The notes beneath the pieces are model-generated. The model saw only the letters and a program-made list of their open reading frames with translations. It had not been told where the DNA came from and searched no databases. This document shows positions 1 through 64,000 of a stretch of 64,000 bases of DNA, piece after piece. The translations under genes and the position numbers were made by a program. How positions within the stretch are numbered: position 1 is the stretch's first letter; each line of letters starts with the position of its first letter. This stretch comes from Gautieria morchelliformis (lineage: Eukaryota; Basidiomycota; Agaricomycetes; Gomphales; Gomphaceae): assembly GCA_015179125.1 (NCBI GenBank), contig WHVA01000421.1, forward strand, positions 1 to 64,000. The letters run 5' to 3'.

Positions 1-1148
1 ATAGCGCAGATACTACCTTTCCCTTCCTCCACTGGTCTTTGATGAAATCTATTGTTACATGGAGGGCGTCGATGGTGTTCCTTCCTGCCCGTCCCCCAAA
101 GTTGGTGTTCGGCAGTAGTTGGAGTGCTTCAGCATAGTGGGTTAGCGTTTCGGCAACGCACCCTGAGAGCGGCTTGGCTAAGGTTTCCATTAGCGTGATG
201 GGATGGTAAGCTTTTGCCAGTGTGTAGTCAGGCTTTCCCAGCTTCCTTAAGGCGGCAATGGTGGTAGTTCTCCATTGCTTGGGGTATACGTCGAGGTGGA
301 ACGTCGTGCGGTAGATGCACCCTAGGTGGGGGGTTAGCAGATCTGCGCAGTGGGTTAGTGCTGCGTTGGAGAGTCCAGAGGGCCCTCGAGCTTTGTATGG
401 GCTCATCTTGCCGATCACTCATATGGTTTGCTGGTTGGTGATTGGTGTGTATTCGAAGGCCAGCCCCGGGAATCGTGTGTTGAGTTGCTGGTGGGGTTGC
501 GCTCCTTGTGAGGGGAAGAACGAACTAAATAGAAGCTTGCTTTTCTCCTCATTGTTTGTTACCCTGGTCTCCATACCATTGTCGCCCACCACCTTCAGCG
601 GTGGGACCCTGGTGCGAGCCCCATCAGATGACGGCCCAGACACCAATCTACTGGCTGTCCACATGCTGGATTCGTCTGCGGTTTGTAGCCAGTCGATCCA
701 GAAGCTCTGCTTGGTGGCACGTATTAGGTCAGTGTAACTGTTCCTCAAGTTGCAATATTCCTGATATGCGCTGGGTGTAGCGGGTTGTTCCGAGCTAAGT
801 TGGCATACCTGGCTGTCCTTCGCATCTTGGATCTTGCCTGACTGAGTTCTCTGGTCCACCATCTTTTGGTGTATGGGGATTGGACAGAGTATGGCACGAC
901 GGCTTCAACCATTGTGTTGATCGCTGTGGTCAGTGCAGTTAGCCGTTCTTCGAGTTCTTCCGCTTCTGTAATCTTGTTCAGGTGGGGGAGTTTGCTTAGC
1001 TGGCTGGTTAAGTGCTCCCTGAATTTTGGCCAGTCTACCTGCTGCCAATTCCTTCTCGCCGACTCCTCAGCCATAGGAACAGATACGTTGATTGTGCTGG
1101 AGATAGGGAAGTGGTCGGCGCAGGGGGGTTGCATATCCAGGAAGGTGA
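1..1148 (-). mobile_element. Tad1-like LINE fragment, ORF2 endonuclease tail to RT start (copy C1)
   Basis: The reverse complement of this stretch matches about 51650-52795 of LINE-B almost base for base. Read on the minus strand it runs from the end of the apurinic-like endonuclease (motif PCADHFPIS near 1110) through the linker into the first RT blocks, and leaves the window at position 1. It stops matching LINE-B at about 1148 and unrelated DNA follows, the 5' truncation usual after target-primed reverse transcription. It shares two lesions with LINE-B: a frameshift near 840 and an in-frame TGA near 420. It lacks the 1-nt loss that LINE-B has just before its GPSGLSN motif. It is a dead copy. 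Confidence 0.88.
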
Positions 1149-1155
1149 ATGGGGC

Positions 1156-1485
1156 AAAAAAGCCAAAATTAACACAGAAAAAGGAAATTGCTCTGAGCAT
1201 GAGATCATACCTAAGAGATATGAGGCTGAGAGGGTAGATCTGGCATAAGATAGGCCAAAATAAGCCTTAAAAAGCGAAAATAAAAGAGAAAAACATACCC
1301 AAGGCACTGCAGAGCTGTTGGCATGAGCAAACCATCCAAAAAAGCGAAAATTGGGCCAGGATGCTCACCAGAATACAGGCAGACACCCACAGGTAGAGTG
1401 AAGAGGAGCTGAGAGGTGTAATCTGGCTTAAAAAGGGGCCAAAAATGAGCTAAAAAAAGCGAAAATTAAATGAGAGACACACCAG
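1156..1485. repeat. degenerate repeat with AAAAAGCGAAAATT motif
   Basis: Four near-copies of AAAAA(A)GCSAAAAT lie at about 1156, 1268, 1336 and 1453. The blocks 1222-1300 and 1404-1485 align over about 80 bp: each has a GAG-rich start, ATCTGGC, GGCCAAAA, the motif, then GAGA..ACACACC. This suggests an old tandem duplication with a period near 185 bp. There is no coding signal. It lies directly upstream, in minus-strand terms, of the truncated LINE. Confidence 0.55.
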
Positions 1486-1752
1486 TGAATTAAAAGCTTC
1501 TGCATGCCTCATCAGGGTCAGTCAATTGATCCAGGAGGTGAGAACATACTTGAGACAGAAATAGATGTGAAAGAAGCACGCTGGGAGGACGGTGGGAGGA
1601 TGATGGCAGAGGGAGAGAACGCGCGTCGTGCACAGCATCTTAGTCAGGATGCGTGGTTTGTTTGCATATTAGTCAGGATTACATAAAACGCAAACACCCC
1701 CACAACCACCCACGCACCCATCTTTATACTATTGATCCATCCTTACTCCAAC

Positions 1753-2480
1753 ACGGGTGAGCAGATGGAAGCGACGCTTCCAAAGCAGCGAGACAGTGTA
1801 CACGGCAGCGAAGTGCCCGCATGGGAAAGCAGTGACCGCTAGGCACCACCATTCACCACCAGACTCCCAGACATGCAGAGAAAGTACAATGGTGGATGTG
1901 AGTATCGGCGCGCAGAAGGGTTGCATGGAGTGTTCAGATTTAGTGGCCGGAGGGGCTTTAGTCTAGTGTGCGCAAGTGGGTGTACTACATTGGTCTATTT
2001 ATATACACGACTCTGCTGTCGCCGTACCCTCACTGAGTCTTCTCTCGCTTCTCTGGCATCCACTCTTCTCTTGCTTCGACTCTTCTCTTGCTTCGACCCT
2101 TCTCTTGCTTCGACCCTTCTCTTGCTTTGACCCTTCTCTTGCTTTGACTCTTCTCTCGCTTCGCAACTGTTCTCTCACTCCGCAACTCTTCTCTTGCTTC
2201 GTCAATTGAATTGCAGATCACACGCGCTATATAGTATGTAATGGACTTCTTGCTTCCTCCTCCCACCCGCCACCCACTGCTCTCCTCCTTACGCCCCCGA
2301 CCCCTGACGCCCCGCCGGCCCCTCTATCACCCTCCACCATCCCTCGCCAGCATCGCCTCCGCCCTGTCTGCCGCATTCTCTCCTCCTGGATCATGCGACA
2401 TGCCTGCGGGGCCCCACCCGCCCTCCGCCACGTCCACGGGGTTTTCTGAGATGCGCCATGCACCCCCGTCCAGCCCTCCC
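1753..2480 (+). repeat. copy 1 of a dispersed promoter-like repeat
   Basis: This block aligns in the same direction with about 35180-35910 and inverted with the 33.6-34.6 kb arm. In order it holds a GAGCAGATGGAAGCGACGC block, the ATGGAGTGTTCAG..GGGGCTTTAGTCTAGTGTGCGC block, a TATTTATA box near 2000, a CT-rich tandem array and a proline-coding C-rich tract. The frames in it are low-complexity and differ between copies, so I do not call a gene. It could be a non-autonomous element or a duplicated promoter plus 5' leader. Confidence 0.7.
2063..2200. repeat. 17-bp minisatellite, CT-rich
   Basis: Units of the form CTTCTCTTGCTTCGACC repeat about seven to eight times with small changes (CGAC/TGAC, TTGC/TCGC). 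The related copies at about 35520-35600 and, inverted, at about 34370-34460 have fewer and more diverged units, so the array has grown or shrunk independently in each copy. Confidence 0.8.
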
Positions 2481-2728
2481 TGTTAGAATAAATGGCATAA
2501 ATCAATTCCATTATGTTCTATTGGTTTAAGACATAGCTAATGATTCTGCTAACTGGATAACACTCGACTCAAGATGGGGTATTGGTCTAGAAACCAATGC
2601 GTTGTACAAGCATTGGTGCCTGCCTCAGAAAGCAGGCGCCTGGGCACTGGGTTAGAAGATAAAATACTACAGGACCTAGAAGTCCATATGGAGACCTCGG
2701 ACATGATGGGAATCACAGACCTCCAAAG
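2481..2728 (+). repeat. R943 repeat, 5' part
   Basis: It starts TGTTAGAATAAATGG, exactly like the repeat at 26966. It shares further blocks with it: GTGCCTGCC, GAAAGCAGGC, CCTGGGC and GGACAT. It is cut on the right by Copia-1. No reading frame is conserved. The TG start and the TATAAATA box in other copies suggest a long LTR or a non-autonomous LTR element. Confidence 0.65.
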
Positions 2729-2948
2729 TGTTAGTAATCGGGACGATGACACCGCCGAGGCAGAGCCGGCACGCATTTAGCCGGAGGTTCGAGATCGCTC
2801 TCGACCCCGGGTTGCTGGTGCACCGGCATCGCATCGGCACAGCAGCTCGAAGGGATTGGTAATATAATGGACATCATATTTTGTATATAAAGGAACGATC
2901 TACTTGAGATCATAGAATATCAGACTATTATATCTCCTTCGTTCCACA
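2729..2948 (+). repeat. Copia-1 5' LTR
   Basis: 220 bp, starting TGTTAG and ending CCACA. A TATATAAAGG box near 2882-2893 is a likely promoter. Base-for-base equal to the 3' LTR. Confidence 0.93.
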
Positions 2949-2960
2949 GGTTATGGGCCC
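2949..2960 (+). promoter_or_regulatory. Copia-1 primer-binding site
   Basis: GGTTATGGGCCC follows the LTR directly. It is complementary to the anticodon arm of initiator tRNA-Met (core CAUAACC) rather than to a tRNA 3' end. This is the half-tRNA priming known for Drosophila copia and yeast Ty5. The site also forms a small hairpin with CATAAC at 2965-2970. Confidence 0.75.
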
Positions 2961-3028
2961 CGCGCATAACTAAACTACTACAAATCTAGCTACGCCCTAT
3001 ACTCCAAATAACTCAATACCGATCGACG

Positions 3029-5043
3029 ATGTCGAGTAGCAACAACACGTACAAGATCGACCCCTTGAACGGGATAATTACGCGGCGTGGCGCCGGCGGC
3101 TCGAGTGGATACTCGATGATTCAGATCTGTGGGACGTGGCTATCGGCAGGGAGACGGAACCGAGACCGGCAGATGCCGACAACGTCACTGCGACCGAACA
3201 GCAGGAGATCGACGATTGGAGAAGGAAGGACAAGAAGGCTAGAAAAGAGATTTGCCTCAGAGTTGCCGATGAACAACTAGTTTACATCAATCAGACGATG
3301 TCTGCGTTTGCTGTATGGACTAGTCTACAAGCTATATTCGAATCTAAGGGAGCAGTGGGGATTGTAAATCTCCGAAGAGATTTCTTCCGGACGCTTGCCG
3401 AGGACGGCGCGAACATGGAGGAGCACGTACGCAAGCTCCGCGGCATTCAACAGGAACTGAATGCGCGGGGGCATTACATCAGTGACACCGAGTTCTCGAA
3501 CACGTTGCTGACGTCATTACCAGATTCTTGGTCGGTGTTTATTACGGCAGTAAACGCCAGTGGAGCCGGGACAACAGCTGATATATTAATAGCTCGGGTC
3601 CTCGATGAGGATCGAGCACGGAAAGCTGGATCGGCACGGCAGACGGCGCTTAAGGCGCAACAACGTCACAGGACCAGGAAAGATGACTCAGGAGCAACAA
3701 AGGGAAAGTGCCGAAATTGCGGCAAGAAGGGTCATTACGTGAAGGACTGCTGGGCGAAAGGTGGCGGCAAGGAGGGCCAAGCACCGAAATGGTTCAAATC
3801 AGGGAACAAAGAAACAGTCAAACAAGCAGAAGAAAAGGACTTCGCATTTGTATCTAAGGAGGTAGCATACAGTGCTATATCCGCATCCGACTGGCTAGCT
3901 GATTCAGCGGCAACAACACACATAGCTAGAAGCCGAAATGATTTCGCTAGCTATGCCGAGGAACCATCTGAAATCGAAGGAATTTCACCCGGTGCGGTAC
4001 TACATACACAAGGCCAAGGCACTATATACATGGAATTCAAGATCGGCGCCAAGACGAACACGATCGAGCTACGTGATGTCAAGCATGCACCGGATGCGCT
4101 GAACAACCTTATCAGCGTAGGGCGTTTAACTGATAAGGGCAACACGGCCACATTTTCAGGCACCGGCGTCGAATTCAAATCACGCGCCGGAGTTACCTTC
4201 GCACAGGGACAGAAGCGTGGGCGGCTATTCTGTATGAAGGCACGGGTCACTCGATCAGTCGAGGCACGGGACTTTGCCGCAGCGGCAAAAGGACAGTCAT
4301 GGGACAAATGGCACAGGATACTCGGGCACGTCAACATAAACTCAATTAAAATGTTGAAATCTAACAACCTAGTTACTGGACTTGATATCGATGAGTCAAC
4401 CGAGCCGAGCCAGTGCAAGGCATGCATACAAGGCAAGTGGCATGTGGAGCCGTTCCCCAAAAGAGCCGAGGACACTGTAGAACAGGTCGGTGACCTGACA
4501 GTATCCGATGTATGGGGACCTGCCCAGACCGAGGGACCATCGCGTGAGAAATACTTTTATTCTTTCACGGACATCAAATCGAGGTACACCGTAATCTATT
4601 TTGGGAGCACCAAAGATGAAGCGCTCAAACACTTCGAGATATACAAGGCATTCCTCGAGACCCAAACAGGTCAGAAACTGAAGAGGTTTCGCTCGGATAA
4701 TGGAGGGGAATATGTCAATAAAAATTTCAAGGAATTTTGTGCAAAATATGGCATTATCATGGAGACCACAGCTCCATACTCCCCAGCCCAGAATGGAATC
4801 GCCGAACGACTCAACCGGACCTTACTCGAGCACGCACGGGCAATGATGTTTGCCAAGAACCTGCCAAAAATACTCTGGCCCGAGGCCGTGGCTTACGCGT
4901 GTTATATCAAAAATCGATCACCCACGCGAGCGCTTGGAGATGACGCAACGCCGTTCCAAGCACTATTCGGCAAGAAGCCGAACATAGCACGTCTAGAGGA
5001 ATTCGGGACAAATTGCTGGGTTATGGTGCCGGATCAACGTTGA
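3029..5043 (+). CDS. gag-pol (5' part): Copia-1 Gag, protease and integrase region
   Basis: Gag starts at the ATG at 3029 (MSSSNNTYKIDP). A copia Gag core (UBN2-like) precedes one zinc knuckle, CRNCGKKGHYVKDC, near 3709-3750. A retropepsin follows with the copia-type active site DSAATTH near 3900. The integrase has its HHCC head (ILGHVN..CKACIQGK, 4320-4440), the catalytic core with SDVWGP and DNGGEY, and the NGIAERLNRT block near 4795. Together these parts make virus-like particles and integrate the cDNA. Fossil copy; the frame is not continuous over the region. Confidence 0.88.
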
Positions 5044-5253
5044 GCCAAACTTGATCCAAAAGCAGAAGAACATATATTCGTCGGAGTAGCTGAACATGCA
5101 AAGGCCTGGAGGTACTACAATCAAGCCTCAAAGCACGTTCAAGTATCTAGGAACATTACATTTGACGAAAATGACAACCGACTCTACCCTATCCCAGATA
5201 ACGACGATGACGACACGGCACCGCTCGAGGGGGAGCACTCACCGCGCGAGCAT

Positions 5254-7050
5254 GTGCCGGACCCGATCACATCTACCCCACAGACGTCATCACCCCAGAC
5301 AACACCCGTTCCTGATCCACCTGAACAAGCGCCAGCTCCAGAGATCCGACGGAGCGCGCGTATCACTCAAAGACCGGATTACCGGAAGCTGAATAATTCA
5401 GGACGCACCGAGCAGGTTTACATAACGAAAGAAATCGTCACTGAACCTGAGAATTACAGAGCGGCGGTATCACGTGATGATGCGCCGATCTGGGAGAAAG
5501 TGATGGAAATTGAGATGGACCAACACAAGACGTTAGGAACATGGGAGCTAACAGAACTACCACCCGGACGAGTAGCTATCGGTTGCCGATGGGTATACGC
5601 TGTCAAAACACAACCGGACGGACAATTCGATAAGGCTAAAGCAAGGGTTGTGGCTCAAGGATTCACACAGAGGCCAGGGATGGATTACTACGAGATAACC
5701 TCACCCGAGGTCAAATTCGATTCACTACGTGTTCTATTAGCGATCGCAAACACACTCGATTGGGAAATCGAAATGATGGATGTCAAAGGCGCCTACCTCA
5801 ATTCAACCATAGATGAGGAGATCTACATGCGCCAGCCCGACGGTTTTGATGATGGATCTGGACGCGTTCTAAGAATATACAGAGCGCTCTACGGACTCAA
5901 ACAATCGGGACGAGCTTGGCATCAGCGCTTACGCAAATTACTACTCGATCTCGGCTTCCATCAAAGTACAGCCGATGAATGCGTCTACATCAGACAAGAT
6001 AAGGACTCAATCGAAGTCATATCAGTATATGTGGACGACTTTGGACTATTTGCTGACTCCAAAGGAGGGATGATTAAGCTCAAGGGGGAGCTTCATGGGA
6101 AATTCCCTTTAACAGATTTAGGAGAAATGAAGAAAATCTTGGGAATTAGAGTTGAGAGGAATAGGGATGAGGGAACACTGATCATGTCACAAGGGCATTA
6201 CATCGACATCATACTCGATCGATTCAACATGACAACAGCACATTCCGTATCTACACCTCTGCATAAAATGATCAAACTCACGGCACCCATGGACTCAACA
6301 GGTCCAACTGCCGAAGTACCCTATGCTAAGGCGATCGGATCACTAATGTATGCAGCACTCAGCACGCGACCTGATTTGGCTTTTACCGTACAACATCTGA
6401 GCCAATTCACTACTACTTACGGAACCGAGCACTGGACGGCGATCAAGCACGCGCTCAGGTACCTCAAGGGGTCACGTGACGACGGCATAATCTTCCGACG
6501 AGACGCTGGTCTCGACCTCGAAATATTTGTCGACTCGGATTATGCTAATAGAAACGACGCACTATCTATTAGTGGCTATGTAGCTATACTAGGAGGGGGG
6601 GCTATTGCATGGAGCTCGAAGAAGCAGCGAACGATCGCGTTATCTACCACGGAGGCCGAATACATGGCACTTACCGAGGGCGCCAAGCAATTAATCTGGC
6701 TGAGGCGTTTTATCGTGGAACTTGGAATCGATCAAACCCAGCCCACGTCACTTCGATCAGACAATCTAGGCGCCATTACACTATCGCATGACGCAACGTA
6801 TCATGCGCGTACCAAACACATCAATGTCGCATATCATTTCATCCGTGAGAAAGTGGTCTCTCACGAGGCATCACTTACATACGTACCGACGAAGGAGAAC
6901 GTAGCGGACATATTTACAAAGGGATTAGACATGCACCAACATAGGTATCTATTAGGGAAATTGGGATTTTACCGAAGGGACTTCTCGCTGAGGGGGAGTG
7001 TTAGTAATCGGGACGATGACACCGCCGAGGCAGAGCCGGCACGCATTTAG
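5254..7050 (+). CDS. pol (3' part): Copia-1 reverse transcriptase and RNase H region
   Basis: Copia-type RT with WEKVMEIEMDQH at the start, MDVKGAYLNS (first catalytic Asp), LYGLKQSGRAWHQRL and YVDDFGLFA (YVDD box near 6030). RNase H follows with SISGYVAILGG, STTEAEYMAL and the terminal KHINVAYHFIREKV. The frame runs on about 50 nt into the 3' LTR before it stops. Belongs to the same fossil copy as the Gag-integrase part. Confidence 0.9.
   Translation: MPDPITSTPQTSSPQTTPVPDPPEQAPAPEIRRSARITQRPDYRKLNNSGRTEQVYITKEIVTEPENYRAAVSRDDAPIWEKVMEIEMDQHKTLGTWELTELPPGRVAIGCRWVYAVKTQPDGQFDKAKARVVAQGFTQRPGMDYYEITSPEVKFDSLRVLLAIANTLDWEIEMMDVKGAYLNSTIDEEIYMRQPDGFDDGSGRVLRIYRALYGLKQSGRAWHQRLRKLLLDLGFHQSTADECVYIRQDKDSIEVISVYVDDFGLFADSKGGMIKLKGELHGKFPLTDLGEMKKILGIRVERNRDEGTLIMSQGHYIDIILDRFNMTTAHSVSTPLHKMIKLTAPMDSTGPTAEVPYAKAIGSLMYAALSTRPDLAFTVQHLSQFTTTYGTEHWTAIKHALRYLKGSRDDGIIFRRDAGLDLEIFVDSDYANRNDALSISGYVAILGGGAIAWSSKKQRTIALSTTEAEYMALTEGAKQLIWLRRFIVELGIDQTQPTSLRSDNLGAITLSHDATYHARTKHINVAYHFIREKVVSHEASLTYVPTKENVADIFTKGLDMHQHRYLLGKLGFYRRDFSLRGSVSNRDDDTAEAEPARI
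6990..6998 (+). promoter_or_regulatory. Copia-1 polypurine tract
   Basis: GAGGGGGAG directly before the 3' LTR, in the position where plus-strand DNA synthesis starts in LTR elements. Confidence 0.75.
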
Positions 7051-7218
7051 CCGGAGGTTCGAGATCGCTCTCGACCCCGGGTTGCTGGTGCACCGGCATC
7101 GCATCGGCACAGCAGCTCGAAGGGATTGGTAATATAATGGACATCATATTTTGTATATAAAGGAACGATCTACTTGAGATCATAGAATATCAGACTATTA
7201 TATCTCCTTCGTTCCACA
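6999..7218 (+). repeat. Copia-1 3' LTR
   Basis: 220 bp, identical to the 5' LTR, followed by the CAAAG target duplication. Confidence 0.93.
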
Positions 7219-7223
7219 CAAAG

Positions 7224-7869
7224 AAGTTCCTCCTAGGGAATGTCTTGGATTCTCACAATGGGCGAAGCAATACGCTATGTATGATCATACTCTACAAACG
7301 TGGCTCCCTTTGATGCCTCACGCCCTCAGGCAATCTTGTCTATCTTAACGTTCTTGGACAATCCATAGTGATTATCAGCTCTCCAGATGTCTCTTAGGAG
7401 TTGTTCGAAAAACGATATTTTTTTCTAATCCATACAAGTTTGAAGAGGTCGCTGGCTTGTACGTGTGCGAAATGCGGTGGCCTCAGGTACCCTACAGTAC
7501 ACTTAAATAACTCGTAGTGTCATGCCAGAAAGGGCTCAGAGGGAAACGCAGGTTCGTATATATAATAGAATAAATTGTACGACGACGATGATCCATATGT
7601 TGCGGGTCATGTCTCCCATAGTAACAGGAGATCACCAGAGGGAAAAGCATGAGTGTATTGCAATAAGCACCGCAACTGTACAAGTTCATGCGGCTGGTAG
7701 ATAGAAATACCGACCGTGTATATCTAAGTTGAACGGGCTCATATCTTGCCACAGCGTCAGGATGGAAATGGTGCGGCGGTCCCGACGCCATTTCTCCCGC
7801 GATTTTGCGTGATACTGACCATGATGTAGAATGGGTTGGGATTCGCTTCATGCCTTTCGACGTATCCCT
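7224..7869. other. no gene recognised
   Basis: About 650 bp with scattered stops in all frames and no repeat partner seen elsewhere in the window. It lies between Copia-1 and the phosphotransferase-like fragment, and may hold more decayed sequence of that gene on the minus strand. Confidence 0.5.
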
Positions 7870-8062
7870 CTAACTTTCCCTATCTGTCAACCACTTGTAA
7901 CGTTCCTCGTCCTCCATGTCATCCCACAACGTGAATAGTGGGACGCCCTCGGCCTTGCTCACGACAATGTAAGAGGGGCCTACAACTCCTTCTAATGCGG
8001 CGCTGTCCTCAATGACACGAGGCACAGGCAGGCACTGTGGTATGCTTCTCGATGTACTTCAT
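7870..8062 (-). pseudogene. aminoglycoside phosphotransferase-like kinase fragment
   Basis: Read on the minus strand, MKYIEKHTTVP and, one frame over, VPRVIEDSAALEG, GPSYIVVSKAEG and PLFTLWDDMEDEER follow one another and end at TAG. The pattern of hydrophobic-Pro-x-Pro-Arg-Val, then a MSRxxGxPL-type strand, then LWDDME is that of the N-lobe hinge of fungal APH-family proteins (small-molecule kinases with a protein-kinase fold). The shift between the first two pieces and the missing catalytic HGDL region mark it as a decayed fragment. The call rests on recall of family motifs. Confidence 0.5.
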
Positions 8063-8519
8063 TGTGGCGACTCCACTAGAGTCATCCATCCGTCTGCAGG
8101 GGTATGGGGGACATGGACAACAAGTTCGATTGATTCTGCATATGGGGAATGTGGGGAAGGCGAAGGAACCTGACATTGTAGCCTCCCATGTGGAAGTCTC
8201 CCCACTCGTAGGGCTCGGTTCCTAGAGTGGGCAGACACGGTTAGCGATCTCAGTGCAATGCACAGTTTCAAGGTATCTTTGACCCGAGTCTCGTAGACGT
8301 CCGACATGGACGGAGTCTGGGGTAAGACGGTGAGGTGAATTGACCTTGAAGCGAGTCCCAATTGTGGAAAGCAGCAGTAGTCACTTGACCAACAAACTCA
8401 TAGTGATGTACAAGAGCTTACAGCGTATTCAGAAGATCTTGAGGTGCGTCGTTCTATTTTTGTTTTTCGCCAGAGGCGCCCAAGATCAGACGTCACGCGG
8501 CCTTCAACTGGGAACATTG

Positions 8520-9560
8520 TAAGCATCTTCGATCCTGCCACCCACCTCGAACACTGAGAAAAATGGACAACGTTCACGGCACAGTAGTGTAAGTCCACGA
8601 TCATTTCTCTAGTGAGCCAATTGTTCACTCTCTACCCCAAAGTATTCCTGCAGCAATCAAAGTTTCAGGAAAGATTCTTTCGTTGGCACTGCCTATTGCA
8701 TACTGACTCTTGCCGTTCGACAACAGACCTGAAATGCAACCATATTCCCAATACCACACTATTCGGTAAAAGTCCTAGTCACTGCTTCGTGAAACTCTTC
8801 GTCGATGAGGATATCCAGAAGACTGCGTTAGCCGAGAGGCAATATTGCCTCGTGGAGGGAAGCATTCTATTTGTGTGTTGCATTCCAGCGTTATTATCTC
8901 AATGTGATCTTAAATCCAGGCACAGCTTCCACTTGAATGGGTCTTCTGTGGAGGAAATTGAAGTATAATGGCATCGTACCTTCGCACGTGATGACTACAT
9001 AGGCGGTACGAAGGAAAGGATTCAGTTGCTGCTTGCAGAAGGAGCAACCGGCGGTCAGTCCTTTTCATTCATCAACGGAATACACGTGTAATCATCGAAC
9101 ACAGCAGCGGTTGCTCGCAAACTACAAACATCAGATAAGGCAGGGAAGATGCTTGAGGTTCAGACTGACCTAGAGTTCACCATTTCGTCTTTCGCGACGT
9201 CCAACGAGGCGCAGGAGGCCGCTTTCGAGGAAGCAGTCCGCGGAACGACGAAAGTGGTTGATGAAATGCTCTCGGCACCGTCATGCAGGGGCTGGCGCCG
9301 ATGTCGCCACTTCCACCATCAATACTTTCAATACAATATCTGCGACTTGGGCTCCCCCCGTGGACAATATCAGGCTGTTTACCGATATTGTGGACAAGGC
9401 CTCAGAGGTATGATAGGTTGGTCTTCTCCCAGGTCATCTCATTGACACGGTGCGCTTGATTCTAGGTCCATCCTTATGCGAAAATGGCATGGTCCATCCT
9501 GTCCCTTGCACACAAGGTACGTCTATGACATGCACCAACCGGAGATATAGCTGACATCTG
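8520..9560 (+). pseudogene. 5' part of a C2-NACHT NLR gene, duplicate of the 60-kb gene
   Basis: It aligns inverted with 59.2-60.2 kb, including exon ends and introns. Exon remains encode a C2-like module (LLHTDSCRSTTDLKC, FVKLFVDEDIQ, then DDYIGGTKERIQ in another frame) and the linker helix region LEVQTDLEFTISSFATS at 9155-9205. A shared 3' exon starts near 9468 after GATTCTAG, ends CACAAG at about 9514, and is followed by a GTACGT donor. Several stops and shifts, including one in the C2 segment, break it. No NACHT domain follows; instead a phosphoesterase fragment begins at 9578. Confidence 0.72.
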
Positions 9561-9577
9561 CATATACCTCATTGCAG

Positions 9578-10091
9578 CCACCTAACTACAACCAGGACAT
9601 TAGCAAGCTAGAACCGGCGGCTGGGTCCATTTTCAATACGCTCGACGGGTTCAATATCAGCTGGACCAACTACGTTGCTCAGTTTCCCAATGGGGCGACC
9701 CCAGAACTATTCCTCATCAACGACGACCTGACAGAAGCTGTCAATCACAAGTCTATATCAGATTTCTTTGCCGACGCTACACCGTTATGCAGGAGAATCC
9801 GCGTAACGTCGTCTTCGGCGACGCTTTCATTTCCGACGTCACGCATGCCATCGGGAATTCTCCCCTGTGGAATAAAACCCTCTTCATCATCAATACGACG
9901 AGCACGGCGGCTATTTTGACCACGTCCCGCCTCCGGCCGCCCTGCGTCCCGACTCGACCCTGCCCATTAACCCAAATGAGCCCCAATTCGACGGCTATCA
10001 GCGCTATGGCTTCCGTGTGCCCATGATCGCCATCTCGCCGTATGCGAAGGGGGAATTCGTCAGCCACATGGTCTATGACCATACGTATCGT
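9578..10091 (+). pseudogene. secreted phosphoesterase (PF04185-type) fragment
   Basis: An intron acceptor (CTCATTGCAG) precedes the fragment. Pieces in changing frames read SIFNTLDGFNISWTNYV, PNGATPELFLINDD, KSISDFFADA, then GDAFISDVTHAIGNSPLWNK, TLFIIN and finally GYQRYGFRVPMIAISPYAKG. These match the core of the phospholipase C / acid phosphatase family (metal-dependent phosphoesterase, usually extracellular in fungi). At least two frameshifts lie between the pieces, and the N-terminal metal site is absent. The 3' end is cut at about 10091 by the repeat shared with 63.3 kb. Confidence 0.72.
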
Positions 10092-10766
10092 CCCCATGGT
10101 CACTCTTGCGTTTCCTTCGTGTCCCTCTTTGTGTTCTCTTTGCGATGTCTGTCTTATTCCGATGTCCTTTTGTCACGTCCAATTAGAGACATGTGTGCAA
10201 TGGCCGGTTGAGATGTGTCCCTTTGTGATACATTCCTTCATGAGTCTTGACGCACCTCTCCAAGTTACGGTATTCTCCAGCCACACATGCGTCGTGCGCG
10301 ACGGGAACTTGTGCTGTGAACGTGTGCTACTCAGCGTGATAATAAGCACGTCCAACAGGAGAGATCAGCCACACTTTGGGTCACACTGCGGATGTGTATG
10401 ACAGACTGACCATCGACGCGATGCGGGTATATTTGGAGACAAGTCTTGAGGACTGTCTTGGGCGGGAATGGTTTTTGGAGAAGCTAAAGTCATGGAAGTG
10501 GGACTGAGTGTCAGTGAATCTTCGGAGCTCGGTCGCCAAGCGACGGCCAACAAGCTAAGCGGTAAGCAACGGTGTTCTGTTCCGGATGCGAGTCCGTATG
10601 ACCGCGGTGAACGGTTCAATTAATGCAGGGTGAACGCACGCTCGTCGACGACCAGTATGACATTATAGCACCATCGTACCTCGCGTGCATCTTGGTTCCG
10701 TATCCTGCGACGCCCATCGCCTCAGCATCGCTATTACTCACACGCTCTTCTCTACAGACCAACAGA
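10092..10766 (+). repeat. dispersed repeat, copy also at 63315-64000
   Basis: It aligns in the same orientation with the last 690 bp of the window, from CCCCATGGTC through GTCACGTCCAATTAG, CAATGGCCGGTTGAGATGTG, ACTTTGGGTCACAC and AAGCTAAGCGGTAAGCAAC. The partner runs past the window edge, so the true length is unknown. The copies differ by small indels, including about 40 bp present only in the right copy. No shared reading frame. Confidence 0.8.
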
Positions 10767-10889
10767 CATCCACCACCCCAGCGCATATGCTCGACGCACG
10801 ACAATTAAGCCCAGTGTTTGCTTTCTCCGGACAATATAATCAGTGCGGCTTTCTCAAGGCTCGTATGTTCCTCCACCGTTGCCTTCAAT

Positions 10890-11060
10890 CCCCTTCACCG
10901 CTTCATAGTCCCTATCAATAGGAGATGCAGAATCCTGGTTCAACTAGGACGCGAGGGTGTCCAGAAGTCCGCAGACCGTCGTGCGCGATGGACCGTCAGC
11001 CAGGAGAGGGTTGCAACGTCCGATGCACTGTCGATGTCCTGCCTGCACGTATGGCGCGTG
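10890..11060 (+). repeat. short dispersed repeat, inverted copy at 61525-61685
   Basis: Shared blocks with the reverse complement of 61525-61685 include GTCCCTATCAATAG, GCAGAATCC, TGCGCGATGGACCGT, ACTGTCGATGTCCTGCCTGC and GCGTGT. About 170 bp align by eye. Coding content not seen. Confidence 0.65.
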
Positions 11061-11859
11061 TCTGTCAATGTCTCTCAAGGAAAGTCAGCACCATCGTCAC
11101 TATCCTCACGGATCAAGGCACAGGTTCACTTCAGAATACCGACCATTACATAATTCACCGGTGCGTAATGCGGCACCGCGGTATGGGTTGATGGACAGAT
11201 TTGGCTTGGCAGCTTCGGGGCTTCTGCGTCCTACGCGCTTGACGTGAATCACGCCTAAATGGGCATAGTATCAATACATCTGATCCCCGACCGATCACTT
11301 CGATCACGATCCGACGCACCGGCGTGGCAGCTCTGGCACGTGTGTCCACCACGTGACTGCTTCCCCAGGCTCGATCAATTCATTATCCCACGCGAGGCTT
11401 CATGCGTAGCCGGTTCTCCATGGGCTCTTATGGTGGCAGTGGCTTCTGAGGAGCCAAGTTATGGGTAACTAACTGTACAGTGCGTGAGTGATGACACAGT
11501 TGCGACTCGCGTCGAGCGCAGGATCAAGAGATGAGCAGTAGAGTCCATAGTCGATTGTTACGAGTCGGCTAGATTCCGATGCCATCTCCAGGGTAGTTCC
11601 TTTCTGGAGCACTAGCGTTCTAATTGTCAGCAACGTCCCCCAGGACCACCTGAGTGAAATGCCAAGCCGGCTTATGAGCCCGCAGTTCGAATATTCGGCA
11701 TTTTCGGTGGCAAAGTCACAGTCCTGTAAGAGCCGACCTTTCCCGCTGGAGAGCTGGAGGAGCGGTGGAGTGACTGGTAGCTGGGACATTAGCTTGGTAT
11801 TTGCTTGAAAGTCCATCACTTCCTTTAAGTCACTTACACATCGCTGAAGTCAAAGCATA
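11061..11859. other. no gene recognised
   Basis: Open frames here (for example 11469-11819 on the minus strand) show no family motif I know. The stretch lies between a dispersed repeat and the monooxygenase fragment. It may contain more decayed monooxygenase exons, but I cannot show that. Confidence 0.4.
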
Positions 11860-12150
11860 CGTACCGTCCCGGCTTGAGAGCTGCCGATCTTGGGGACGCA
11901 ATGCAGCCACTCTCTGTCCCTCCCCCGATTCCTCAACGCGCCCGTGAGCTCTTGCGTTTCAAAACCCGTGGCGAGGACGGTAACGTAGGTCTTTGTTGCA
12001 GTGCGCACAGCGCGCGGGAGGACCTCGACAATGTCATCCTGCACGAGTTCGAGGTTTGGCGCATGGAGCGCGTTGAGGTACAGCTCGTTTGGATCACATA
12101 TTCGCCGCTGCGCGAACTCACCAGATTCCAACATCTCTGTACTGTATATA
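11860..12150 (-). pseudogene. Baeyer-Villiger-type flavin monooxygenase fragment
   Basis: On the minus strand: QRRICDPNELYLNALHAPN, LELVQDDIVEVL, GVRT-like AVRTATKTY, then VTVLATGFETQEL. A basic RR..DP.YL.AL..PN segment followed by the D(V)IVLATGFE motif is the second-nucleotide-binding-side signature of class B flavoprotein monooxygenases, which oxygenate ketones or amines with FAD and NADPH. Both GxGxxG nucleotide-binding motifs and the FxGxxxHxxxW motif are absent. The open frame continues upstream to 12353, but that part is antisense to the carboxypeptidase exon and is probably chance. Confidence 0.5.
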
Positions 12151-12186
12151 ACCTGGCAATGGACAGGACTGCCAGACCATTTTGCA

Positions 12187-12582
12187 ATGCCGCGCATTCT
12201 CAACACTGTGATAGCCATCCTGGCTGCCTTCGATGCGTCCTCGGCTATTGCAGCTACTAGCCAAATTCCTTCAATAGATGGCATTATTGGCGGTGTGCCC
12301 ATTCCTGGAACATTACTCTCCGACGCTAAACCCCAACCGCCCGCATCGATCACAACGACACCGGGGCAGCTACGTGTTGCGGAAAACTCAGGTGTCTGTG
12401 GTATGTCATGGATTTAGTTTCTATTCGAGTTCTATCGTGTCTAATGTTGTTTACAGAGACCACCCCTGGTGTCTACCAAGCTTCTGGGTAAGCTTGCAGT
12501 TAGTTCAACGCCGTACCTTGATTGGAATTTCTGGCATCACGATTTAGTTACGGCAATCTCTCGTCGACTGAGAGTATCTGGT
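12187..12582 (+). pseudogene. serine carboxypeptidase (S10) 5' fragment
   Basis: Exon 1 (12187-12400) starts MPRILNTVIAILAAFDASSA, a plausible signal peptide. Exon 2 (12457-12487) and exon 3 (from 12548) are bounded by GTATGT..TTACAG and GTAAGC..TTTAG. Across these junctions the frame reads ENSGVC, then ETTPGVYQASG, then YGNLSSTESIW, the conserved start of basidiomycete secreted S10 carboxypeptidases. Similarity ends just after ESIW, before the usual FWFF and NGGPG(S)SS catalytic-serine region, so only the 5' end remains. In the living gene the product would be a secreted or vacuolar exopeptidase. Confidence 0.72.
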
Positions 12583-12935
12583 CAGAGCCAGGGAACGCTG
12601 ATATGTATAAACTGTACATAGTGTGGAGTCAGGTTCTTGTTCTTCGCTGCACACACTGCCAACCCTGACACCCGTTAGTTTCTAATCGAACGCCATGACA
12701 ATATTCAGCGAGGACTGAGATGGAGTCAATATAACAGCTCTCCATATGGCTCAACGGAGGTGTATGCTCTTATTCCTATTGTTATAGACAAAATGACGTT
12801 GAACTGTTATAGTTCCCAGGCCTCATATCTCCCGCATCCCTCCTTGGGCCCCCTCTCCACGCCCCCCGCCTTGAGCCATGGCGCTGTCCTGAGGCTCACT
12901 GGGGCAGATGACAGGTGTGTCGGCATTGCCTGATG
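12583..12935. other. no gene recognised
   Basis: About 350 bp between the carboxypeptidase break and the stop of the transposase-like gene. Probably the 3' untranslated or terminal part of that element plus unrelated DNA. No repeats or hairpins of note. Confidence 0.4.
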
Positions 12936-14547
12936 TCAATGGTGGAGGATGGGGCCATGGGGGCAGCGTCCTGCTGCCGGGGTCGTATGGCACACGCTCA
13001 GTTGGCTCTGATGGAGCAGACCCTGGTGCTGCCTTTTGGCACGGCGGCGCTTGGGCGAGGCTTGGGTGGCCGGTGGCAGCACGCAAATGGATGGATGGTC
13101 AAACACAGTGGGCTGGGTGATGTCTCTCTCGGTAATCGTACCAGAGCCGCGAGCCGCTAGGTCCTTGGCCTGTCCGCGCAGGTGTTCATGTTGGGCACGA
13201 TATTCTTGTAACTTACGTTGCCAACTGTCTCTTGTTTTGGAAGATAGATATGGATTCAGAAACCTTTCCAAGGCTTTGCGCCCTAGTTCCAAATTCACGT
13301 CATAGCGCCTATATGTATCCGCCAGGTCATCATCGACTTTGCAGACTTTGCGTTTCTGCACGCTAACTACAGATAGCATCATCAGGCAGGAATGGGTGAA
13401 GAGCTCTGAGCACTCACCTTGGCGCAACACTGCACGCCCCGCTCGATAGAAATAGTTTGGGGGCTGGTCTCTCTGGTGGATGCCACTGCTGTGCATCAGG
13501 TCTACAGTGGCCATGGCACGCTTGTGATAATGCATGCCACGCATTATGGCAGCAAGGAGGGTCAGGCCCGTGCCATCACGGTTGACATTTCGGTGAGCTT
13601 GCTCATTTCCATTAGATGTGGAGGGACATGCCTTCCAGATAGCCAGTGGTATATGGCTTTCAGGCTGGTAGATGGCCGGAATGACAAATGGTGACCCAAT
13701 TTCCTTGTCATGCAACCAGGCTGGGTGTAGTGAGTAAGGAAAGGTGCCAATCACTGAAGCTAAACTCGAACCTGCTGCCTGAGGGCCTCCGCTGTGAATG
13801 AGCTCCTTGGTTCCTTGCAGGTCAGGAAGGGGAGATGTGGAGACCAAACTATGCATTGCCGTCCGCACCTCAGGCGAGACATCATTGCCTAGCTTGTGAA
13901 TCCCACGTTGGAAATGGTTCACGCATAGCATGAAACAATGCTGGAGGTGTTTGTATGGTGCCATGGTTCTTAACTCACAGGCACACGGGTAGGAGCACCG
14001 ATGGCCCATGTGATGGGACATCGATGCACACAGCTGACCAAGACCTGTGCACACTGTTAGGCTTAGGCTTGTTTCTCAAATGGATCTCAAGTACTTACCG
14101 AGGGCTTGGCCTTTGTGCGCATCTGCGACAATGGTCTCAAATCCATCCCCATGGATGTGTCGGAAGTGGACAGGGTGGCCCGTATCATGTTCAACAAGGG
14201 CCAAGATGCTCTGGAACAGGTACTGGTGGGCAGCAGCAGATTGAGACGTGATGAACGCTCGTGTGCAAATGATTGCTGGAAAAGGCATGTGAGCATGGCA
14301 GTGTGCCGAGGTGATGTGAGGTCACGTACATTTCATGTGCTCAGGGAACCATGCTTCAAGTTCGAACTCCTCATACAAGTCGGCCCTCTTGAAGGCAGTG
14401 TCAATTGAGGGCCATCGCGTGGCTAGCAGCAGGTGGCTCATGGCTGGGAACATGCATATGATGATGGTGAAGGGGTCATGGTCAGGGAGGTGGACAGTTT
14501 CAATGCATCGCAGGTACTGTTGATCAGGGGGCAATTGCAAATGCTGC
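12936..14547 (-). pseudogene. transposase-like gene of an uncharacterised basidiomycete repeat family, 5' truncated
   Basis: Minus-strand exons can be traced. One runs from 14547 (QQYLRCIETVHLPDHDPF..DLYEEFELEAWFPEHMK) to a GTACGT donor at about 14330. The next (SIICTRAFITSQSAAAH..HIHGDGFETIVADAHKGQ) runs to a GTAAGT donor near 14100. The third extends to the stop at 12936. The last exon has HCFMLCVNHFQRGIHKLG and, further on, a STSNGNEQAHRNVNRDG block. A possible 51-nt in-frame intron lies near 13370-13420. A HxHG / KGQALG core plus an ST..NE..H block recalls MULE-like or KDZ-like DDE transposases, but I cannot assign the superfamily. The 5' exons are missing because R943 sits in the upstream intron. 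Confidence 0.55.
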
Positions 14548-14573
14548 CTGTTTTAGATTAAGATGTCAATTAG

Positions 14574-15250
14574 TGCCTTTTAACAAATAGGATCTATTGC
14601 TCAGTGATTGAAACCACTGCGTTCGTCCCTCTTCTATGTGCTGACTAAACCTTTCGATGCGCGTCCAGCACTGATGAATAGGAGTCACGTGACCATGTCG
14701 ACACAAGAACGGTGTCGATCCAAGGGATAGTCAAATCAAAAGCGTTCGCTTTTAAGGTAGTATAGAGTAAACAGTGATAGTAGACCCTCGACGAAGATTT
14801 GGAATAATCTATCAAGATCTGAGCTCTGTAGCTATCAAACAAGACTACAGTAATTTCAGGAGGCAGAATAATCGATTCTGGATGATCTCGTTCATACATG
14901 TGTACTAGCTATTTATACTATGTTGGTAGTAACTACTAGTGTTCAAGATACTGGATGGATGGGTCGAAAAACTACTTGTAGCTAAGGGGTGACTAGTTTA
15001 TAGTCATAAAGTCATGGGGTGATGGGGATGGTATCAGGATTGTCTGGGCTTCGGAATAGAGATCTGTACCTAGTATACAAAGCCCCTGTCCACATGATGT
15101 TAAGATAATAATCAGTCAGACGTGTCATGGGGTTCAAATAGGAAAATGAATCTGAGTTTACCCTGCCCAGCATATATGCTGGGCTTGGAGATGGGGCCGC
15201 TGTCTCTGTGCCCTTTCTGTGGGGCAGCTGATTGAATATGTATACTGCAG
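14574..15250 (-). repeat. R943 repeat, inverted partial copy
   Basis: Read on the minus strand it matches the R943 at 26966-27908 from GGGGCTTTGTAT through TATCTTGAACACT, ACTGTAG.CTTGTTTGATAGC, the TCACGTGA palindrome and the terminal AAAAGGCA. A TATAAATAG box lies near 14908. It abuts an exon of the transposase-like gene within an intron. Confidence 0.7.
15165..15184. repeat. 20-bp perfect palindrome
   Basis: GCCCAGCATATATGCTGGGC reads the same on both strands. It lies inside the inverted R943 copy, in a part that is not conserved in the copy at 26966. Confidence 0.9.
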
Positions 15251-15699
15251 GTGACTTTCTCAGGTCGCTCCACAGCACGCTATACCCCTGCGCAATCTAT
15301 TGTTCTTTGCGGCGTTTGGTGCCCGCACCCCTCGGTGCCTATGGCCTGGCGCCTATCGATGTCATGGCCAATGCCATCACTCGATAGGCGCGCCATCCCT
15401 GATCGACTGCACGTGGTCGATGCTCGAACTCCTGTATATTACCCAATCTATAGGTAATATAGCGTGTCGTAAAATTAGTGTGATCGTCGTCTGTGCCGAC
15501 ATCTATTATAAATGTCATTTTTGTTTCTTTTTAATCTTTTTTTTTTTTTTTTTTCTTTATTAGCTTCTTTTTGTATATAGATGATTAAAATAGAATAGTT
15601 GCGTTTATCATAACAGCCTGCACAGCGTGGCAGCTCCTGGAAGCGAGATGAGGAGCGGGGGAGGCTGCGGAGGGGAATTACCTACCTTTGATTCCAGTT
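15251..15699. other. noncoding stretch with poly-T run and small hairpins
   Basis: It contains an imperfect palindrome around 15349-15392 (CGCCTATCGA..TCGATAGGCG), a hairpin TATATTACC..GGTAATATA near 15434-15460, and a T-run near 15537-15554. No gene seen. Confidence 0.6.
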
Positions 15700-16196
15700 C
15701 CAAGTGTGCCTCAGCAGCGATGAAACAGTACATCATTACCTACTCTGGTGCCCTGCATATAAGACACAGAGACAGCATCTAGAACACAAGCTCAAACGGG
15801 ATGTGAGGTCACTACAGATGTTGCTCTCCAGGCCAAAAGCCATAACCCCACTCTTCCAGTCCATTAATGCAACAGGTAGACTCAAACACACCTTTGGCGA
15901 CGTGACAATACAAGAGTAAGACAGAAGTTGGGGAGCACGCACCACAAAAGACTCACGAACACAGGACCCCGCCTAAGACACAGGCATGGACCGGCTCAAG
16001 GCCTAGGCCATTGAGCTCATGCAGAGATTGAGGGAGAAAGGGTAGCTAGATCAATATTTGTCGACCAAACATCTGTATGCATCATCCTATATAGGGCACT
16101 TCCCCAAAAGACAAAATGGATTAAAAAGAAATAAAAATAAAAATAGACACAAAACTCCTTGACCAATGTGTGGTATTCTGGTGCTACATAGGGACA
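15700..16196 (+). mobile_element. LINE 3' end, plus-strand arm
   Basis: Coding end of a Tad1-like ORF2: CLSSDETVHHYLLWCPAY is the C-terminal Cys-His module that follows RNase H in this clade. The stop is at about 15919, then about 280 bp of 3' UTR including an A-rich AAAAAGAAATAAAAATAAAA tract. The 5' part is absent. Confidence 0.8.
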
Positions 16197-16747
16197 GAAC
16201 CTGGGAACCGTGCTATGGTTCTCCATATTACACTTACCTTACACTGTCCCTATGTAGCACCAGAATACCACACATTGGTCAAGGAGTTCTGTGTTTATTT
16301 TTATTTTTATTTTTATTTCTTTTTAATCCATTTTGTCTTTTGGGGAAGTGCCCTTTATCAGATGATGCATACAGATGTTTGGTCGACAAATATTGATCTA
16401 GCTACCCTTTCTCCCTCAATCTCTGCATGAGCTCAATGGCCTAGGCCTTGAGCCGGTCCATGCCTGTGTCTTAGGCAGGGTCCTGTGTTCGTGAGTCTTT
16501 TGTGGTGCGTGCTCCCCAACTTCTGTCTTACTCCTGTATTGTCACATCGCCAAAGGTGTGTTTGAGTCTACCTGTTGCATTAATGTACTGGTAGAGTGGG
16601 GTTATGGCTTTTGGCCTGGAGAGCAACATCCGTAGTGACCTCGCATCCTGTTTGAGCTTGTGTTCTAGACACTGTCTCTGTGTCTTATATGCAGGGCACC
16701 AGAGTAGGTAATGATGTACTGTTTCATCGCTGCTGAGGCACACTTGG
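15700..16747. repeat. large palindrome made of two LINE 3' ends
   Basis: The left arm 15700-16196 is almost the reverse complement of the right arm 16245-16747, with a 48-bp spacer. Each arm carries the same LINE C-terminal coding end (CLSSDETVHHYLLWCPAY) followed by the same 3' untranslated region, and both point at the centre. Arm differences are few. Shared short A/T-rich runs and the GGGACA..TGTCCC boundary lie next to the spacer. Confidence 0.88.
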
Positions 16748-17083
16748 CAGGTGGGGGAGTCTGCCTTTCTGATATTGAAGAGTTGCTTTTTAAGTGGCAC
16801 ATGGACTTTTCTCAGCTGGATCAGGAGGGAGCTGTGGCCATGTGCTAGTCCATTGTAAAGTTTCATGAAGGCGGATGATGGCATTGACGAATGTATTTTG
16901 TGTGCCATGAGGGCTCTCGGTGACATCCTGAATAGCTCCTTCACCTATCCTTTGAGTGTCGTGCAGTGTCTTTGCAAGTCTGTGGCCTTGCTAATTGGTA
17001 GCTCTCCTCGGCATGCTATCAGTACATCCTGCTCACTTGTGGAATCTCCTTTGGCCGCTTTTCTGGCCTCTTGTTTCCCTTCA
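16245..17083 (-). mobile_element. LINE 3' end, minus-strand arm, longer
   Basis: Reading leftward it has a frame of 138 codons (16528-16944) with FRMSPRALMAHKIHSSMPSS, a helix-rich linker, then the Cys-His module CQVCLSSDETVHHYLLWC and the stop at 16528. A related frame continues back to about 17083, where the gypsy LTR begins. It is the same family as LINE-B, whose matching module is CPACHRHEETVRHYLLSC. Confidence 0.82.
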
Positions 17084-17675
17084 TGTTACGACCATGCAGT
17101 TCTGATTTCTGACCCTCAGTTCCACACACATTCCGACTCTCCGATTGTTCCGATATTCCGTCCCTTGTTTTATTCCCTTGTTCTTTCGACTCTATGACTG
17201 GGACCCACCGGACTTGCTTCTCGGTACAGCAAGACCATATGTCTGGTCCTCCTTGTAGTTTCATTGTCAGATATGTTTTCCAACCCCTTGTTCTTTTGAC
17301 ATTTTTTTACCTTACCATGAACCCCCCTTGTAGTCCCCTTGTCCCAATTAGTTAATTACCCCGTATATCTATCCGACTTCCACTCTCTCTGGAATTTGCT
17401 TAGTACTACCTCATTACATGTTGTCTCAGCTCTTTGTATAAAAGCCTCTCATGTATGTCTGTTATTCTGCAATCAGAGAATCGCCTTCAATACTTTATTT
17501 CCTTTGCTCTATCTCCTGTTCTTAAGCACAGCGAGTCTAGCAAGACCCTCGCCTCTCCGCCTTCCGCCTTCCGACTCAGTTCTGACTCAAGTTCCGACTC
17601 AAGTTCCGACTTCTGTTTAGTTTGATACTTTCTGACTTCTGACCCATGCTCCGAAATACTTAGGATGATAGTTCA
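17084..17675 (+). repeat. Gypsy-A 5' LTR (probable)
   Basis: Boundaries inferred from the TG start, TATA box, CA-type end and adjacent primer-site-like sequence. There is no second LTR in the window to confirm them. The 3' half has repeated TTCCGACTCA units near 17565-17610. Confidence 0.6.
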
Positions 17676-17759
17676 TTGGGGGTGCAACATATAAGTTGAA
17701 GCGGTTGTCCTTTCCAGTTCCGACTTGCAGAAATCTCGATATGTAGCAGTATTATCTGA

Positions 17760-18618
17760 TTCCCACCCGATGACTATCACCATGCCTCCTTGTACCACAG
17801 CTACTTCAGCTCCGCAGGAGCTGTCGAAGCTCTCTCTTATTTTGGAAATCTTAGATCCACAGCACCAAGACGCATGGAACCCTCTAGCAGCTCTCAAGCT
17901 GACGATGAGCTCTCCGACGATGTTCTGCCAGGACACATTGAAGAAGTTCCCGATGCGAATCCCGACGACAATCCTGACTATGACGGAAACTCGTCGAGCA
18001 GCAGTGGCGAACAGACAGCAGCGTCATTCTGATGCCCAGCACCACCTCCACCACCACCACCACCAGGACCTCCTCCCTGCGGTCCCCCAGGCAGTCCTTG
18101 ACCTCTGAATCCCACCAACCCAGTTCCGCCTGCTCCAGCTCCAGATCTGGTGCAGGCTGTCACCATGCTGGTGGGCCAACTTCAGCGTCTGGCCCAAGCA
18201 AGCTCCTCGCCCCAAGAAAAAAGTTCACAAGCCGGATCAGTTCAATGGTTCTGACCCCAAGAAGCTCCAGCCTTTTTTGGTTCAGCTTCAGCTCAATTTC
18301 CATGATTTTCCTGACACCTTTCCCGATGACGAACAAAAGGTCAATTATGCCCTTTCCTATCTCCGAGGCACAGCTCTTGACTATTTCAAACCCGCCCTCA
18401 TGGATCACTACACCGTCGTCAACTGGGCAGATGATTACCACAACTTCGTTTCCGGACTCCGCAACAATTTCGGACCTTTCGATATGGAAGCCGATGCAGA
18501 AAATGAACTCGATAAGCTTCGTATGAAAGACACTCATAAGATAGCTAAATACATTGTCACTTTCCAGCAGCTCACTCCTCGAGTCCAATGGGGAGAAGCT
18601 GCACTCCGCCGACAGTTC
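17760..18618 (+). pseudogene. gag: Gypsy-A gag fossil
   Basis: The gypsy Gag core is seen as KPDQFNGSDPKKLQPFL, FPDDEQKVNYALSYLRGTA and LDYFKPAL, typical of the retrotrans_gag fold. A short continuation (FYMGLPYPIKDEIA) lies at 19101-19244 past the solo LTR. A His-rich tract (about 18040-18065) and Pro-rich N-terminal part precede it. Fossil, broken. Confidence 0.78.
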
Positions 18619-19100
18619 TGTTGGGTGCATTTATGCGCCTGCACCAAAATCAAGTCAAATACATTCCACCATTCATATTTCCTTCCAAATTCTTTTCAGA
18701 TTGTTCTACTATGATCACTTTATTTTTCAGAATTTTTGTGAAATTTTCTATCAAAGATTTGTATTTGTATTTCGATTTGTTTTTCTTCTTTTCACCACCG
18801 GCACCCTTATGTAATCATTTCGAGCGCGCTTCCATGGGCGCTAAAGGGTCAGGTGGTACTATATGCACAGTAAGACACATTTCCCCCCTCTCTCAGTGAC
18901 CAAATTCACTGAGAGAGGCAAGTAAATTAGTCTTATTTTCCTTCGATTTGTTGACCCAGAAATCTTGTAGTGAATTGATTTCTAGGTAGTGTATAATATA
19001 TTGAGTGACAACCAAATTCACTGAGAGATTGAATTGATTTCTAGTCTATTCTTTTGAGCACCAAGTCCAGTCCTACTGCCTATAATTCCTGTCCTCTACA
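18619..19100 (+). repeat. solo LTR of the Copia-2 family, older
   Basis: 482 bp, starting TGTTGGGTGCATT and ending CCTCTACA like the Copia-2 LTRs, but clearly more diverged. Flanks AGTTC / GGTTC resemble a worn 5-bp target duplication. It lies within the Gypsy-A gag region and left no internal sequence. Confidence 0.85.
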
Positions 19101-19244
19101 GGTTCTACATGGGCTTGCCATACCCGATCAAGGATGAAATTGCCCATGTTGGAAAACCTGCCACTCTAACTGATCTCTGCAACCTAGCCCACCTATCGAT
19201 GCATGCTACTGGGAAAGACATTCTGAAATTGCTTGCAAAACTTC

Positions 19245-19741
19245 TGTTGGGTGCATTGATGCTCCTGCACCAAAATCAAGCATAATATATCCAATTTGTT
19301 GTGTGGTTTCTCAATTTCTTGTCATTTTGTTCTTGTATTATGCATCCATTTCTCTGGTTATTTTCGAAATTTTCCACTCACTCCCTGTCTCTCCATTTCA
19401 TCTTGTTATTCCTACTTTCACAAGCGGCTGCACCCAGCGGAGTCTGAAATGACTTCGACGCGCGAGCTCTTGGGTGCTAAAGGGCCGGGTAGTAGTACAT
19501 GCGCAGTGAAACAGTTTCCCCCTCTCTCAGTGACAACTAAATTCACTGAGAGAGGCAAGTAAATTAGTCTAGCATTCTTTCGATTTATTAACCTAGAAAT
19601 CCTCTGTAGTGAATTGTTTTCTAGGTAGTGTATAATATATTTATAGTGACAACTAAATTCACTGAGAGAGTGAATTGTTTTCTAGTCTATTCTTTTGAGC
19701 AAGAAGTCCATTCCTACTGCCTATAATTCCTGTCCTCTACA
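19245..19741 (+). repeat. Copia-2 5' LTR
   Basis: 497 bp. It contains a perfect 13-bp stem (19521-19533 with 19543-19555) and direct repeats of the GTGACAACTAAATTCACTG block. TATAATATATTTATA near 19630 is a promoter candidate. Confidence 0.92.
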
Positions 19742-19755
19742 GGGTTATGGGCCCC
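19742..19755 (+). promoter_or_regulatory. Copia-2 primer-binding site overlapping the start codon
   Basis: GGGTTATGGGCCCC follows the LTR. The core GGTTATGGGCCC is the same as in Copia-1 and fits the anticodon arm of initiator tRNA-Met. The ATG at 19747-19749 inside it opens the 1414-codon frame. Confidence 0.75.
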
Positions 19756-22700
19756 GGAGACACTTCTGAGAAGCTATTGGGTGTTGAGAAGCTTGCTACT
19801 GATGGAAGTAATTGGCCATTGTGGCGAGCCACTCTCATCAGCTATTTCGAGTCCAAAAATCTACTCAAGCATGTAGAAGGGAGAGTGACTCAACCTCCTG
19901 ATCCTCCAGTCATGCCCCCAGGCCATATCCTTACAGAAGCTGAGGAAACTCAGATGGACAAGCCTGAGGAGAAGCTGGAGAGATATCTTGCTAGAGAAGG
20001 ACAAGCCAAGACCCAAATCATCGTCTCAGTGTCAGAGTCATTAGCCCTGATGCTACAGAAGCAAAAGACAGCAAAAGAGACTTGGGATGCACTGGTCAAT
20101 GAAATGACCAAAAAGCCCAAGATGGTCCTCACCAGCCTGCAGAGACAACTCCACAGTATGAGATGTCCTGAGGATGGAGACTTGAGAGATCATTTGGACA
20201 AGGCCCAAGACCTATATGCTCGTCTTAATGAGATGGGAGCTAGAGTTTCTGAAGAAGAATTCATGGACATTATCCTTGCGTCACTTCCACCATCCTATGA
20301 GGCAGTCATGAACGCCCTTACCACTTCGCTTGAAGAATGCGGGATGCCATTGGTCCCTGATAATATTATTAGGGTACTAAAGGCTCAGTATGACAGGAAG
20401 AAAACACTCCCGCAAGAAGAGCAGGTGTTTATTGGTTCATCTACTAAAAAGGACCAGAAGGCGCAGAAGGCGCATGTATGCACCAACTGCAAAAAGCCTG
20501 GACATTCCATCGAAAATTGCTGGGCTAAAGGAGGTGGTAAAGAAGGTCAAGGACCACGTCAGAAGAAAAAAGCCAAAGCCAAGAAGAAGAAGAAGGGTAA
20601 AGCAAAAGCGAATGTTGCCGAAGAAGAGTCCTCTTCTGAGGAAAGTGATGATGGGCATCTTGCTTTCACCAATTTCGACGAGTGCTCTAATTTCAATCTG
20701 AGCACATCCTCAGGAGTTATAGTCATACTCGACACCGGAACGACATCGCATATGACTCCTCATAAAAATTTATTGAGGAACTACTGTCAATTCTCACAGC
20801 CGAGGACTATCCGAGCAGCCAACAAAGGCACTTTTGATGCCTTCGGTTCAGGACTGCTCGTATTATCCAATAAGGTTAGAGATAAAACAGTAGAAGTCAT
20901 GTTGCAAGATACATACTATGCACCCAAGATTGCTGCTACCCTCGTCTCAATCGGTCAGTGCGATGATGCTGGCTACAATATTCGACTCGGTGGCCAGAAA
21001 TGCACAATATCTAACGCTGCTGGAAAGGTATTGATGCAAGCACCGAAGGTCAATGGCTTATATCGACTAGACCTCCAGTCACCAAGTGCTCAAGCCCATA
21101 TGTGTTTGTCTGCCATGGAAATTCATCAAAAAATGGGGCACATCTCACAAAAGTCCCTACAACATCTACTAAATCGTGGCATGATATTGGGCATTGAACT
21201 GAGCTCCACAGGCGATAGAATTGTCTGTGATGCGTGTATTCAGGCCAAGATTGCACGCAAACCTCTTCCTCGAGAACCCAGAGACCGAACATCAAAATTT
21301 GGTGACAGAATTTATTCTGATGTCTGGGGACCTGCAAGACACCTCACAATCGACAAAAAGTCATATTATGTCTCCTTTATCGATGACTACTCAAGAGAAT
21401 TGGTGATCTATCTCATGGCGAACAAATCAGAAGCATTTTCAAAGTACAAGCTCTATGAGGCTTTAATGCTTCGACAGAGAAATGTGCACATCAAGGTACT
21501 TGTTTCTGACCGAGGGGGCGAATACACGAGCTCTGAATTCGAACAGCATCTAGCCAAACAAGGCATGAAGCATCAGTTGACGGTACACGACACACCAGAG
21601 TCTAATGGTGTTGCTGAACGTCTGAACCGAACTCTCACTGAGAAAACTCGTGCCATGCTGCTGGAATCAGGCCTTCCTAAGATACTATGGGGCTATGCAA
21701 TACAGCATGCCAATTATCTTAGGACCAGGACGCATACAAGAGCTCTACCGGATAAAACACCCTACAAGATGATTCACCATGAGAAACCGAATCTCAAAGA
21801 CGTTCACGCATGGGGAACTGAAATCTACGTTAAGATCACTCAGGGAGATAAATTGGCAGCTCATGCCAAGAGAGCTCGGTGGATAGGAATTTCTGCGCAG
21901 AGTCATGGTCATTATATTTATTGGCCTGACTCGCACAAAGTTTCTGTCAAGCGGAACATTGTATTTGATTCAGAGATGAAGAAGGGAAAGGTCCCAATCA
22001 TTTCTATTGAGGAATCCAAGCTACCTACGTCTAGAGAGGAGAAGAAGGCCATTCCAGCATCAGTGCCTGTGCCCGGTCGCTTAGTCAGCGAAGAGGCAAT
22101 GATCGAAGAAATTGATGAAAGTGCACCAGAGGAATATCTTGAAGAGCTGCAACCTATTCAGGGAGTTGATGACAGACCTAGAGAAGCTGAACCTATAAGG
22201 AGAAGCGAAAGGATCCGTCAACAACAAGTGCAGCCGGCCCCAACAGGCCCCGTAACAAGATCTCAGACTCAGAGACAAGCTGGCGCACATATGACTACGC
22301 TAGCTTACGAGGACGTTGAGGACCATAAAGAAGATTTATTCGACCAAGAATTATCCTCCGAGATTGATGGCATCAGTAGCTATGAGTTTGCCATCAGTGC
22401 GTTTCCAACCGACGGTCAAAACAATAACAAGGCGCCGGCTTTGAGTAAAATTAAACCTAGCAATGCAGACGAAGCTCTGAATAATGCTATGTGGAAGAAA
22501 TCGATGGACAAAGAGTACGAGGCCCTAATCGACAAGGGAGTGTGGGAACGAGCTAAACCACCTCCTGGAGCCAATATTGTCGGTAATAAATGGGTCTACC
22601 TTTGGAAGCGTAACCCAGAAGGGAAACCAATAATGCCTAAATCGAGAATGGTCGCCCAAGGCTTCACACAGAAGTTTGGAGTCGACTATGATGAGACATA

Positions 22701-23991
22701 CTCACCTGTTGCTCGGTTATCCTCCCTGCGGATCATATGCGCCATTGCTGCTAGGAATGACTGGCCTATTCATCAAATGGACGTGGACTATGTGTACCTC
22801 AATGCTATGTTGCCTGAACCTATTTATATGAAGCAGCCATATGGATATGAGTCCGGAGACAAAGATGAAGTGCTACTTTTGAAGAAAGCACTCTACGGCC
22901 CCAAACAATCTGGAAGGGAATGGTACAAACATCTAAGTGGTGAATTCCACAAGTTAGGATTCACTACGTCAGCCACAGATGGGGCTGTATTTTATAGACA
23001 TGGCGGAAAGGGGCATGTGATCATTGCAACAGCTGTAGACGACCTCACCATCACAGCTGAGAATCAGTCAGTCCTGGACGAAGTCAAACGAGATCTTGCT
23101 CAGGTCTTCAGTATGAAAGATCTAGGCGAGATTCATTGGCTATTGAACCTCAAAATCGAAAGAGACTGGCAGAAGAAAACCATTGCAATTTCACAACCTG
23201 CATACATCGAGAAGATCATCAAAAAATTCAATCTCAAAGATGCGAAGACTTATGCTATGCCTCTTGATCCAGCCGTTAAATTATCTAAAGACCAATGTCC
23301 TTCTACAGAGAGAGGCAAGAAAGCCATGTTGAATTTTCCATACAGGCAAGCGATAGGATCACTGATGTGGGCAGCTGTAGCCACTCGACCTGACATTGCA
23401 TTTGCAGTGTCATTGCTCTCGCAATTCCTCAAAAATCCAGGTGGCACACACTGGAATGCAGTCAAACATGTCTTCAAATATTTGAAAGGGACGAAGCATT
23501 ACAAACTCACACTTGGAAGAAATCGAGACGGCTTGATGGGGTATTCAGATGCGGACTGGGGTTCGCAGAGTCATAGGCGTTCGTATTCGGCATATTTATT
23601 TCAGATTGATGGGGGCACTGTTTCATGGAGTTGCCAGAAACAGTCGATAGTAGCCCTCTCATCAACTGAAGCCGAATTCGTCGCCCTGACCCATGCAGGC
23701 AAAGAGGCTCTCTGGATACGCCACTTTGTTTCTGAAATATTCCAACCACTGAACAGAGCCATCCAAGTTTATTCAGACAATCAATCAGCCATTACAATCA
23801 CATATGGCACTCAACAACACACGAGAACCAAACATTTCGACATCAGATTATATTTCCTTCGAGATATAATCAAAAATCAAGAAGCCAAGCTCGTTTATTT
23901 GCCAACCGAACAAATGTTGGCAGATATTCTCAGTAAAGGACTCCCTAGTCCTCGAGTGAAGATCCTCAATGAGCAAATCGGAATATATTAA
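19747..23991 (+). CDS. gag-pol: Copia-2 Gag-Pol polyprotein
   Basis: One frame of 1414 codons. Gag (about residues 1-230) ends in a zinc knuckle CTNCKKPGHSIENCWAK. A Lys-rich stretch, then an acidic run, leads to the protease with the active-site motif DTGTTSHMT near residue 330. The integrase has the HHCC head (MGHISQ..CDACIQAK), SDVWGPA, the DRGGEYTS block and NGVAERLNRT. RT shows WKKSMDKEYEAL, VDYVYLNAML, LYGPKQSGREWYKHL and an AVDDLTI box in the YVDD position. RNase H has STEAEFVALT and ends at KHFDIRLYFLRDII. The start lies inside the PBS; a later start cannot be excluded. The frame looks whole; activity is not implied. Confidence 0.93.
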   Translation: MGPGDTSEKLLGVEKLATDGSNWPLWRATLISYFESKNLLKHVEGRVTQPPDPPVMPPGHILTEAEETQMDKPEEKLERYLAREGQAKTQIIVSVSESLALMLQKQKTAKETWDALVNEMTKKPKMVLTSLQRQLHSMRCPEDGDLRDHLDKAQDLYARLNEMGARVSEEEFMDIILASLPPSYEAVMNALTTSLEECGMPLVPDNIIRVLKAQYDRKKTLPQEEQVFIGSSTKKDQKAQKAHVCTNCKKPGHSIENCWAKGGGKEGQGPRQKKKAKAKKKKKGKAKANVAEEESSSEESDDGHLAFTNFDECSNFNLSTSSGVIVILDTGTTSHMTPHKNLLRNYCQFSQPRTIRAANKGTFDAFGSGLLVLSNKVRDKTVEVMLQDTYYAPKIAATLVSIGQCDDAGYNIRLGGQKCTISNAAGKVLMQAPKVNGLYRLDLQSPSAQAHMCLSAMEIHQKMGHISQKSLQHLLNRGMILGIELSSTGDRIVCDACIQAKIARKPLPREPRDRTSKFGDRIYSDVWGPARHLTIDKKSYYVSFIDDYSRELVIYLMANKSEAFSKYKLYEALMLRQRNVHIKVLVSDRGGEYTSSEFEQHLAKQGMKHQLTVHDTPESNGVAERLNRTLTEKTRAMLLESGLPKILWGYAIQHANYLRTRTHTRALPDKTPYKMIHHEKPNLKDVHAWGTEIYVKITQGDKLAAHAKRARWIGISAQSHGHYIYWPDSHKVSVKRNIVFDSEMKKGKVPIISIEESKLPTSREEKKAIPASVPVPGRLVSEEAMIEEIDESAPEEYLEELQPIQGVDDRPREAEPIRRSERIRQQQVQPAPTGPVTRSQTQRQAGAHMTTLAYEDVEDHKEDLFDQELSSEIDGISSYEFAISAFPTDGQNNNKAPALSKIKPSNADEALNNAMWKKSMDKEYEALIDKGVWERAKPPPGANIVGNKWVYLWKRNPEGKPIMPKSRMVAQGFTQKFGVDYDETYSPVARLSSLRIICAIAARNDWPIHQMDVDYVYLNAMLPEPIYMKQPYGYESGDKDEVLLLKKALYGPKQSGREWYKHLSGEFHKLGFTTSATDGAVFYRHGGKGHVIIATAVDDLTITAENQSVLDEVKRDLAQVFSMKDLGEIHWLLNLKIERDWQKKTIAISQPAYIEKIIKKFNLKDAKTYAMPLDPAVKLSKDQCPSTERGKKAMLNFPYRQAIGSLMWAAVATRPDIAFAVSLLSQFLKNPGGTHWNAVKHVFKYLKGTKHYKLTLGRNRDGLMGYSDADWGSQSHRRSYSAYLFQIDGGTVSWSCQKQSIVALSSTEAEFVALTHAGKEALWIRHFVSEIFQPLNRAIQVYSDNQSAITITYGTQQHTRTKHFDIRLYFLRDIIKNQEAKLVYLPTEQMLADILSKGLPSPRVKILNEQIGIY

Positions 23992-23995
23992 GCTT

Positions 23996-24004
23996 GCGGG
24001 GGCG
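23996..24004 (+). promoter_or_regulatory. Copia-2 polypurine-like tract
   Basis: A G-rich GCGGGGGCG directly before the 3' LTR, at the expected position. Confidence 0.55.
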
Positions 24005-24502
24005 TGTTGGGTGCATTTATGCTCCTGCACCAAAATCAAGCATAGTATATTCAATTTACTGTATGGTGTTTCAATTTCTTCTCATATTGTTCTTGTACCA
24101 TGCATTCATTTCTCTGTTAATTTTCGAAATTTTCCAGTTACTCTCTACCTCTCCATTTCATTTTGTTATTTCTACTTTCATAGGCGGCTGCACCCAGCGG
24201 AGTCTGAAATGACTTCGACGCGCGAGCTCTTGGGCGCTAAAGGGCCGGGTAGTAGTACATGCACAGTGAGACAGATTTCCCCCTCTCTCAGTGACAACTA
24301 AATTCACTGAGAGAGGCAAGTAAATTAGTCTAGTGTTCCTTCGATTTATTGACCTAGAAATACTCTGAAGCGAATTAATTTCTAGGTAGTGTATAATATA
24401 TTTATAGTGACAACTAAATTCACTGAGAGAGTGAATTAATTTCTAGTCTATTCTTTTGAGCAACAAGTCCATACCTACTGCCTATAATTCCTGTCTACTA
24501 CA
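24005..24502 (+). repeat. Copia-2 3' LTR
   Basis: 498 bp, same start and 13-bp stem-loop as the 5' LTR, but about 8-10 percent different from it. It ends CTACTACA against hAT coding sequence. Confidence 0.92.
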
Positions 24503-24529
24503 CAACCAACCTCGAACTTGTAGACCAGC

Positions 24530-27500
24530 AGCTGGTGCACCTGACGTTTGGCAGTTTTTCGTTAAAGGTAGTATCGCCAAAGGAATCAAAACTATTTGCA
24601 AATTGTGCTAGTGAGTTTTTTACCAGTTTATTCAGATAACGTCTGACAATTTGCAGTCCACCTGTGGAGTATTCGCCGTCAGCAAGCACTGGTTCTCTGC
24701 GTGTGCACATTGAAGCATGTCATGCGTATGAGTATCTTGAAGCTTGCCATGAGAATGACTGGCCGATTAAGATAAAATCTCTCGCTCTCCCCAAAAGTAA
24801 CAAAAAAGTGACCACTCAACCTGATCCACGCCCTCCATTTTCAACGGGTCGCTTTGAAGCGGCACTAGTTAACTGGATCATTGCAGATGACCAGGTACAT
24901 CAGATATGGTACACTTAGCTTTCAAAACTTATTAATATTCTCATTTAGTCTATTAATGTCGTTGAATGCCCTGAATTCCGTGATCTCCTACTTCTGCTAC
25001 AAGAATCCATGCTAAGCTGCGATATCCCACACCCAACAGCAATTCGGAGTTTGATTGGTAAGGCATGGGAGCATAATTTTACGGAACTCAAAAAAGAGCT
25101 AGCGGTGATTTCTCTCGTGAACTCTATATGACTATGAAAAGCTCACACATCCTATATAGCAATCAGTGGGGAAGATATCACTTACGATGGACTTATGGGA
25201 CAACAAGAGCATGCATGCGTATGGCGCCGTAACGGCTCACTACCTATGTCGTGGGTCCATTTCAACTTCACTGGATGGCAGGGGAGAGCTGGCCCTACAT
25301 TCCGCTCTCATTGGATTCCTTCCGATGCCTGGCTGCCATTTCGGTCAGGATCTTGCGAAGGGCCTCCTCTTTATCACCGACCGTGTCAACATAACAGACA
25401 AGGTGTGTCATTTTTTCACACATTTATCATATTGTGGCTAAATTGTATAGATTATGTTTATCACTACGGATGGCGCATCTAATATGGCTGCGATGATGCA
25501 AGACTTCGAACACCTGCTAATGGCTCGGTTCATAGACTTTGATAGTGCTAATCAACAGATAATGTAAGTAAAAATATTATTATATGTTGGCTTTCTTTCT
25601 AATTATCATAAACTTTAGATGTTTCCCACATCGCCTACACGTCACTGTGACGGCGATGCTACGAGAATGCACAAGTACCGAGGCTTTGGAAAACCCTACT
25701 GGCGATTTTGATCTGACTGAGCATGACCCAGTAAACCCCTCTAGTCAAACACCCACACAGGCTTTACAGCGTGATCCAGTCGCGATTACTCGTAACATCG
25801 CTAACACGATTTGGTCCTCCCAACTCCGCCGTGAAGAATTCAAGGAGATCGTTACAACTGGCAACCGTCGAGAACGTTGGCTAGATGCTCAACAGGTATC
25901 TTACCAGCTTGCACATCTCACCCTTATTCGTGATAGTCCAACCCGATGGGGATCGTCATATCTTATGATTGAACGAGCATTGTATCTTCGTCAGGTAAGT
26001 CATTATGCTATTGATGAGTATGAAAACGCTAAAGTTCATATTAGGCAATTGAGGTTTATATTTCGCCACCGGTCATGAGTACCATCTTCAAGCAGCGACT
26101 TACCAACAATGAATGGGCCATACTGAAGGACATAAAGAATATATTAGAGGTAGGTCCTGTTCTCTGTTTAACCTAGGGGCCATGCTTATTATACCCGCAG
26201 CCGGCTCATGCTTTACAAGCCGTCATGTGTACTGAGCACACACATACTCTTGCCTGCATACTCCCTGCATTCGACTCACTACTATCTACTTGGACCCGAA
26301 TGCGCAAGGAGCCTTCGAATGCGCACCTACGAAGGATGATTGATGTGGCAGTTGAAAAGATGACCTCACAGTATAACGAGCGTCGCTTTTCAAAGCCGCA
26401 TATTATCTCTATTGGTATGTGGCAAGCTGTTACTAAATCAATTGCTAACCAAGCCTTTGCTAGTCCTTCATCCATCGCTCAGGTTTCGATGGATTGAAAG
26501 AAACTGGCCAGCCAATCAGGTTTCGTATGCTAAAAGAACTATTCTATTAGAGGTGAGTTTTACACTATCTGCCCTCTAGCAAAACCTGACCATTGTTTAG
26601 CTTGCAAAATATGACAAGAGTCAACCAGCCGCTCAATCTACCAGGGAGACGATACACCAGCCATGTGTGTCGTGCATTGCTTACACACTCCTTTTTGGCC
26701 GGGAAATCGACGAGTGTCCAACAGGGTGCACTTCGCGTTTACCATCGGTTGAAGAAGAATGGGATTCATATTGTCACGCTGCTAACTGGCCTGACATATA
26801 CAGCATTGATCTAATCAAATGGTGGGATGTGCATAATAACTTAGGCTCTTGTTTGACATTTGACTTCTAACCACCCTGTAGCACAACAAGGGAAACTATC
26901 CACGGCTATCTCGTTGGGCACTCGACTATCTCCCAGCACAAGCATCATCTGTCCCTGCCGAGCGCTGTTAGAATAAATGGATAGCTATATTAAACACTAT
27001 TCTAAGGTCTAAAACACATCTAATTGAGCTAACATCTGGGAGAAATAATACATGCACCAATAGCAGTGCCTGCCCTGGAAAGCAGGCACCTGGGCCCTGG
27101 TCAGAAGAAATATTGCTATGGGACTAATAGTCCCATACAGGGACATCGGACACAATGGAGATTACAGTATACAGTCCTATCTATGGATGTACTGAATAGC
27201 TACCTCTGGAGAGAGGTACAGAGATGGCAAATGCCTTGCCAAGGCTGCTGTAGGCACACAGCACAGGACACACAGAATTCTTTTCTATTCTATTCCCCTG
27301 ACCAGCTCCACTGATTACGAACTGTATTACATGTTGAAAGGGGCTTTGTATATTTCTCCAAGGTCCCAGCTTAGATACTTGTCAGTAGGACAAGTATCCC
27401 GATCATTGTTCCTGCCCCACAGCTGTATGCAGCCTGTGGAGCATTTCCACATTATCCTGACCCATTCTATCACTATCTTGAACACTGGTACTCACTACTA

Positions 27501-28258
27501 TTTTAGTATAAGTAGCTACCATAAATGTACGAACAAAACATCCAGAATATCATCCAGAAAATATCCATGATTCACTGTTTCACCCCCTGAAGTAACTGTA
27601 GACTTGTTTGATAGCTACAGAGCTTATTTCTTGATAGATTTCTCTAATTATTTGTTGAGAGTCTACTATAACTGGCTACACTATACTTTTCCAAAAGCGA
27701 AAGCTTCTGACCTCTTGTTCCTCTGTTATCATCTGTTTCTTCCTTGATTAGGTCACGTGACCTACATCAATCAGTGACACACTCACTCCACAGAGCTTAG
27801 TCAGCTCGCGCATATACTGTGCACAGGGGTGCACGAAGGATTCCCACTCCCTGAGTCACCAAAGATATCCATTCCAATATATCTGATATATTATTCCTAA
27901 AAAGTGCATCTTCTCTTCTAGTGCGGAGACGGATACACATCGAAGAAACCGCATCTCACCACATCTGATGGAACAGCTGCAGATGCTGAAGTTCATGATC
28001 AAGAAGGCGCAGCTAGATTTCACAGCTCGCTGGAAATGGGAGGAGAAGGACATAGAACGGGAAAATGAGTGGCAAGATCAGGGATACTCAGTATGTGCAC
28101 ACAAGCCTCACAGTGCATTTGATCAACAGCTGGATATATTGGACAAGGATGGGAATGCCCAGGAAACCGATGGTGAGCCTGGGAAGGACTCGACAGATCT
28201 AGAGCTTGAAGAGTTTGTTTTCGAGGGCTGTGACAAATGGGGGAGGAATCTTAAGTAG
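24530..28258 (+). pseudogene. hAT family transposase
   Basis: Exons in order: a BED-finger-like start APDVWQFFVKGSIAKGIK..CKLC (to 24610); an exon from 24657 (STGSLRVHIEACH, HENDWPIK) to a donor at 24895; one from 24949 (VVECPEFRDLLLLLQE, LSCDIPHPTAIRSLI); one with GKISLTMDLWDNK (first Asp) near 25170; one with TTDGASNMAAMMQDFEHLL (second Asp) near 25465; then CFPHRLHVTVTAMLREC and SPTRWGSSYLMIERALYLR; a middle exon to about 26495; and a C-terminal part with YPRLSRWALDYLPAQASSV. After R943 it resumes with FSSSAETDTHRRNRISP and LMEQLQMLKFMIKKAQL, and ends at 28258. An in-frame TGA near 26495, the lost 5' end and the insertion make it non-functional. Confidence 0.85.
26966..27908 (+). repeat. 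R943 repeat, full-length copy
   Basis: 943 bp from TGTTAGAATAAATGG to CCTAAAAAGTGCA, the longest of three copies in the window. TG..CA ends, a TATAAG-type box near 27510 and no long frame fit a large solo LTR or a non-autonomous LTR element. The 5-bp flanks AGCGC and TCTTC do not match, so the class is unsure. It also carries a GGTCACGTGACC palindrome near 27750 that is kept in the 14.6-kb copy. Confidence 0.7.
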
Positions 28259-28785
28259 GCTCTGTAATAATCAGCTTCTCATTGCATATATTTTGTATTC
28301 CAAAAAATCTCCCAGAGACTGACCAGCGCAAGATTATCGGAGCCTGAACAGCGAACGCTGTTGGCTCTTGACCCCCACCGCCTGCACTCTTCACTCCTGA
28401 CACCTCACTCCTGCACACCACCGCCTGCGCTCTCTTTATGCACTGTAGTCTGATTTCCATCTATACTGGTAGGGTCGTTGGGCAAGGAGTTCAAGTCTCT
28501 TATCAGGCCATACTGCCTGAATGGCCTCATTAAGGGTATCCCTTCTCTTTTTGTTGATGTCCATGCTCTTTATGTGGGCAACGACAAGTGAAACTTAGTG
28601 AAGAAACATTCAGGGAGAAGAGCGAAAAGGGGAAAGTATCGACGGTATGTCTTGTCTATTTCGATGTAAAATTCCCTCTCGTACTCATTCTAGATGGCAT
28701 ACTCACACCACCATCCAGACTGTTGTCATTCCCTGACATTCTCATTCATGATTCCATCGCCGTACGCCACCTTCAACTCAACCGT
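28259..28785. other. no gene recognised
   Basis: Sequence beyond the hAT stop. It may include the transposon 3' end; CCACCGCCTGC occurs twice (28376 and 28420). No frame with a known domain. Confidence 0.45.
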
Positions 28786-29045
28786 TGGTCATTGAACAAT
28801 TGGCTCGATCCTGCTCTCGTTCTTCCCATCGAAGTCATACCCAGCCCCTCATCATTGAACAGCCCACTCGACCCGCTCTCGTCCCATCGAACTCATACCC
28901 AGCCCCTCATCTTCAAATGACCCACCCGATCCCGCTCTCGTTCTTCCCATTGAAGTCATACCCAGCCCCTCATCTTCAAACGACCCACCCGATCCCACTC
29001 TCATTCTTCCCATCGAACTCATACCCCATCATCCTTGAATGATGT
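28786..29045. repeat. 63-bp minisatellite
   Basis: About four units of 58-63 bp built on CCCAGCCCCTCATCTTC, GACCCACCCGATCCC, CTCTCGTTCTTCCCAT and CGAACTCATA. A lone further unit, GACCCACCCCATCCCGCTCTTG, occurs at about 29328-29350. Confidence 0.85.
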
Positions 29046-29784
29046 GCCCACGGAGGGAGCTAGGATGTACACAAAGACAATTCGCGGCGCTTGGTAGATT
29101 GTATGTTCCAGTTCTCAAGAATCGAATACTTGACATCGCTTGCAGGAGGGAAGAAAATTCTGCAGGCTCTCCGACCTTCGGCAGGTATCACCAGAATCCA
29201 TCTATCAAAATGGCTGTCCTGACTCCTATGCATATCATGTATGTTCGTGAAACTGTGCGAGGGATTGAGATACTTATTGCAATCTACAGGGTTCGCATAC
29301 AACTATCGCATGCATCACAGGTGGAATGACCCACCCCATCCCGCTCTTGTTCTTCCTATCGTCGTTCTCCCTTGTGGCCATTTTGAAGCAATCTTGCTAC
29401 CAGTAAGTGATGGCTTTCACCTTGAGGATATACTAAATTGGAGGCCCGGGCAATATTTTAACTGTAAGAATAATGTAACTCCAAATGTATACAGCAATGA
29501 GCTCGACATATACAGCTGTGAAATACGGTACAGTAACAGCGACGATGACAGCGACCTTCCTTCCATTCGTCGCGGGCTTTCACGGGCAGCGTTGTCCTCG
29601 CGAAATGAATCACTAATGAACGGAAGGTTATATTACTAATATTAGTTCAATAATTGGTGATACGGTGCTCTAGCCAAACCACCATACTGATACCATAGAA
29701 CATGAGAGAGACTATCATGGCCGAAGGTTTAGAACATCGATAAATAATGTATTAATAATCCAGTATCTCCCCTTAGCTATATTC
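29046..29784. other. no gene recognised
   Basis: Open frames exist (29241-29639 plus) but show no domain I can name. AT-rich from about 29640 on. Confidence 0.45.
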
Positions 29785-29925
29785 GGCTTCCGGCTAAAAG
29801 CCGGCTTTTAACCAAGCCAAGCTGCGGTTCCTCGGCTTGGCTTAGAGCTATAATTATAATAGCCGGCTTTGGTAAGCGTGGCTCGGCGCTAAGCCAAAGC
29901 CGCGCCGCGGCAACACTAGTGCAGA
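29785..29925. repeat. GC-rich AGCCG-repeat terminus, hAT-like
   Basis: Dense AAGCCGGC / GGCTTGGCT / AGCCAAGCC words, able to fold into nested hairpins, end in GCCGCGGCAACACTAG. A very similar word set ending GCCGGGAAAACACTA lies at 40860-41027. Many hAT ends have such subterminal GCC repeats next to a CACTA/TAGTG-type tip, so these may be ends of non-autonomous hATs. Inference only. Confidence 0.45.
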
Positions 29926-30039
29926 GCAGTGATGTAGTGGCAAAGATTGCCGACGGGTGCGGCTGAGCGTGAAAGCTGGCATGGGACATGTGGGCTGAGC
30001 TTCGAGCTTCGAATTGGTGGTCGGAGGACGACTTCCATG

Positions 30040-30125
30040 ATGAGGCAATTCATGCGGTGTGTGTCCGTGTGGGTGCCGCTGCGATGGCGTGATCCGTCTA
30101 TTTATACACAAAAATTTAGAAGGTG
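30040..30125 (+). promoter_or_regulatory. TATTTATA module, copy 2
   Basis: GTGTGTCCGTGTGGGTGCCGCTGCGATG, then CTATTTATACACAAAAATTTAGA. The words and spacing match the modules at 62.0 kb and 33.4 kb. Confidence 0.6.
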
Positions 30126-30626
30126 GACTCGCATGTTCGTGGACATCCGATTGCAAGTGGTTGACTGACAATTATGACGAAAACCTTGTTTCTCTGCTGC
30201 CTCTCCTGAAGTTGACATGGTTCTGGGATAAGAGACCTGCTACGAACTTTCATTCAGAGTCCTGTTATCGCGTCAACTGGGTGACGCCCAGTTCCTGGTC
30301 CTTTGGGCCGCGTCGAAGTCGTTTGCTGTGAAAAACTGAAAAGCGCCGCTTGTAGACGTGTATGGGTCCAGCCCCTCAAGTGGCGTCTGCCGTAGCGAGC
30401 GCCACGACAAATGTAGTGTTTTCCAGGCTTCTTGGCTAGTGAACACTGGGGCTAGACCGCGACCGGACCATCAGCAACGTATTCGACCATCGAGTCGATC
30501 CGACGCACGTTTGGTGCAGGAATTTTGTGTGCCCCACCCCGTTCAAGAATTGGACGCTCTGCGGCAGCGCGTCGCTAAGGTTCCGCTCGCGTTGGTACAG
30601 CATCTACCGAGAAGAAAACCGTCAGC

Positions 30627-31097
30627 TTATGTCAAGGTAGAGCTTGCCGTCATCGTACCGTCTTCTTCCCGTATGGGCTCTTCTTGCAGCATGGCACTGG
30701 GCTTAGTCTTGCGTCCAATGGTGCCACGGGTGATTACCTTGGTCATGTGCCTGGCCCCACTGCCACCCACAAGGACCGGTCGACCTTTTCCAAGACGCGC
30801 CTGAATATCCTTGGCCTTCCTGCGGGTTGTACGAGCAGAACACGGTGCATCGGTAACAGAGTCTGCGTCGGTGTTTGGCTCAGATGGTTGGAGAGCCTCT
30901 TTGTTGGTGGAGACCTCAGACGCCTTGGACATCTGAACCGAGCCAACACGGCCCTTGTGGAGAGGCTGGGAGGCTACCCGCTCAGACGCTGCGCGAAGTG
31001 GGCGAGGAACGTCCTTTCCACTGGGACTAGGATGAGACGATGCCTCGTTCAAGGATAACATGATGATAAGCTTACTTGCCAAGGTCACACAGTGCAT
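30627..31097 (-). CDS. hypothetical protein, Ser/Lys-rich
   Basis: An open frame of 156 codons with a biased but non-repetitive composition: SHPSPSGKDVPRPLRAASER, TTRRKAKDIQARLGKGRPVL, IGRKTKPSAML. The basic RRKAK and low-complexity Ser stretches recall disordered nuclear proteins, but there is no named domain. An intron or fragment status cannot be judged. It may be a remnant exon of a host gene or chance. Confidence 0.3.
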   Translation of the reverse strand: MHCVTLASKLIIMLSLNEASSHPSPSGKDVPRPLRAASERVASQPLHKGRVGSVQMSKASEVSTNKEALQPSEPNTDADSVTDAPCSARTTRRKAKDIQARLGKGRPVLVGGSGARHMTKVITRGTIGRKTKPSAMLQEEPIREEDGTMTASSTLT

Positions 31098-31135
31098 TTA
31101 TCATCTCATCGGTTCTCATGTTGGCCTTGATATTG

Positions 31136-31168
31136 TTGTCCTAGAAGGAATATCACGGTCTAGGACAA
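31136..31168. repeat. small hairpin
   Basis: TTGTCCTAGA and TCTAGGACAA are perfect 10-bp arms around a 13-nt loop, 45 bp upstream of a longer hairpin. Confidence 0.75.
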
Positions 31169-31213
31169 TGATCATTTTGGCCAATACAAATCGACATCTA
31201 CCTTGCATAGTTT

Positions 31214-31307
31214 CTGGATATCAATCCGCGACAATGACTTCAGGTTTTCTCGGTCAGGGTAACCTCACCGAAAAAACCTGGAAGTCATTGTCGCGGATTG
31301 ATATCAG
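31214..31307. repeat. 41-bp-arm hairpin (foldback)
   Basis: Left arm 31214-31254 (core TCAATCCGCGACAATGACTT) pairs with right arm 31267-31307, with two 1-nt bulges and one mismatch, around a 12-nt loop. No terminal duplication is evident. Could be a small foldback element or a structured RNA; nothing else supports transcription. Confidence 0.85.
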
Positions 31308-31319
31308 GTATTTGATACA

Positions 31320-33264
31320 TCGTAGTAGCTGGTGGGCCGTTGATGATAAGAGATGGTAAGAGGACTCGACTAGCTAGCGTTTCGATGTGTGTCTTGTTCG
31401 ACATGGTGGAGCGTTGTGATGGTGGTGGTTAAAGCTAAGAGTAGAAACAAACGCAAACAGTCACGTGACTTCTTATATATTGTTGAAACTCCGCTGAGAA
31501 GAAATGATTGGCTGCTCATAAAATTTTTTTTTCCGCGTATTGTCCACTCTCTTTTTCTCAATTTTCAACGGACAACTAGGAGGCACAGCAGAAAGTTGTG
31601 GATGTGCCCCGCTAATTTTCATTTCAGCCCCATTACAGTAAAACATAAACCGGATTAGCTTTTGCTAGCTATCGTCTTGGTTCCCTCCAGAAAGTGAGTG
31701 AGTACAAGTTCACACTGTGAAATAATGATCCTGTGACACACTGATACTTTCGGCGAGTGCTCCCTAATAATGTACCATTTGGTATGGCCATGGTTTTTCT
31801 TCCGAGGACTGGTCCAGTATAGTGAGCAACGAACAAACATGCACCCACCTAACGGGATCTGCCTTTGATCCCCCATGTTCGGCCGAATTTCCGCGCTTTC
31901 AGGTACAATTAATCTTGGGGATCAAATTTACCTGGAACCCTGTGTCTTTCCTTTGTGAACCCGGCAATCTCCACTTACGCGATACTTCTACATTTGCCGG
32001 CACTGTCACTCCAATCCCTATCAGCGCCACGGTTTCAATCCATAATGTAACGATGTGTTAGCACTCTAAGATTGTCCTTATTAAAGGTTTATTGGTTTGA
32101 TTTATAGTCGGACGGCTTCGTCACCAACATCCTGCCCTTTCCTTTCGGACAACGAGCTGTGAAAGTCCGCCCCTTTTGCCAAAAATTCAAACCATGCCGT
32201 ATCCTCGTGTTGTCCAAGTCGCGCAAGTCGCGGCCCACCCCCACGCGAACGTGGGCCAGAGGAATCCCAGGTGGGGAAGCACTCATTAGAACCCATTGAG
32301 CGTTGGAGTCTCATTAATCTGCATTTATCTAAATAGAATACTGGAGCCTGCCATGTAGCGGCTTTTGTCCTAGTAAATGTTTGATGTTCGTGTAGCGGCC
32401 ACAATAGGTGATATGCGTCCGGTCTTGCGCCCAGTAAAGTCATGTTCATGGATCGCGGCCTTCATCTCGATCCTCGGCATCAGGCTATTATTTCAACAGT
32501 CAATTGCAACGTGTCTGTGTGCCATGCAAGCTGAGCCTTCTATTGTTGGCCTGATGCGTACTCACTTGGAATTTCGCCCACAACTCCGTGCACTGTTTCC
32601 ACACCGCATGTTGATCTATCTATGCTCAGAAGCCTTTGGACGCTCCGGTCATACACCACTTGAGACGATGATAGTAATGTAGCTATCGATTCTTGATCCA
32701 CATACATTGAACAGGCATCGCAACCTCGGAGCTTATCTTGAAGCGCATACGATTCAACATCATTTTTTCGCTTCAGATGGTTCACAACGCACTTCATCGT
32801 TTGATACCGGTAGCGTAATCTTAATATATGTTGCTGTCGGTGTTTCCGGTCCCCACGGAATATCGTTACACGTCCGTTGTATATACCTAGATTAATTATC
32901 CCAAATAGCTGTAGCTACTGTGGGCCCATGATATCGACTGTACTGTCTCAATGCACAGGACACTAAGCGAATACGGACCACCAGTACTTTCTGAGCGCAT
33001 GTCCCTCTGTGCGATTGGCAAGACCCGTGGATCCTTATTATGCATCATGCATCAGCCATACTTACGCTTATCAGATTCTGGGAAATCGTGAATTAGCCGG
33101 CAGATTGGCACAACCGGCAACATAAAGCGGCGAACGTAAACACGCCGAATAGGAATGTGACTAACCTCAGAATTACAGGATGGCGGATCGAGCCGGGGAG
33201 CGCTCGTGTTGGCATGTCACGTGGACAAGCGGTGAGGGTGTGCCTGTCAGGCACGCGCCTTCAC
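31320..33264. other. no gene recognised
   Basis: About 1.9 kb without a recognisable domain. It contains a 76-bp repeat at 32535-32612 whose inverted copy is at 40789-40866. Frames are short and overlap on both strands. Confidence 0.45.
32535..32612 (-). repeat. 76-bp dispersed repeat, partner at 40789-40866
   Basis: Its reverse complement shares AACATGCGGTGTGGAAACAG, TGCACGGA, TTGT.GGCGAAA.TCCAAG and CATCAGGCCAACA with 40789-40866. Both edges are abrupt, as for a short element or a common insertion scar. Confidence 0.75.
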
Positions 33265-33420
33265 CGCCAGACCCCCGGACGCGGGGAGCGAGATGTGGGT
33301 ATCGCGCAGGTGTGCAGGGTGGAGCAGATATTACGGAATGTTAGGATTTAGCGTCGGGATCGAGGATTAGTCTAGTGTGCGTAATTGGGCTATTTATATA
33401 CACAAAATTTTAGAGGCTTT
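33265..33420 (+). promoter_or_regulatory. TATTTATA module, copy 3
   Basis: CAGACCCCCGGACGCG, GATGTGGGTATCGCGCAG, GATTAGTCTAGTGTGCG and CTATTTATATACACAAAATTTTAGAGG line up with the modules at 1.9 and 35.4 kb. No coding frame follows. Confidence 0.65.
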
Positions 33421-33554
33421 GGAACTCTAGACAATCCAAGCGCATAAGTGAGACATTCCAGAGTGTTGACTGTGGAGACGAGGAGATACTGGCATCATCA
33501 TGAGGCCCCGGCTCATGTTTTTATCGAGAATTCACGAAGGAAGGTTGCGGCACA

Positions 33555-34641
33555 AGGATAACTACGGTATTTTTTGAGATTTTTCCCACCATGGTTCCCC
33601 TGGTAGCTCGCGGTCAGGAGTGGCGGTGGGAACGCTGGTCGGGACGTTAAGCACCTGGTCATGGTCGACATGCTGGGCGGGGGGGGGGGGGGGGGGGCGC
33701 CGGCAGGATCACAGGGGTTGGGATGATGGGTAGCCGAGTCTGATGGCCTACAACAGCCACCGCTGGATATCAAAAACAATATAGATAGATCAACAGGAGC
33801 GGGGCACACGGGGCACGGAAATAGGACACAGCCACGAGCATGGGGTGGGCCGCACGAGCCTCCAAAACATACAAGGACGTCACGTACCGCTGTCAGAATT
33901 TGGGGACACTGCGCGCATGAAGGCTTCATGCAGGGACGCTCCCTCGTGGGGCAATGCGGCAGAGACGACGCTGGAGGTGGAGACGGAGACGCCGGGAGGC
34001 GGAGGCTGGGCCGGCGGGACGCGGGTGCATAGCGCACCGCAGACGACGCCGTGGACGCGACGGAGGGCGGGCGGGGGCCCGCGAGTACGTCGCATGGGCC
34101 GGGTGGAGGCGACGCTGGCGTGGGACGTGCGGCGGAGGGCGGTAGAGGGGCCGGAGGGGCGTTGCGTCGTCGGTGAGGCAGAGGATGGGTGGGGGCGGGA
34201 AGGTGCAGTGGGGGGTGGTGGAGGATGCCGGACTGGCGGGTTGGGGGTCGGGGGCGTGAGGAAGGAGGAGAGCAGCGGGTGGCGGGTGGGAGGAGGAAGG
34301 AAGAAGTCCATTGTATACTATATAGGACGTATGATCTGCAATTCCATTATAGCGCATCATTCCGAGAGAAAAGATTGAAGAGTCGAATCCAGAGAAGAGT
34401 TGCGAAGCGAGGGAAGAGTCGAAGCCAGAGAAGAGTGGATGCCAGAGAAGCGAGAGAAGAGCGAGGGGTAGTACGGCGACAGAAGAGTTACGATGGCGGT
34501 CGTGTATATCAACAGACCAACGTAGGACAGCAGCACCCCCTCGCGCACACTAGACTAAAGCCCCCCGGAGACTAAATCGGAACACTCCATGCTCTACACG
34601 CCGATACTCACATTTCGCGCCATTGTACTGAGTCTCTGGGG
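33555..34641 (-). repeat. left arm of a 1-kb imperfect inverted repeat
   Basis: The reverse complement aligns with 35346-36336 along its length: module block, CT-rich array, C-rich tract, the block after it, and an end at ATACCGTAGTTATCCT. The TATA core is changed here (near 34505). Contains the 19-G run. Confidence 0.82.
33679..33697 (+). repeat. G19 homopolymer
   Basis: An uninterrupted run of 19 G. The right arm of the inverted repeat has no such run at the matching place, so it expanded after the arms separated, or is a sequencing artefact. Confidence 0.8.
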
Positions 34642-35345
34642 ATTTTAGGGCCGCTGTCCTATGAGGGACTGCTGATGAAACGCGATGTGGAGCATTGGAG
34701 GGTCTATGCAAGTTTGAAAAGTTGGGACAGGAGATGGACGATGCTGGATGGACAGGAGTCGCGTGGGAGAGCTAGTAGCAGACTGCTTTGCTGGAGCACG
34801 GATGAGGGATGGTATCTCGACACTGATGCTGGATCGAGTCGACCACTGCGGCGTTCAAGTGTGCGGGACACGGCGGTACGTGTGAACTTGTCGTCGGATG
34901 ATGGCGAGGCTGGGCTAACGGCTGCGTAAGGGAAGGGAGATTTCTGGATAGAAAGCGCTGAGATGCGCACGCCGTGGCATACCGCATGGATTCAGTCCTG
35001 GTACCTTCATTGCGCTGATGCACATGTTGTGGGAACGACTACGGATCCACGAAGGTGCCTGAGTTGACGAAACCTTCCTTGGACCGTGCACAGAGCCCAG
35101 TGCGTCACAACCACGGAGACATGAAGGTATGGACCAGCTGCGGGTACGAAGGCAGACATGGAGTAATAGCCTTGCCCTTGCGGGTGAGCAGATGGAAGCG
35201 ACGCTTCCAAAGCAGCGAGACAGTGTACACGTAAGCACGGCGGCAGCGAAGCGCCCGCGGCGGAAAGCAGTGACGTAATTGACACATGTGCCACCACGGT
35301 CGTGCGCGCTAGGCACCACCATTCGTCGCCAGACTCCCGGACGCG
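34642..35345. other. spacer between inverted-repeat arms
   Basis: About 700 bp. The right part (35181-35345) is shared with 1755-1870, so copy 1 and the right arm extend further in common than the two arms do. No gene seen. Confidence 0.5.
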
Positions 35346-36336
35346 CAGAGAAAGTACAATGGCGGATGTGAGTATCGGCGCGCAGAAGGGTGTATGGAGT
35401 GTTCAGATTCAGTGGTCGGAGGGGCTTTAGTCTAGTGTGCGCATGTGGGTGCTGCTGTACCACATCGGTCTATTTATACACACGACTCTGCTGTCGCCGT
35501 ACCCTCGCTGAGTTTTCTCTCGCTTCTCTGGCATCCACTCTTCTCTGGCTTCGACTCTTCCCTCGCTTCGCAACTCTTCTCTGGATTCGACTCTTCAATC
35601 TTTTCTCTCGGAATGATGCGCTATAATGGAATTGCAGATCATACGTCCTATATAGTATACAATGGACTTCTTCCTTCCTCCTCCCACCCGCCACCCGCTG
35701 CTCTCCTCCTTCCTCACGCCCCCGACCCCCAACCCGCCAGTCCGGCATCCGCCGCACGTCCCTCGCCAGCGTCGCCTCCGCCCTGTCTGCCGCATTCTCT
35801 CCTCCTGGATCATGCGACGTGCCCGCGGGGCCCCGCCCGCCCTCCTCCCCGTCCACGGGGTTTTCTGCGATGCGCCATGCACCCCCGTCCAGCCCGCCCC
35901 GCCCCCGCCTCCGCGGTGTCTCCGTCTCCACCTCCAGCGTCGCCTCTGCTGCGTTGCCCCACGAGGTAGAGTGCCTGCATGGAGCATTCGTGCGCGCAGT
36001 GTCCCCAAATTCGGACAGCGGTAGGTGACGTCCTTCTGTGTTTTGGGGTCTTGCTCATGCGGCCCACCTCGTCCTCGTGGCTGTGTCCTATTTCCATGCC
36101 GCATGTGCCCCCCTCCCATTGATCTATCTATACTGTTTTTGATGTCCGCGGTGGCTGTTGTGGGTCGTCAGACTCGGCTACCCGTCATCCCAATCCCCGG
36201 GATCCTGCCGGCGCCGTCCCCGCCCACCATGTCGACCATGACCAGGTGCTTGGCATCCCGACCCGCGTCCCCACCTCCACTCCCGTCCGCGAGAAACCAC
36301 GGTGGGGACATTCTCACACAATACCGTAGTTATCCT
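35346..36336 (+). repeat. right arm of the inverted repeat, with TATTTATA module
   Basis: It has GGCGGATGTGAGTATCGGCG, GGAGGGGCTTTAGTCTAGTG, CTATTTATACACACGACTC, the CT-rich array, the C-rich tract and a GTAGGTGACGTCC block near 36020. The best-preserved copy of the family. Predicted peptides are Pro/Arg-rich and out of register between copies. Confidence 0.8.
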
Positions 36337-36435
36337 ATCGCAAACGAAAATCGACAACCAGGGAAGGATACGACAGAAAACGCCAGCTAGCCAGTCCATA
36401 GCCCTGACGAAGCATCCAGTCGACCCCAGCCCAAA

Positions 36436-38427
36436 ATGTCGGCCGGATCGTCGACAAATGGGCCTGGGGGCCGCGTCACGCCCACCGCCAGGATGACGCA
36501 CACCCCCCGCAGGCAGGACGTGGGAAGGAGACGGACCCACCGGCCGAAAAAAGACTCCCAGCCAGCTGGCCCACCACCAGAGGTACAGCCGCGGAACCGG
36601 GAACTCTCGCACGCGATGAGATAAGGGACCAGCCCGGACAGGAAATAACGGGAGTGGAGGAAGGTAAGCTCTATTTAGAACGCACACTACTAACAGTCCC
36701 GGGGATGCCTTGGACGGTCGAAGCCCTATCCACGGCCATTCTACAAGTCACCCAATGCAAGGGGATGACACGGAAGACGACGAACGCCCTCAGATCCATA
36801 GCATTCGTACTAGAACAAATAGGCGGCGACACCAGGGGAGATAGGATCGCCAGCAGAGTGAAGGAGCAGCTCAGAGAGGAAGAGGGGGCGCTGACGGAAA
36901 GGATGAAGGAGGCCACGGGCCTCATCGACAAGGCAGTGTCCGCGGTAGAGTCGGCAGCACGCACCTTCCAAAGGGTCACAGAAGACGCGGGGTCGATCCT
37001 ACAATCCATAAAAAGCGCCACGTCCAGGGTAACAGTGTATTCACAAAGACAATCGAGCAAGCAATGTCCTTCTTTGGCAGACCATTTTTGGAAGCCAGCG
37101 TGGGTCCTGCTATACAGGAGTTGTGTACCGAGCGTATTGAGTTGGAAACTGATCCTGCCCGCAGTACCAAAGGTCCACAGTCACCACTACGGCCACGCAG
37201 CTCAACGAGACCACAGCCACATACCGGGATGCAGTGAAGAGGGCGACAGCCCAACCCCAGCCCACACTAGCCACCCCCCCCACATTATCCACCCTCGACG
37301 TCAGAGTTCGGGCGAGGGAAGGGGTCAAGCAGTGGCAAATACTAGTGGACGCTGTGGACGCTGGCGTGCAGGTCCTCAAAGAGCTGGACAACGCGGGGCT
37401 GGCCAGAAAGGCCAACGAGGCTCTACACGCGATAGATGCCGACACCGCGCACACTGTTATTAGTGCAAGGAGACTGGGCAACGGGGGGGTCCTACTCGAG
37501 CTCGATTCCGAAGAAGCCGCTACGTGGATCAACGAAGCACAGCACAGAATTCAATTCACCACAGCACTAGCACCTGAGGCGAGAATCAAGACCAGGCTGT
37601 ATCCCCTCGTGATCCAATTTGTCCCCCTACACTTCGGTCCTGACAGAGACAACGAGCTGAGGCACATCGAAAGCACCAACAGGCTCCCACATGGCGCGAT
37701 CGACAGGGCTAAGTGGCTCAAGCCTGAGAACTGCCGCTCACCCAGCCAAACCTGCGGGTACGTACTCATCACCCTCAACAGTGCGGAAACGGCCAACAAA
37801 GTCCTGACCAACGGGTTCATCATGTGTCAGAAACGGGAATACGCGGAAAAATGCAAGAAGGAACCCACACGGTGCCTAAAGTGCCAAGGCTGGAGCCATA
37901 TCTCCTACGCGTGCCCCCAGGAGTTTGACACATGCGGCACATGTGGGGGCCGACACAAGACCTCGACCTGCACCAACACCAACAAGGTCTGCTGCACGTC
38001 CTGCAACACAGATACTCATGCCAGCTGGGACCGATCATGCCCGTCGTTCATACGCAGATGCGAAGAAATGGATGGAAGACTGCTGGAGAACCTCCTGCCC
38101 TACTTCCCCACGGCAGAGCCATGGACACACGTCTCACAGCCACCCAAAGCACCCCCTCCCACGCTAATACTACCACCACCCGCCAACCCACACGCCACAG
38201 GAGGATGGACAATGGTCTCCCACCGCGGCAACACACATAGACAAACCACACTACCTTACAAGCCGACACCAACACTACAAGAACGACCTACGATGGGCCA
38301 GGGGAGGCCCACATCACAATGGCAGACCAGCCCTGCCACCCTACCCAACCTTATTGACTTAGGCCCCACACAACGATGGGGTGACACAGGCGGCAACACA
38401 GGTCAGCCCCCGACTTCACAGAACTGA
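36436..38427 (+). pseudogene. LINE-A ORF1, Gag-like RNA-binding protein
   Basis: The ATG at 36436 (MSAGSSTNGPGGRVTPT) fits an ORF1 start with a disordered basic N-terminus, then a stop near 36622. A helix-rich part lies in a second frame (36654 on: MKEATGLIDKAVSAVESA), and the C-terminal two thirds in a third frame (37234-38427). That last frame has three CCHC-type knuckles: CLKCQGWSHISYACP, CGTCGGRHKTSTC and CTSCNTDTHASWDRSCP. Order and knuckles fit Tad1/I-clade ORF1, which coats element RNA. At least two frame breaks. Confidence 0.8.
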
Positions 38428-40788
38428 TGTCATATACGATAGAGCCTACGCAGAAGAGACTGAAAATCTTCCAACAAAACCTTAACAAATCCGACAAAGC
38501 CAAATATGACCTCATTAATTCACCGATACACAACAGCTGGGACCTCATACTTCTGCAAGAACCGTACATCGACACCCTGGGAAATACCAAGGCTAACCAC
38601 AACTGGCACGTACTTTACCCTACTTCCCACCTTACTAACGACTCTGCAAAGTGCTCCGTCATCCTGGTCAACACGATGCTCGACATGAACACGTGGAAGC
38701 AGTTAGCATACACGCACTCGAACGATGTCACTGTGTTCCAGCTCACACACTCTCAAGGTAAAGTAACAGTATTCAACATATACAACGACTGCACACACTC
38801 GAGCACCATACACCACCTTGAGCAATTTGTAGAGACGGAAAGGCATGGCATACTCTCACGTGACTCAGATGCCATGGTCTGGTGCGGGGACTTCAACCGT
38901 CACCACCCCATGTGGGATGAGGAAAGGAACCGCCACCTCTTCACGGCTGCAGCAACGGCGGAGGCAGAGAAACTGATCTCAGCGATAGCAGACTACAACA
39001 TGGTGATGACGTTACCAAAATGCCTGCCCACTCTGCAATCCATGTCAACAAATAACTGGACCAGAGTGGACAATGTATTCTGCACCGACAATATAGCTGA
39101 CTCCATAGTCAAGTGCGACACTGACCCAGGCGCACGCGGCCCAGGCACTGACCACATCCCCATCCACACTGTACTCGACATCGAAGTGGCGCTAGACCCG
39201 CCAGCACCCTTCCGCAACTTCAGAGTAGTTGACTGGGAGAGCTTCAGGGAACATCTCGCAGAGGAACTGGAGCACCTGCCGGATGCCAAAGAGCTCAAGA
39301 CTGTGGAGGAGTTCGACGCGGTGGTGGACGCGCTGACGACGGCTATCCAAGACGCCATATAGGTGGCAGTACCACTCTCCAAACCAGTCCCACATTCGCA
39401 TAGGTGGTGGAGCAAGGAGCTGTCAGACCTTAAGAGAAGAAAAACAAGCTAAACACCCAATCCTATCGTTACCGTGCTATAGCTAACAACCCCTCTCATG
39501 AGGAGCTTCGACAGATCGACGAGAAATATGGAGCAGCCATAAAAGAAGCCAAAACACAACACTGGATCGAATATCTGGACGACCTCAGTGATGACCTACT
39601 ATGGACGGCAAACAAGTATCTCATGAGCCCGGCCACGGATGGGGGGAAAACTCAAATACCTACCCTGGAGTCAGCCTGCTCGGACGGCATGACTCACAGA
39701 GCAGAAACCAATGAAGAAAAGAGTGAAGTGCTGGCAGCGGCGTTCTTTCCGCCCAGACCGGCAACCCCTCAGGCCTTCGATAACCACAGCTACCCCAGAA
39801 GGATCAGCTACCGGTTCCAGCTCCATGAAGATCAACTAAGACGACAAATTGCCAAGCTAAGGCCGCATAAGGCCCCGGGCGACACGGCATACCCAACATC
39901 GTCCTCAAGGAGGCTGCGGACCTGATTGTCAACCATCTGCTGTGGATTTATAGGGCCGTCTTCGCGCTGGGGACATACAGCACCAGATGGCACTCGTGGG
40001 TGACGGTGGTCCTACAGAAACTGGGCAAGGCCAGCTACAACATGCCGAAAGCCTACCACCCCATCGCGCTCTACAACACGATGGGAAAACTTCTGACGGC
40101 TATTGTAACAGAGGACATGGTACATCTGTAGAGGACAGGAATTATAGGCAGTAGGAATGGACTTCTTGCTCAAAAGAATAGACTAGAAAACAATTCACTA
40201 CAGAGGATTTCTAGGTTAATAAATCGAAAGAATGCTAGACTAATTTACTTGCCTCTCTCAGTGAATTTAGTTGTCACTGAGAGAGGGGGAAACTGTTTCA
40301 CTGCGCATGTACTACTACCCGGCCCTTTAGCGCCCAAGAGCTCGCGCGTCGAAGTCATTTCAGACTCCGCTGGGTGCAGCCGCTTGTGAAAGTAGGAATA
40401 ACAAGATGAAATGGAGAGACAGGGAGTGAGTGGAAAATTTCGAAAATAACCAGAGAAATGGATGCATAATACAAGAACAAAATGACAAGAAATTGAGAAA
40501 CCACACAACAAATTGGATATATTATGCTTGATTTTGGTGCAGGAGCATCAATGCACCCAACAACATCTAACAGAAAAGCACCACCTCCTCCCAAGCAATC
40601 ATTTTGGGGGCAGATCGGGCAGAACCACAACCGACTCCCTACACCTGGTAGTCAACAAGATCAAGGGATCATGGCGTCGCAAAAAAGTACCGGTGATGTT
40701 GTTCTTGGACATTGAAGGTGCGTTTCCTAATGCGGTCACTAACCGCCTCCTCCACAACATGCGGAAGCAAAGAGTACTGGAGGAATAA
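38427..40788 (+). pseudogene. LINE-A ORF2, endonuclease and partial reverse transcriptase
   Basis: It starts at the ATG at 38427 that overlaps the ORF1 stop (TGATG). The APE-type endonuclease has QQNLNKSDKAKYDLI, ILLQEPY (catalytic Glu), WCGDFNRHHPMWD and DHIPIH. An in-frame TAG stops it at 39360-39362, and a frameshift follows near 39450. RT fingers remain around 39840-40090 (KAPG, KAYHPIALYNTMGK). After the solo LTR come FGGRSGRTTTDSLHLV and VMLFLDIEGAFPN (first RT Asp), then the end at 40788. Confidence 0.83.
40127..40562 (-). repeat. solo LTR of the Copia-2 family, young
   Basis: 436 bp in minus orientation with ACATC on both sides (40122-40126 and 40563-40567). Aligned to the Copia-2 5' LTR I see a single substitution, plus a length difference of about 60 bp. 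The internal region has been lost by LTR-LTR recombination. Confidence 0.93.
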
Positions 40789-40866
40789 CATGCGGTGTGG
40801 AAACAGTGCACGGAATTGTCGGCGAAACTCCAAGCGAGTACACATCAGGCCAACATCCAGTCTTTG
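40789..40866 (+). repeat. 76-bp dispersed repeat, second copy
   Basis: Same block as 32535-32612 in opposite orientation. It begins exactly where LINE-A coding ends and runs into the GC-rich AGCC tract. Confidence 0.75.
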
Positions 40867-41027
40867 TCCACTGCCAGCGAGCCGGGGCCGAAGCCGAGCC
40901 GAGCCGGAGCCGGGCCTGAGCCGTAAAAAAAAGCCCGGCTTGGGTTTTGTGAAGCCCAAGCCGTCTCAGGCCGAGCCGTGACCGGGGCTTTTGAGCCTAA
41001 GCCGGGCCGGGAAAACACTAACTGCCT
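40860..41027. repeat. GC-rich AGCC-repeat tract, hAT-like terminus
   Basis: Words such as GAGCCGGGGCCGAAGCCGAG, AAGCCCGGCTTGGG and AAGCCCAAGCC on both sides of a poly-A stretch, ending GCCGGGAAAACACTA. It resembles 29785-29925. Possibly a short non-autonomous hAT; ends not defined. Confidence 0.45.
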
Positions 41028-41181
41028 CGCGCTCACCCGCACAGACCCCGTCCCGCGCCGCCCACCCGCCCATCCTGACGAGTGGAAGGTGCTCTTTGGA
41101 TCCGTGGATGTTTTGTCGGGTCAGAACCCCAAGCGCACCAACGCAGACAAAGGTATTATCGATCTCATCTAACCGACCACA

Positions 41182-42562
41182 ATGGAATCTGACTTGATGA
41201 CGCGACTCTTCTCAGCCCACCCTATCTCTCTGATTAACGGTGTTGCTGGCGGGTCACGAGATGAGCAATCCTTACAGCTTCCCGCCCCCACCCCTTCCTA
41301 TCCGTCCTACTCGTTATCTTTCGCGCAACTCGCTGCACTTGAGTCACGTATCATTCACCTCGAGGACCCAAACATGGCTGCCCGCATCTCCGCGATAGAG
41401 GTCGCCATAACCGATATTTCGGTGTTGAGGCTCTCTGTAGCCCAAATTCCTGTGCTTCAGGACGAGGTATGACCTCGAAGCCGAAGGTCAGAAATCCAAG
41501 GCGGGTGTTACCCAATTGAAGGCTCGAGTGGCTGGCCTGGAAATCCAAGCGAAAGAGCTGGCGGTGGAGAATGGCAGTTTGAAGGCTCGTGTCACTGAAC
41601 TGGAGACGATGTGCATAACCACGAGGAAGCTCGCGACCCATCTATGTCCAGCGTGATTGGTCATTCTCCCGCAGACAGCGACACGAGTCGCCATGGAAAG
41701 GATGGCAATATGGATGCAAACACGGAAGCTGTGGTCTGGCGTAACTGCTCCATTAGTTATTTCCGCTACCACCCGGCGGCCTTTACTAAATGTCGTGCTT
41801 TTGCCAGAGCCAAACGCATCAATCCCTCCGAGCGCCTCAATCCCTCACCATCCAAGCCTTCGCTTGGAAAATGCACACGCGGTCCTGTGGAGACCCCCGA
41901 CATTAGCGTCACCAAACATGGCCAACAACAGCACGAGGGAGCTGAGCTCGCGGCTCTCCATCGCGTGACTAGGCCCTTGAAAAAGCAGCGTCGGCTGGAT
42001 CTAGACTATGAAGAGGACGCTAAGCGACATCCAATAGTCAGTGTTGTTCTCCGTGGGAAGAATTCCAAAGTGGATGCTGACACGGAAGCCGTTGTAGGCT
42101 CTGGCGTGGCTGCTCCGTGAGTTGTTTCCACTACCGCCCGGCGGGCATTACTGGCGTGATTTTGCCAAGGCCAAAGTTATTGATTCCTCCGAGTTTCCTT
42201 ATCCTTCGCTGTCGCAGCCTACACTCGGCAAACGGACTCGCGGTCTTCTGGATACCCCTGATGTCAGCATCAATGAAGATGGCACCGAGCAACAGAACGA
42301 AGGGGCTGAGCTCGCAGCTTTCCATCGTGTGACCAAACCGTTCAGAAAGCGTCGTCGTCTTGACCTTGACCCTGAAGAGGACGCAAGGGAATTTGCTTTC
42401 CTTAGACCTGGTCCCGACGGTCCGTCGTCTACTTCTACGCCATTGCATCAGTCCAACTTGCCTCCGGGATTTTTTCACGGCTGGCCGCCGAGCTCCCAGG
42501 CCGCTTGCGAGCAACGCGTCAGTTTATATTCCACTGTGACAACGCAGTGGAATATAAGCTGA
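41182..42562 (+). pseudogene. fragments of an unknown, possibly nuclear, host protein
   Basis: Frame pieces: MESDLMTRLFSAHPISLING, then SFAQLAALESRIIHLEDP and IEVAITDISVLRLSVAQIPV, which look like a coiled coil. In both B copies the peptide has KRTRG..DTPD(V/I)S, EGAELAA.HRVT(R/K)P and (K/R)KRRRLDLD..EDA, a basic KRRR patch followed by an acidic one. I do not recognise the family. The second B copy ends FAFLRPGPDGPSSTSTPLHQ, then HGWPPSSQ. Stops and shifts separate the pieces, so this is a rearranged remnant. Confidence 0.5.
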
Positions 42563-42568
42563 CGCGTT
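42513..42568. repeat. 24-bp-arm hairpin
   Basis: AACGCGTCAGTTTATATTCCACTG (42513-42536) pairs with 42545-42568 at 23 of 24 positions, around the loop TGACAACG. It sits between copies B' and A' of the exon duplication. Confidence 0.88.
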
Positions 42569-42923
42569 TCTTGTCGGTAGGCGAGCGCGCTGGATCCATA
42601 GATCTTTTATCTGGTCAAAACCCCAAGCACACCCATACAGACAAAGGTATTATTGGTCTCATCTACCCAACAATGATGGAATCTCACTTAGTGATGCGAC
42701 TCTTCTCAGCCAGCCCTATATATCCGATTAATGGTGTTGCTGGCGGGTCTCAAGATGAACAATCCTTACAGCTTCCCACCCCCACCCCTTCCCATCTGTC
42801 CTATTCATTACCCTCTGGGCAACTCACTGTACTTGAGTCACGCATTGTTCAGTAGAGGTCGCCATAGCCGATATTTCCGTCCTGAAGCTCTCTGTATCCC
42901 AAATTCCCCTGCTTCAGACGAGG

Positions 42924-43229
42924 TAAAGCGTCTCGAAGCGAACCACACAACTTAGAGACCACTGGTGGCAAGCGAGGGAGGGGTCGATGAGCCTATAACG
43001 TTAACTTTCTTGTGCGGCGCGGATTTACTTATTGGCGAGCTGCTTTGCGATTTCGTTCGGAAACGTCATTCAGTGCGCTACATCGGCGTTATTATTCGTC
43101 TGGATCGGTGAGCTTCGGACGCTGGAGCGAGGTCTTTGTCGAGGATATGGGCTTCATTCTGTTTCGAATTGGTTCGGTGCGACAGTGAAGTATCTTATCT
43201 GCACTTCTGATATTGTTTTCTGATGTAAA
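42924..43229. other. no gene recognised
   Basis: About 300 bp between the exon duplication and the gypsy segment. No domain or repeat partner seen. Confidence 0.5.
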
Positions 43230-43975
43230 GTTGAGTGTCCTGTAGTGTTTCAGTGTTCCCTACACCTGTCCTGGTTTGACTTCATGCTCCACCACCGCCC
43301 CGGCCGCACCATGGGCAAGCCCGATGCCCTATTCCACCGTGCGGATCATGGAAGCGGAAGTGGGGACAACGTGGATATGACACTGCTCCGCCCAAGTCTC
43401 TTTGCAATCCGTGCCCTAGAAGGAGTGACTGCAGTTGGGGTGGAAGCGGAAATGCTCTGGGACATCCGGAGGCAGTACCGGAATGGAGAGAAGGAGGAGT
43501 CGGTGGTGAAGGCAGTGGAGGAACTTCGGAAAGGGCACTCACAGTCTGTACAGGCAGCGAAGTGGTCGGAATGTGATGGACTGCTCCACTTCAGAGGCAA
43601 GGTCTACGTTCCAGGTGGGGCGGACCTCCGCCGCCACATCGTGTCCCAGCACCATGACACACGGGTCACTGGGAATGCTGGCAGGTGGAAGACGCTGGAG
43701 TTAGTGGCTCGGAATTACTGGTGGCCTCAGATGTCCCGCTACATTGGACAGTACGTGAAGACATGTGACCTTTGTCTCCGAACCAAAGCACAACGACATC
43801 CGCCCGTTGGAGAACTTGTTCCGCTCCCGATTCCCGAATCCCGCTGGGACACCATCAGTGTCAACTTCATCGTTGAACTCCCAGAGTCTCATGGCTACGA
43901 CGCGATCATGAACGTCGTGGATTCGGTAAGCAAGGTGTCCCACTTCATTCCGACGCACATGACGATCACAGCCCT
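43230..43975 (+). mobile_element. Gypsy-B, RNase H end and integrase segment (opposite orientation)
   Basis: [19 protein letters not shown] is the usual end of gypsy RNase H. The integrase zinc head ([32 protein letters not shown]) and the first core Asp region follow, to about 43960. It lies on the plus strand, while the rest of the element is on the minus strand directly to the right. Fossil. Confidence 0.85.
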
Positions 43976-44340
43976 TGGACAAATGGGCATAAAGCACCCT
44001 CGAGGAAGTGTTGCCACTCCTCCAGCGCTCAGATGATTGCCAGCATCTCCTTGTCATGGATCTCATAGTTCCGCTCGACCGGACTAAGGCTCTTAGAGAA
44101 GAAGGCAATCGGATGCCACCCCCCACCATCTTCCGAGGACTGTTGTGACAAGACCGCTCCGGTAGCTGTGTCGGAAGAATCGGCCTCGACTCGATAAGGG
44201 CGAGAGTCGTTGGGAAAGATCAGGACCGGGGCAGAAGTGATCAGCTCATTGAGTTTGTCAAAGGAGGCCTGTTCCGGCTCTCCCCACCGCCATCCAACCT
44301 CCTTCTTGGTGAGGTCGAAGAGGGCACGGGCGTCCCTACA
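43976..44340 (-). pseudogene. pol (part): Gypsy-B RNase H region
   Basis: ARALFDLTKKEVGWRWGEPE, then PVLIFPNDSRPYRVEADSS, GAVLSQQSSEDG, HPIAFFSKSLSPVERNYEIH and DKEMLAI, the standard gypsy connection and RNase H domain. Fossil. Confidence 0.8.
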
Positions 44341-44342
44341 GT

Positions 44343-44620
44343 TTTAGCCGCCTGCTCACAATAGATTTGTTTCTAATTTAAAAAATTTAACTGAGAAAAT
44401 GTTAAAATAAATAGACGTTTGTATCATAGTAATTTATTTGTTATAGTAAATAATTTAATTTGAGGCTTAATATAGCCGGTATAATAATATTTAATATTTT
44501 TATGCTAACAATGGGGACAGGTAAACATGGAATTAATAAATAAAAATCAATCTAAAATTTACGTATTCTGGCTCCGCCTCTTTTTCGATTCGATTCGGAC
44601 TCCATTATAATTCGCTCACA
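44343..44620. other. AT-rich insertion in Gypsy-B
   Basis: About 280 bp, with a core (44360-44560) strikingly richer in A+T than anything around it. ACA occurs at both edges (CTACA before, TCACA at the end). No frame, no match in the window. Organelle-derived DNA captured at a break, or a small element, would both fit. Confidence 0.7.
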
Positions 44621-46388
44621 GGAGAAGTCCTTGATGAACCGCTGGTAGAAATTGACAAACCCAATGAAGGACTGGACCTCCTTCTTGTTCCGCGGCACCG
44701 GCCAATCCGATACACCGGAAACTTTGACTGGGTCCATTTCCACCTTTCCTTCCGACACAATCACCCCAAGATACTCTATCCGCGTCCGCTCAAATTCGCA
44801 CTTTTCCGGCTTGAGACACAGGTTGTACTCCGGGAGCCGTTCCAGCACTCTCCACACGACTTCCCGATGTTCGGACATTGTTTGTTTTTGTGAAGATGAG
44901 GATGTCATTGAGGTAGACGCAGACAACCCCCTCTGCTATCATGTCACGGAAAATGTCATTCATCATCATCTGGAACGTGGCAGGACTGTTGGTGAGGCCA
45001 AAGAACATGACCTGTGGCTCAAAGAGTCCTCGGTTGGTGCGGAATGCGGCCTTCCACTCGTCTCCCTCCCGGATCCGGACATTATTGAAGCCCCAGCAGA
45101 CATCCAGCTTAGTGAAGTACCTTGCCCCGCGGAGTTGTGTGATCAGTTCAGAAATGAGTGGAATGGGGTACCGGTTCTTGATTGTGATCGCATTCAAGGC
45201 CCGGTAATCCTGCACAAGTCTGAGCGAGCCGTCCTTCTTCTTGATGAAGAACACCGGAGATGCCATGGGTGACTTGGAGGGGCGGATCCTCCCTGTACGG
45301 AGGTTTTCCGCAAGGAATGCATCGAGCTCTACCTGCTCCTTGGGTGACAGCGGGTAGACTTTGCAGTTGGTGGGCTTCGACCCAGGCTCCAACTCGATGG
45401 CGTGGTCCCACAGCGTCCATGGAGGCAGGGCATCAAACGACTCCTTGGAAAAGACGTCCTCGAACTCCCGCAGGTACTCCGGAATTTCCGCCTCCACCCT
45501 ATCATGCCTCTTGGAGGCTTCAGCAAGGCGTTGCGAAATATTTCCGGTGGCGCGGACGTGTTCCGCTTCCGGCGGAAGGTTTACGTACAGCAAGTGCTCC
45601 CCTTCCGCCAGAGTGTCTTCCGGGCCGAGTCGGATGACGTCGGAGTCGGAATCGGAATCGGAATTGGAAGTGGGATCCGGTTCACATTCCGCTTCCGAGT
45701 CTTCTTCTGCAAGCAGTGGATGGGGGCCAGAACGACATGTCTGTATGAGCCGTTCGGTCTTCTGCTGCTCCTGGCGCTCCTTCCGCACTTCCGACTGGCA
45801 CATGTGACACTTGGCTGGACATCGACTCATCAGTACCTTCCGAGTCTGCCAATTGATCTCTGGGTTGTGCTCCTGAAGCCAGGTAAACCCGAGGATGATG
45901 TCTTGCTTCCCCAGGCTGGTGACTGCAAAGGAAGTGCGTTCTGAGTGTCCATCATAGCGGAAAATTGTGTCTACTATCTCCGTGATGGACCCTGCCTCAT
46001 TGGGGCTTCCATCCACATTGAACACCGGGATTGCACGTTGCAACTTCCGCGTGGTCAGTCGGTTCCGTTCCACATAGTCCCGGTCTATAAACTGACCAGT
46101 GGCCCCGCAATCGACAAGGGCGGGTCCGGATTTGACTTCTGCCGTATCTGTCGTCTGGATCTCCACCTTAATGACTAGTGACTTGGGGCCAGGGGTGGCA
46201 GCAACAACATAGCGCTTCGGAAGGCGTTTCTCCCAAGGGCGGATGCGGGATGGACGGGGTGTCGGATTTGGTTTTTGTGTGACTTTATCCGGTGGGCCTG
46301 TACGAAGTGAGGGGAGTGGGGGCTTTTCATTCTCTACTTCAAGACAGGCAAACCAGTTATGTACAGGCAGCAGGGGCACACATCTCAC
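44621..46388 (-). pseudogene. pol (part): Gypsy-B protease and reverse transcriptase region
   Basis: Protease with ALVDCGATGQFIDRDYV (D-[CST]-G-A motif) and IILGFTWLQEHNPEINW. RT with the standard gypsy entry YPLSPKEQVELDAFL, SPVFFIKKKDGSLRLVQDYR, KLDVCWGFNNVRI, MFFGLTNSPATFQ and YLNDILIF in the YxDD place. The thumb and connection (NLCLKPEKCEFERT, FIGFVNFYQRFIKDFS) lie at about 44621-44900. Fossil, in more than one frame. Confidence 0.85.
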
Positions 46389-48605
46389 CCGCTGTGCATC
46401 ACAAAATCCGACGCATCCTCCGCTTCCGGTGGACCATGTTCCACATTTTTGGAAACTTCTTCTGCAGTGGGCACTCCGCTTATGTCCGCAAGTGCGAGGA
46501 ACTCTGGAAGGAGCTCGAGTTTCTCCTCTGTGGTCATAAGCCAGATATCAAAGGCTTGGGGGCACTCGCGAGCATAGTGGCCTGGTTGTCGACATCGGAA
46601 GCAGGTGATAGTTCCGCAGCCTGTTCCGCGCATGCAGTCAACATCCATCGGGGCAGGGCCACTCTGCGAGGGAGGAGGGCTATGGTTCCTAATAGGAGCA
46701 GGTGGAGCAAGTGTCGGAAATATTTTCCGTGTGGGAATGAATGCGCTTCCGGGTTTTGGCACAGGTGGAGTAGGGCGAGTGGAACTGCGTGTCATGTTCC
46801 GGCTTGTCTCCACGAAGGCCTCATTTGCTTCCCTGTTCTGGGACACCCTCTGCGCAGCTTGATACCACCCTTCCAGGTCATCAAAATCCGGAGCTCCATC
46901 CCCAAGCAGCGCAATTTGGTTCTGGAGTGTCAGATCAAGTCCTCGTCGGAATTTGATGATGATCGTCTTGTCATCATCATACTCCGCAAGGTCGATGAGC
47001 TCCTGGAAGCGATCGATGTAGTCATCGACTGGATCCTTGGCCTGGTACCAGCTGGTCCCCTCGAGCTTCGTAAGGGCTGTGAGCTGCTCATTTTTCAGGC
47101 AGAACTGGTCGGAAAATGTTTTCTCGAAGGCGTCCCAGTCCTGGAAGTAGTTCCCCTTGCCCTTTGCTTCATGTCAGATCACCTTGTTTGGAAAACAGGC
47201 AGTCCAGTCCAACTTGAAAAAGGACAATGCCCAGTGAATCCAAGCCTGTGTCTGATGTCATGACCTGTCTATTTTTCCTACCGCACCACCTCTATGTTCC
47301 CCCTCGTCACTCCCTAGCATCTTCGCCAGAGCTCGCCGCACCCACCGACCACTCCTCCTCTACGTCCACTCTACCCGCTGTTCGCCCCATTTTCCGAACC
47401 GCTATTCGCTCCCTGCACATTTTGCCAGCAGGCACGCCATCAAATATGATCAATACCAGTCACCCGGCATGATGGTTCATCATTAACCCCATCATCTTCT
47501 TAATCCAACCCCATTGGGTGTTCGTATGGCCAAAGTGTGTTCGCAGGACGTCCCTTCCATAGGTCGTGCGGGATCAACCCAGTAAACGAAGAGTCCGTGC
47601 AGGGTAGCATGTATGCAGGTCCCAAGACATGGTTTTGTCCATAAGTGCCTTCACCCCCTTTACTCTCCATCATTCCATGCTCGCAATCTTCCCTCACTCT
47701 ATTGTATGTTTATTCCATCTACTTAGTATCATGACTGCGCACCCCTATCCAACCCTAACTCACGACGGCCTCTTTCCTATTCGCTAATACCTTGCGAGCA
47801 TTCGATATAAGTAGTTTACATTCGCATGTACATTCCCCAGTTCAATTATCATACGTCGTTCATCTTGTGCAAAAATTTGACCTTGCTGTGGTCATCGTCT
47901 TAAGCCTTCTCTTGGAGACTTCTATCTTCGACTAGCAGAGGACTTAGGCATCACTGGTGAGTTCTCATACTTCATCTTCATTACCTTAGCCTTCGAACCA
48001 TTTTCTGTGCTGTTGGCGAAGGGCTCCGAAGGAGCACCTTCGCCAGCGAAGGGATTGTCGAAACTTAGACAGCCCTTCCGTGAGACCTTGCACGTTACAT
48101 CGTCAAGTGCCACGGGCTATTTCGCTACGACTGTAGATAGGGTGAGCCCCGTTCGGGCAGTCCCCTTACCTTGTGAACATTCATTGGGTCATCTATTCGC
48201 CGAACGGCATACTTATTCACGCAAGTTATTTGGGCATTCACTGTGTTCACTAATACACGATATTAACGCCTAAAAACCAATCTTGACAGCCTGGTCATTC
48301 GGAAAGAGATCTCCGACAATTGCAAAGTAGATGCTGCATATGTTGAAGCAAGCACGTCCCTTCTCCCAATCTCTATCAAAGTCCGCCATAGTTGCAGGTT
48401 TGACCTTTGCCAACTTCACAGACATCCTCTCTTCCACTACTTCTGCTTTTCCAAAATCCAACTTATCCTGCATTGCATTTCTGCCACCTTGTGGAATATC
48501 TAACCTAGCCAGAATCCTTTGTAAGGCTGTTTCAATCGCATCAGTCTTCATCCAATTCCATGTCAACTCCTCCTCCATATTCCGAAGACGATCGTCCGGA
48601 TCCAT
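46389..48605 (-). pseudogene. gag: Gypsy-B gag region, split by an insertion
   Basis: The N-terminal part (48605 to 48279) has MDPDDRLRNMEEELTWNWMK, DFDRDWEKGRACFNICSIYF and FPNDQA. The rest lies left of the insertion (47240 to 46389) with DPVDDYIDRFQEL and one knuckle CFRCRQPGHYARECP near 46570-46620. Fossil. Confidence 0.8.
47241..48278 (+). mobile_element. 1.04-kb noncoding insertion of unknown class
   Basis: The Gypsy-B gag sequence is split here, and AATC stands at both edges (47237-47240 and 48279-48282), as for a short target duplication. The insert starts CAAGCCTGTGTCTGATGTC and ends ACGCCTAAAAACC. It has a GATATAAGTAG box near 47810 and a GGCGAAGG..CCTTCGCC stem near 48017-48050. 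No long frame and no clear terminal repeats. TGTCATGACC at 47257 resembles a gypsy LTR start, so it might be a solo LTR with eroded ends. Confidence 0.6.
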
Positions 48606-49025
48606 GTCAGAAGGAGAAGTATGGGATGGGATTTCCAGTGTTTGGAGCTCAACCTAAGAAGAGGGGCTGTTGTACGCCGTGTGCACAGAAGAGGTTGTGA
48701 TCTCCGAGTTGCCATCTCCAATTCTGAATGCACCTATGGTGAATGCAACATGCAGTATGACCACCGGTCCTCTAGTGGAGAGACTTTTCTGGTGTAAGGG
48801 CAACCCTAGCTGGCTGTGGAGGTCACACTGACAAGGGTAAATCCGAAGTATACATATAAATGAACAGAATACACAAGAGAGGGGATTCTCACCTGACAAG
48901 GGGAAATCCGAAGAGAAAAGTCTAAGGATCCCCAATGTCAGTGAGCCCATATTATACTATACTAGTCTGCAGCCAGGGACAACACTCAGCACTCACCATC
49001 AACCCTTGATGCCATTGCACGCTCC

Positions 49026-50177
49026 TTGTCCGGAACCACAACCTCATCCAAAAATTCCCACGCTACCAAAAACCCCCAAAACTCGCTATCTTCCAACCCC
49101 TCCCAACCCCAGCTAGAATCCTTAGACACAATCCCACAGCCTCTCCCAGCATCCACCCACCAAAGCAATGCTGATCCTGGCAGTCGCGGGGCCCACCAAG
49201 AAACCGCCACCTCACCGCAACACCCCACTAGTCACAGAAAGTCACACCCTGTGATCAAGCTTGCAAGCAACAAACAGGACCGAAGGACCCAGCACTCAGG
49301 AAGGATCAACGTGGTCACCTGAAGATGCTCATCAGTTCCTCCTCAGCGAACGGCTTCTCCCAGAAAGGCAATAAATAATGTACCACAGTCTGGCCACGGC
49401 GCTGCTACACCTCGCAGAAGCACAGTCATTGATACCGAAGATGACGGAGGAGGGAATCAAGGCGGTAGCCACGCTAATAACTGACCTAGCAGACAGAACA
49501 GCCATTGCCGAGTTGGCCACCGCAGTCAGAGAAAGGTTAAGTGGCGTGAATGACGTCCTCGCCCCCATGCTACAACAAATGGAACTGGCCACAACAAAGA
49601 TCAGAGAATCCACTAACAGTTTAGCAGGTACGGTCGAGGAACTATGGCAGGAAAGTGATGGAACGGCGCAGCGTATAGTAGACGCAGTCACAGCGCAAGC
49701 GCCGACCCCAACAGCGCAAGGCCAGGAGCAACACTCCATCAGTAAACCAGCCTGATACCCGACTTACGCTGCGGAGCTGGCAGCGTGTGCAACAAAGCCA
49801 GTTAGCCTCCAGTCGAGTACCTTAGCAAAATGTGATCTGCGTGCCCGGCAGATCCTAATCAACAAAGTGCCTGAAGCCTCAGACCACATAATGGCCAGAC
49901 TTTCGGAGCCAGACATACTTGACAGAGCCAACAGGGTGATCGGGGAGATGGAGTGGGATGACAACCAGGAAAAGCCAAGGGCGGTAGGAGTACAGAGGTT
50001 ACCGAGCGATGCCTTCTTCCTAGAGCTACAAACGGAGGAGACGGCAGAGCTGTTACAAACCTGTCAGACCACGACCAGCTTCCACTCCAAGTTCAGCAGC
50101 GACTCAATCATCAAACCTAACAACTACTCTATAATTGCCGAATTCGTACCCATTAGATTCAACCCTGAGTCTCGAGC
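49026..50177 (+). pseudogene. LINE-B ORF1, N-terminal and middle part
   Basis: A Ser/Pro/Gln-rich start (SSNPSQPQLESLDTIPQPLP) is followed by a helix-rich frame 49378-49755 (LAEAQSLIPKMTEEGIKAV, MLQQMELATTKIRESTNSLA) likely to form a coiled coil. A third frame from 49867 (RANRVIGEMEWDDNQEK, LPSDAFFLELQTEETAELLQ) resembles the RRM-like part before the knuckles in LINE-A ORF1. Frame breaks near 49322 and 49755-49860. Confidence 0.72.
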
Positions 50178-50857
50178 TGAGCTGGTGGGAGTCGAGACTG
50201 GCAACAGCTGGTGCTGTGTGATGTTGTACTATTCATGGGGTCTAGGTTGGTTTTGGTGGGTTGGATTTCTGTCATTGAATTTACAGCGAAGCCCAGCTCG
50301 TCTAGCGATAGCTGGCGGTTTGAAGACATGCTCCTTGCATGGTTTCCACGTGTGGTGGACCGTTCCCTTTGTGTGCGCGGTGGTGGGGCTCCTCTCAGCT
50401 GGTTCCAATACGTTGGCATGTGCTCCGGGTGGCCCTGTTGTGCACCTGGTGTTGGCCTGAAGCAGGGTCGATATGGCGGGTTCGGGTAATCATGGTCAGG
50501 GTCTTGCGTTGTGGTTACCATTTCCCACGATTGTGGGTCCTTGCTCGCTGGATAGAAACACATGTTAGTCTCAGGGTACTTAAGCTGGATTCTGCCGGTG
50601 TGCTCTTTGAACTTCGGGCATTCACGGTCCCATGCTGCATGCCCTATGTCTTCACAGTTCGTGCATCTGTAGATTTTGGGGTCAGTCACCCTGCATTCCG
50701 CCGTCCTGTGACCTCCATTCCCGCACGTGCCGCATGTGTCGACGAGTTGAGGGCATTGTGCAGCCAGGTGGGCGACCCCAGATTTTTGGCATTTGAGGCA
50801 CCTCCTAGCCTCTTGCAGCATCTTCCTGGCTGTCGTCCTGGTGCCTGTGATTAACAC
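50178..50857 (-). pseudogene. LINE-B ORF1 zinc-knuckle segment, inverted
   Basis: On the minus strand: CLKCQKSGVAHLAAQCP, CGTCGNGGHRTAECR and CTNCEDIGHAAWDRECP, the same three-knuckle set as LINE-A ORF1, then a Pro/Thr-rich tail. Both neighbours belong to the same LINE on the plus strand, so this is an inversion inside the element. Confidence 0.85.
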
Positions 50858-50973
50858 CCCACATCATATCAACGTGTTTGCTGCCATTCAGTTGCGTAGT
50901 TGTATAATCAGGTGAGCTGCTGTGGACTGGGTCGCAGTGCATCTCCCCAGGGGCTTTATCCATCGTGCGGAAA

Positions 50974-53900
50974 CTATGTCATCCTGCACGACATTAAAAA
51001 TATGGCAGCAAAACCTCAACAAGTCCGATGCAGTGCAGCAGGACTTGATTAATTCCACAGACCCTAACACTTACGACATAATTCTTCTGCAGGAGCCCTA
51101 CTTCGACTTCCTAGGCAACACCCGCAATCAACCACAGGTGGTACTCGCTCATCCCCACAGCGCACAGGGACAACCCCCAAAAATCCCACGCTGCCATCTT
51201 CATCAACCGTTGCCTTCTTTCCAGCACGTGGCAGCAAATCGACATACCTTCGCAAGACATAGTGGCAGTGGCTATACAGACCAACGCCAGGACCATCACC
51301 ATCTTCAACATATATAATGACTGTGAGCACTCGGACAGCCTACAGGAAATGCACGATACGATCCAAGCGGACAAACGGGGCGCACGACTCATCAACCCAT
51401 CAAAGATGTTATGGATGGGGGACTTCAACCACCATCACTCCCTATGGGACGAAGAGCACAATGCGCATCTATTTACAATGGCCAACCTGGACAAGGCGCA
51501 AATGCTCCTAGAACTACTAGCACAGCATGATATGCTTATGGCCCTGCCGAAGGATGTCCCCACTCTCTGCGCGTCCACCACCAAAAACCTAACATGCCCA
51601 GATAATGTCTTCAGCAGTTCGGCGCTACATGACCTCTTCTCTCAGTGCACCACCTTCCCGGATATGCAACCCCCCTGCGCCGACCACTTCCCTATCTCCA
51701 GCACAATCGACGTATCGGTTCCTATGGCTGAGGAGTCGGCGAGAAGGAATTGGCAGCAGGTAGACTGGCCGAAATTCAGGGAGCACTTAACCAGCCAGCT
51801 AAGCAAACTCCCCCACCTGAACAAGATTACAGAAGCGGAAGAACTCGAAGAACGGCTAACTGCACTGACCACAGCGATCAACACGATGGTTGAAGCCGTC
51901 GTGCCATACTCTGTCCAATCCCCATACACCAAAAGATGGTGGACCAGAGAACTCAGTCAGGCAAGATCCAAGATGCGAAGGACAGCCAGGTATGCCAACT
52001 TAGCTCGGAACAACCCGCTACACCCAGCGCATATCAGGAATATTGCAACTTGAGGAACAGTTACACTGACCTAATACGTGCCACCAAGCAGAGCTTCTGG
52101 ATCGACTGGCTACAAACCGCAGACGAATCCAGCATGTGGACAGCCAGTAGATTGGTGTCTGGGCCGTCATCTGATGGGGCTCGCACCAGGGTCCCACCGC
52201 TGAAGGTGGTGGGCGACAATGGTATGGAGACCAGGGTAACAAACAACGAGGAGAAAAGCAAGCTTCTATTTAGTTCGTTCTTCCCCTCACAAGGAGCGCA
52301 ACCCCACCAGCAACTCAACACACGATTCCCGGGGCTGGCCTTCGAATACACACCAATCACCAACCAGCAAATCATATGAGTGATCGGCAAGATGAGCCCA
52401 TACAAAGCTCAGGGCCCTCTGGACTCTCCAACGCAGCACTAACCCACTGCGCAGATCTGCTAACCCCCCACCTAGGGTGCATCTACCGCACGACGTTCCA
52501 CCTCGACGTATACCCCAAGCAATGGAGAACTACCACCATTGCCGCCTTAAGGAAGCTGGGAAAGCCTGACTACACACTGGCAAAAGCTTACCATCCCATC
52601 ACGCTAATGGAAACCTTAGCCAAGCCGCTCTCAGGGTGCGTTGCCGAAACGCTAACCCACTATGCTGAAGCACTCCAACTACTGCCGAACACCAACTTCG
52701 GGGGACGGGCAGGAAGGAACACCGTCGACGCCCTCCATGTAACAATAGATTTCATCAAAGACCAGTGGAGGAAGGGAAAGGTAGTATCTGCGCTATTCCT
52801 GGACATCAAAGGAGCGTTCCCGAGTGTGACTGTGGACCGACTGATCCATGACTTGCAGATGAAAGGGGTACCAGAGCAATACACCAAGTGGGTACAAAAC
52901 AGGTTGCAAGGGCGCCAAACGAGGATCCAGTTCGATGATTATGTGTCCGACCTCCTGGACATTGATAACGGATGCGACCAAGGGGACCCAATCTCGGTGA
53001 TACTGTATCATTTCTACAACGCGGGACTGATAGAAGTGGCAAGACAGGACAAAGGAGAGCTAGCACCGGCGTTCATAGACGATGTGATGTTTCTAGCGGT
53101 GGGCAAAACATTCAAGCAGATGCATAGCAGGCTAGTCCAGATGATGACGAGAGATGGAGGGGCGAACGAGTGTTCCAAGCTTCACAATTCACGGTTCGAA
53201 TTGGACAAGATGAAATTGATTGACTTCACCTGGAGGAGGGTGGAGGACCCAGAAGGGCAAGGGAAGACGAAGCTACTCCAAGGGCGGCCCCTCAGCCTCG
53301 CAGGCACACCCATAGCACTGACAGCATCCCACAAACTACTTGGGGTGATACTCGATCGAGAACTACGGTTCAGGGAGCAAGCAGCTAGTGCAGTCGCCAA
53401 AGGCACTGACTGGGTACTGCAATTTCGACGGCTGGCCAAACCAACAAAGGGCATGTCTTATCGCAATATGAGACACCTTTATCTCAGCATTGCCATCCCC
53501 AAAATGCTGTACGCCACCGACGTATGGTATACCCGGTGCACAAGGGCGAGAACGACAAGCAAGCCCGAGCTCAGTGGGCTTCGTCTCAAAGCTCACCAAG
53601 GTGCAGAGAATGGCAGCGGTATACATCACAGGAGCACTGCGCTCCACACCAACTGACCTACTTGATATTCATGCTGACTTACTGCCATCCAGCTAGCGCT
53701 AGACAAGCACACTTACAACGCCACCCTATGCATGCTCACGCTGCCACCCCTCCACCCACTACACACATGCTTGCGCAAGGCCTCGAAACAGGCATGGCAG
53801 CATCGTTCACCATTACACAACCTGCTCCAAGCCCACAGCCTGACAGTCGGCGAAGTTGAAGTCATCCCGCGACTCGACATGAGCCTCATGGATCCCACCA

Positions 53901-54961
53901 GTGCGCACACACATAGCCAAGGACGACAGGGAAGCGATCAGGCACGACAAAGCGAACACAGCTTCGATCAAAATCTACGCAGATGGATCGAGTTATGAAG
54001 GAGGTGTCGGAGCCGCCGCCGTGCTCTTATCAATGGCGCACAGTGGCATGAACTGCAACACCACCTGGGCGCTGACACATCTCACACAGTCTATGAAGCT
54101 GAAATCATCGGACTAATCCTCGCCGCCACCATGCTGCAGGAACACAATTTCCTGGATGGAGTCGCCATCCCATTGACAACCAAGCCGCGATCAAAGCATT
54201 GAGCAGCCGCAAAAGCGGCCCTGGACAACATCTCATTGACTATTTTCTCAAACAGATGCAGCGAGTGGCGGAAACACACCCTGGAGTACCCCTCGACGTT
54301 CACTGGGTGCCTGGCCACAAGGGAGTCAAAGGGAACGAGAGGGCCGATGAGCTAGCTAAAGAAGCGGCGAAGGGACGCAGCAGCCCGGCCCCAGCCCTCC
54401 CAGGAAACTGCGGTCACCACTACCAAGCAGCAGGTCAGCCCTCAAGACCACATACAAAAAGCAACTGAAGACAAAGGTAAGACAACTGTTCACCGAGTCC
54501 CCAAGGTATCAAAGGTTCCACACGATCACCCACAAGCGCCATCTTCCAACTACCGCGAGATGGCGAGCCACCTGCCGCGCCGACAATCAAGCATACTCGT
54601 ACAGTTACGGACAGGCCACGTTCAGCTCCACCAACACCTGCACAAGATGGGCTCCAGCACCACCCCAATGTGCCCAGCTTGCCACCGGCATGAAGAAACA
54701 GTCCGACACTATCTGCTATCCTGTATCGCATATGCCCAATATCGACAACCCATGATAAATATCCTTAGACGAGACGCACTTGACCTATCCAAGCTCCTTT
54801 CCAACCCCACCAGCGTATATTACATGTTAGATTATGTAAATGTGACCAAACGCTTCCACCCCCCCCCCCTCCCCCTGCCGCCGCACCCTGATCCCCCTTT
54901 CCTCCCCAATGACCCTCAGCCCCAGTCAGAGGCACATGAACATGCATTGCTAACAGAATAG
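50974..54961 (+). pseudogene. LINE-B ORF2: endonuclease, reverse transcriptase, RNase H
   Basis: From the ATG at 50974 (MSSCTTLKIWQQNLNKSDAV): endonuclease with ILLQEPYFDFLGN, MGDFNHHHSLWDEEHN and PCADHFPIS. RT with TNFGGRAGRNTVDALHV, SALFLDIKGAFPSV, NGCDQGDPIS and AFIDDVMFLAVG (FIDD in the FADD position, near 53080). RNase H near 53960-54370 has IKIYADGSSYEGGVG, ALSSRKSGPGQHLID and GHKGVKGNERADELA. The C-terminal CPACHRHEETVRHYLLSC module ends at 54961. Frame breaks include one near 51130, the shift near 52020, the TGA near 52377 and others before and within RNase H. Confidence 0.85.
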
Positions 54962-55260
54962 CTCTCCCCACAGATCCTCCCGTCTCACCCAGCCCCACCC
55001 CATCGCCGCCGCACACCCATGCGTATGCCTGCCACGCACCACGCCAGCACCCCCGAGCACAGCCATCCGCATTAGCCCGCTCCTCTCTCGCCTCTGATCA
55101 GAAGGAGGCCACACAGCTCCTTTTCACCTCTCCTCTTCTCCTTTCAAATGGTCACTTTGTACATAGACAAGACAAATCATGGACGTATTCGCACATGTTT
55201 CAGGACATGCCCACACACCTTACTCTTTACCATCTAACTACATTACAGCGAATAATCTTC

Positions 55261-56406
55261 AGGGGAAGTTAGTCCAGATTGGGACCTCCTTGCCTTAGGG
55301 CGTATGTTTTGTTTCTCGTCCATGGTCACTCACTAGCTACATGGTTTGTAGTATCCTACATGAGCAAAAAAAAAACCCTTGATGCCACATACTACATGAG
55401 TTGCTTGACTTCCGACACTGTTCCGAGAGCAGAAAGTTGGACAGTGGAGTGGAATTGGCAAAGCAAACAGAACTGGTGGAGGTTCTCCCAGAAGCGCAAT
55501 CACTTCTGAAAGTGGAGTTGGAGATGGAGTTGGAAATGGAGTTGGAACTTGGTGTAGTGTCAGAACTGTAAAACAGGGTGTCCCCTGACAGCTTGACTGC
55601 CCCACCATGGCACACGGATGGGCCCTGCATCGGACTGGGGTGTTCATCCCTACAAGAATCCCACACTATGAACTTGGAAATGTGGCAGGTATACCACTGG
55701 AACTTACATGATTGTCACGCTAGAACACCGTTACAATTGACATGACTTGCCATGAGTTTATCACTAGAACACCTGTAGCATACCACTGGTCTATCTGGAT
55801 AAATACCCTGATTTTAAATGATATTTTGCCTTAATACCAATGATACTAGCAATGAAATTCCGTTCAGATCAATGACTCTCAGTGATTTGCTACCTGAAAT
55901 GAACCCACAGGTATGGGCGCTATACTACCAAAACGTGTCCCATGAGTATATCACAGAAACTCGATGTTTGACCCACTGGATGCAGTGCTTTGGCCACTGA
56001 AATTTCAGTGGGCCAAACCATGGGTTTTCAATGGGTTTACTTCCCACAGCGAATGCCTGGAATGGCATCTGCAGGTAAGTATGGTGTTGGGCATATTAAG
56101 GATCTTGTTGTAACTTATTAGTGATGTGCAGGAGTGCAAATAATTGAATTTCCCATATAACAACAGGATTAGCTAATCACTAATTAAAATTGGGCCTTCA
56201 CATGAAATAACCCCTCTAGGTCTGGGGGAAACCCCCTTGGCAGGCTACCAGATGGTAATTACATGTACAATATTGATAATAGTGCATGTGAGTGGCAAAT
56301 CAAATGCAGGAATGTTCTCAAAACCAAAACCATATGGAAGCCCAACCACTATGGTAGTAGAAGCTGCAACATATCCATGTTTTAATGAGTGTTTCCCCTG
56401 GCAAAA
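55261..56406. other. no gene recognised
   Basis: AT-richer stretch between LINE-B and the NLR gene. It has a short GGAGTTGGAGAT / GGAGTTGGAAAT tandem near 55513-55550 and the 18-bp perfect palindrome CCACTGAAATTTCAGTGG at 55994-56011. Confidence 0.5.
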
Positions 56407-59400
56407 TCATGTGGCCTCTCTGCATAGAGTCCATGACCTGCCATGCTCAAACCGGCTGAAATCAAGCTTTGTGGACCCCTTCACAATAACAGCAGTGTTC
56501 ACTGGCCACCAGAGACCTACTTGTGACCAGGGTGGTATCCAGAATATAAGTTCTAAGGGGGAGTTTAGTACCCAGCCATTTTCGAGCCGCGAGTCATTTT
56601 GAAACCCAGGCCCCATGGCTGTGCGAAGGATATTAGCAAATTTTGTCATATTGCGACAAGTCAAGATAACAGCTACTGACCAGCCTGACGTGCGAATAGT
56701 GCCGAAATGAACGCCCCACTGTCTGCATTCCACACACGGATCGTGTTGTCAAGAGACCCAGAGACGATGCGCTTGCCATCGTGCGAGAACACCACCGACG
56801 TGACGGTGTCGGTGTGGCCTTGGAATGGTCCTGAAATGACCTCACCGCTATCTGCACTCCACACACGGATAGTCTTGTCATCCGATCCTGACACGATGCG
56901 CCTGCCGTCGGGCGAGAATGCTACCGAGAAACACCGAGGTTGTGGCCTACCAAGACGTTTTCAATAGATAACCACATCTTTAGTTTCCCTGTCTCTATGC
57001 GGAGTAGTCTTGGAAAGTCTGGGAGGTACGTCTATGACACTATGGAGCTTTCAGGTGCAAACGGGTGTGCCGACACATAGAGATGGGGAGTGCTCTCCGA
57101 GATTATGCTCCAAAAAGTAGCTACAAACTTGCGAGTATCCCATACAAATGCTGTAGTGTCATTATCCTGAAGTTCATTAGACTCACGTCGGAGCTCACAA
57201 CAACTTGGGCGCTCACCTGACTCCAATTCATTATTGACAAGAGCGCTGCTGATGTATCGGGTACCTTCTTGATTAAACTCAACACTTCTAGCCAGTAGAG
57301 TAGCTTGTTCTCGAAGAACTCCTTGACCTTTCCACCTATACCTGGCGTAAAGGTGGTGGCGCGAACATGGTCCGCCCAAAAACGGCAAGAGTAGGAAAGT
57401 TGTGAGGATATGTACTTCTTGGTCCGTGTCTCCAAGTCGACGACATCGTCGTTGCGCAGATGTGAAGTTTCAAGCTGACAAATGTTGAAACAAAGTTCAT
57501 CCTTCATCACGCGCAAGCATGAGAGCGCAAGGCCGCCATGGTGTAACGATGTGTCAATGTAGTATTGTCTGATTGGGGTCAGATTCTTGAATGGGAAGGC
57601 TCAATAGAGCACCCATGGGTCCAACTATAGCAGGAACCTCGGTATCAGGCTCGACTCCATGGCACAGCTTCTGCAGGGCAGACATCGAGAGCGGTTCTTT
57701 GGCAGTCAGCAGGCAGCCTATCACCAAGCCGAAGCGACGCTTGACCGTGGCCGTCAAGTCATCGCCATCCTCGAATATCTGTTTGAGGATACCAAGATAC
57801 AGGTTATCCATCCCACGGAGATTCTTGACTAAAAGTTCCTCCAGTTGCTCAACAGCAACGCGACCACCCTTCCCATCTCCTTTGACAAATCGACAAGCAG
57901 TCGACGCCCATTGAAAGTGACCTTCAGATTTCTTCACTAATAATTGACACCAGCCATCGTTGGGCCATTTCCGCTCGAGGGCCGTAATGTTACCTAGCTC
58001 ATGTTTCACAAAGCGGGCGACGGCATCGGCAGGGTTCGGGTCAATATCCTTTAGGGACCTGGACAGCACGTGCTTCTTCCCAAGAAGGGCGTCCTGGATG
58101 TCTTTTTCAGCACGCGAAGTGATTAGAACACGGAAGTTGGACGGCAGTTCTGCTGCTTGATTGCCAAGGACAGACAAGAGACCGTGGCGAGAATCCCGGT
58201 CTCCGCTCTCATCCAATGCATCAATAACGATCACCGTTGGTCCGACGGTCGTTAGCCCACGGGCGGCATCTAGAATGAACTTCTGGAACTGCCGATGAGG
58301 TATGCGTGTGGTCCGAAGGGCTCTCTGCTCTCCGACCACTTTCGCCAACGATGCTTTGCGTGGTGGGTCCAGATCAGCCAGATCACGAGCAATAGTGCTA
58401 AAGATATTGTCGGGGGATCGCTCTGCCGGACGATCGCGGTCAAAACAGTACGACGATCCGAGGCGTTCGAGCCTTGCAAATCGGCGAGCGACCTCGTGAG
58501 CAATTGCCGACTTGCCGGCACCTGCAACATCATTCAAGAAAAATATTCGGGGGGTGTCGTCGCTATCCTGGTTGACCCAATCGCAGATCTCCCCGATAAC
58601 CTTCTCGCGAGTACCCGGCAAACAGCCTTTTTTAGGATCGCATTCAGCTCCATATGCATAGGGCATGTCATTAAGCTGAACTTCCACGGCTGGTTGCAAG
58701 GTGTATTAGCCTCGGGATTAGCCTCGGGACAGGCCCAAAGTCAGAAAACTCACGGAGGCTGCGGACGGCCTCCAGAACACGAAGTACTTTGATTTCGGTA
58801 TGAATGACGGCGCGTTCCTGTAACGCCGACCTGAGTGCGTTGAAGGTTTGCTGGTATTGTGTGACCGTGGTGTCAACATCCGACCGTAGATTTTTCGCGG
58901 TTCTTTTCCCTGAACAAAGATCATCAGCCATGGCCACCTGACACAATGGGTTCAACATACAGAAGTTCTTGTTTTGGGCATAGTCGCGGATAAAGTAACT
59001 GCACTCTACCGTCAGATTCGTTAAGGATATAATAAGTGGCATTTGCGATTCAATTTCCTTCAACGGCTCTGCCAAGCCGATGAATCCATACGTATCTCCA
59101 ATGAGTTTCGCCAGCTCATTGATGCTATTGTCCCGGTCCCTCTGCGCAATGACCGTCTGGGCCAGACGTCAGATATGTCAACTCAGCTGGTGCATGGGAT
59201 AGATCTTACCTTTGACACACTAGACAGGATAGACCATGCCATTTTTGCGTAAGGATGGACCTAGAATCAAGAAAACCGTGTACATGAGATGACCTGGGAG
59301 ACCGCCGACGTTTGAACCATACCTCTGAGATCCCATCCACGATCTCAGTAAACAGTTTGATCTTGTCCAGGAGTGGATCCCAAGCCGCCATTGTCGAGAT

Positions 59401-60188
59401 GACAGTATTATTGGTGGCGGAAATGATGCCGTCGACGACATTCCCTGCATCGATAATTCTGGGCAGCGCCGGGTTCATATTATCGATCACTTTCGTTCCG
59501 CTGACTGCTTCGCTCAACCGGGCCTCCCGCGCCTCATCGGACGTCGCGAAAGACGAAATGGTGAAATATAGGACAGTCTGAACCTCATGCATCTTCCCTG
59601 CCTTGTCTGATTTTTGTAGTTTGAGAACAACCGCTGCTGTGTTTGATTATTACACGTGTATTCCGTCGATTAACGAAAAGGACTGACCTCCGGTTGCTCC
59701 TTCTGCAAGAAGCAACTCAATCCTTTCCTTCGTACCGCCTATGTAGTCATCGTGTCCGATGGTATGATGCCCATATACTTCAATTTCCAGCACAGAAGAC
59801 CGATTCAAGTGGAAGCTGTGGATGGACTTAAGATAACATTGAGACAATAACACTGGAATTAAACGCACAAGTAGAATGGCCCATTCCACGAGGCGGTATT
59901 GCCCCTCATAGCTAAGTCGGTCTCCTGGATATCCTTATCGACGAAGAGTTTCACGAAGCAGCGACTATGACGCTTGCCGAACAGTGAAACATTGGGAAGG
60001 TGATCGCATTTCAGGTCTGTTGTCAATCGGCAAGAGTCAGCATGCAATAGGCAGCGCAAACGAGTCTTTCCTGCAACTTTGATTGCTGCAGGAATACTTC
60101 GGGGTGGAGCGTGAACAGTTGGCTCACTAGAGAAGTGATCATGGACTTACGCTACCGTGCCCTTATCGTTGCCCTTAACGTTGTTCAT
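56407..60188 (-). pseudogene. C2-NACHT-WD40 NLR-type (STAND) gene, decayed
   Basis: Minus strand. A start at 60188 (MNNVKGNDKGTV) and a first intron lead to a C2-like domain: LLHADSCRLTTDLKC, FVKLFVDKDIQETDLAM and, after a 53-nt intron, VLEIEVYGHHTIGHDDYIGG. A helical linker follows (FTISSFATSDEAREARL; NELAKLIGDTYGFIGLAEPL). The NACHT ATPase (58699-57554) has Walker A NDVAGAGKSAIAHE, Walker B TVIVIDALDESGD and the sensor FRVLITSRAEK. After it come YIDTSLHHGGLALSCLRVM and LSYSCRFWADHV in a shifted frame. Only about two WD repeats remain ([36 protein letters not shown]). A family-typical C-terminus, DSRLENGWVLNSP..FWIPPW, ends at 56407 in another frame. Such proteins are cytosolic STAND sensors of non-self in fungi. 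Frame loss near 57550 and a short WD array argue for a pseudogene. Confidence 0.8.
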
Positions 60189-61524
60189 TGTTCCCAGTGT
60201 TCGAGGTGGGTGGTAGGTGAAAAAAGACGACGAGAGGCGCCTGGCACTACCTGCAGCCGCGGCCACGTGTTCCCGGCGCTCAGGTGCAGCGCCCGTCGAT
60301 GTAGCTCCGTCTCCATAAATACTCGGCCGTATTGGTAAGTACAGCTGGTCCGTGTCTCAGAGGCAACGCGGCTACATATCAGGTCGTGCCTTGTGGTGAG
60401 TGAGCTCTGTGCTCCTCCTGGGCAAAGTTTCATGGATCCGTTGTCGCGCCTACAACATGCAGTAAGGTCCAGGATTTCACCCAGGCGGTCTATCCCGTCC
60501 TTACATATATGAGGTCATACATGCAGCTTTAGTGCCCAGGTATCCACAAATCAGTCCGCTACCAGACCTCCAAACGCGACACTTGTCCCCCAGGTCCATC
60601 TCCCCTCCCAACCGTTCCACCTTGCCTAGACCCACCAATGCCCCACGTCTCGTTTCAGCAGTACGCCCTCGGTGGACAGCGACCATATAGTCCCCAATGA
60701 CTCCTTCTCCAAATTCTGTCCAGCCCCGAGAGCGTCCATGGCCAACTTCGTAATCGTCCAGTACCGATCCGCCCGCAAATGGCTCATCCACCGTTCCCTG
60801 CCAGCGTGGACAGTCCCTCTATGAACCAGAAATCCCGCTGTCTGTACATGTGTTTCACCAGCCCCGTCAGCCGAAAGGCAAATCCAACCACTTCCAAGCC
60901 CCATACCCAGCACAAGCCCCAAACCGCCAAAGACTAAGACAAATCCGCCCGGAGGCGGCCTTGCAAAACATAGTCCCTAATGTCACCAACAAGCCCTCGC
61001 CCAATCAAGATCAGTCAGATTGGTGGCGGGGAGGCTAACGGTCGAAACAAACTCCTAACAAAATTTGACGCTAGACGGTCTTGTCCGACACCGAATCTAG
61101 CTGCAAGTGACTATGCAAAGGTCATTCATTTGTTCCAGGATATTGACCCGTATGCAATACACGACAGCAGTTCGCTAGGGGCTTGCTACGTCAAACCATT
61201 GTGTGTGGGTGTCACTGTCGAGGAAGCGGGAAAACATTTCAACATTCTGCCGACGCCACTTTGCTTGTCACATTCGCTGTATCTGCTAAATATGTTATTT
61301 CAGGAGCTGTGGCGATGTCTTGTCATAGGTTGCCTCATCTGGTCATCCTGGAACATGGAAGCATGGATAAGAGGTTATTGAGAGGACACAGGCACGTTAG
61401 CGAGTCGCAAGCTAGAATTAATGACAAGGTGAAGCAAAACAAGGGACGCACGAGAAACGACACTAGGTGGCCTTCCTGCCATATTTATTGCCTACAGGGT
61501 GACCGTATGACCATTACACTGACA
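60189..61524. other. no gene recognised
   Basis: Upstream of the NLR gene. The first 30 bp or so still align with 8520 in the duplicate. A minus-strand frame (60501-60922) and a plus-strand frame (60980-61569) have no motif I can name. Confidence 0.45.
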
Positions 61525-61685
61525 CGCACCATATTGGCAGGCAGGACATCGACAGTACACCGGACGTGACCCTCGCCTGGCCAACGGTCCATCGCGCACA
61601 ACGGCCTGCGGAGGCCTGAATCGAAACCATCAGAACCAACGCGCCGGATTCTGCCTCGGCTATTGATAGGGACTCGTAGGCAGTG
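61525..61685 (-). repeat. short dispersed repeat, inverted copy of 10890-11060
   Basis: Same blocks as described for the partner, on the opposite strand. Confidence 0.65.
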
Positions 61686-61974
61686 GAGATGGAATAGGGA
61701 GGTAAATTTCTGTAAGCGAGGTGTTCAGCATGGACGAATAGTAATATATTTGGGCGTGGTGCAGTGAAACGAGAGGGCGTGATCGTGATCTAGGTGAGCG
61801 AGCTTCTGCGGCGTTGATTGCGGGATAATATTTAGTGAGCAACGATGAGCGCTGTAGCGAAGTGGTGACGTCTGACTGACCACGGTCACAAAGGGTGGCA
61901 CTAAAGGTATTGGGACGGTGTTAGGGTATATTCGAGGGTGCGTATGTATTGCAGGGACGCCCAGGTACCTGGAC

Positions 61975-62110
61975 GTGGGGGCTGGAACACCTCGAGCGCG
62001 GCGCGAGTTATGCAGCGTGTGTCCGTGTGGGTGCTGCGATGATACGCGGCGTGTTCGGTCTATTTATATACAAAACAACTCTTCTGTCGCCGTACCCGTA
62101 TCTCGGTGGG
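61975..62110 (+). promoter_or_regulatory. TATTTATA module, copy 6
   Basis: GTGTGTCCGTGTGGGTGCTGC, GGTCTATTTATATACAAAAC and TCTTCTGTCGCCGTACCC. The last block equals the one after the TATA box at 2.0 and 35.5 kb. It is followed 250 bp later by the permease pseudogene. Confidence 0.65.
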
Positions 62111-62344
62111 ACGGTCTTCTTGTCACGCTCAACTCTGTCACAGGATCCCAGCGCCGTCACCAGTCACCACCAATCTTCTCTAAGTCTGCCTCTGTTAGTG
62201 CTTCTTACGTCCACTCCACTCCGCGATCTGCCTTTGCTGTCTGATCCTCAATGACCGAGTGAACATTTTGGGGGCTGGTTGCATTGCACGGGAGGGGTGG
62301 GTATGACTATGCCCGGCTGCGCCTTCCCACTCTTCCTTTCACCA

Positions 62345-62870
62345 GGAGGGCGCCGCCTTTTTATGCTCTAGACGATGAGTTTCCCTTGGTACTTGCAGTT
62401 GCTTCATGCTCGCAACATGCTCTCGCCATGCTTGCTGGTAAGTGTATCGAATACTGACCAGGGTCAGATATAACACCGATGCAGGTCTCATCACCCAATC
62501 ATCACAGGTACCGGTAGTTCTCTCGTCGATTTCAGCAATGTCCCACCACGCTTGCGCGGCGGCCGCTGCCATGGGGCTCTCTTGAATTTATCGGCATCGG
62601 GGTCTTATCGTTCTCACAGAGTTGTTTGGGTCCCTTTCTGCAGAATATCAGTATTCTGCTCGGCCTGGCTGCTGGGTGTATTGTTGCGGGTGCAACTGGC
62701 TACATCGATGGTCTAGCATTAGGGCTGCGCCTGCGATTACCTTCCCGTCGTACGCCGCGTCTAATTACTGTAAATCTGGATCTACAAAGCTACCCTACGA
62801 AAACGACAAGGGTCCACACATTTAAGATTGTAGTCTATGCGCCTGCAATTCTCCCCAGTCACTGGTAGGC
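62345..62870 (+). pseudogene. purine/xanthine permease (NAT/NCS2, UapA-like) remnant
   Basis: Pieces in order: FPLVLAVASCSQHALAMLA, a GTAAGT..GATGCAG intron, GLITP, then RRPLPWGSLEFIGIGVLSF, VLTELFGS, and PFLQNISILLGLAAGCIVAG with ATGYID, RAAPAITF and VHTFKIVVYAPAILP. The QHALAM start, the PWGSPEFIGLG loop, the LTELFGSPF.KN helix and the VHTF..R.Y.P..LP end are NAT-family landmarks. The intact family has 14 membrane helices and takes up purines with protons. Here most N-terminal helices are deleted and there are at least two frameshifts. Confidence 0.7.
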
Positions 62871-63314
62871 TCTTTTGTCTGACATCTTATTTACTCTCAA
62901 GTTTCTGCTGGACAGTGCTCGCTGTGTACTGTAAGTAAACTAGCAGCGTTAGCGCTGTGCAGATACATCGGGCCCACAGCAGGATGATTTCAGAGGGCGG
63001 GTACGCAGCGAGGGTGCGGGACCAATGCTACCGCGCTCGTCGCCCAGACCGTTGCCCTACGGTCTGATACGGAGGCGCCTCTCCAAGCGACTGTGTGCCT
63101 GGGTCAGCTGGGCGGTTCAGAGAGGAAGTAGCAGGTCTGACAAGGACGAGGAGAGACAGTGCGAGGACCTTAGATTCTAGGGGAATTTCTAAGTTGGAGC
63201 CCGAGTGGCGAGCTGCAAGACAAAGGAAGGGGACCAGGAAGGATCCTGGCGGGTGCATCCCTTGGGGTGCGTTCTCACTAGTGTTACTCTTTGCGTTCCT
63301 GTTGTGTCTCTATC
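62871..63314. other. no gene recognised
   Basis: About 440 bp between the permease remnant and the terminal repeat; nothing assigned. Confidence 0.5.
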
Positions 63315-64000
63315 TCCCCATGGTCTCTTTTGCGTTTCCTTTGTGTCCCTCTTTGGGTTCTCTTTGCGATGTGTGTCTTATTCAGACGTTCCTTTGTCAC
63401 GTCCAATTAGTGACGTGTGGGCAATGGCCGGTTGAGATGTGTTCCTTTGTGATACGTTCCTTCGTGAGTCTTGACGCACGTCTCCGAGTTCCGATATCCT
63501 CCGATACGTTGCGCGCCACTGGAACTTGTGCTGTAAGCGTGTGCTAATTTCATACTTTTAAATTTTGAACGATATTCTTCACTCAGCGTGATAATAAGCA
63601 GTCTAACAGCAGAGATCGGCGACACTTTGGGTCACACAGCGGACATGTATGACGGACTGACCATCGATGCAATGCGGGTATATTTGTAGGGGGCTGTCTT
63701 CGGCGGGAATGATTTGCGGACAAGCTAAAGTCATGGAGGGGACTGAGTGTCAGTGACTCTTAGGAGCTCGGTAGACAAGCGATGCCCAACAAGCTAAGCG
63801 GTAAGCAACCTTGTTCTGAGCCGGATGCAAGTCCCTATGGTCAACGCGCTGGATGCTTCAAGTAATGCGGGGTGAACGGACACTCGTCGACCACTGGTAT
63901 GACATTATAGCACCATCGCGTGCATCTTGGTCCCTTATCCTGCGACGCCCACCGCCTCAACATCGCTATTACTTACACTCTCTTCTCTACTCGACCAACG
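63315..64000 (+). repeat. dispersed repeat, second copy of 10092-10766, runs off the window
   Basis: Aligns with 10092-10766 in the same orientation, with about 40 extra bp near 63548-63590. Similarity is still strong at the last base of the window. Confidence 0.8.

Follow-up and report, generated by a model that had tools for sequence, protein, structure and literature searches.

The element at 19245-24502 of the window (by which we mean the whole stretch of 64,000 nucleotides that was analysed, C473:1-64000, in a genome assembly of 122 Mb and 1,113 contigs) is a complete copia-type element with an open frame of 1,414 codons, and we regard it as having probably arisen through a homologous recombination that joined two separate copia insertions. 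In the scheme we favour, an insertion of subfamily A in a gypsy gag and an insertion of subfamily B in another repeat would have been joined by a crossover between them. At the left of the element lies the subfamily-A LTR with its own target junction in the gypsy gag, and at the right a mainly B-like body followed by the B 3' LTR with its own target junction in the other repeat. The two insertions would have lain on one chromosome and pointed the same way, and the DNA between them, including the right target half of the A element and the left target half of the B element, would probably have been deleted by the crossover. The A partner may have been a full copy or a solo LTR; in the latter case the crossover must fall within the last 30 bp of the LTR. 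The features on which the argument rests are the following.

18277-18618, plus strand: gypsy gag, the left target (Pfam Retrotrans_gag, E 1.8e-8)
18619-19101, plus strand: older solo LTR of the same superfamily within the gag, differing from the 5' LTR at 103 of 480 sites; near-TSD AGTTC/GGTTC, read by eye
19240-19244, plus strand: left target 5-mer ACTTC in the gypsy gag, putative half of a lost target site duplication (TSD), as read in the uninterrupted gag copies L062 and L063 and in the gag of L040
19245-19741, plus strand: 5' LTR, 497 nt, subfamily A; in the tree it pairs with the solo LTR at 40127-40562 (support 100/84) inside clade A
19712-19911, plus strand: interval in which the A-to-B switch most likely lies, though without a firm position, between the last A site (19712) and the first B site (19911)
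19747-23991, plus strand: gag-pol open reading frame, 1,414 aa, with the copia domain order
24005-24502, plus strand: 3' LTR, 498 nt, subfamily B; inside the B clade (support 99/93)
24503-24507, plus strand: right target 5-mer CAACC, putative half of another lost TSD, from seven uninterrupted copies of the right-flank repeat
24503-26500, plus strand: right target, a multi-copy repeat with seven relatives at 95.6-97.0% over 2 kb
40127-40562, minus strand: solo LTR, an independent insertion and, among the matches listed, the closest relative of the 5' LTR

Scanned in five pieces, the 19747-23991 frame matched the Pfam families Retrotran_gag_2, Pol_BBD, gag_pre-integrs, rve, SH3_retrovirus and RVT_2, in that order, the last piece having no Pfam match. 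With the integrase preceding the reverse transcriptase, a single polyprotein, and a copia-type gag and RVT_2, the element has the organization of Ty1/copia (Pseudoviridae-type) retrotransposons. The TG...CA LTRs and 5-bp TSD of that group are present in the family: in one set of 23 solos the TSD was perfect in 22 and had one mismatch in the other, and 16 of 23 complete copies had a perfect TSD. The copy at 19245-24502 is itself without a TSD, its flanking 5-mers being ACTTC on the left and CAACC on the right. Its two LTRs differ by 42 substitutions over 497 aligned sites and by one gap (91.4% identity). The preliminary description was accurate on the LTR divergence, which it had put at about 8-10 percent, on the absence of a target duplication and on the gypsy gag of the left flank; its label of hAT coding sequence for the right flank found no confirmation in Pfam over the 10 of 15 stop-free pieces scanned. 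The older solo LTR at 18619-19101 was absent from that description.

Several other features of the window may be recorded here. A shorter LTR element at 2729-7218 has identical LTRs and a perfect TSD (CAAAG) and looks like an ordinary young insertion. The 1-kb stretch at 15700-16747 is its own reverse complement at 94%, a fold-back palindrome, and the stretches 1-1147 and 51651-52796 are inverted copies that are 99.1% identical.

The two LTRs of the element belong to different subfamilies. Searches of the genome with each LTR scored 40 candidates per search, so that the relatives found are lower bounds. Relatives of the 5' LTR lie at 98-99% identity among the best 40 of 2,123 candidate places, those of the 3' LTR at 96-99% over the whole length among the best 40 candidates, and no place is common to the relatives of both among these best 40 of each. 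Comparison of 27 A-type LTRs, a reference set from which L007 and L008 with their 512-nt LTRs are excluded, with 11 B-type LTRs gave 27 separating sites; the 5' LTR carries the A state at 27/27 of them and the 3' LTR the B state at 27/27. The LTRs of A and B are about 8% apart, while the 5' LTR lies 4-9 sites from each A copy and the 3' LTR 7-13 sites from each B copy compared. A tree of the family's LTRs had been named beforehand as a check on recombination, and in the tree of 91 LTRs from this one genome (the two of the window copy, 34 complete pairs and 21 solos) the 5' LTR falls in the supported clade A and the 3' LTR in the supported clade B. Forcing the two to be sisters costs 102.8 log-likelihood units and is rejected (AU p 2.95e-06). 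Young TSD-flanked copies are found in A (LTR pairs differing at 0/497 sites in both C341 and C1) and in B (2/498 in C226; 0/382 aligned sites plus a gap in C464). The preliminary description had seen a recombinant of a young and an old copy, which does not stand, B being a separate subfamily with young copies of its own; an aged 3' LTR is likewise rejected by the 27 B diagnostic sites and by the place in the B clade.

The rank of the solo LTR at 40127-40562 as closest relative of the 5' LTR refers to the 40 candidates scored among 2,123, a search in which LTRs with deletions may be missed. This solo is without 61 nt of the 5' LTR and differs from it at 1 of 436 shared sites, which bears out the single substitution, apart from length, reported earlier. 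It has the TSD GATGT on both sides, and an inversion between it and the 5' LTR was rejected on account of this perfect duplication. That the closest listed LTR is on the same contig, only 20 kb away and inverted, would be unexpected if insertion sites were random.

What happened at the edges of the element can be read from uninterrupted copies of the two targets. Across the left insertion point, the gag relatives L062 and L063 read ...ACTTC followed by TGCCCAG, and a third gag copy, in L040, reads ...ACTTC followed by CACCCAG. The right-flank repeat matches 14 other places from its first base on, at 91-97%, and seven uninterrupted copies of it read, across the insertion point, ...CCCTATTAG followed by CAACC and then AAC. 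By comparison with these copies, both outer LTR edges are recognizable as true LTR/target junctions, each on half of a different insertion site. The trait of an inter-element recombinant, no TSD with both LTR edges intact, is thus present in 19245-24502.

The simplest position for the switch from A to B is the inner edge of the 5' LTR, although this position is not firm. Site by site against the A copies (75 sites), the 5' LTR is A at 15/15, the body B at 37/45 and the 3' LTR B at 15/15; the 8 A-like sites among the 45 of the body all lie within 20352-22315, and the calls are unmixed within each LTR, from 19911 to 20064 and beyond 22315. Over the first 250 internal bases, the distance to the window copy is 1.2-2.0% for the three B copies with data (C464, C531 and C226) and 2.8-3.6% for the 11 such copies of A and C. 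Of the 17 bins of the body, taken 250 bp at a time, 8 have all B copies nearer to the window copy than any A or C copy, including this first bin and the last full bin; the ranges overlap in the remaining 9, one of which, 21492-21741, has the non-B copies nearer or equal. Internal sites are B-like at 13/16 on the 5' side and 10/10 on the 3' side. The best single breakpoint against the A copies lies at 19601-19911 with 8 of the 75 sites misplaced, the 27 diagnostic sites narrowing its left side to 19712, and against all non-B copies (59 sites) it lies at 19677-19929 with 7 misplaced. In the latter contrast 21168-21357, 21675-22144 and 22315-22334 are near-best with 8 misplaced each. The place of the crossover is therefore uncertain, because 8 of the 45 body sites are A-like and because a switch as late as 22334 would be only one site worse against the non-B copies. 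The mixed stretch 20352-22315, judged against two or three B copies, may reflect polymorphism within B or older mixing.

If the copy were an assembly mis-join or the product of a balanced exchange, the other two half-sites would be expected elsewhere. Fifteen close halves of the right repeat start at the insertion point, the window copy included; the other 14 keep their left half and the window copy alone is without it, an assessment that covers the close copies. Two further close copies, C152 and C540, start 50 and 155 bases in and are without the left half, which means that copies of this repeat can be cut by other causes. A junction of the left half, CAACC and LTR was found nowhere in the genome when as many as 3 mismatches were allowed over 25 letters. 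CAACC followed by the LTR start occurs exactly at four places, all read, none of them after the right-hand repeat; its 48 one-mismatch places were covered instead through the repeat's left half, all 14 close copies being uninterrupted. The LTR end followed by ACTTC was read at 20 places (1 exact, 19 with one mismatch), none of which runs into the missing gag half; the place in C320 (L076) adjoins gag, but a different part of it, upstream of the insertion point, over 62 bases at 77%. A looser search for the gag half gave three hits, of which the two fetched form the basis of the result: C290 (2 mismatches) is not gag, and one of two C477 hits (3 mismatches) is without the LTR. The absence of the reciprocal halves fits a loss of the DNA between two insertions; halves missing from the assembly would explain it too.

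Complete copies without a TSD are frequent in this family, which has 654 body/3'-LTR junctions in the genome at up to 2 mismatches. Two surveys were made, on samples that are small and not random. Among 23 complete copies chosen from search hits, 16 had a perfect TSD, one a TSD with one mismatch and 6 none. The second survey took every third of the first 100 listed junctions of the 654 (20 sampled, C8 being left out), of which 11 were complete, 6 with a TSD (one offset by a base) and 5 without. Dropped before counting were C347, C616, C1092 and C1067, in which one of the LTRs is absent or truncated where it should be; copies represented by one of their LTRs only (C138's copy near 97 kb and, for example, L003, L007, L008, L013, L018, L019, L028, L029, L040 and L042); and 9 of the 20 in the second survey. 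A TSD was credited to C859 in spite of one mismatch and to C2 in spite of a one-base offset. With the window copy, 12 of 35 complete copies are without a TSD, the other 11 being C261, C287, C223, C600, C340, C485, C69, C91, C114, C143 and C150, against 0 of 25 solo LTRs, 23 of which have a perfect TSD and 2 a TSD with one mismatch (Fisher p 0.0007). Another LTR is closer than the copy's own partner in 7 of the 12 copies without a TSD and in 2 of the 23 with one (Fisher p 0.003), so that missing TSDs go with LTR mismatch across the family. In pear, the part of the study used here gives the TSD as absent in 578 of 3,799 intact elements and 552 of 3,448 solos (PMC4668562); intact elements without TSD are more frequent here (p 0.007) and solos without TSD rarer (p 0.024). 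For tomato TARE1 the corresponding extract gives 12 of 192 intact elements and 7 of 17 solos (PMC3701649), and the loss of TSDs in complete copies versus solos is more lopsided here than in pear or tomato.

Some individual copies deserve mention. That of C485 (L059, L128) is a second inter-subfamily chimera, with a B 5' LTR and a 3' LTR of a third subfamily 50/498 sites apart and flanks GGTGG/ACCAT; its switch is in mid-body, as judged only by distances to the window copy. The copy of C475 (L103, L104) has a perfect TSD, CCCAG, yet its LTRs are 16/498 sites apart on different forks of the tree, which makes it a candidate for LTR gene conversion. C600 (L004) and C490 (L014) carry A-type copies in two paralogous targets, which are 88.6% alike across 272 aligned bases, and the two insertion points coincide to the nucleotide; GAGGA stands on both sides of the C490 copy and only on the left of the C600 copy. 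As to a shared insertion motif, 23 sites showed a weak symmetric G/C bias only. The LTR pairs L064/L067 and L070/L085, on different contigs, have flanks identical over the 60-70 bases compared, and may belong to duplicated segments or to two haplotypes.

Other histories of the window copy have to be weighed against this evidence. One old insertion, with LTRs that had diverged by drift and a TSD that had decayed, would account for the raw LTR divergence taken by itself, but this is hardly credible for LTRs that each stay within a few sites of their own subfamily and differ from one another at all 27 diagnostic sites, whose sisterhood the tree rejects, and whose flanks are two different repeats. 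Because reverse transcription derives the two LTRs of a new insertion from a single template, they start out identical, and the insertion has a TSD. A template switch at that stage, producing a mixed element before insertion, would accordingly end in identical LTRs and a TSD, unlike the window copy, and is very improbable as its origin; the mixed A/B calls at 20352-22315 may nevertheless record older mixing of that kind. The preliminary description had proposed that ectopic recombination or gene conversion joined two insertions. In the latter process the 5' LTR of one ordinary B insertion would have been overwritten by an A LTR, for which the solo LTR 20 kb off, the closest among the matches listed (1/436), could have served as donor, and a switch best placed near the LTR end would agree with it. 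Gene conversion leaves the flanking target unchanged, however, whereas the left flank is gag and ACTTC instead of the right repeat's left half and CAACC, so that one would have to add a further, independent rearrangement with its end precisely at the LTR edge; we consider it improbable. The joining of two insertions is thus supported by the different clades, the diagnostic sites and the own-site junction at each edge, while gene conversion alone, which would leave a matching TSD, does not explain the flanks unless these are mis-assembled.

An assembly mis-join is a more serious contender, possible although it is not what we expect: the assembler would have entered the shared 5-kb sequence through an A copy lying in gag and left it through a B copy lying in the other repeat, and such DNA would not exist. 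The contrast between complete copies and solos in TSD loss speaks for it, as do the pear solos, which in the part of that study used here are without a TSD about as often as intact elements (PMC4668562), and the identical LTRs of some copies without a TSD (C223, C69, C114). Genuine exchange depends on long homology just as mis-joins depend on long repeats, and the asymmetry is predicted by either; it is mainly because the asymmetry fits mis-joins too that we keep this explanation at such weight. Against it, the missing target halves expected elsewhere in the assembly were not found by the searches above, there is no N in 289,348 fetched bases, and another LTR element of the window, 4.5 kb long, has a perfect TSD; the greater length of homology would also, by itself, make genuine exchanges more frequent among copies of 5.3 kb than among solos of 0.5 kb. 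Moreover, A and B are about 8% apart in the LTR and the A and C copies about 3% from the window copy just inside it, so that reads from either locus that cross the switch would conflict. Recombination between two insertions is therefore the explanation we retain. It is a further and rather doubtful step to regard the whole family as an unusually active substrate of ectopic exchange, in which about one third of the complete copies, some with identical LTRs, would lie at rearrangement junctions, with perhaps 100-200 recent breakpoints in the 122-Mb genome, a figure extrapolated from 5 of 20 sampled junctions and from the 12 of 35 complete copies.

The kind of event is already well known, and the window copy is another example of it. 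LTR-tree discordance was reportedly used by Hughes and Coffin in 2001 for human endogenous retroviruses. In the sections of PMC2672092 used here, such discordance is a test of inter-element recombination, and the window copy is like the discordant elements in that its own two LTRs do not cluster, with nothing different in principle. Like the intact elements without TSD of pear and tomato TARE1, as given in extracts of those reports (PMC4668562, PMC3701649), it is a complete element lacking a TSD; unlike them, it has a different host, its partners belong to two distinguishable subfamilies, its switch can be roughly placed, and no solo without TSD is found among 25. The mosaic Tf/Tosmo retrotransposons of fission yeasts are also LTR elements of mixed origin, which, according to the part of the source consulted, may arise on the chromosome or in reverse transcription, with TSDs stated for three of four named Tosmo copies (PMC10085805); the window copy is unlike these mosaics in that its flanks are changed too.

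In conclusion, our observations bear on the dating of such elements and on the structure of this genome. LTR dating loses its validity where elements have recombined with one another (PMC2672092) and is limited by gene conversion (PMC7251063), in the passages of these works on which we draw. The preliminary description rightly warned that dating would mislead for the window copy: its LTRs differ at 42 sites, against 0-3 in 21 of the 23 TSD-bearing copies and 16 at most, and a date would read the divergence of two subfamilies as age. If the copy is genuine, its edges mark a genomic rearrangement breakpoint. The excess of complete copies without a TSD across the family points either to very active ectopic recombination or to systematic mis-joins at 5-kb repeats in this assembly, and either would matter to those who use its structure.
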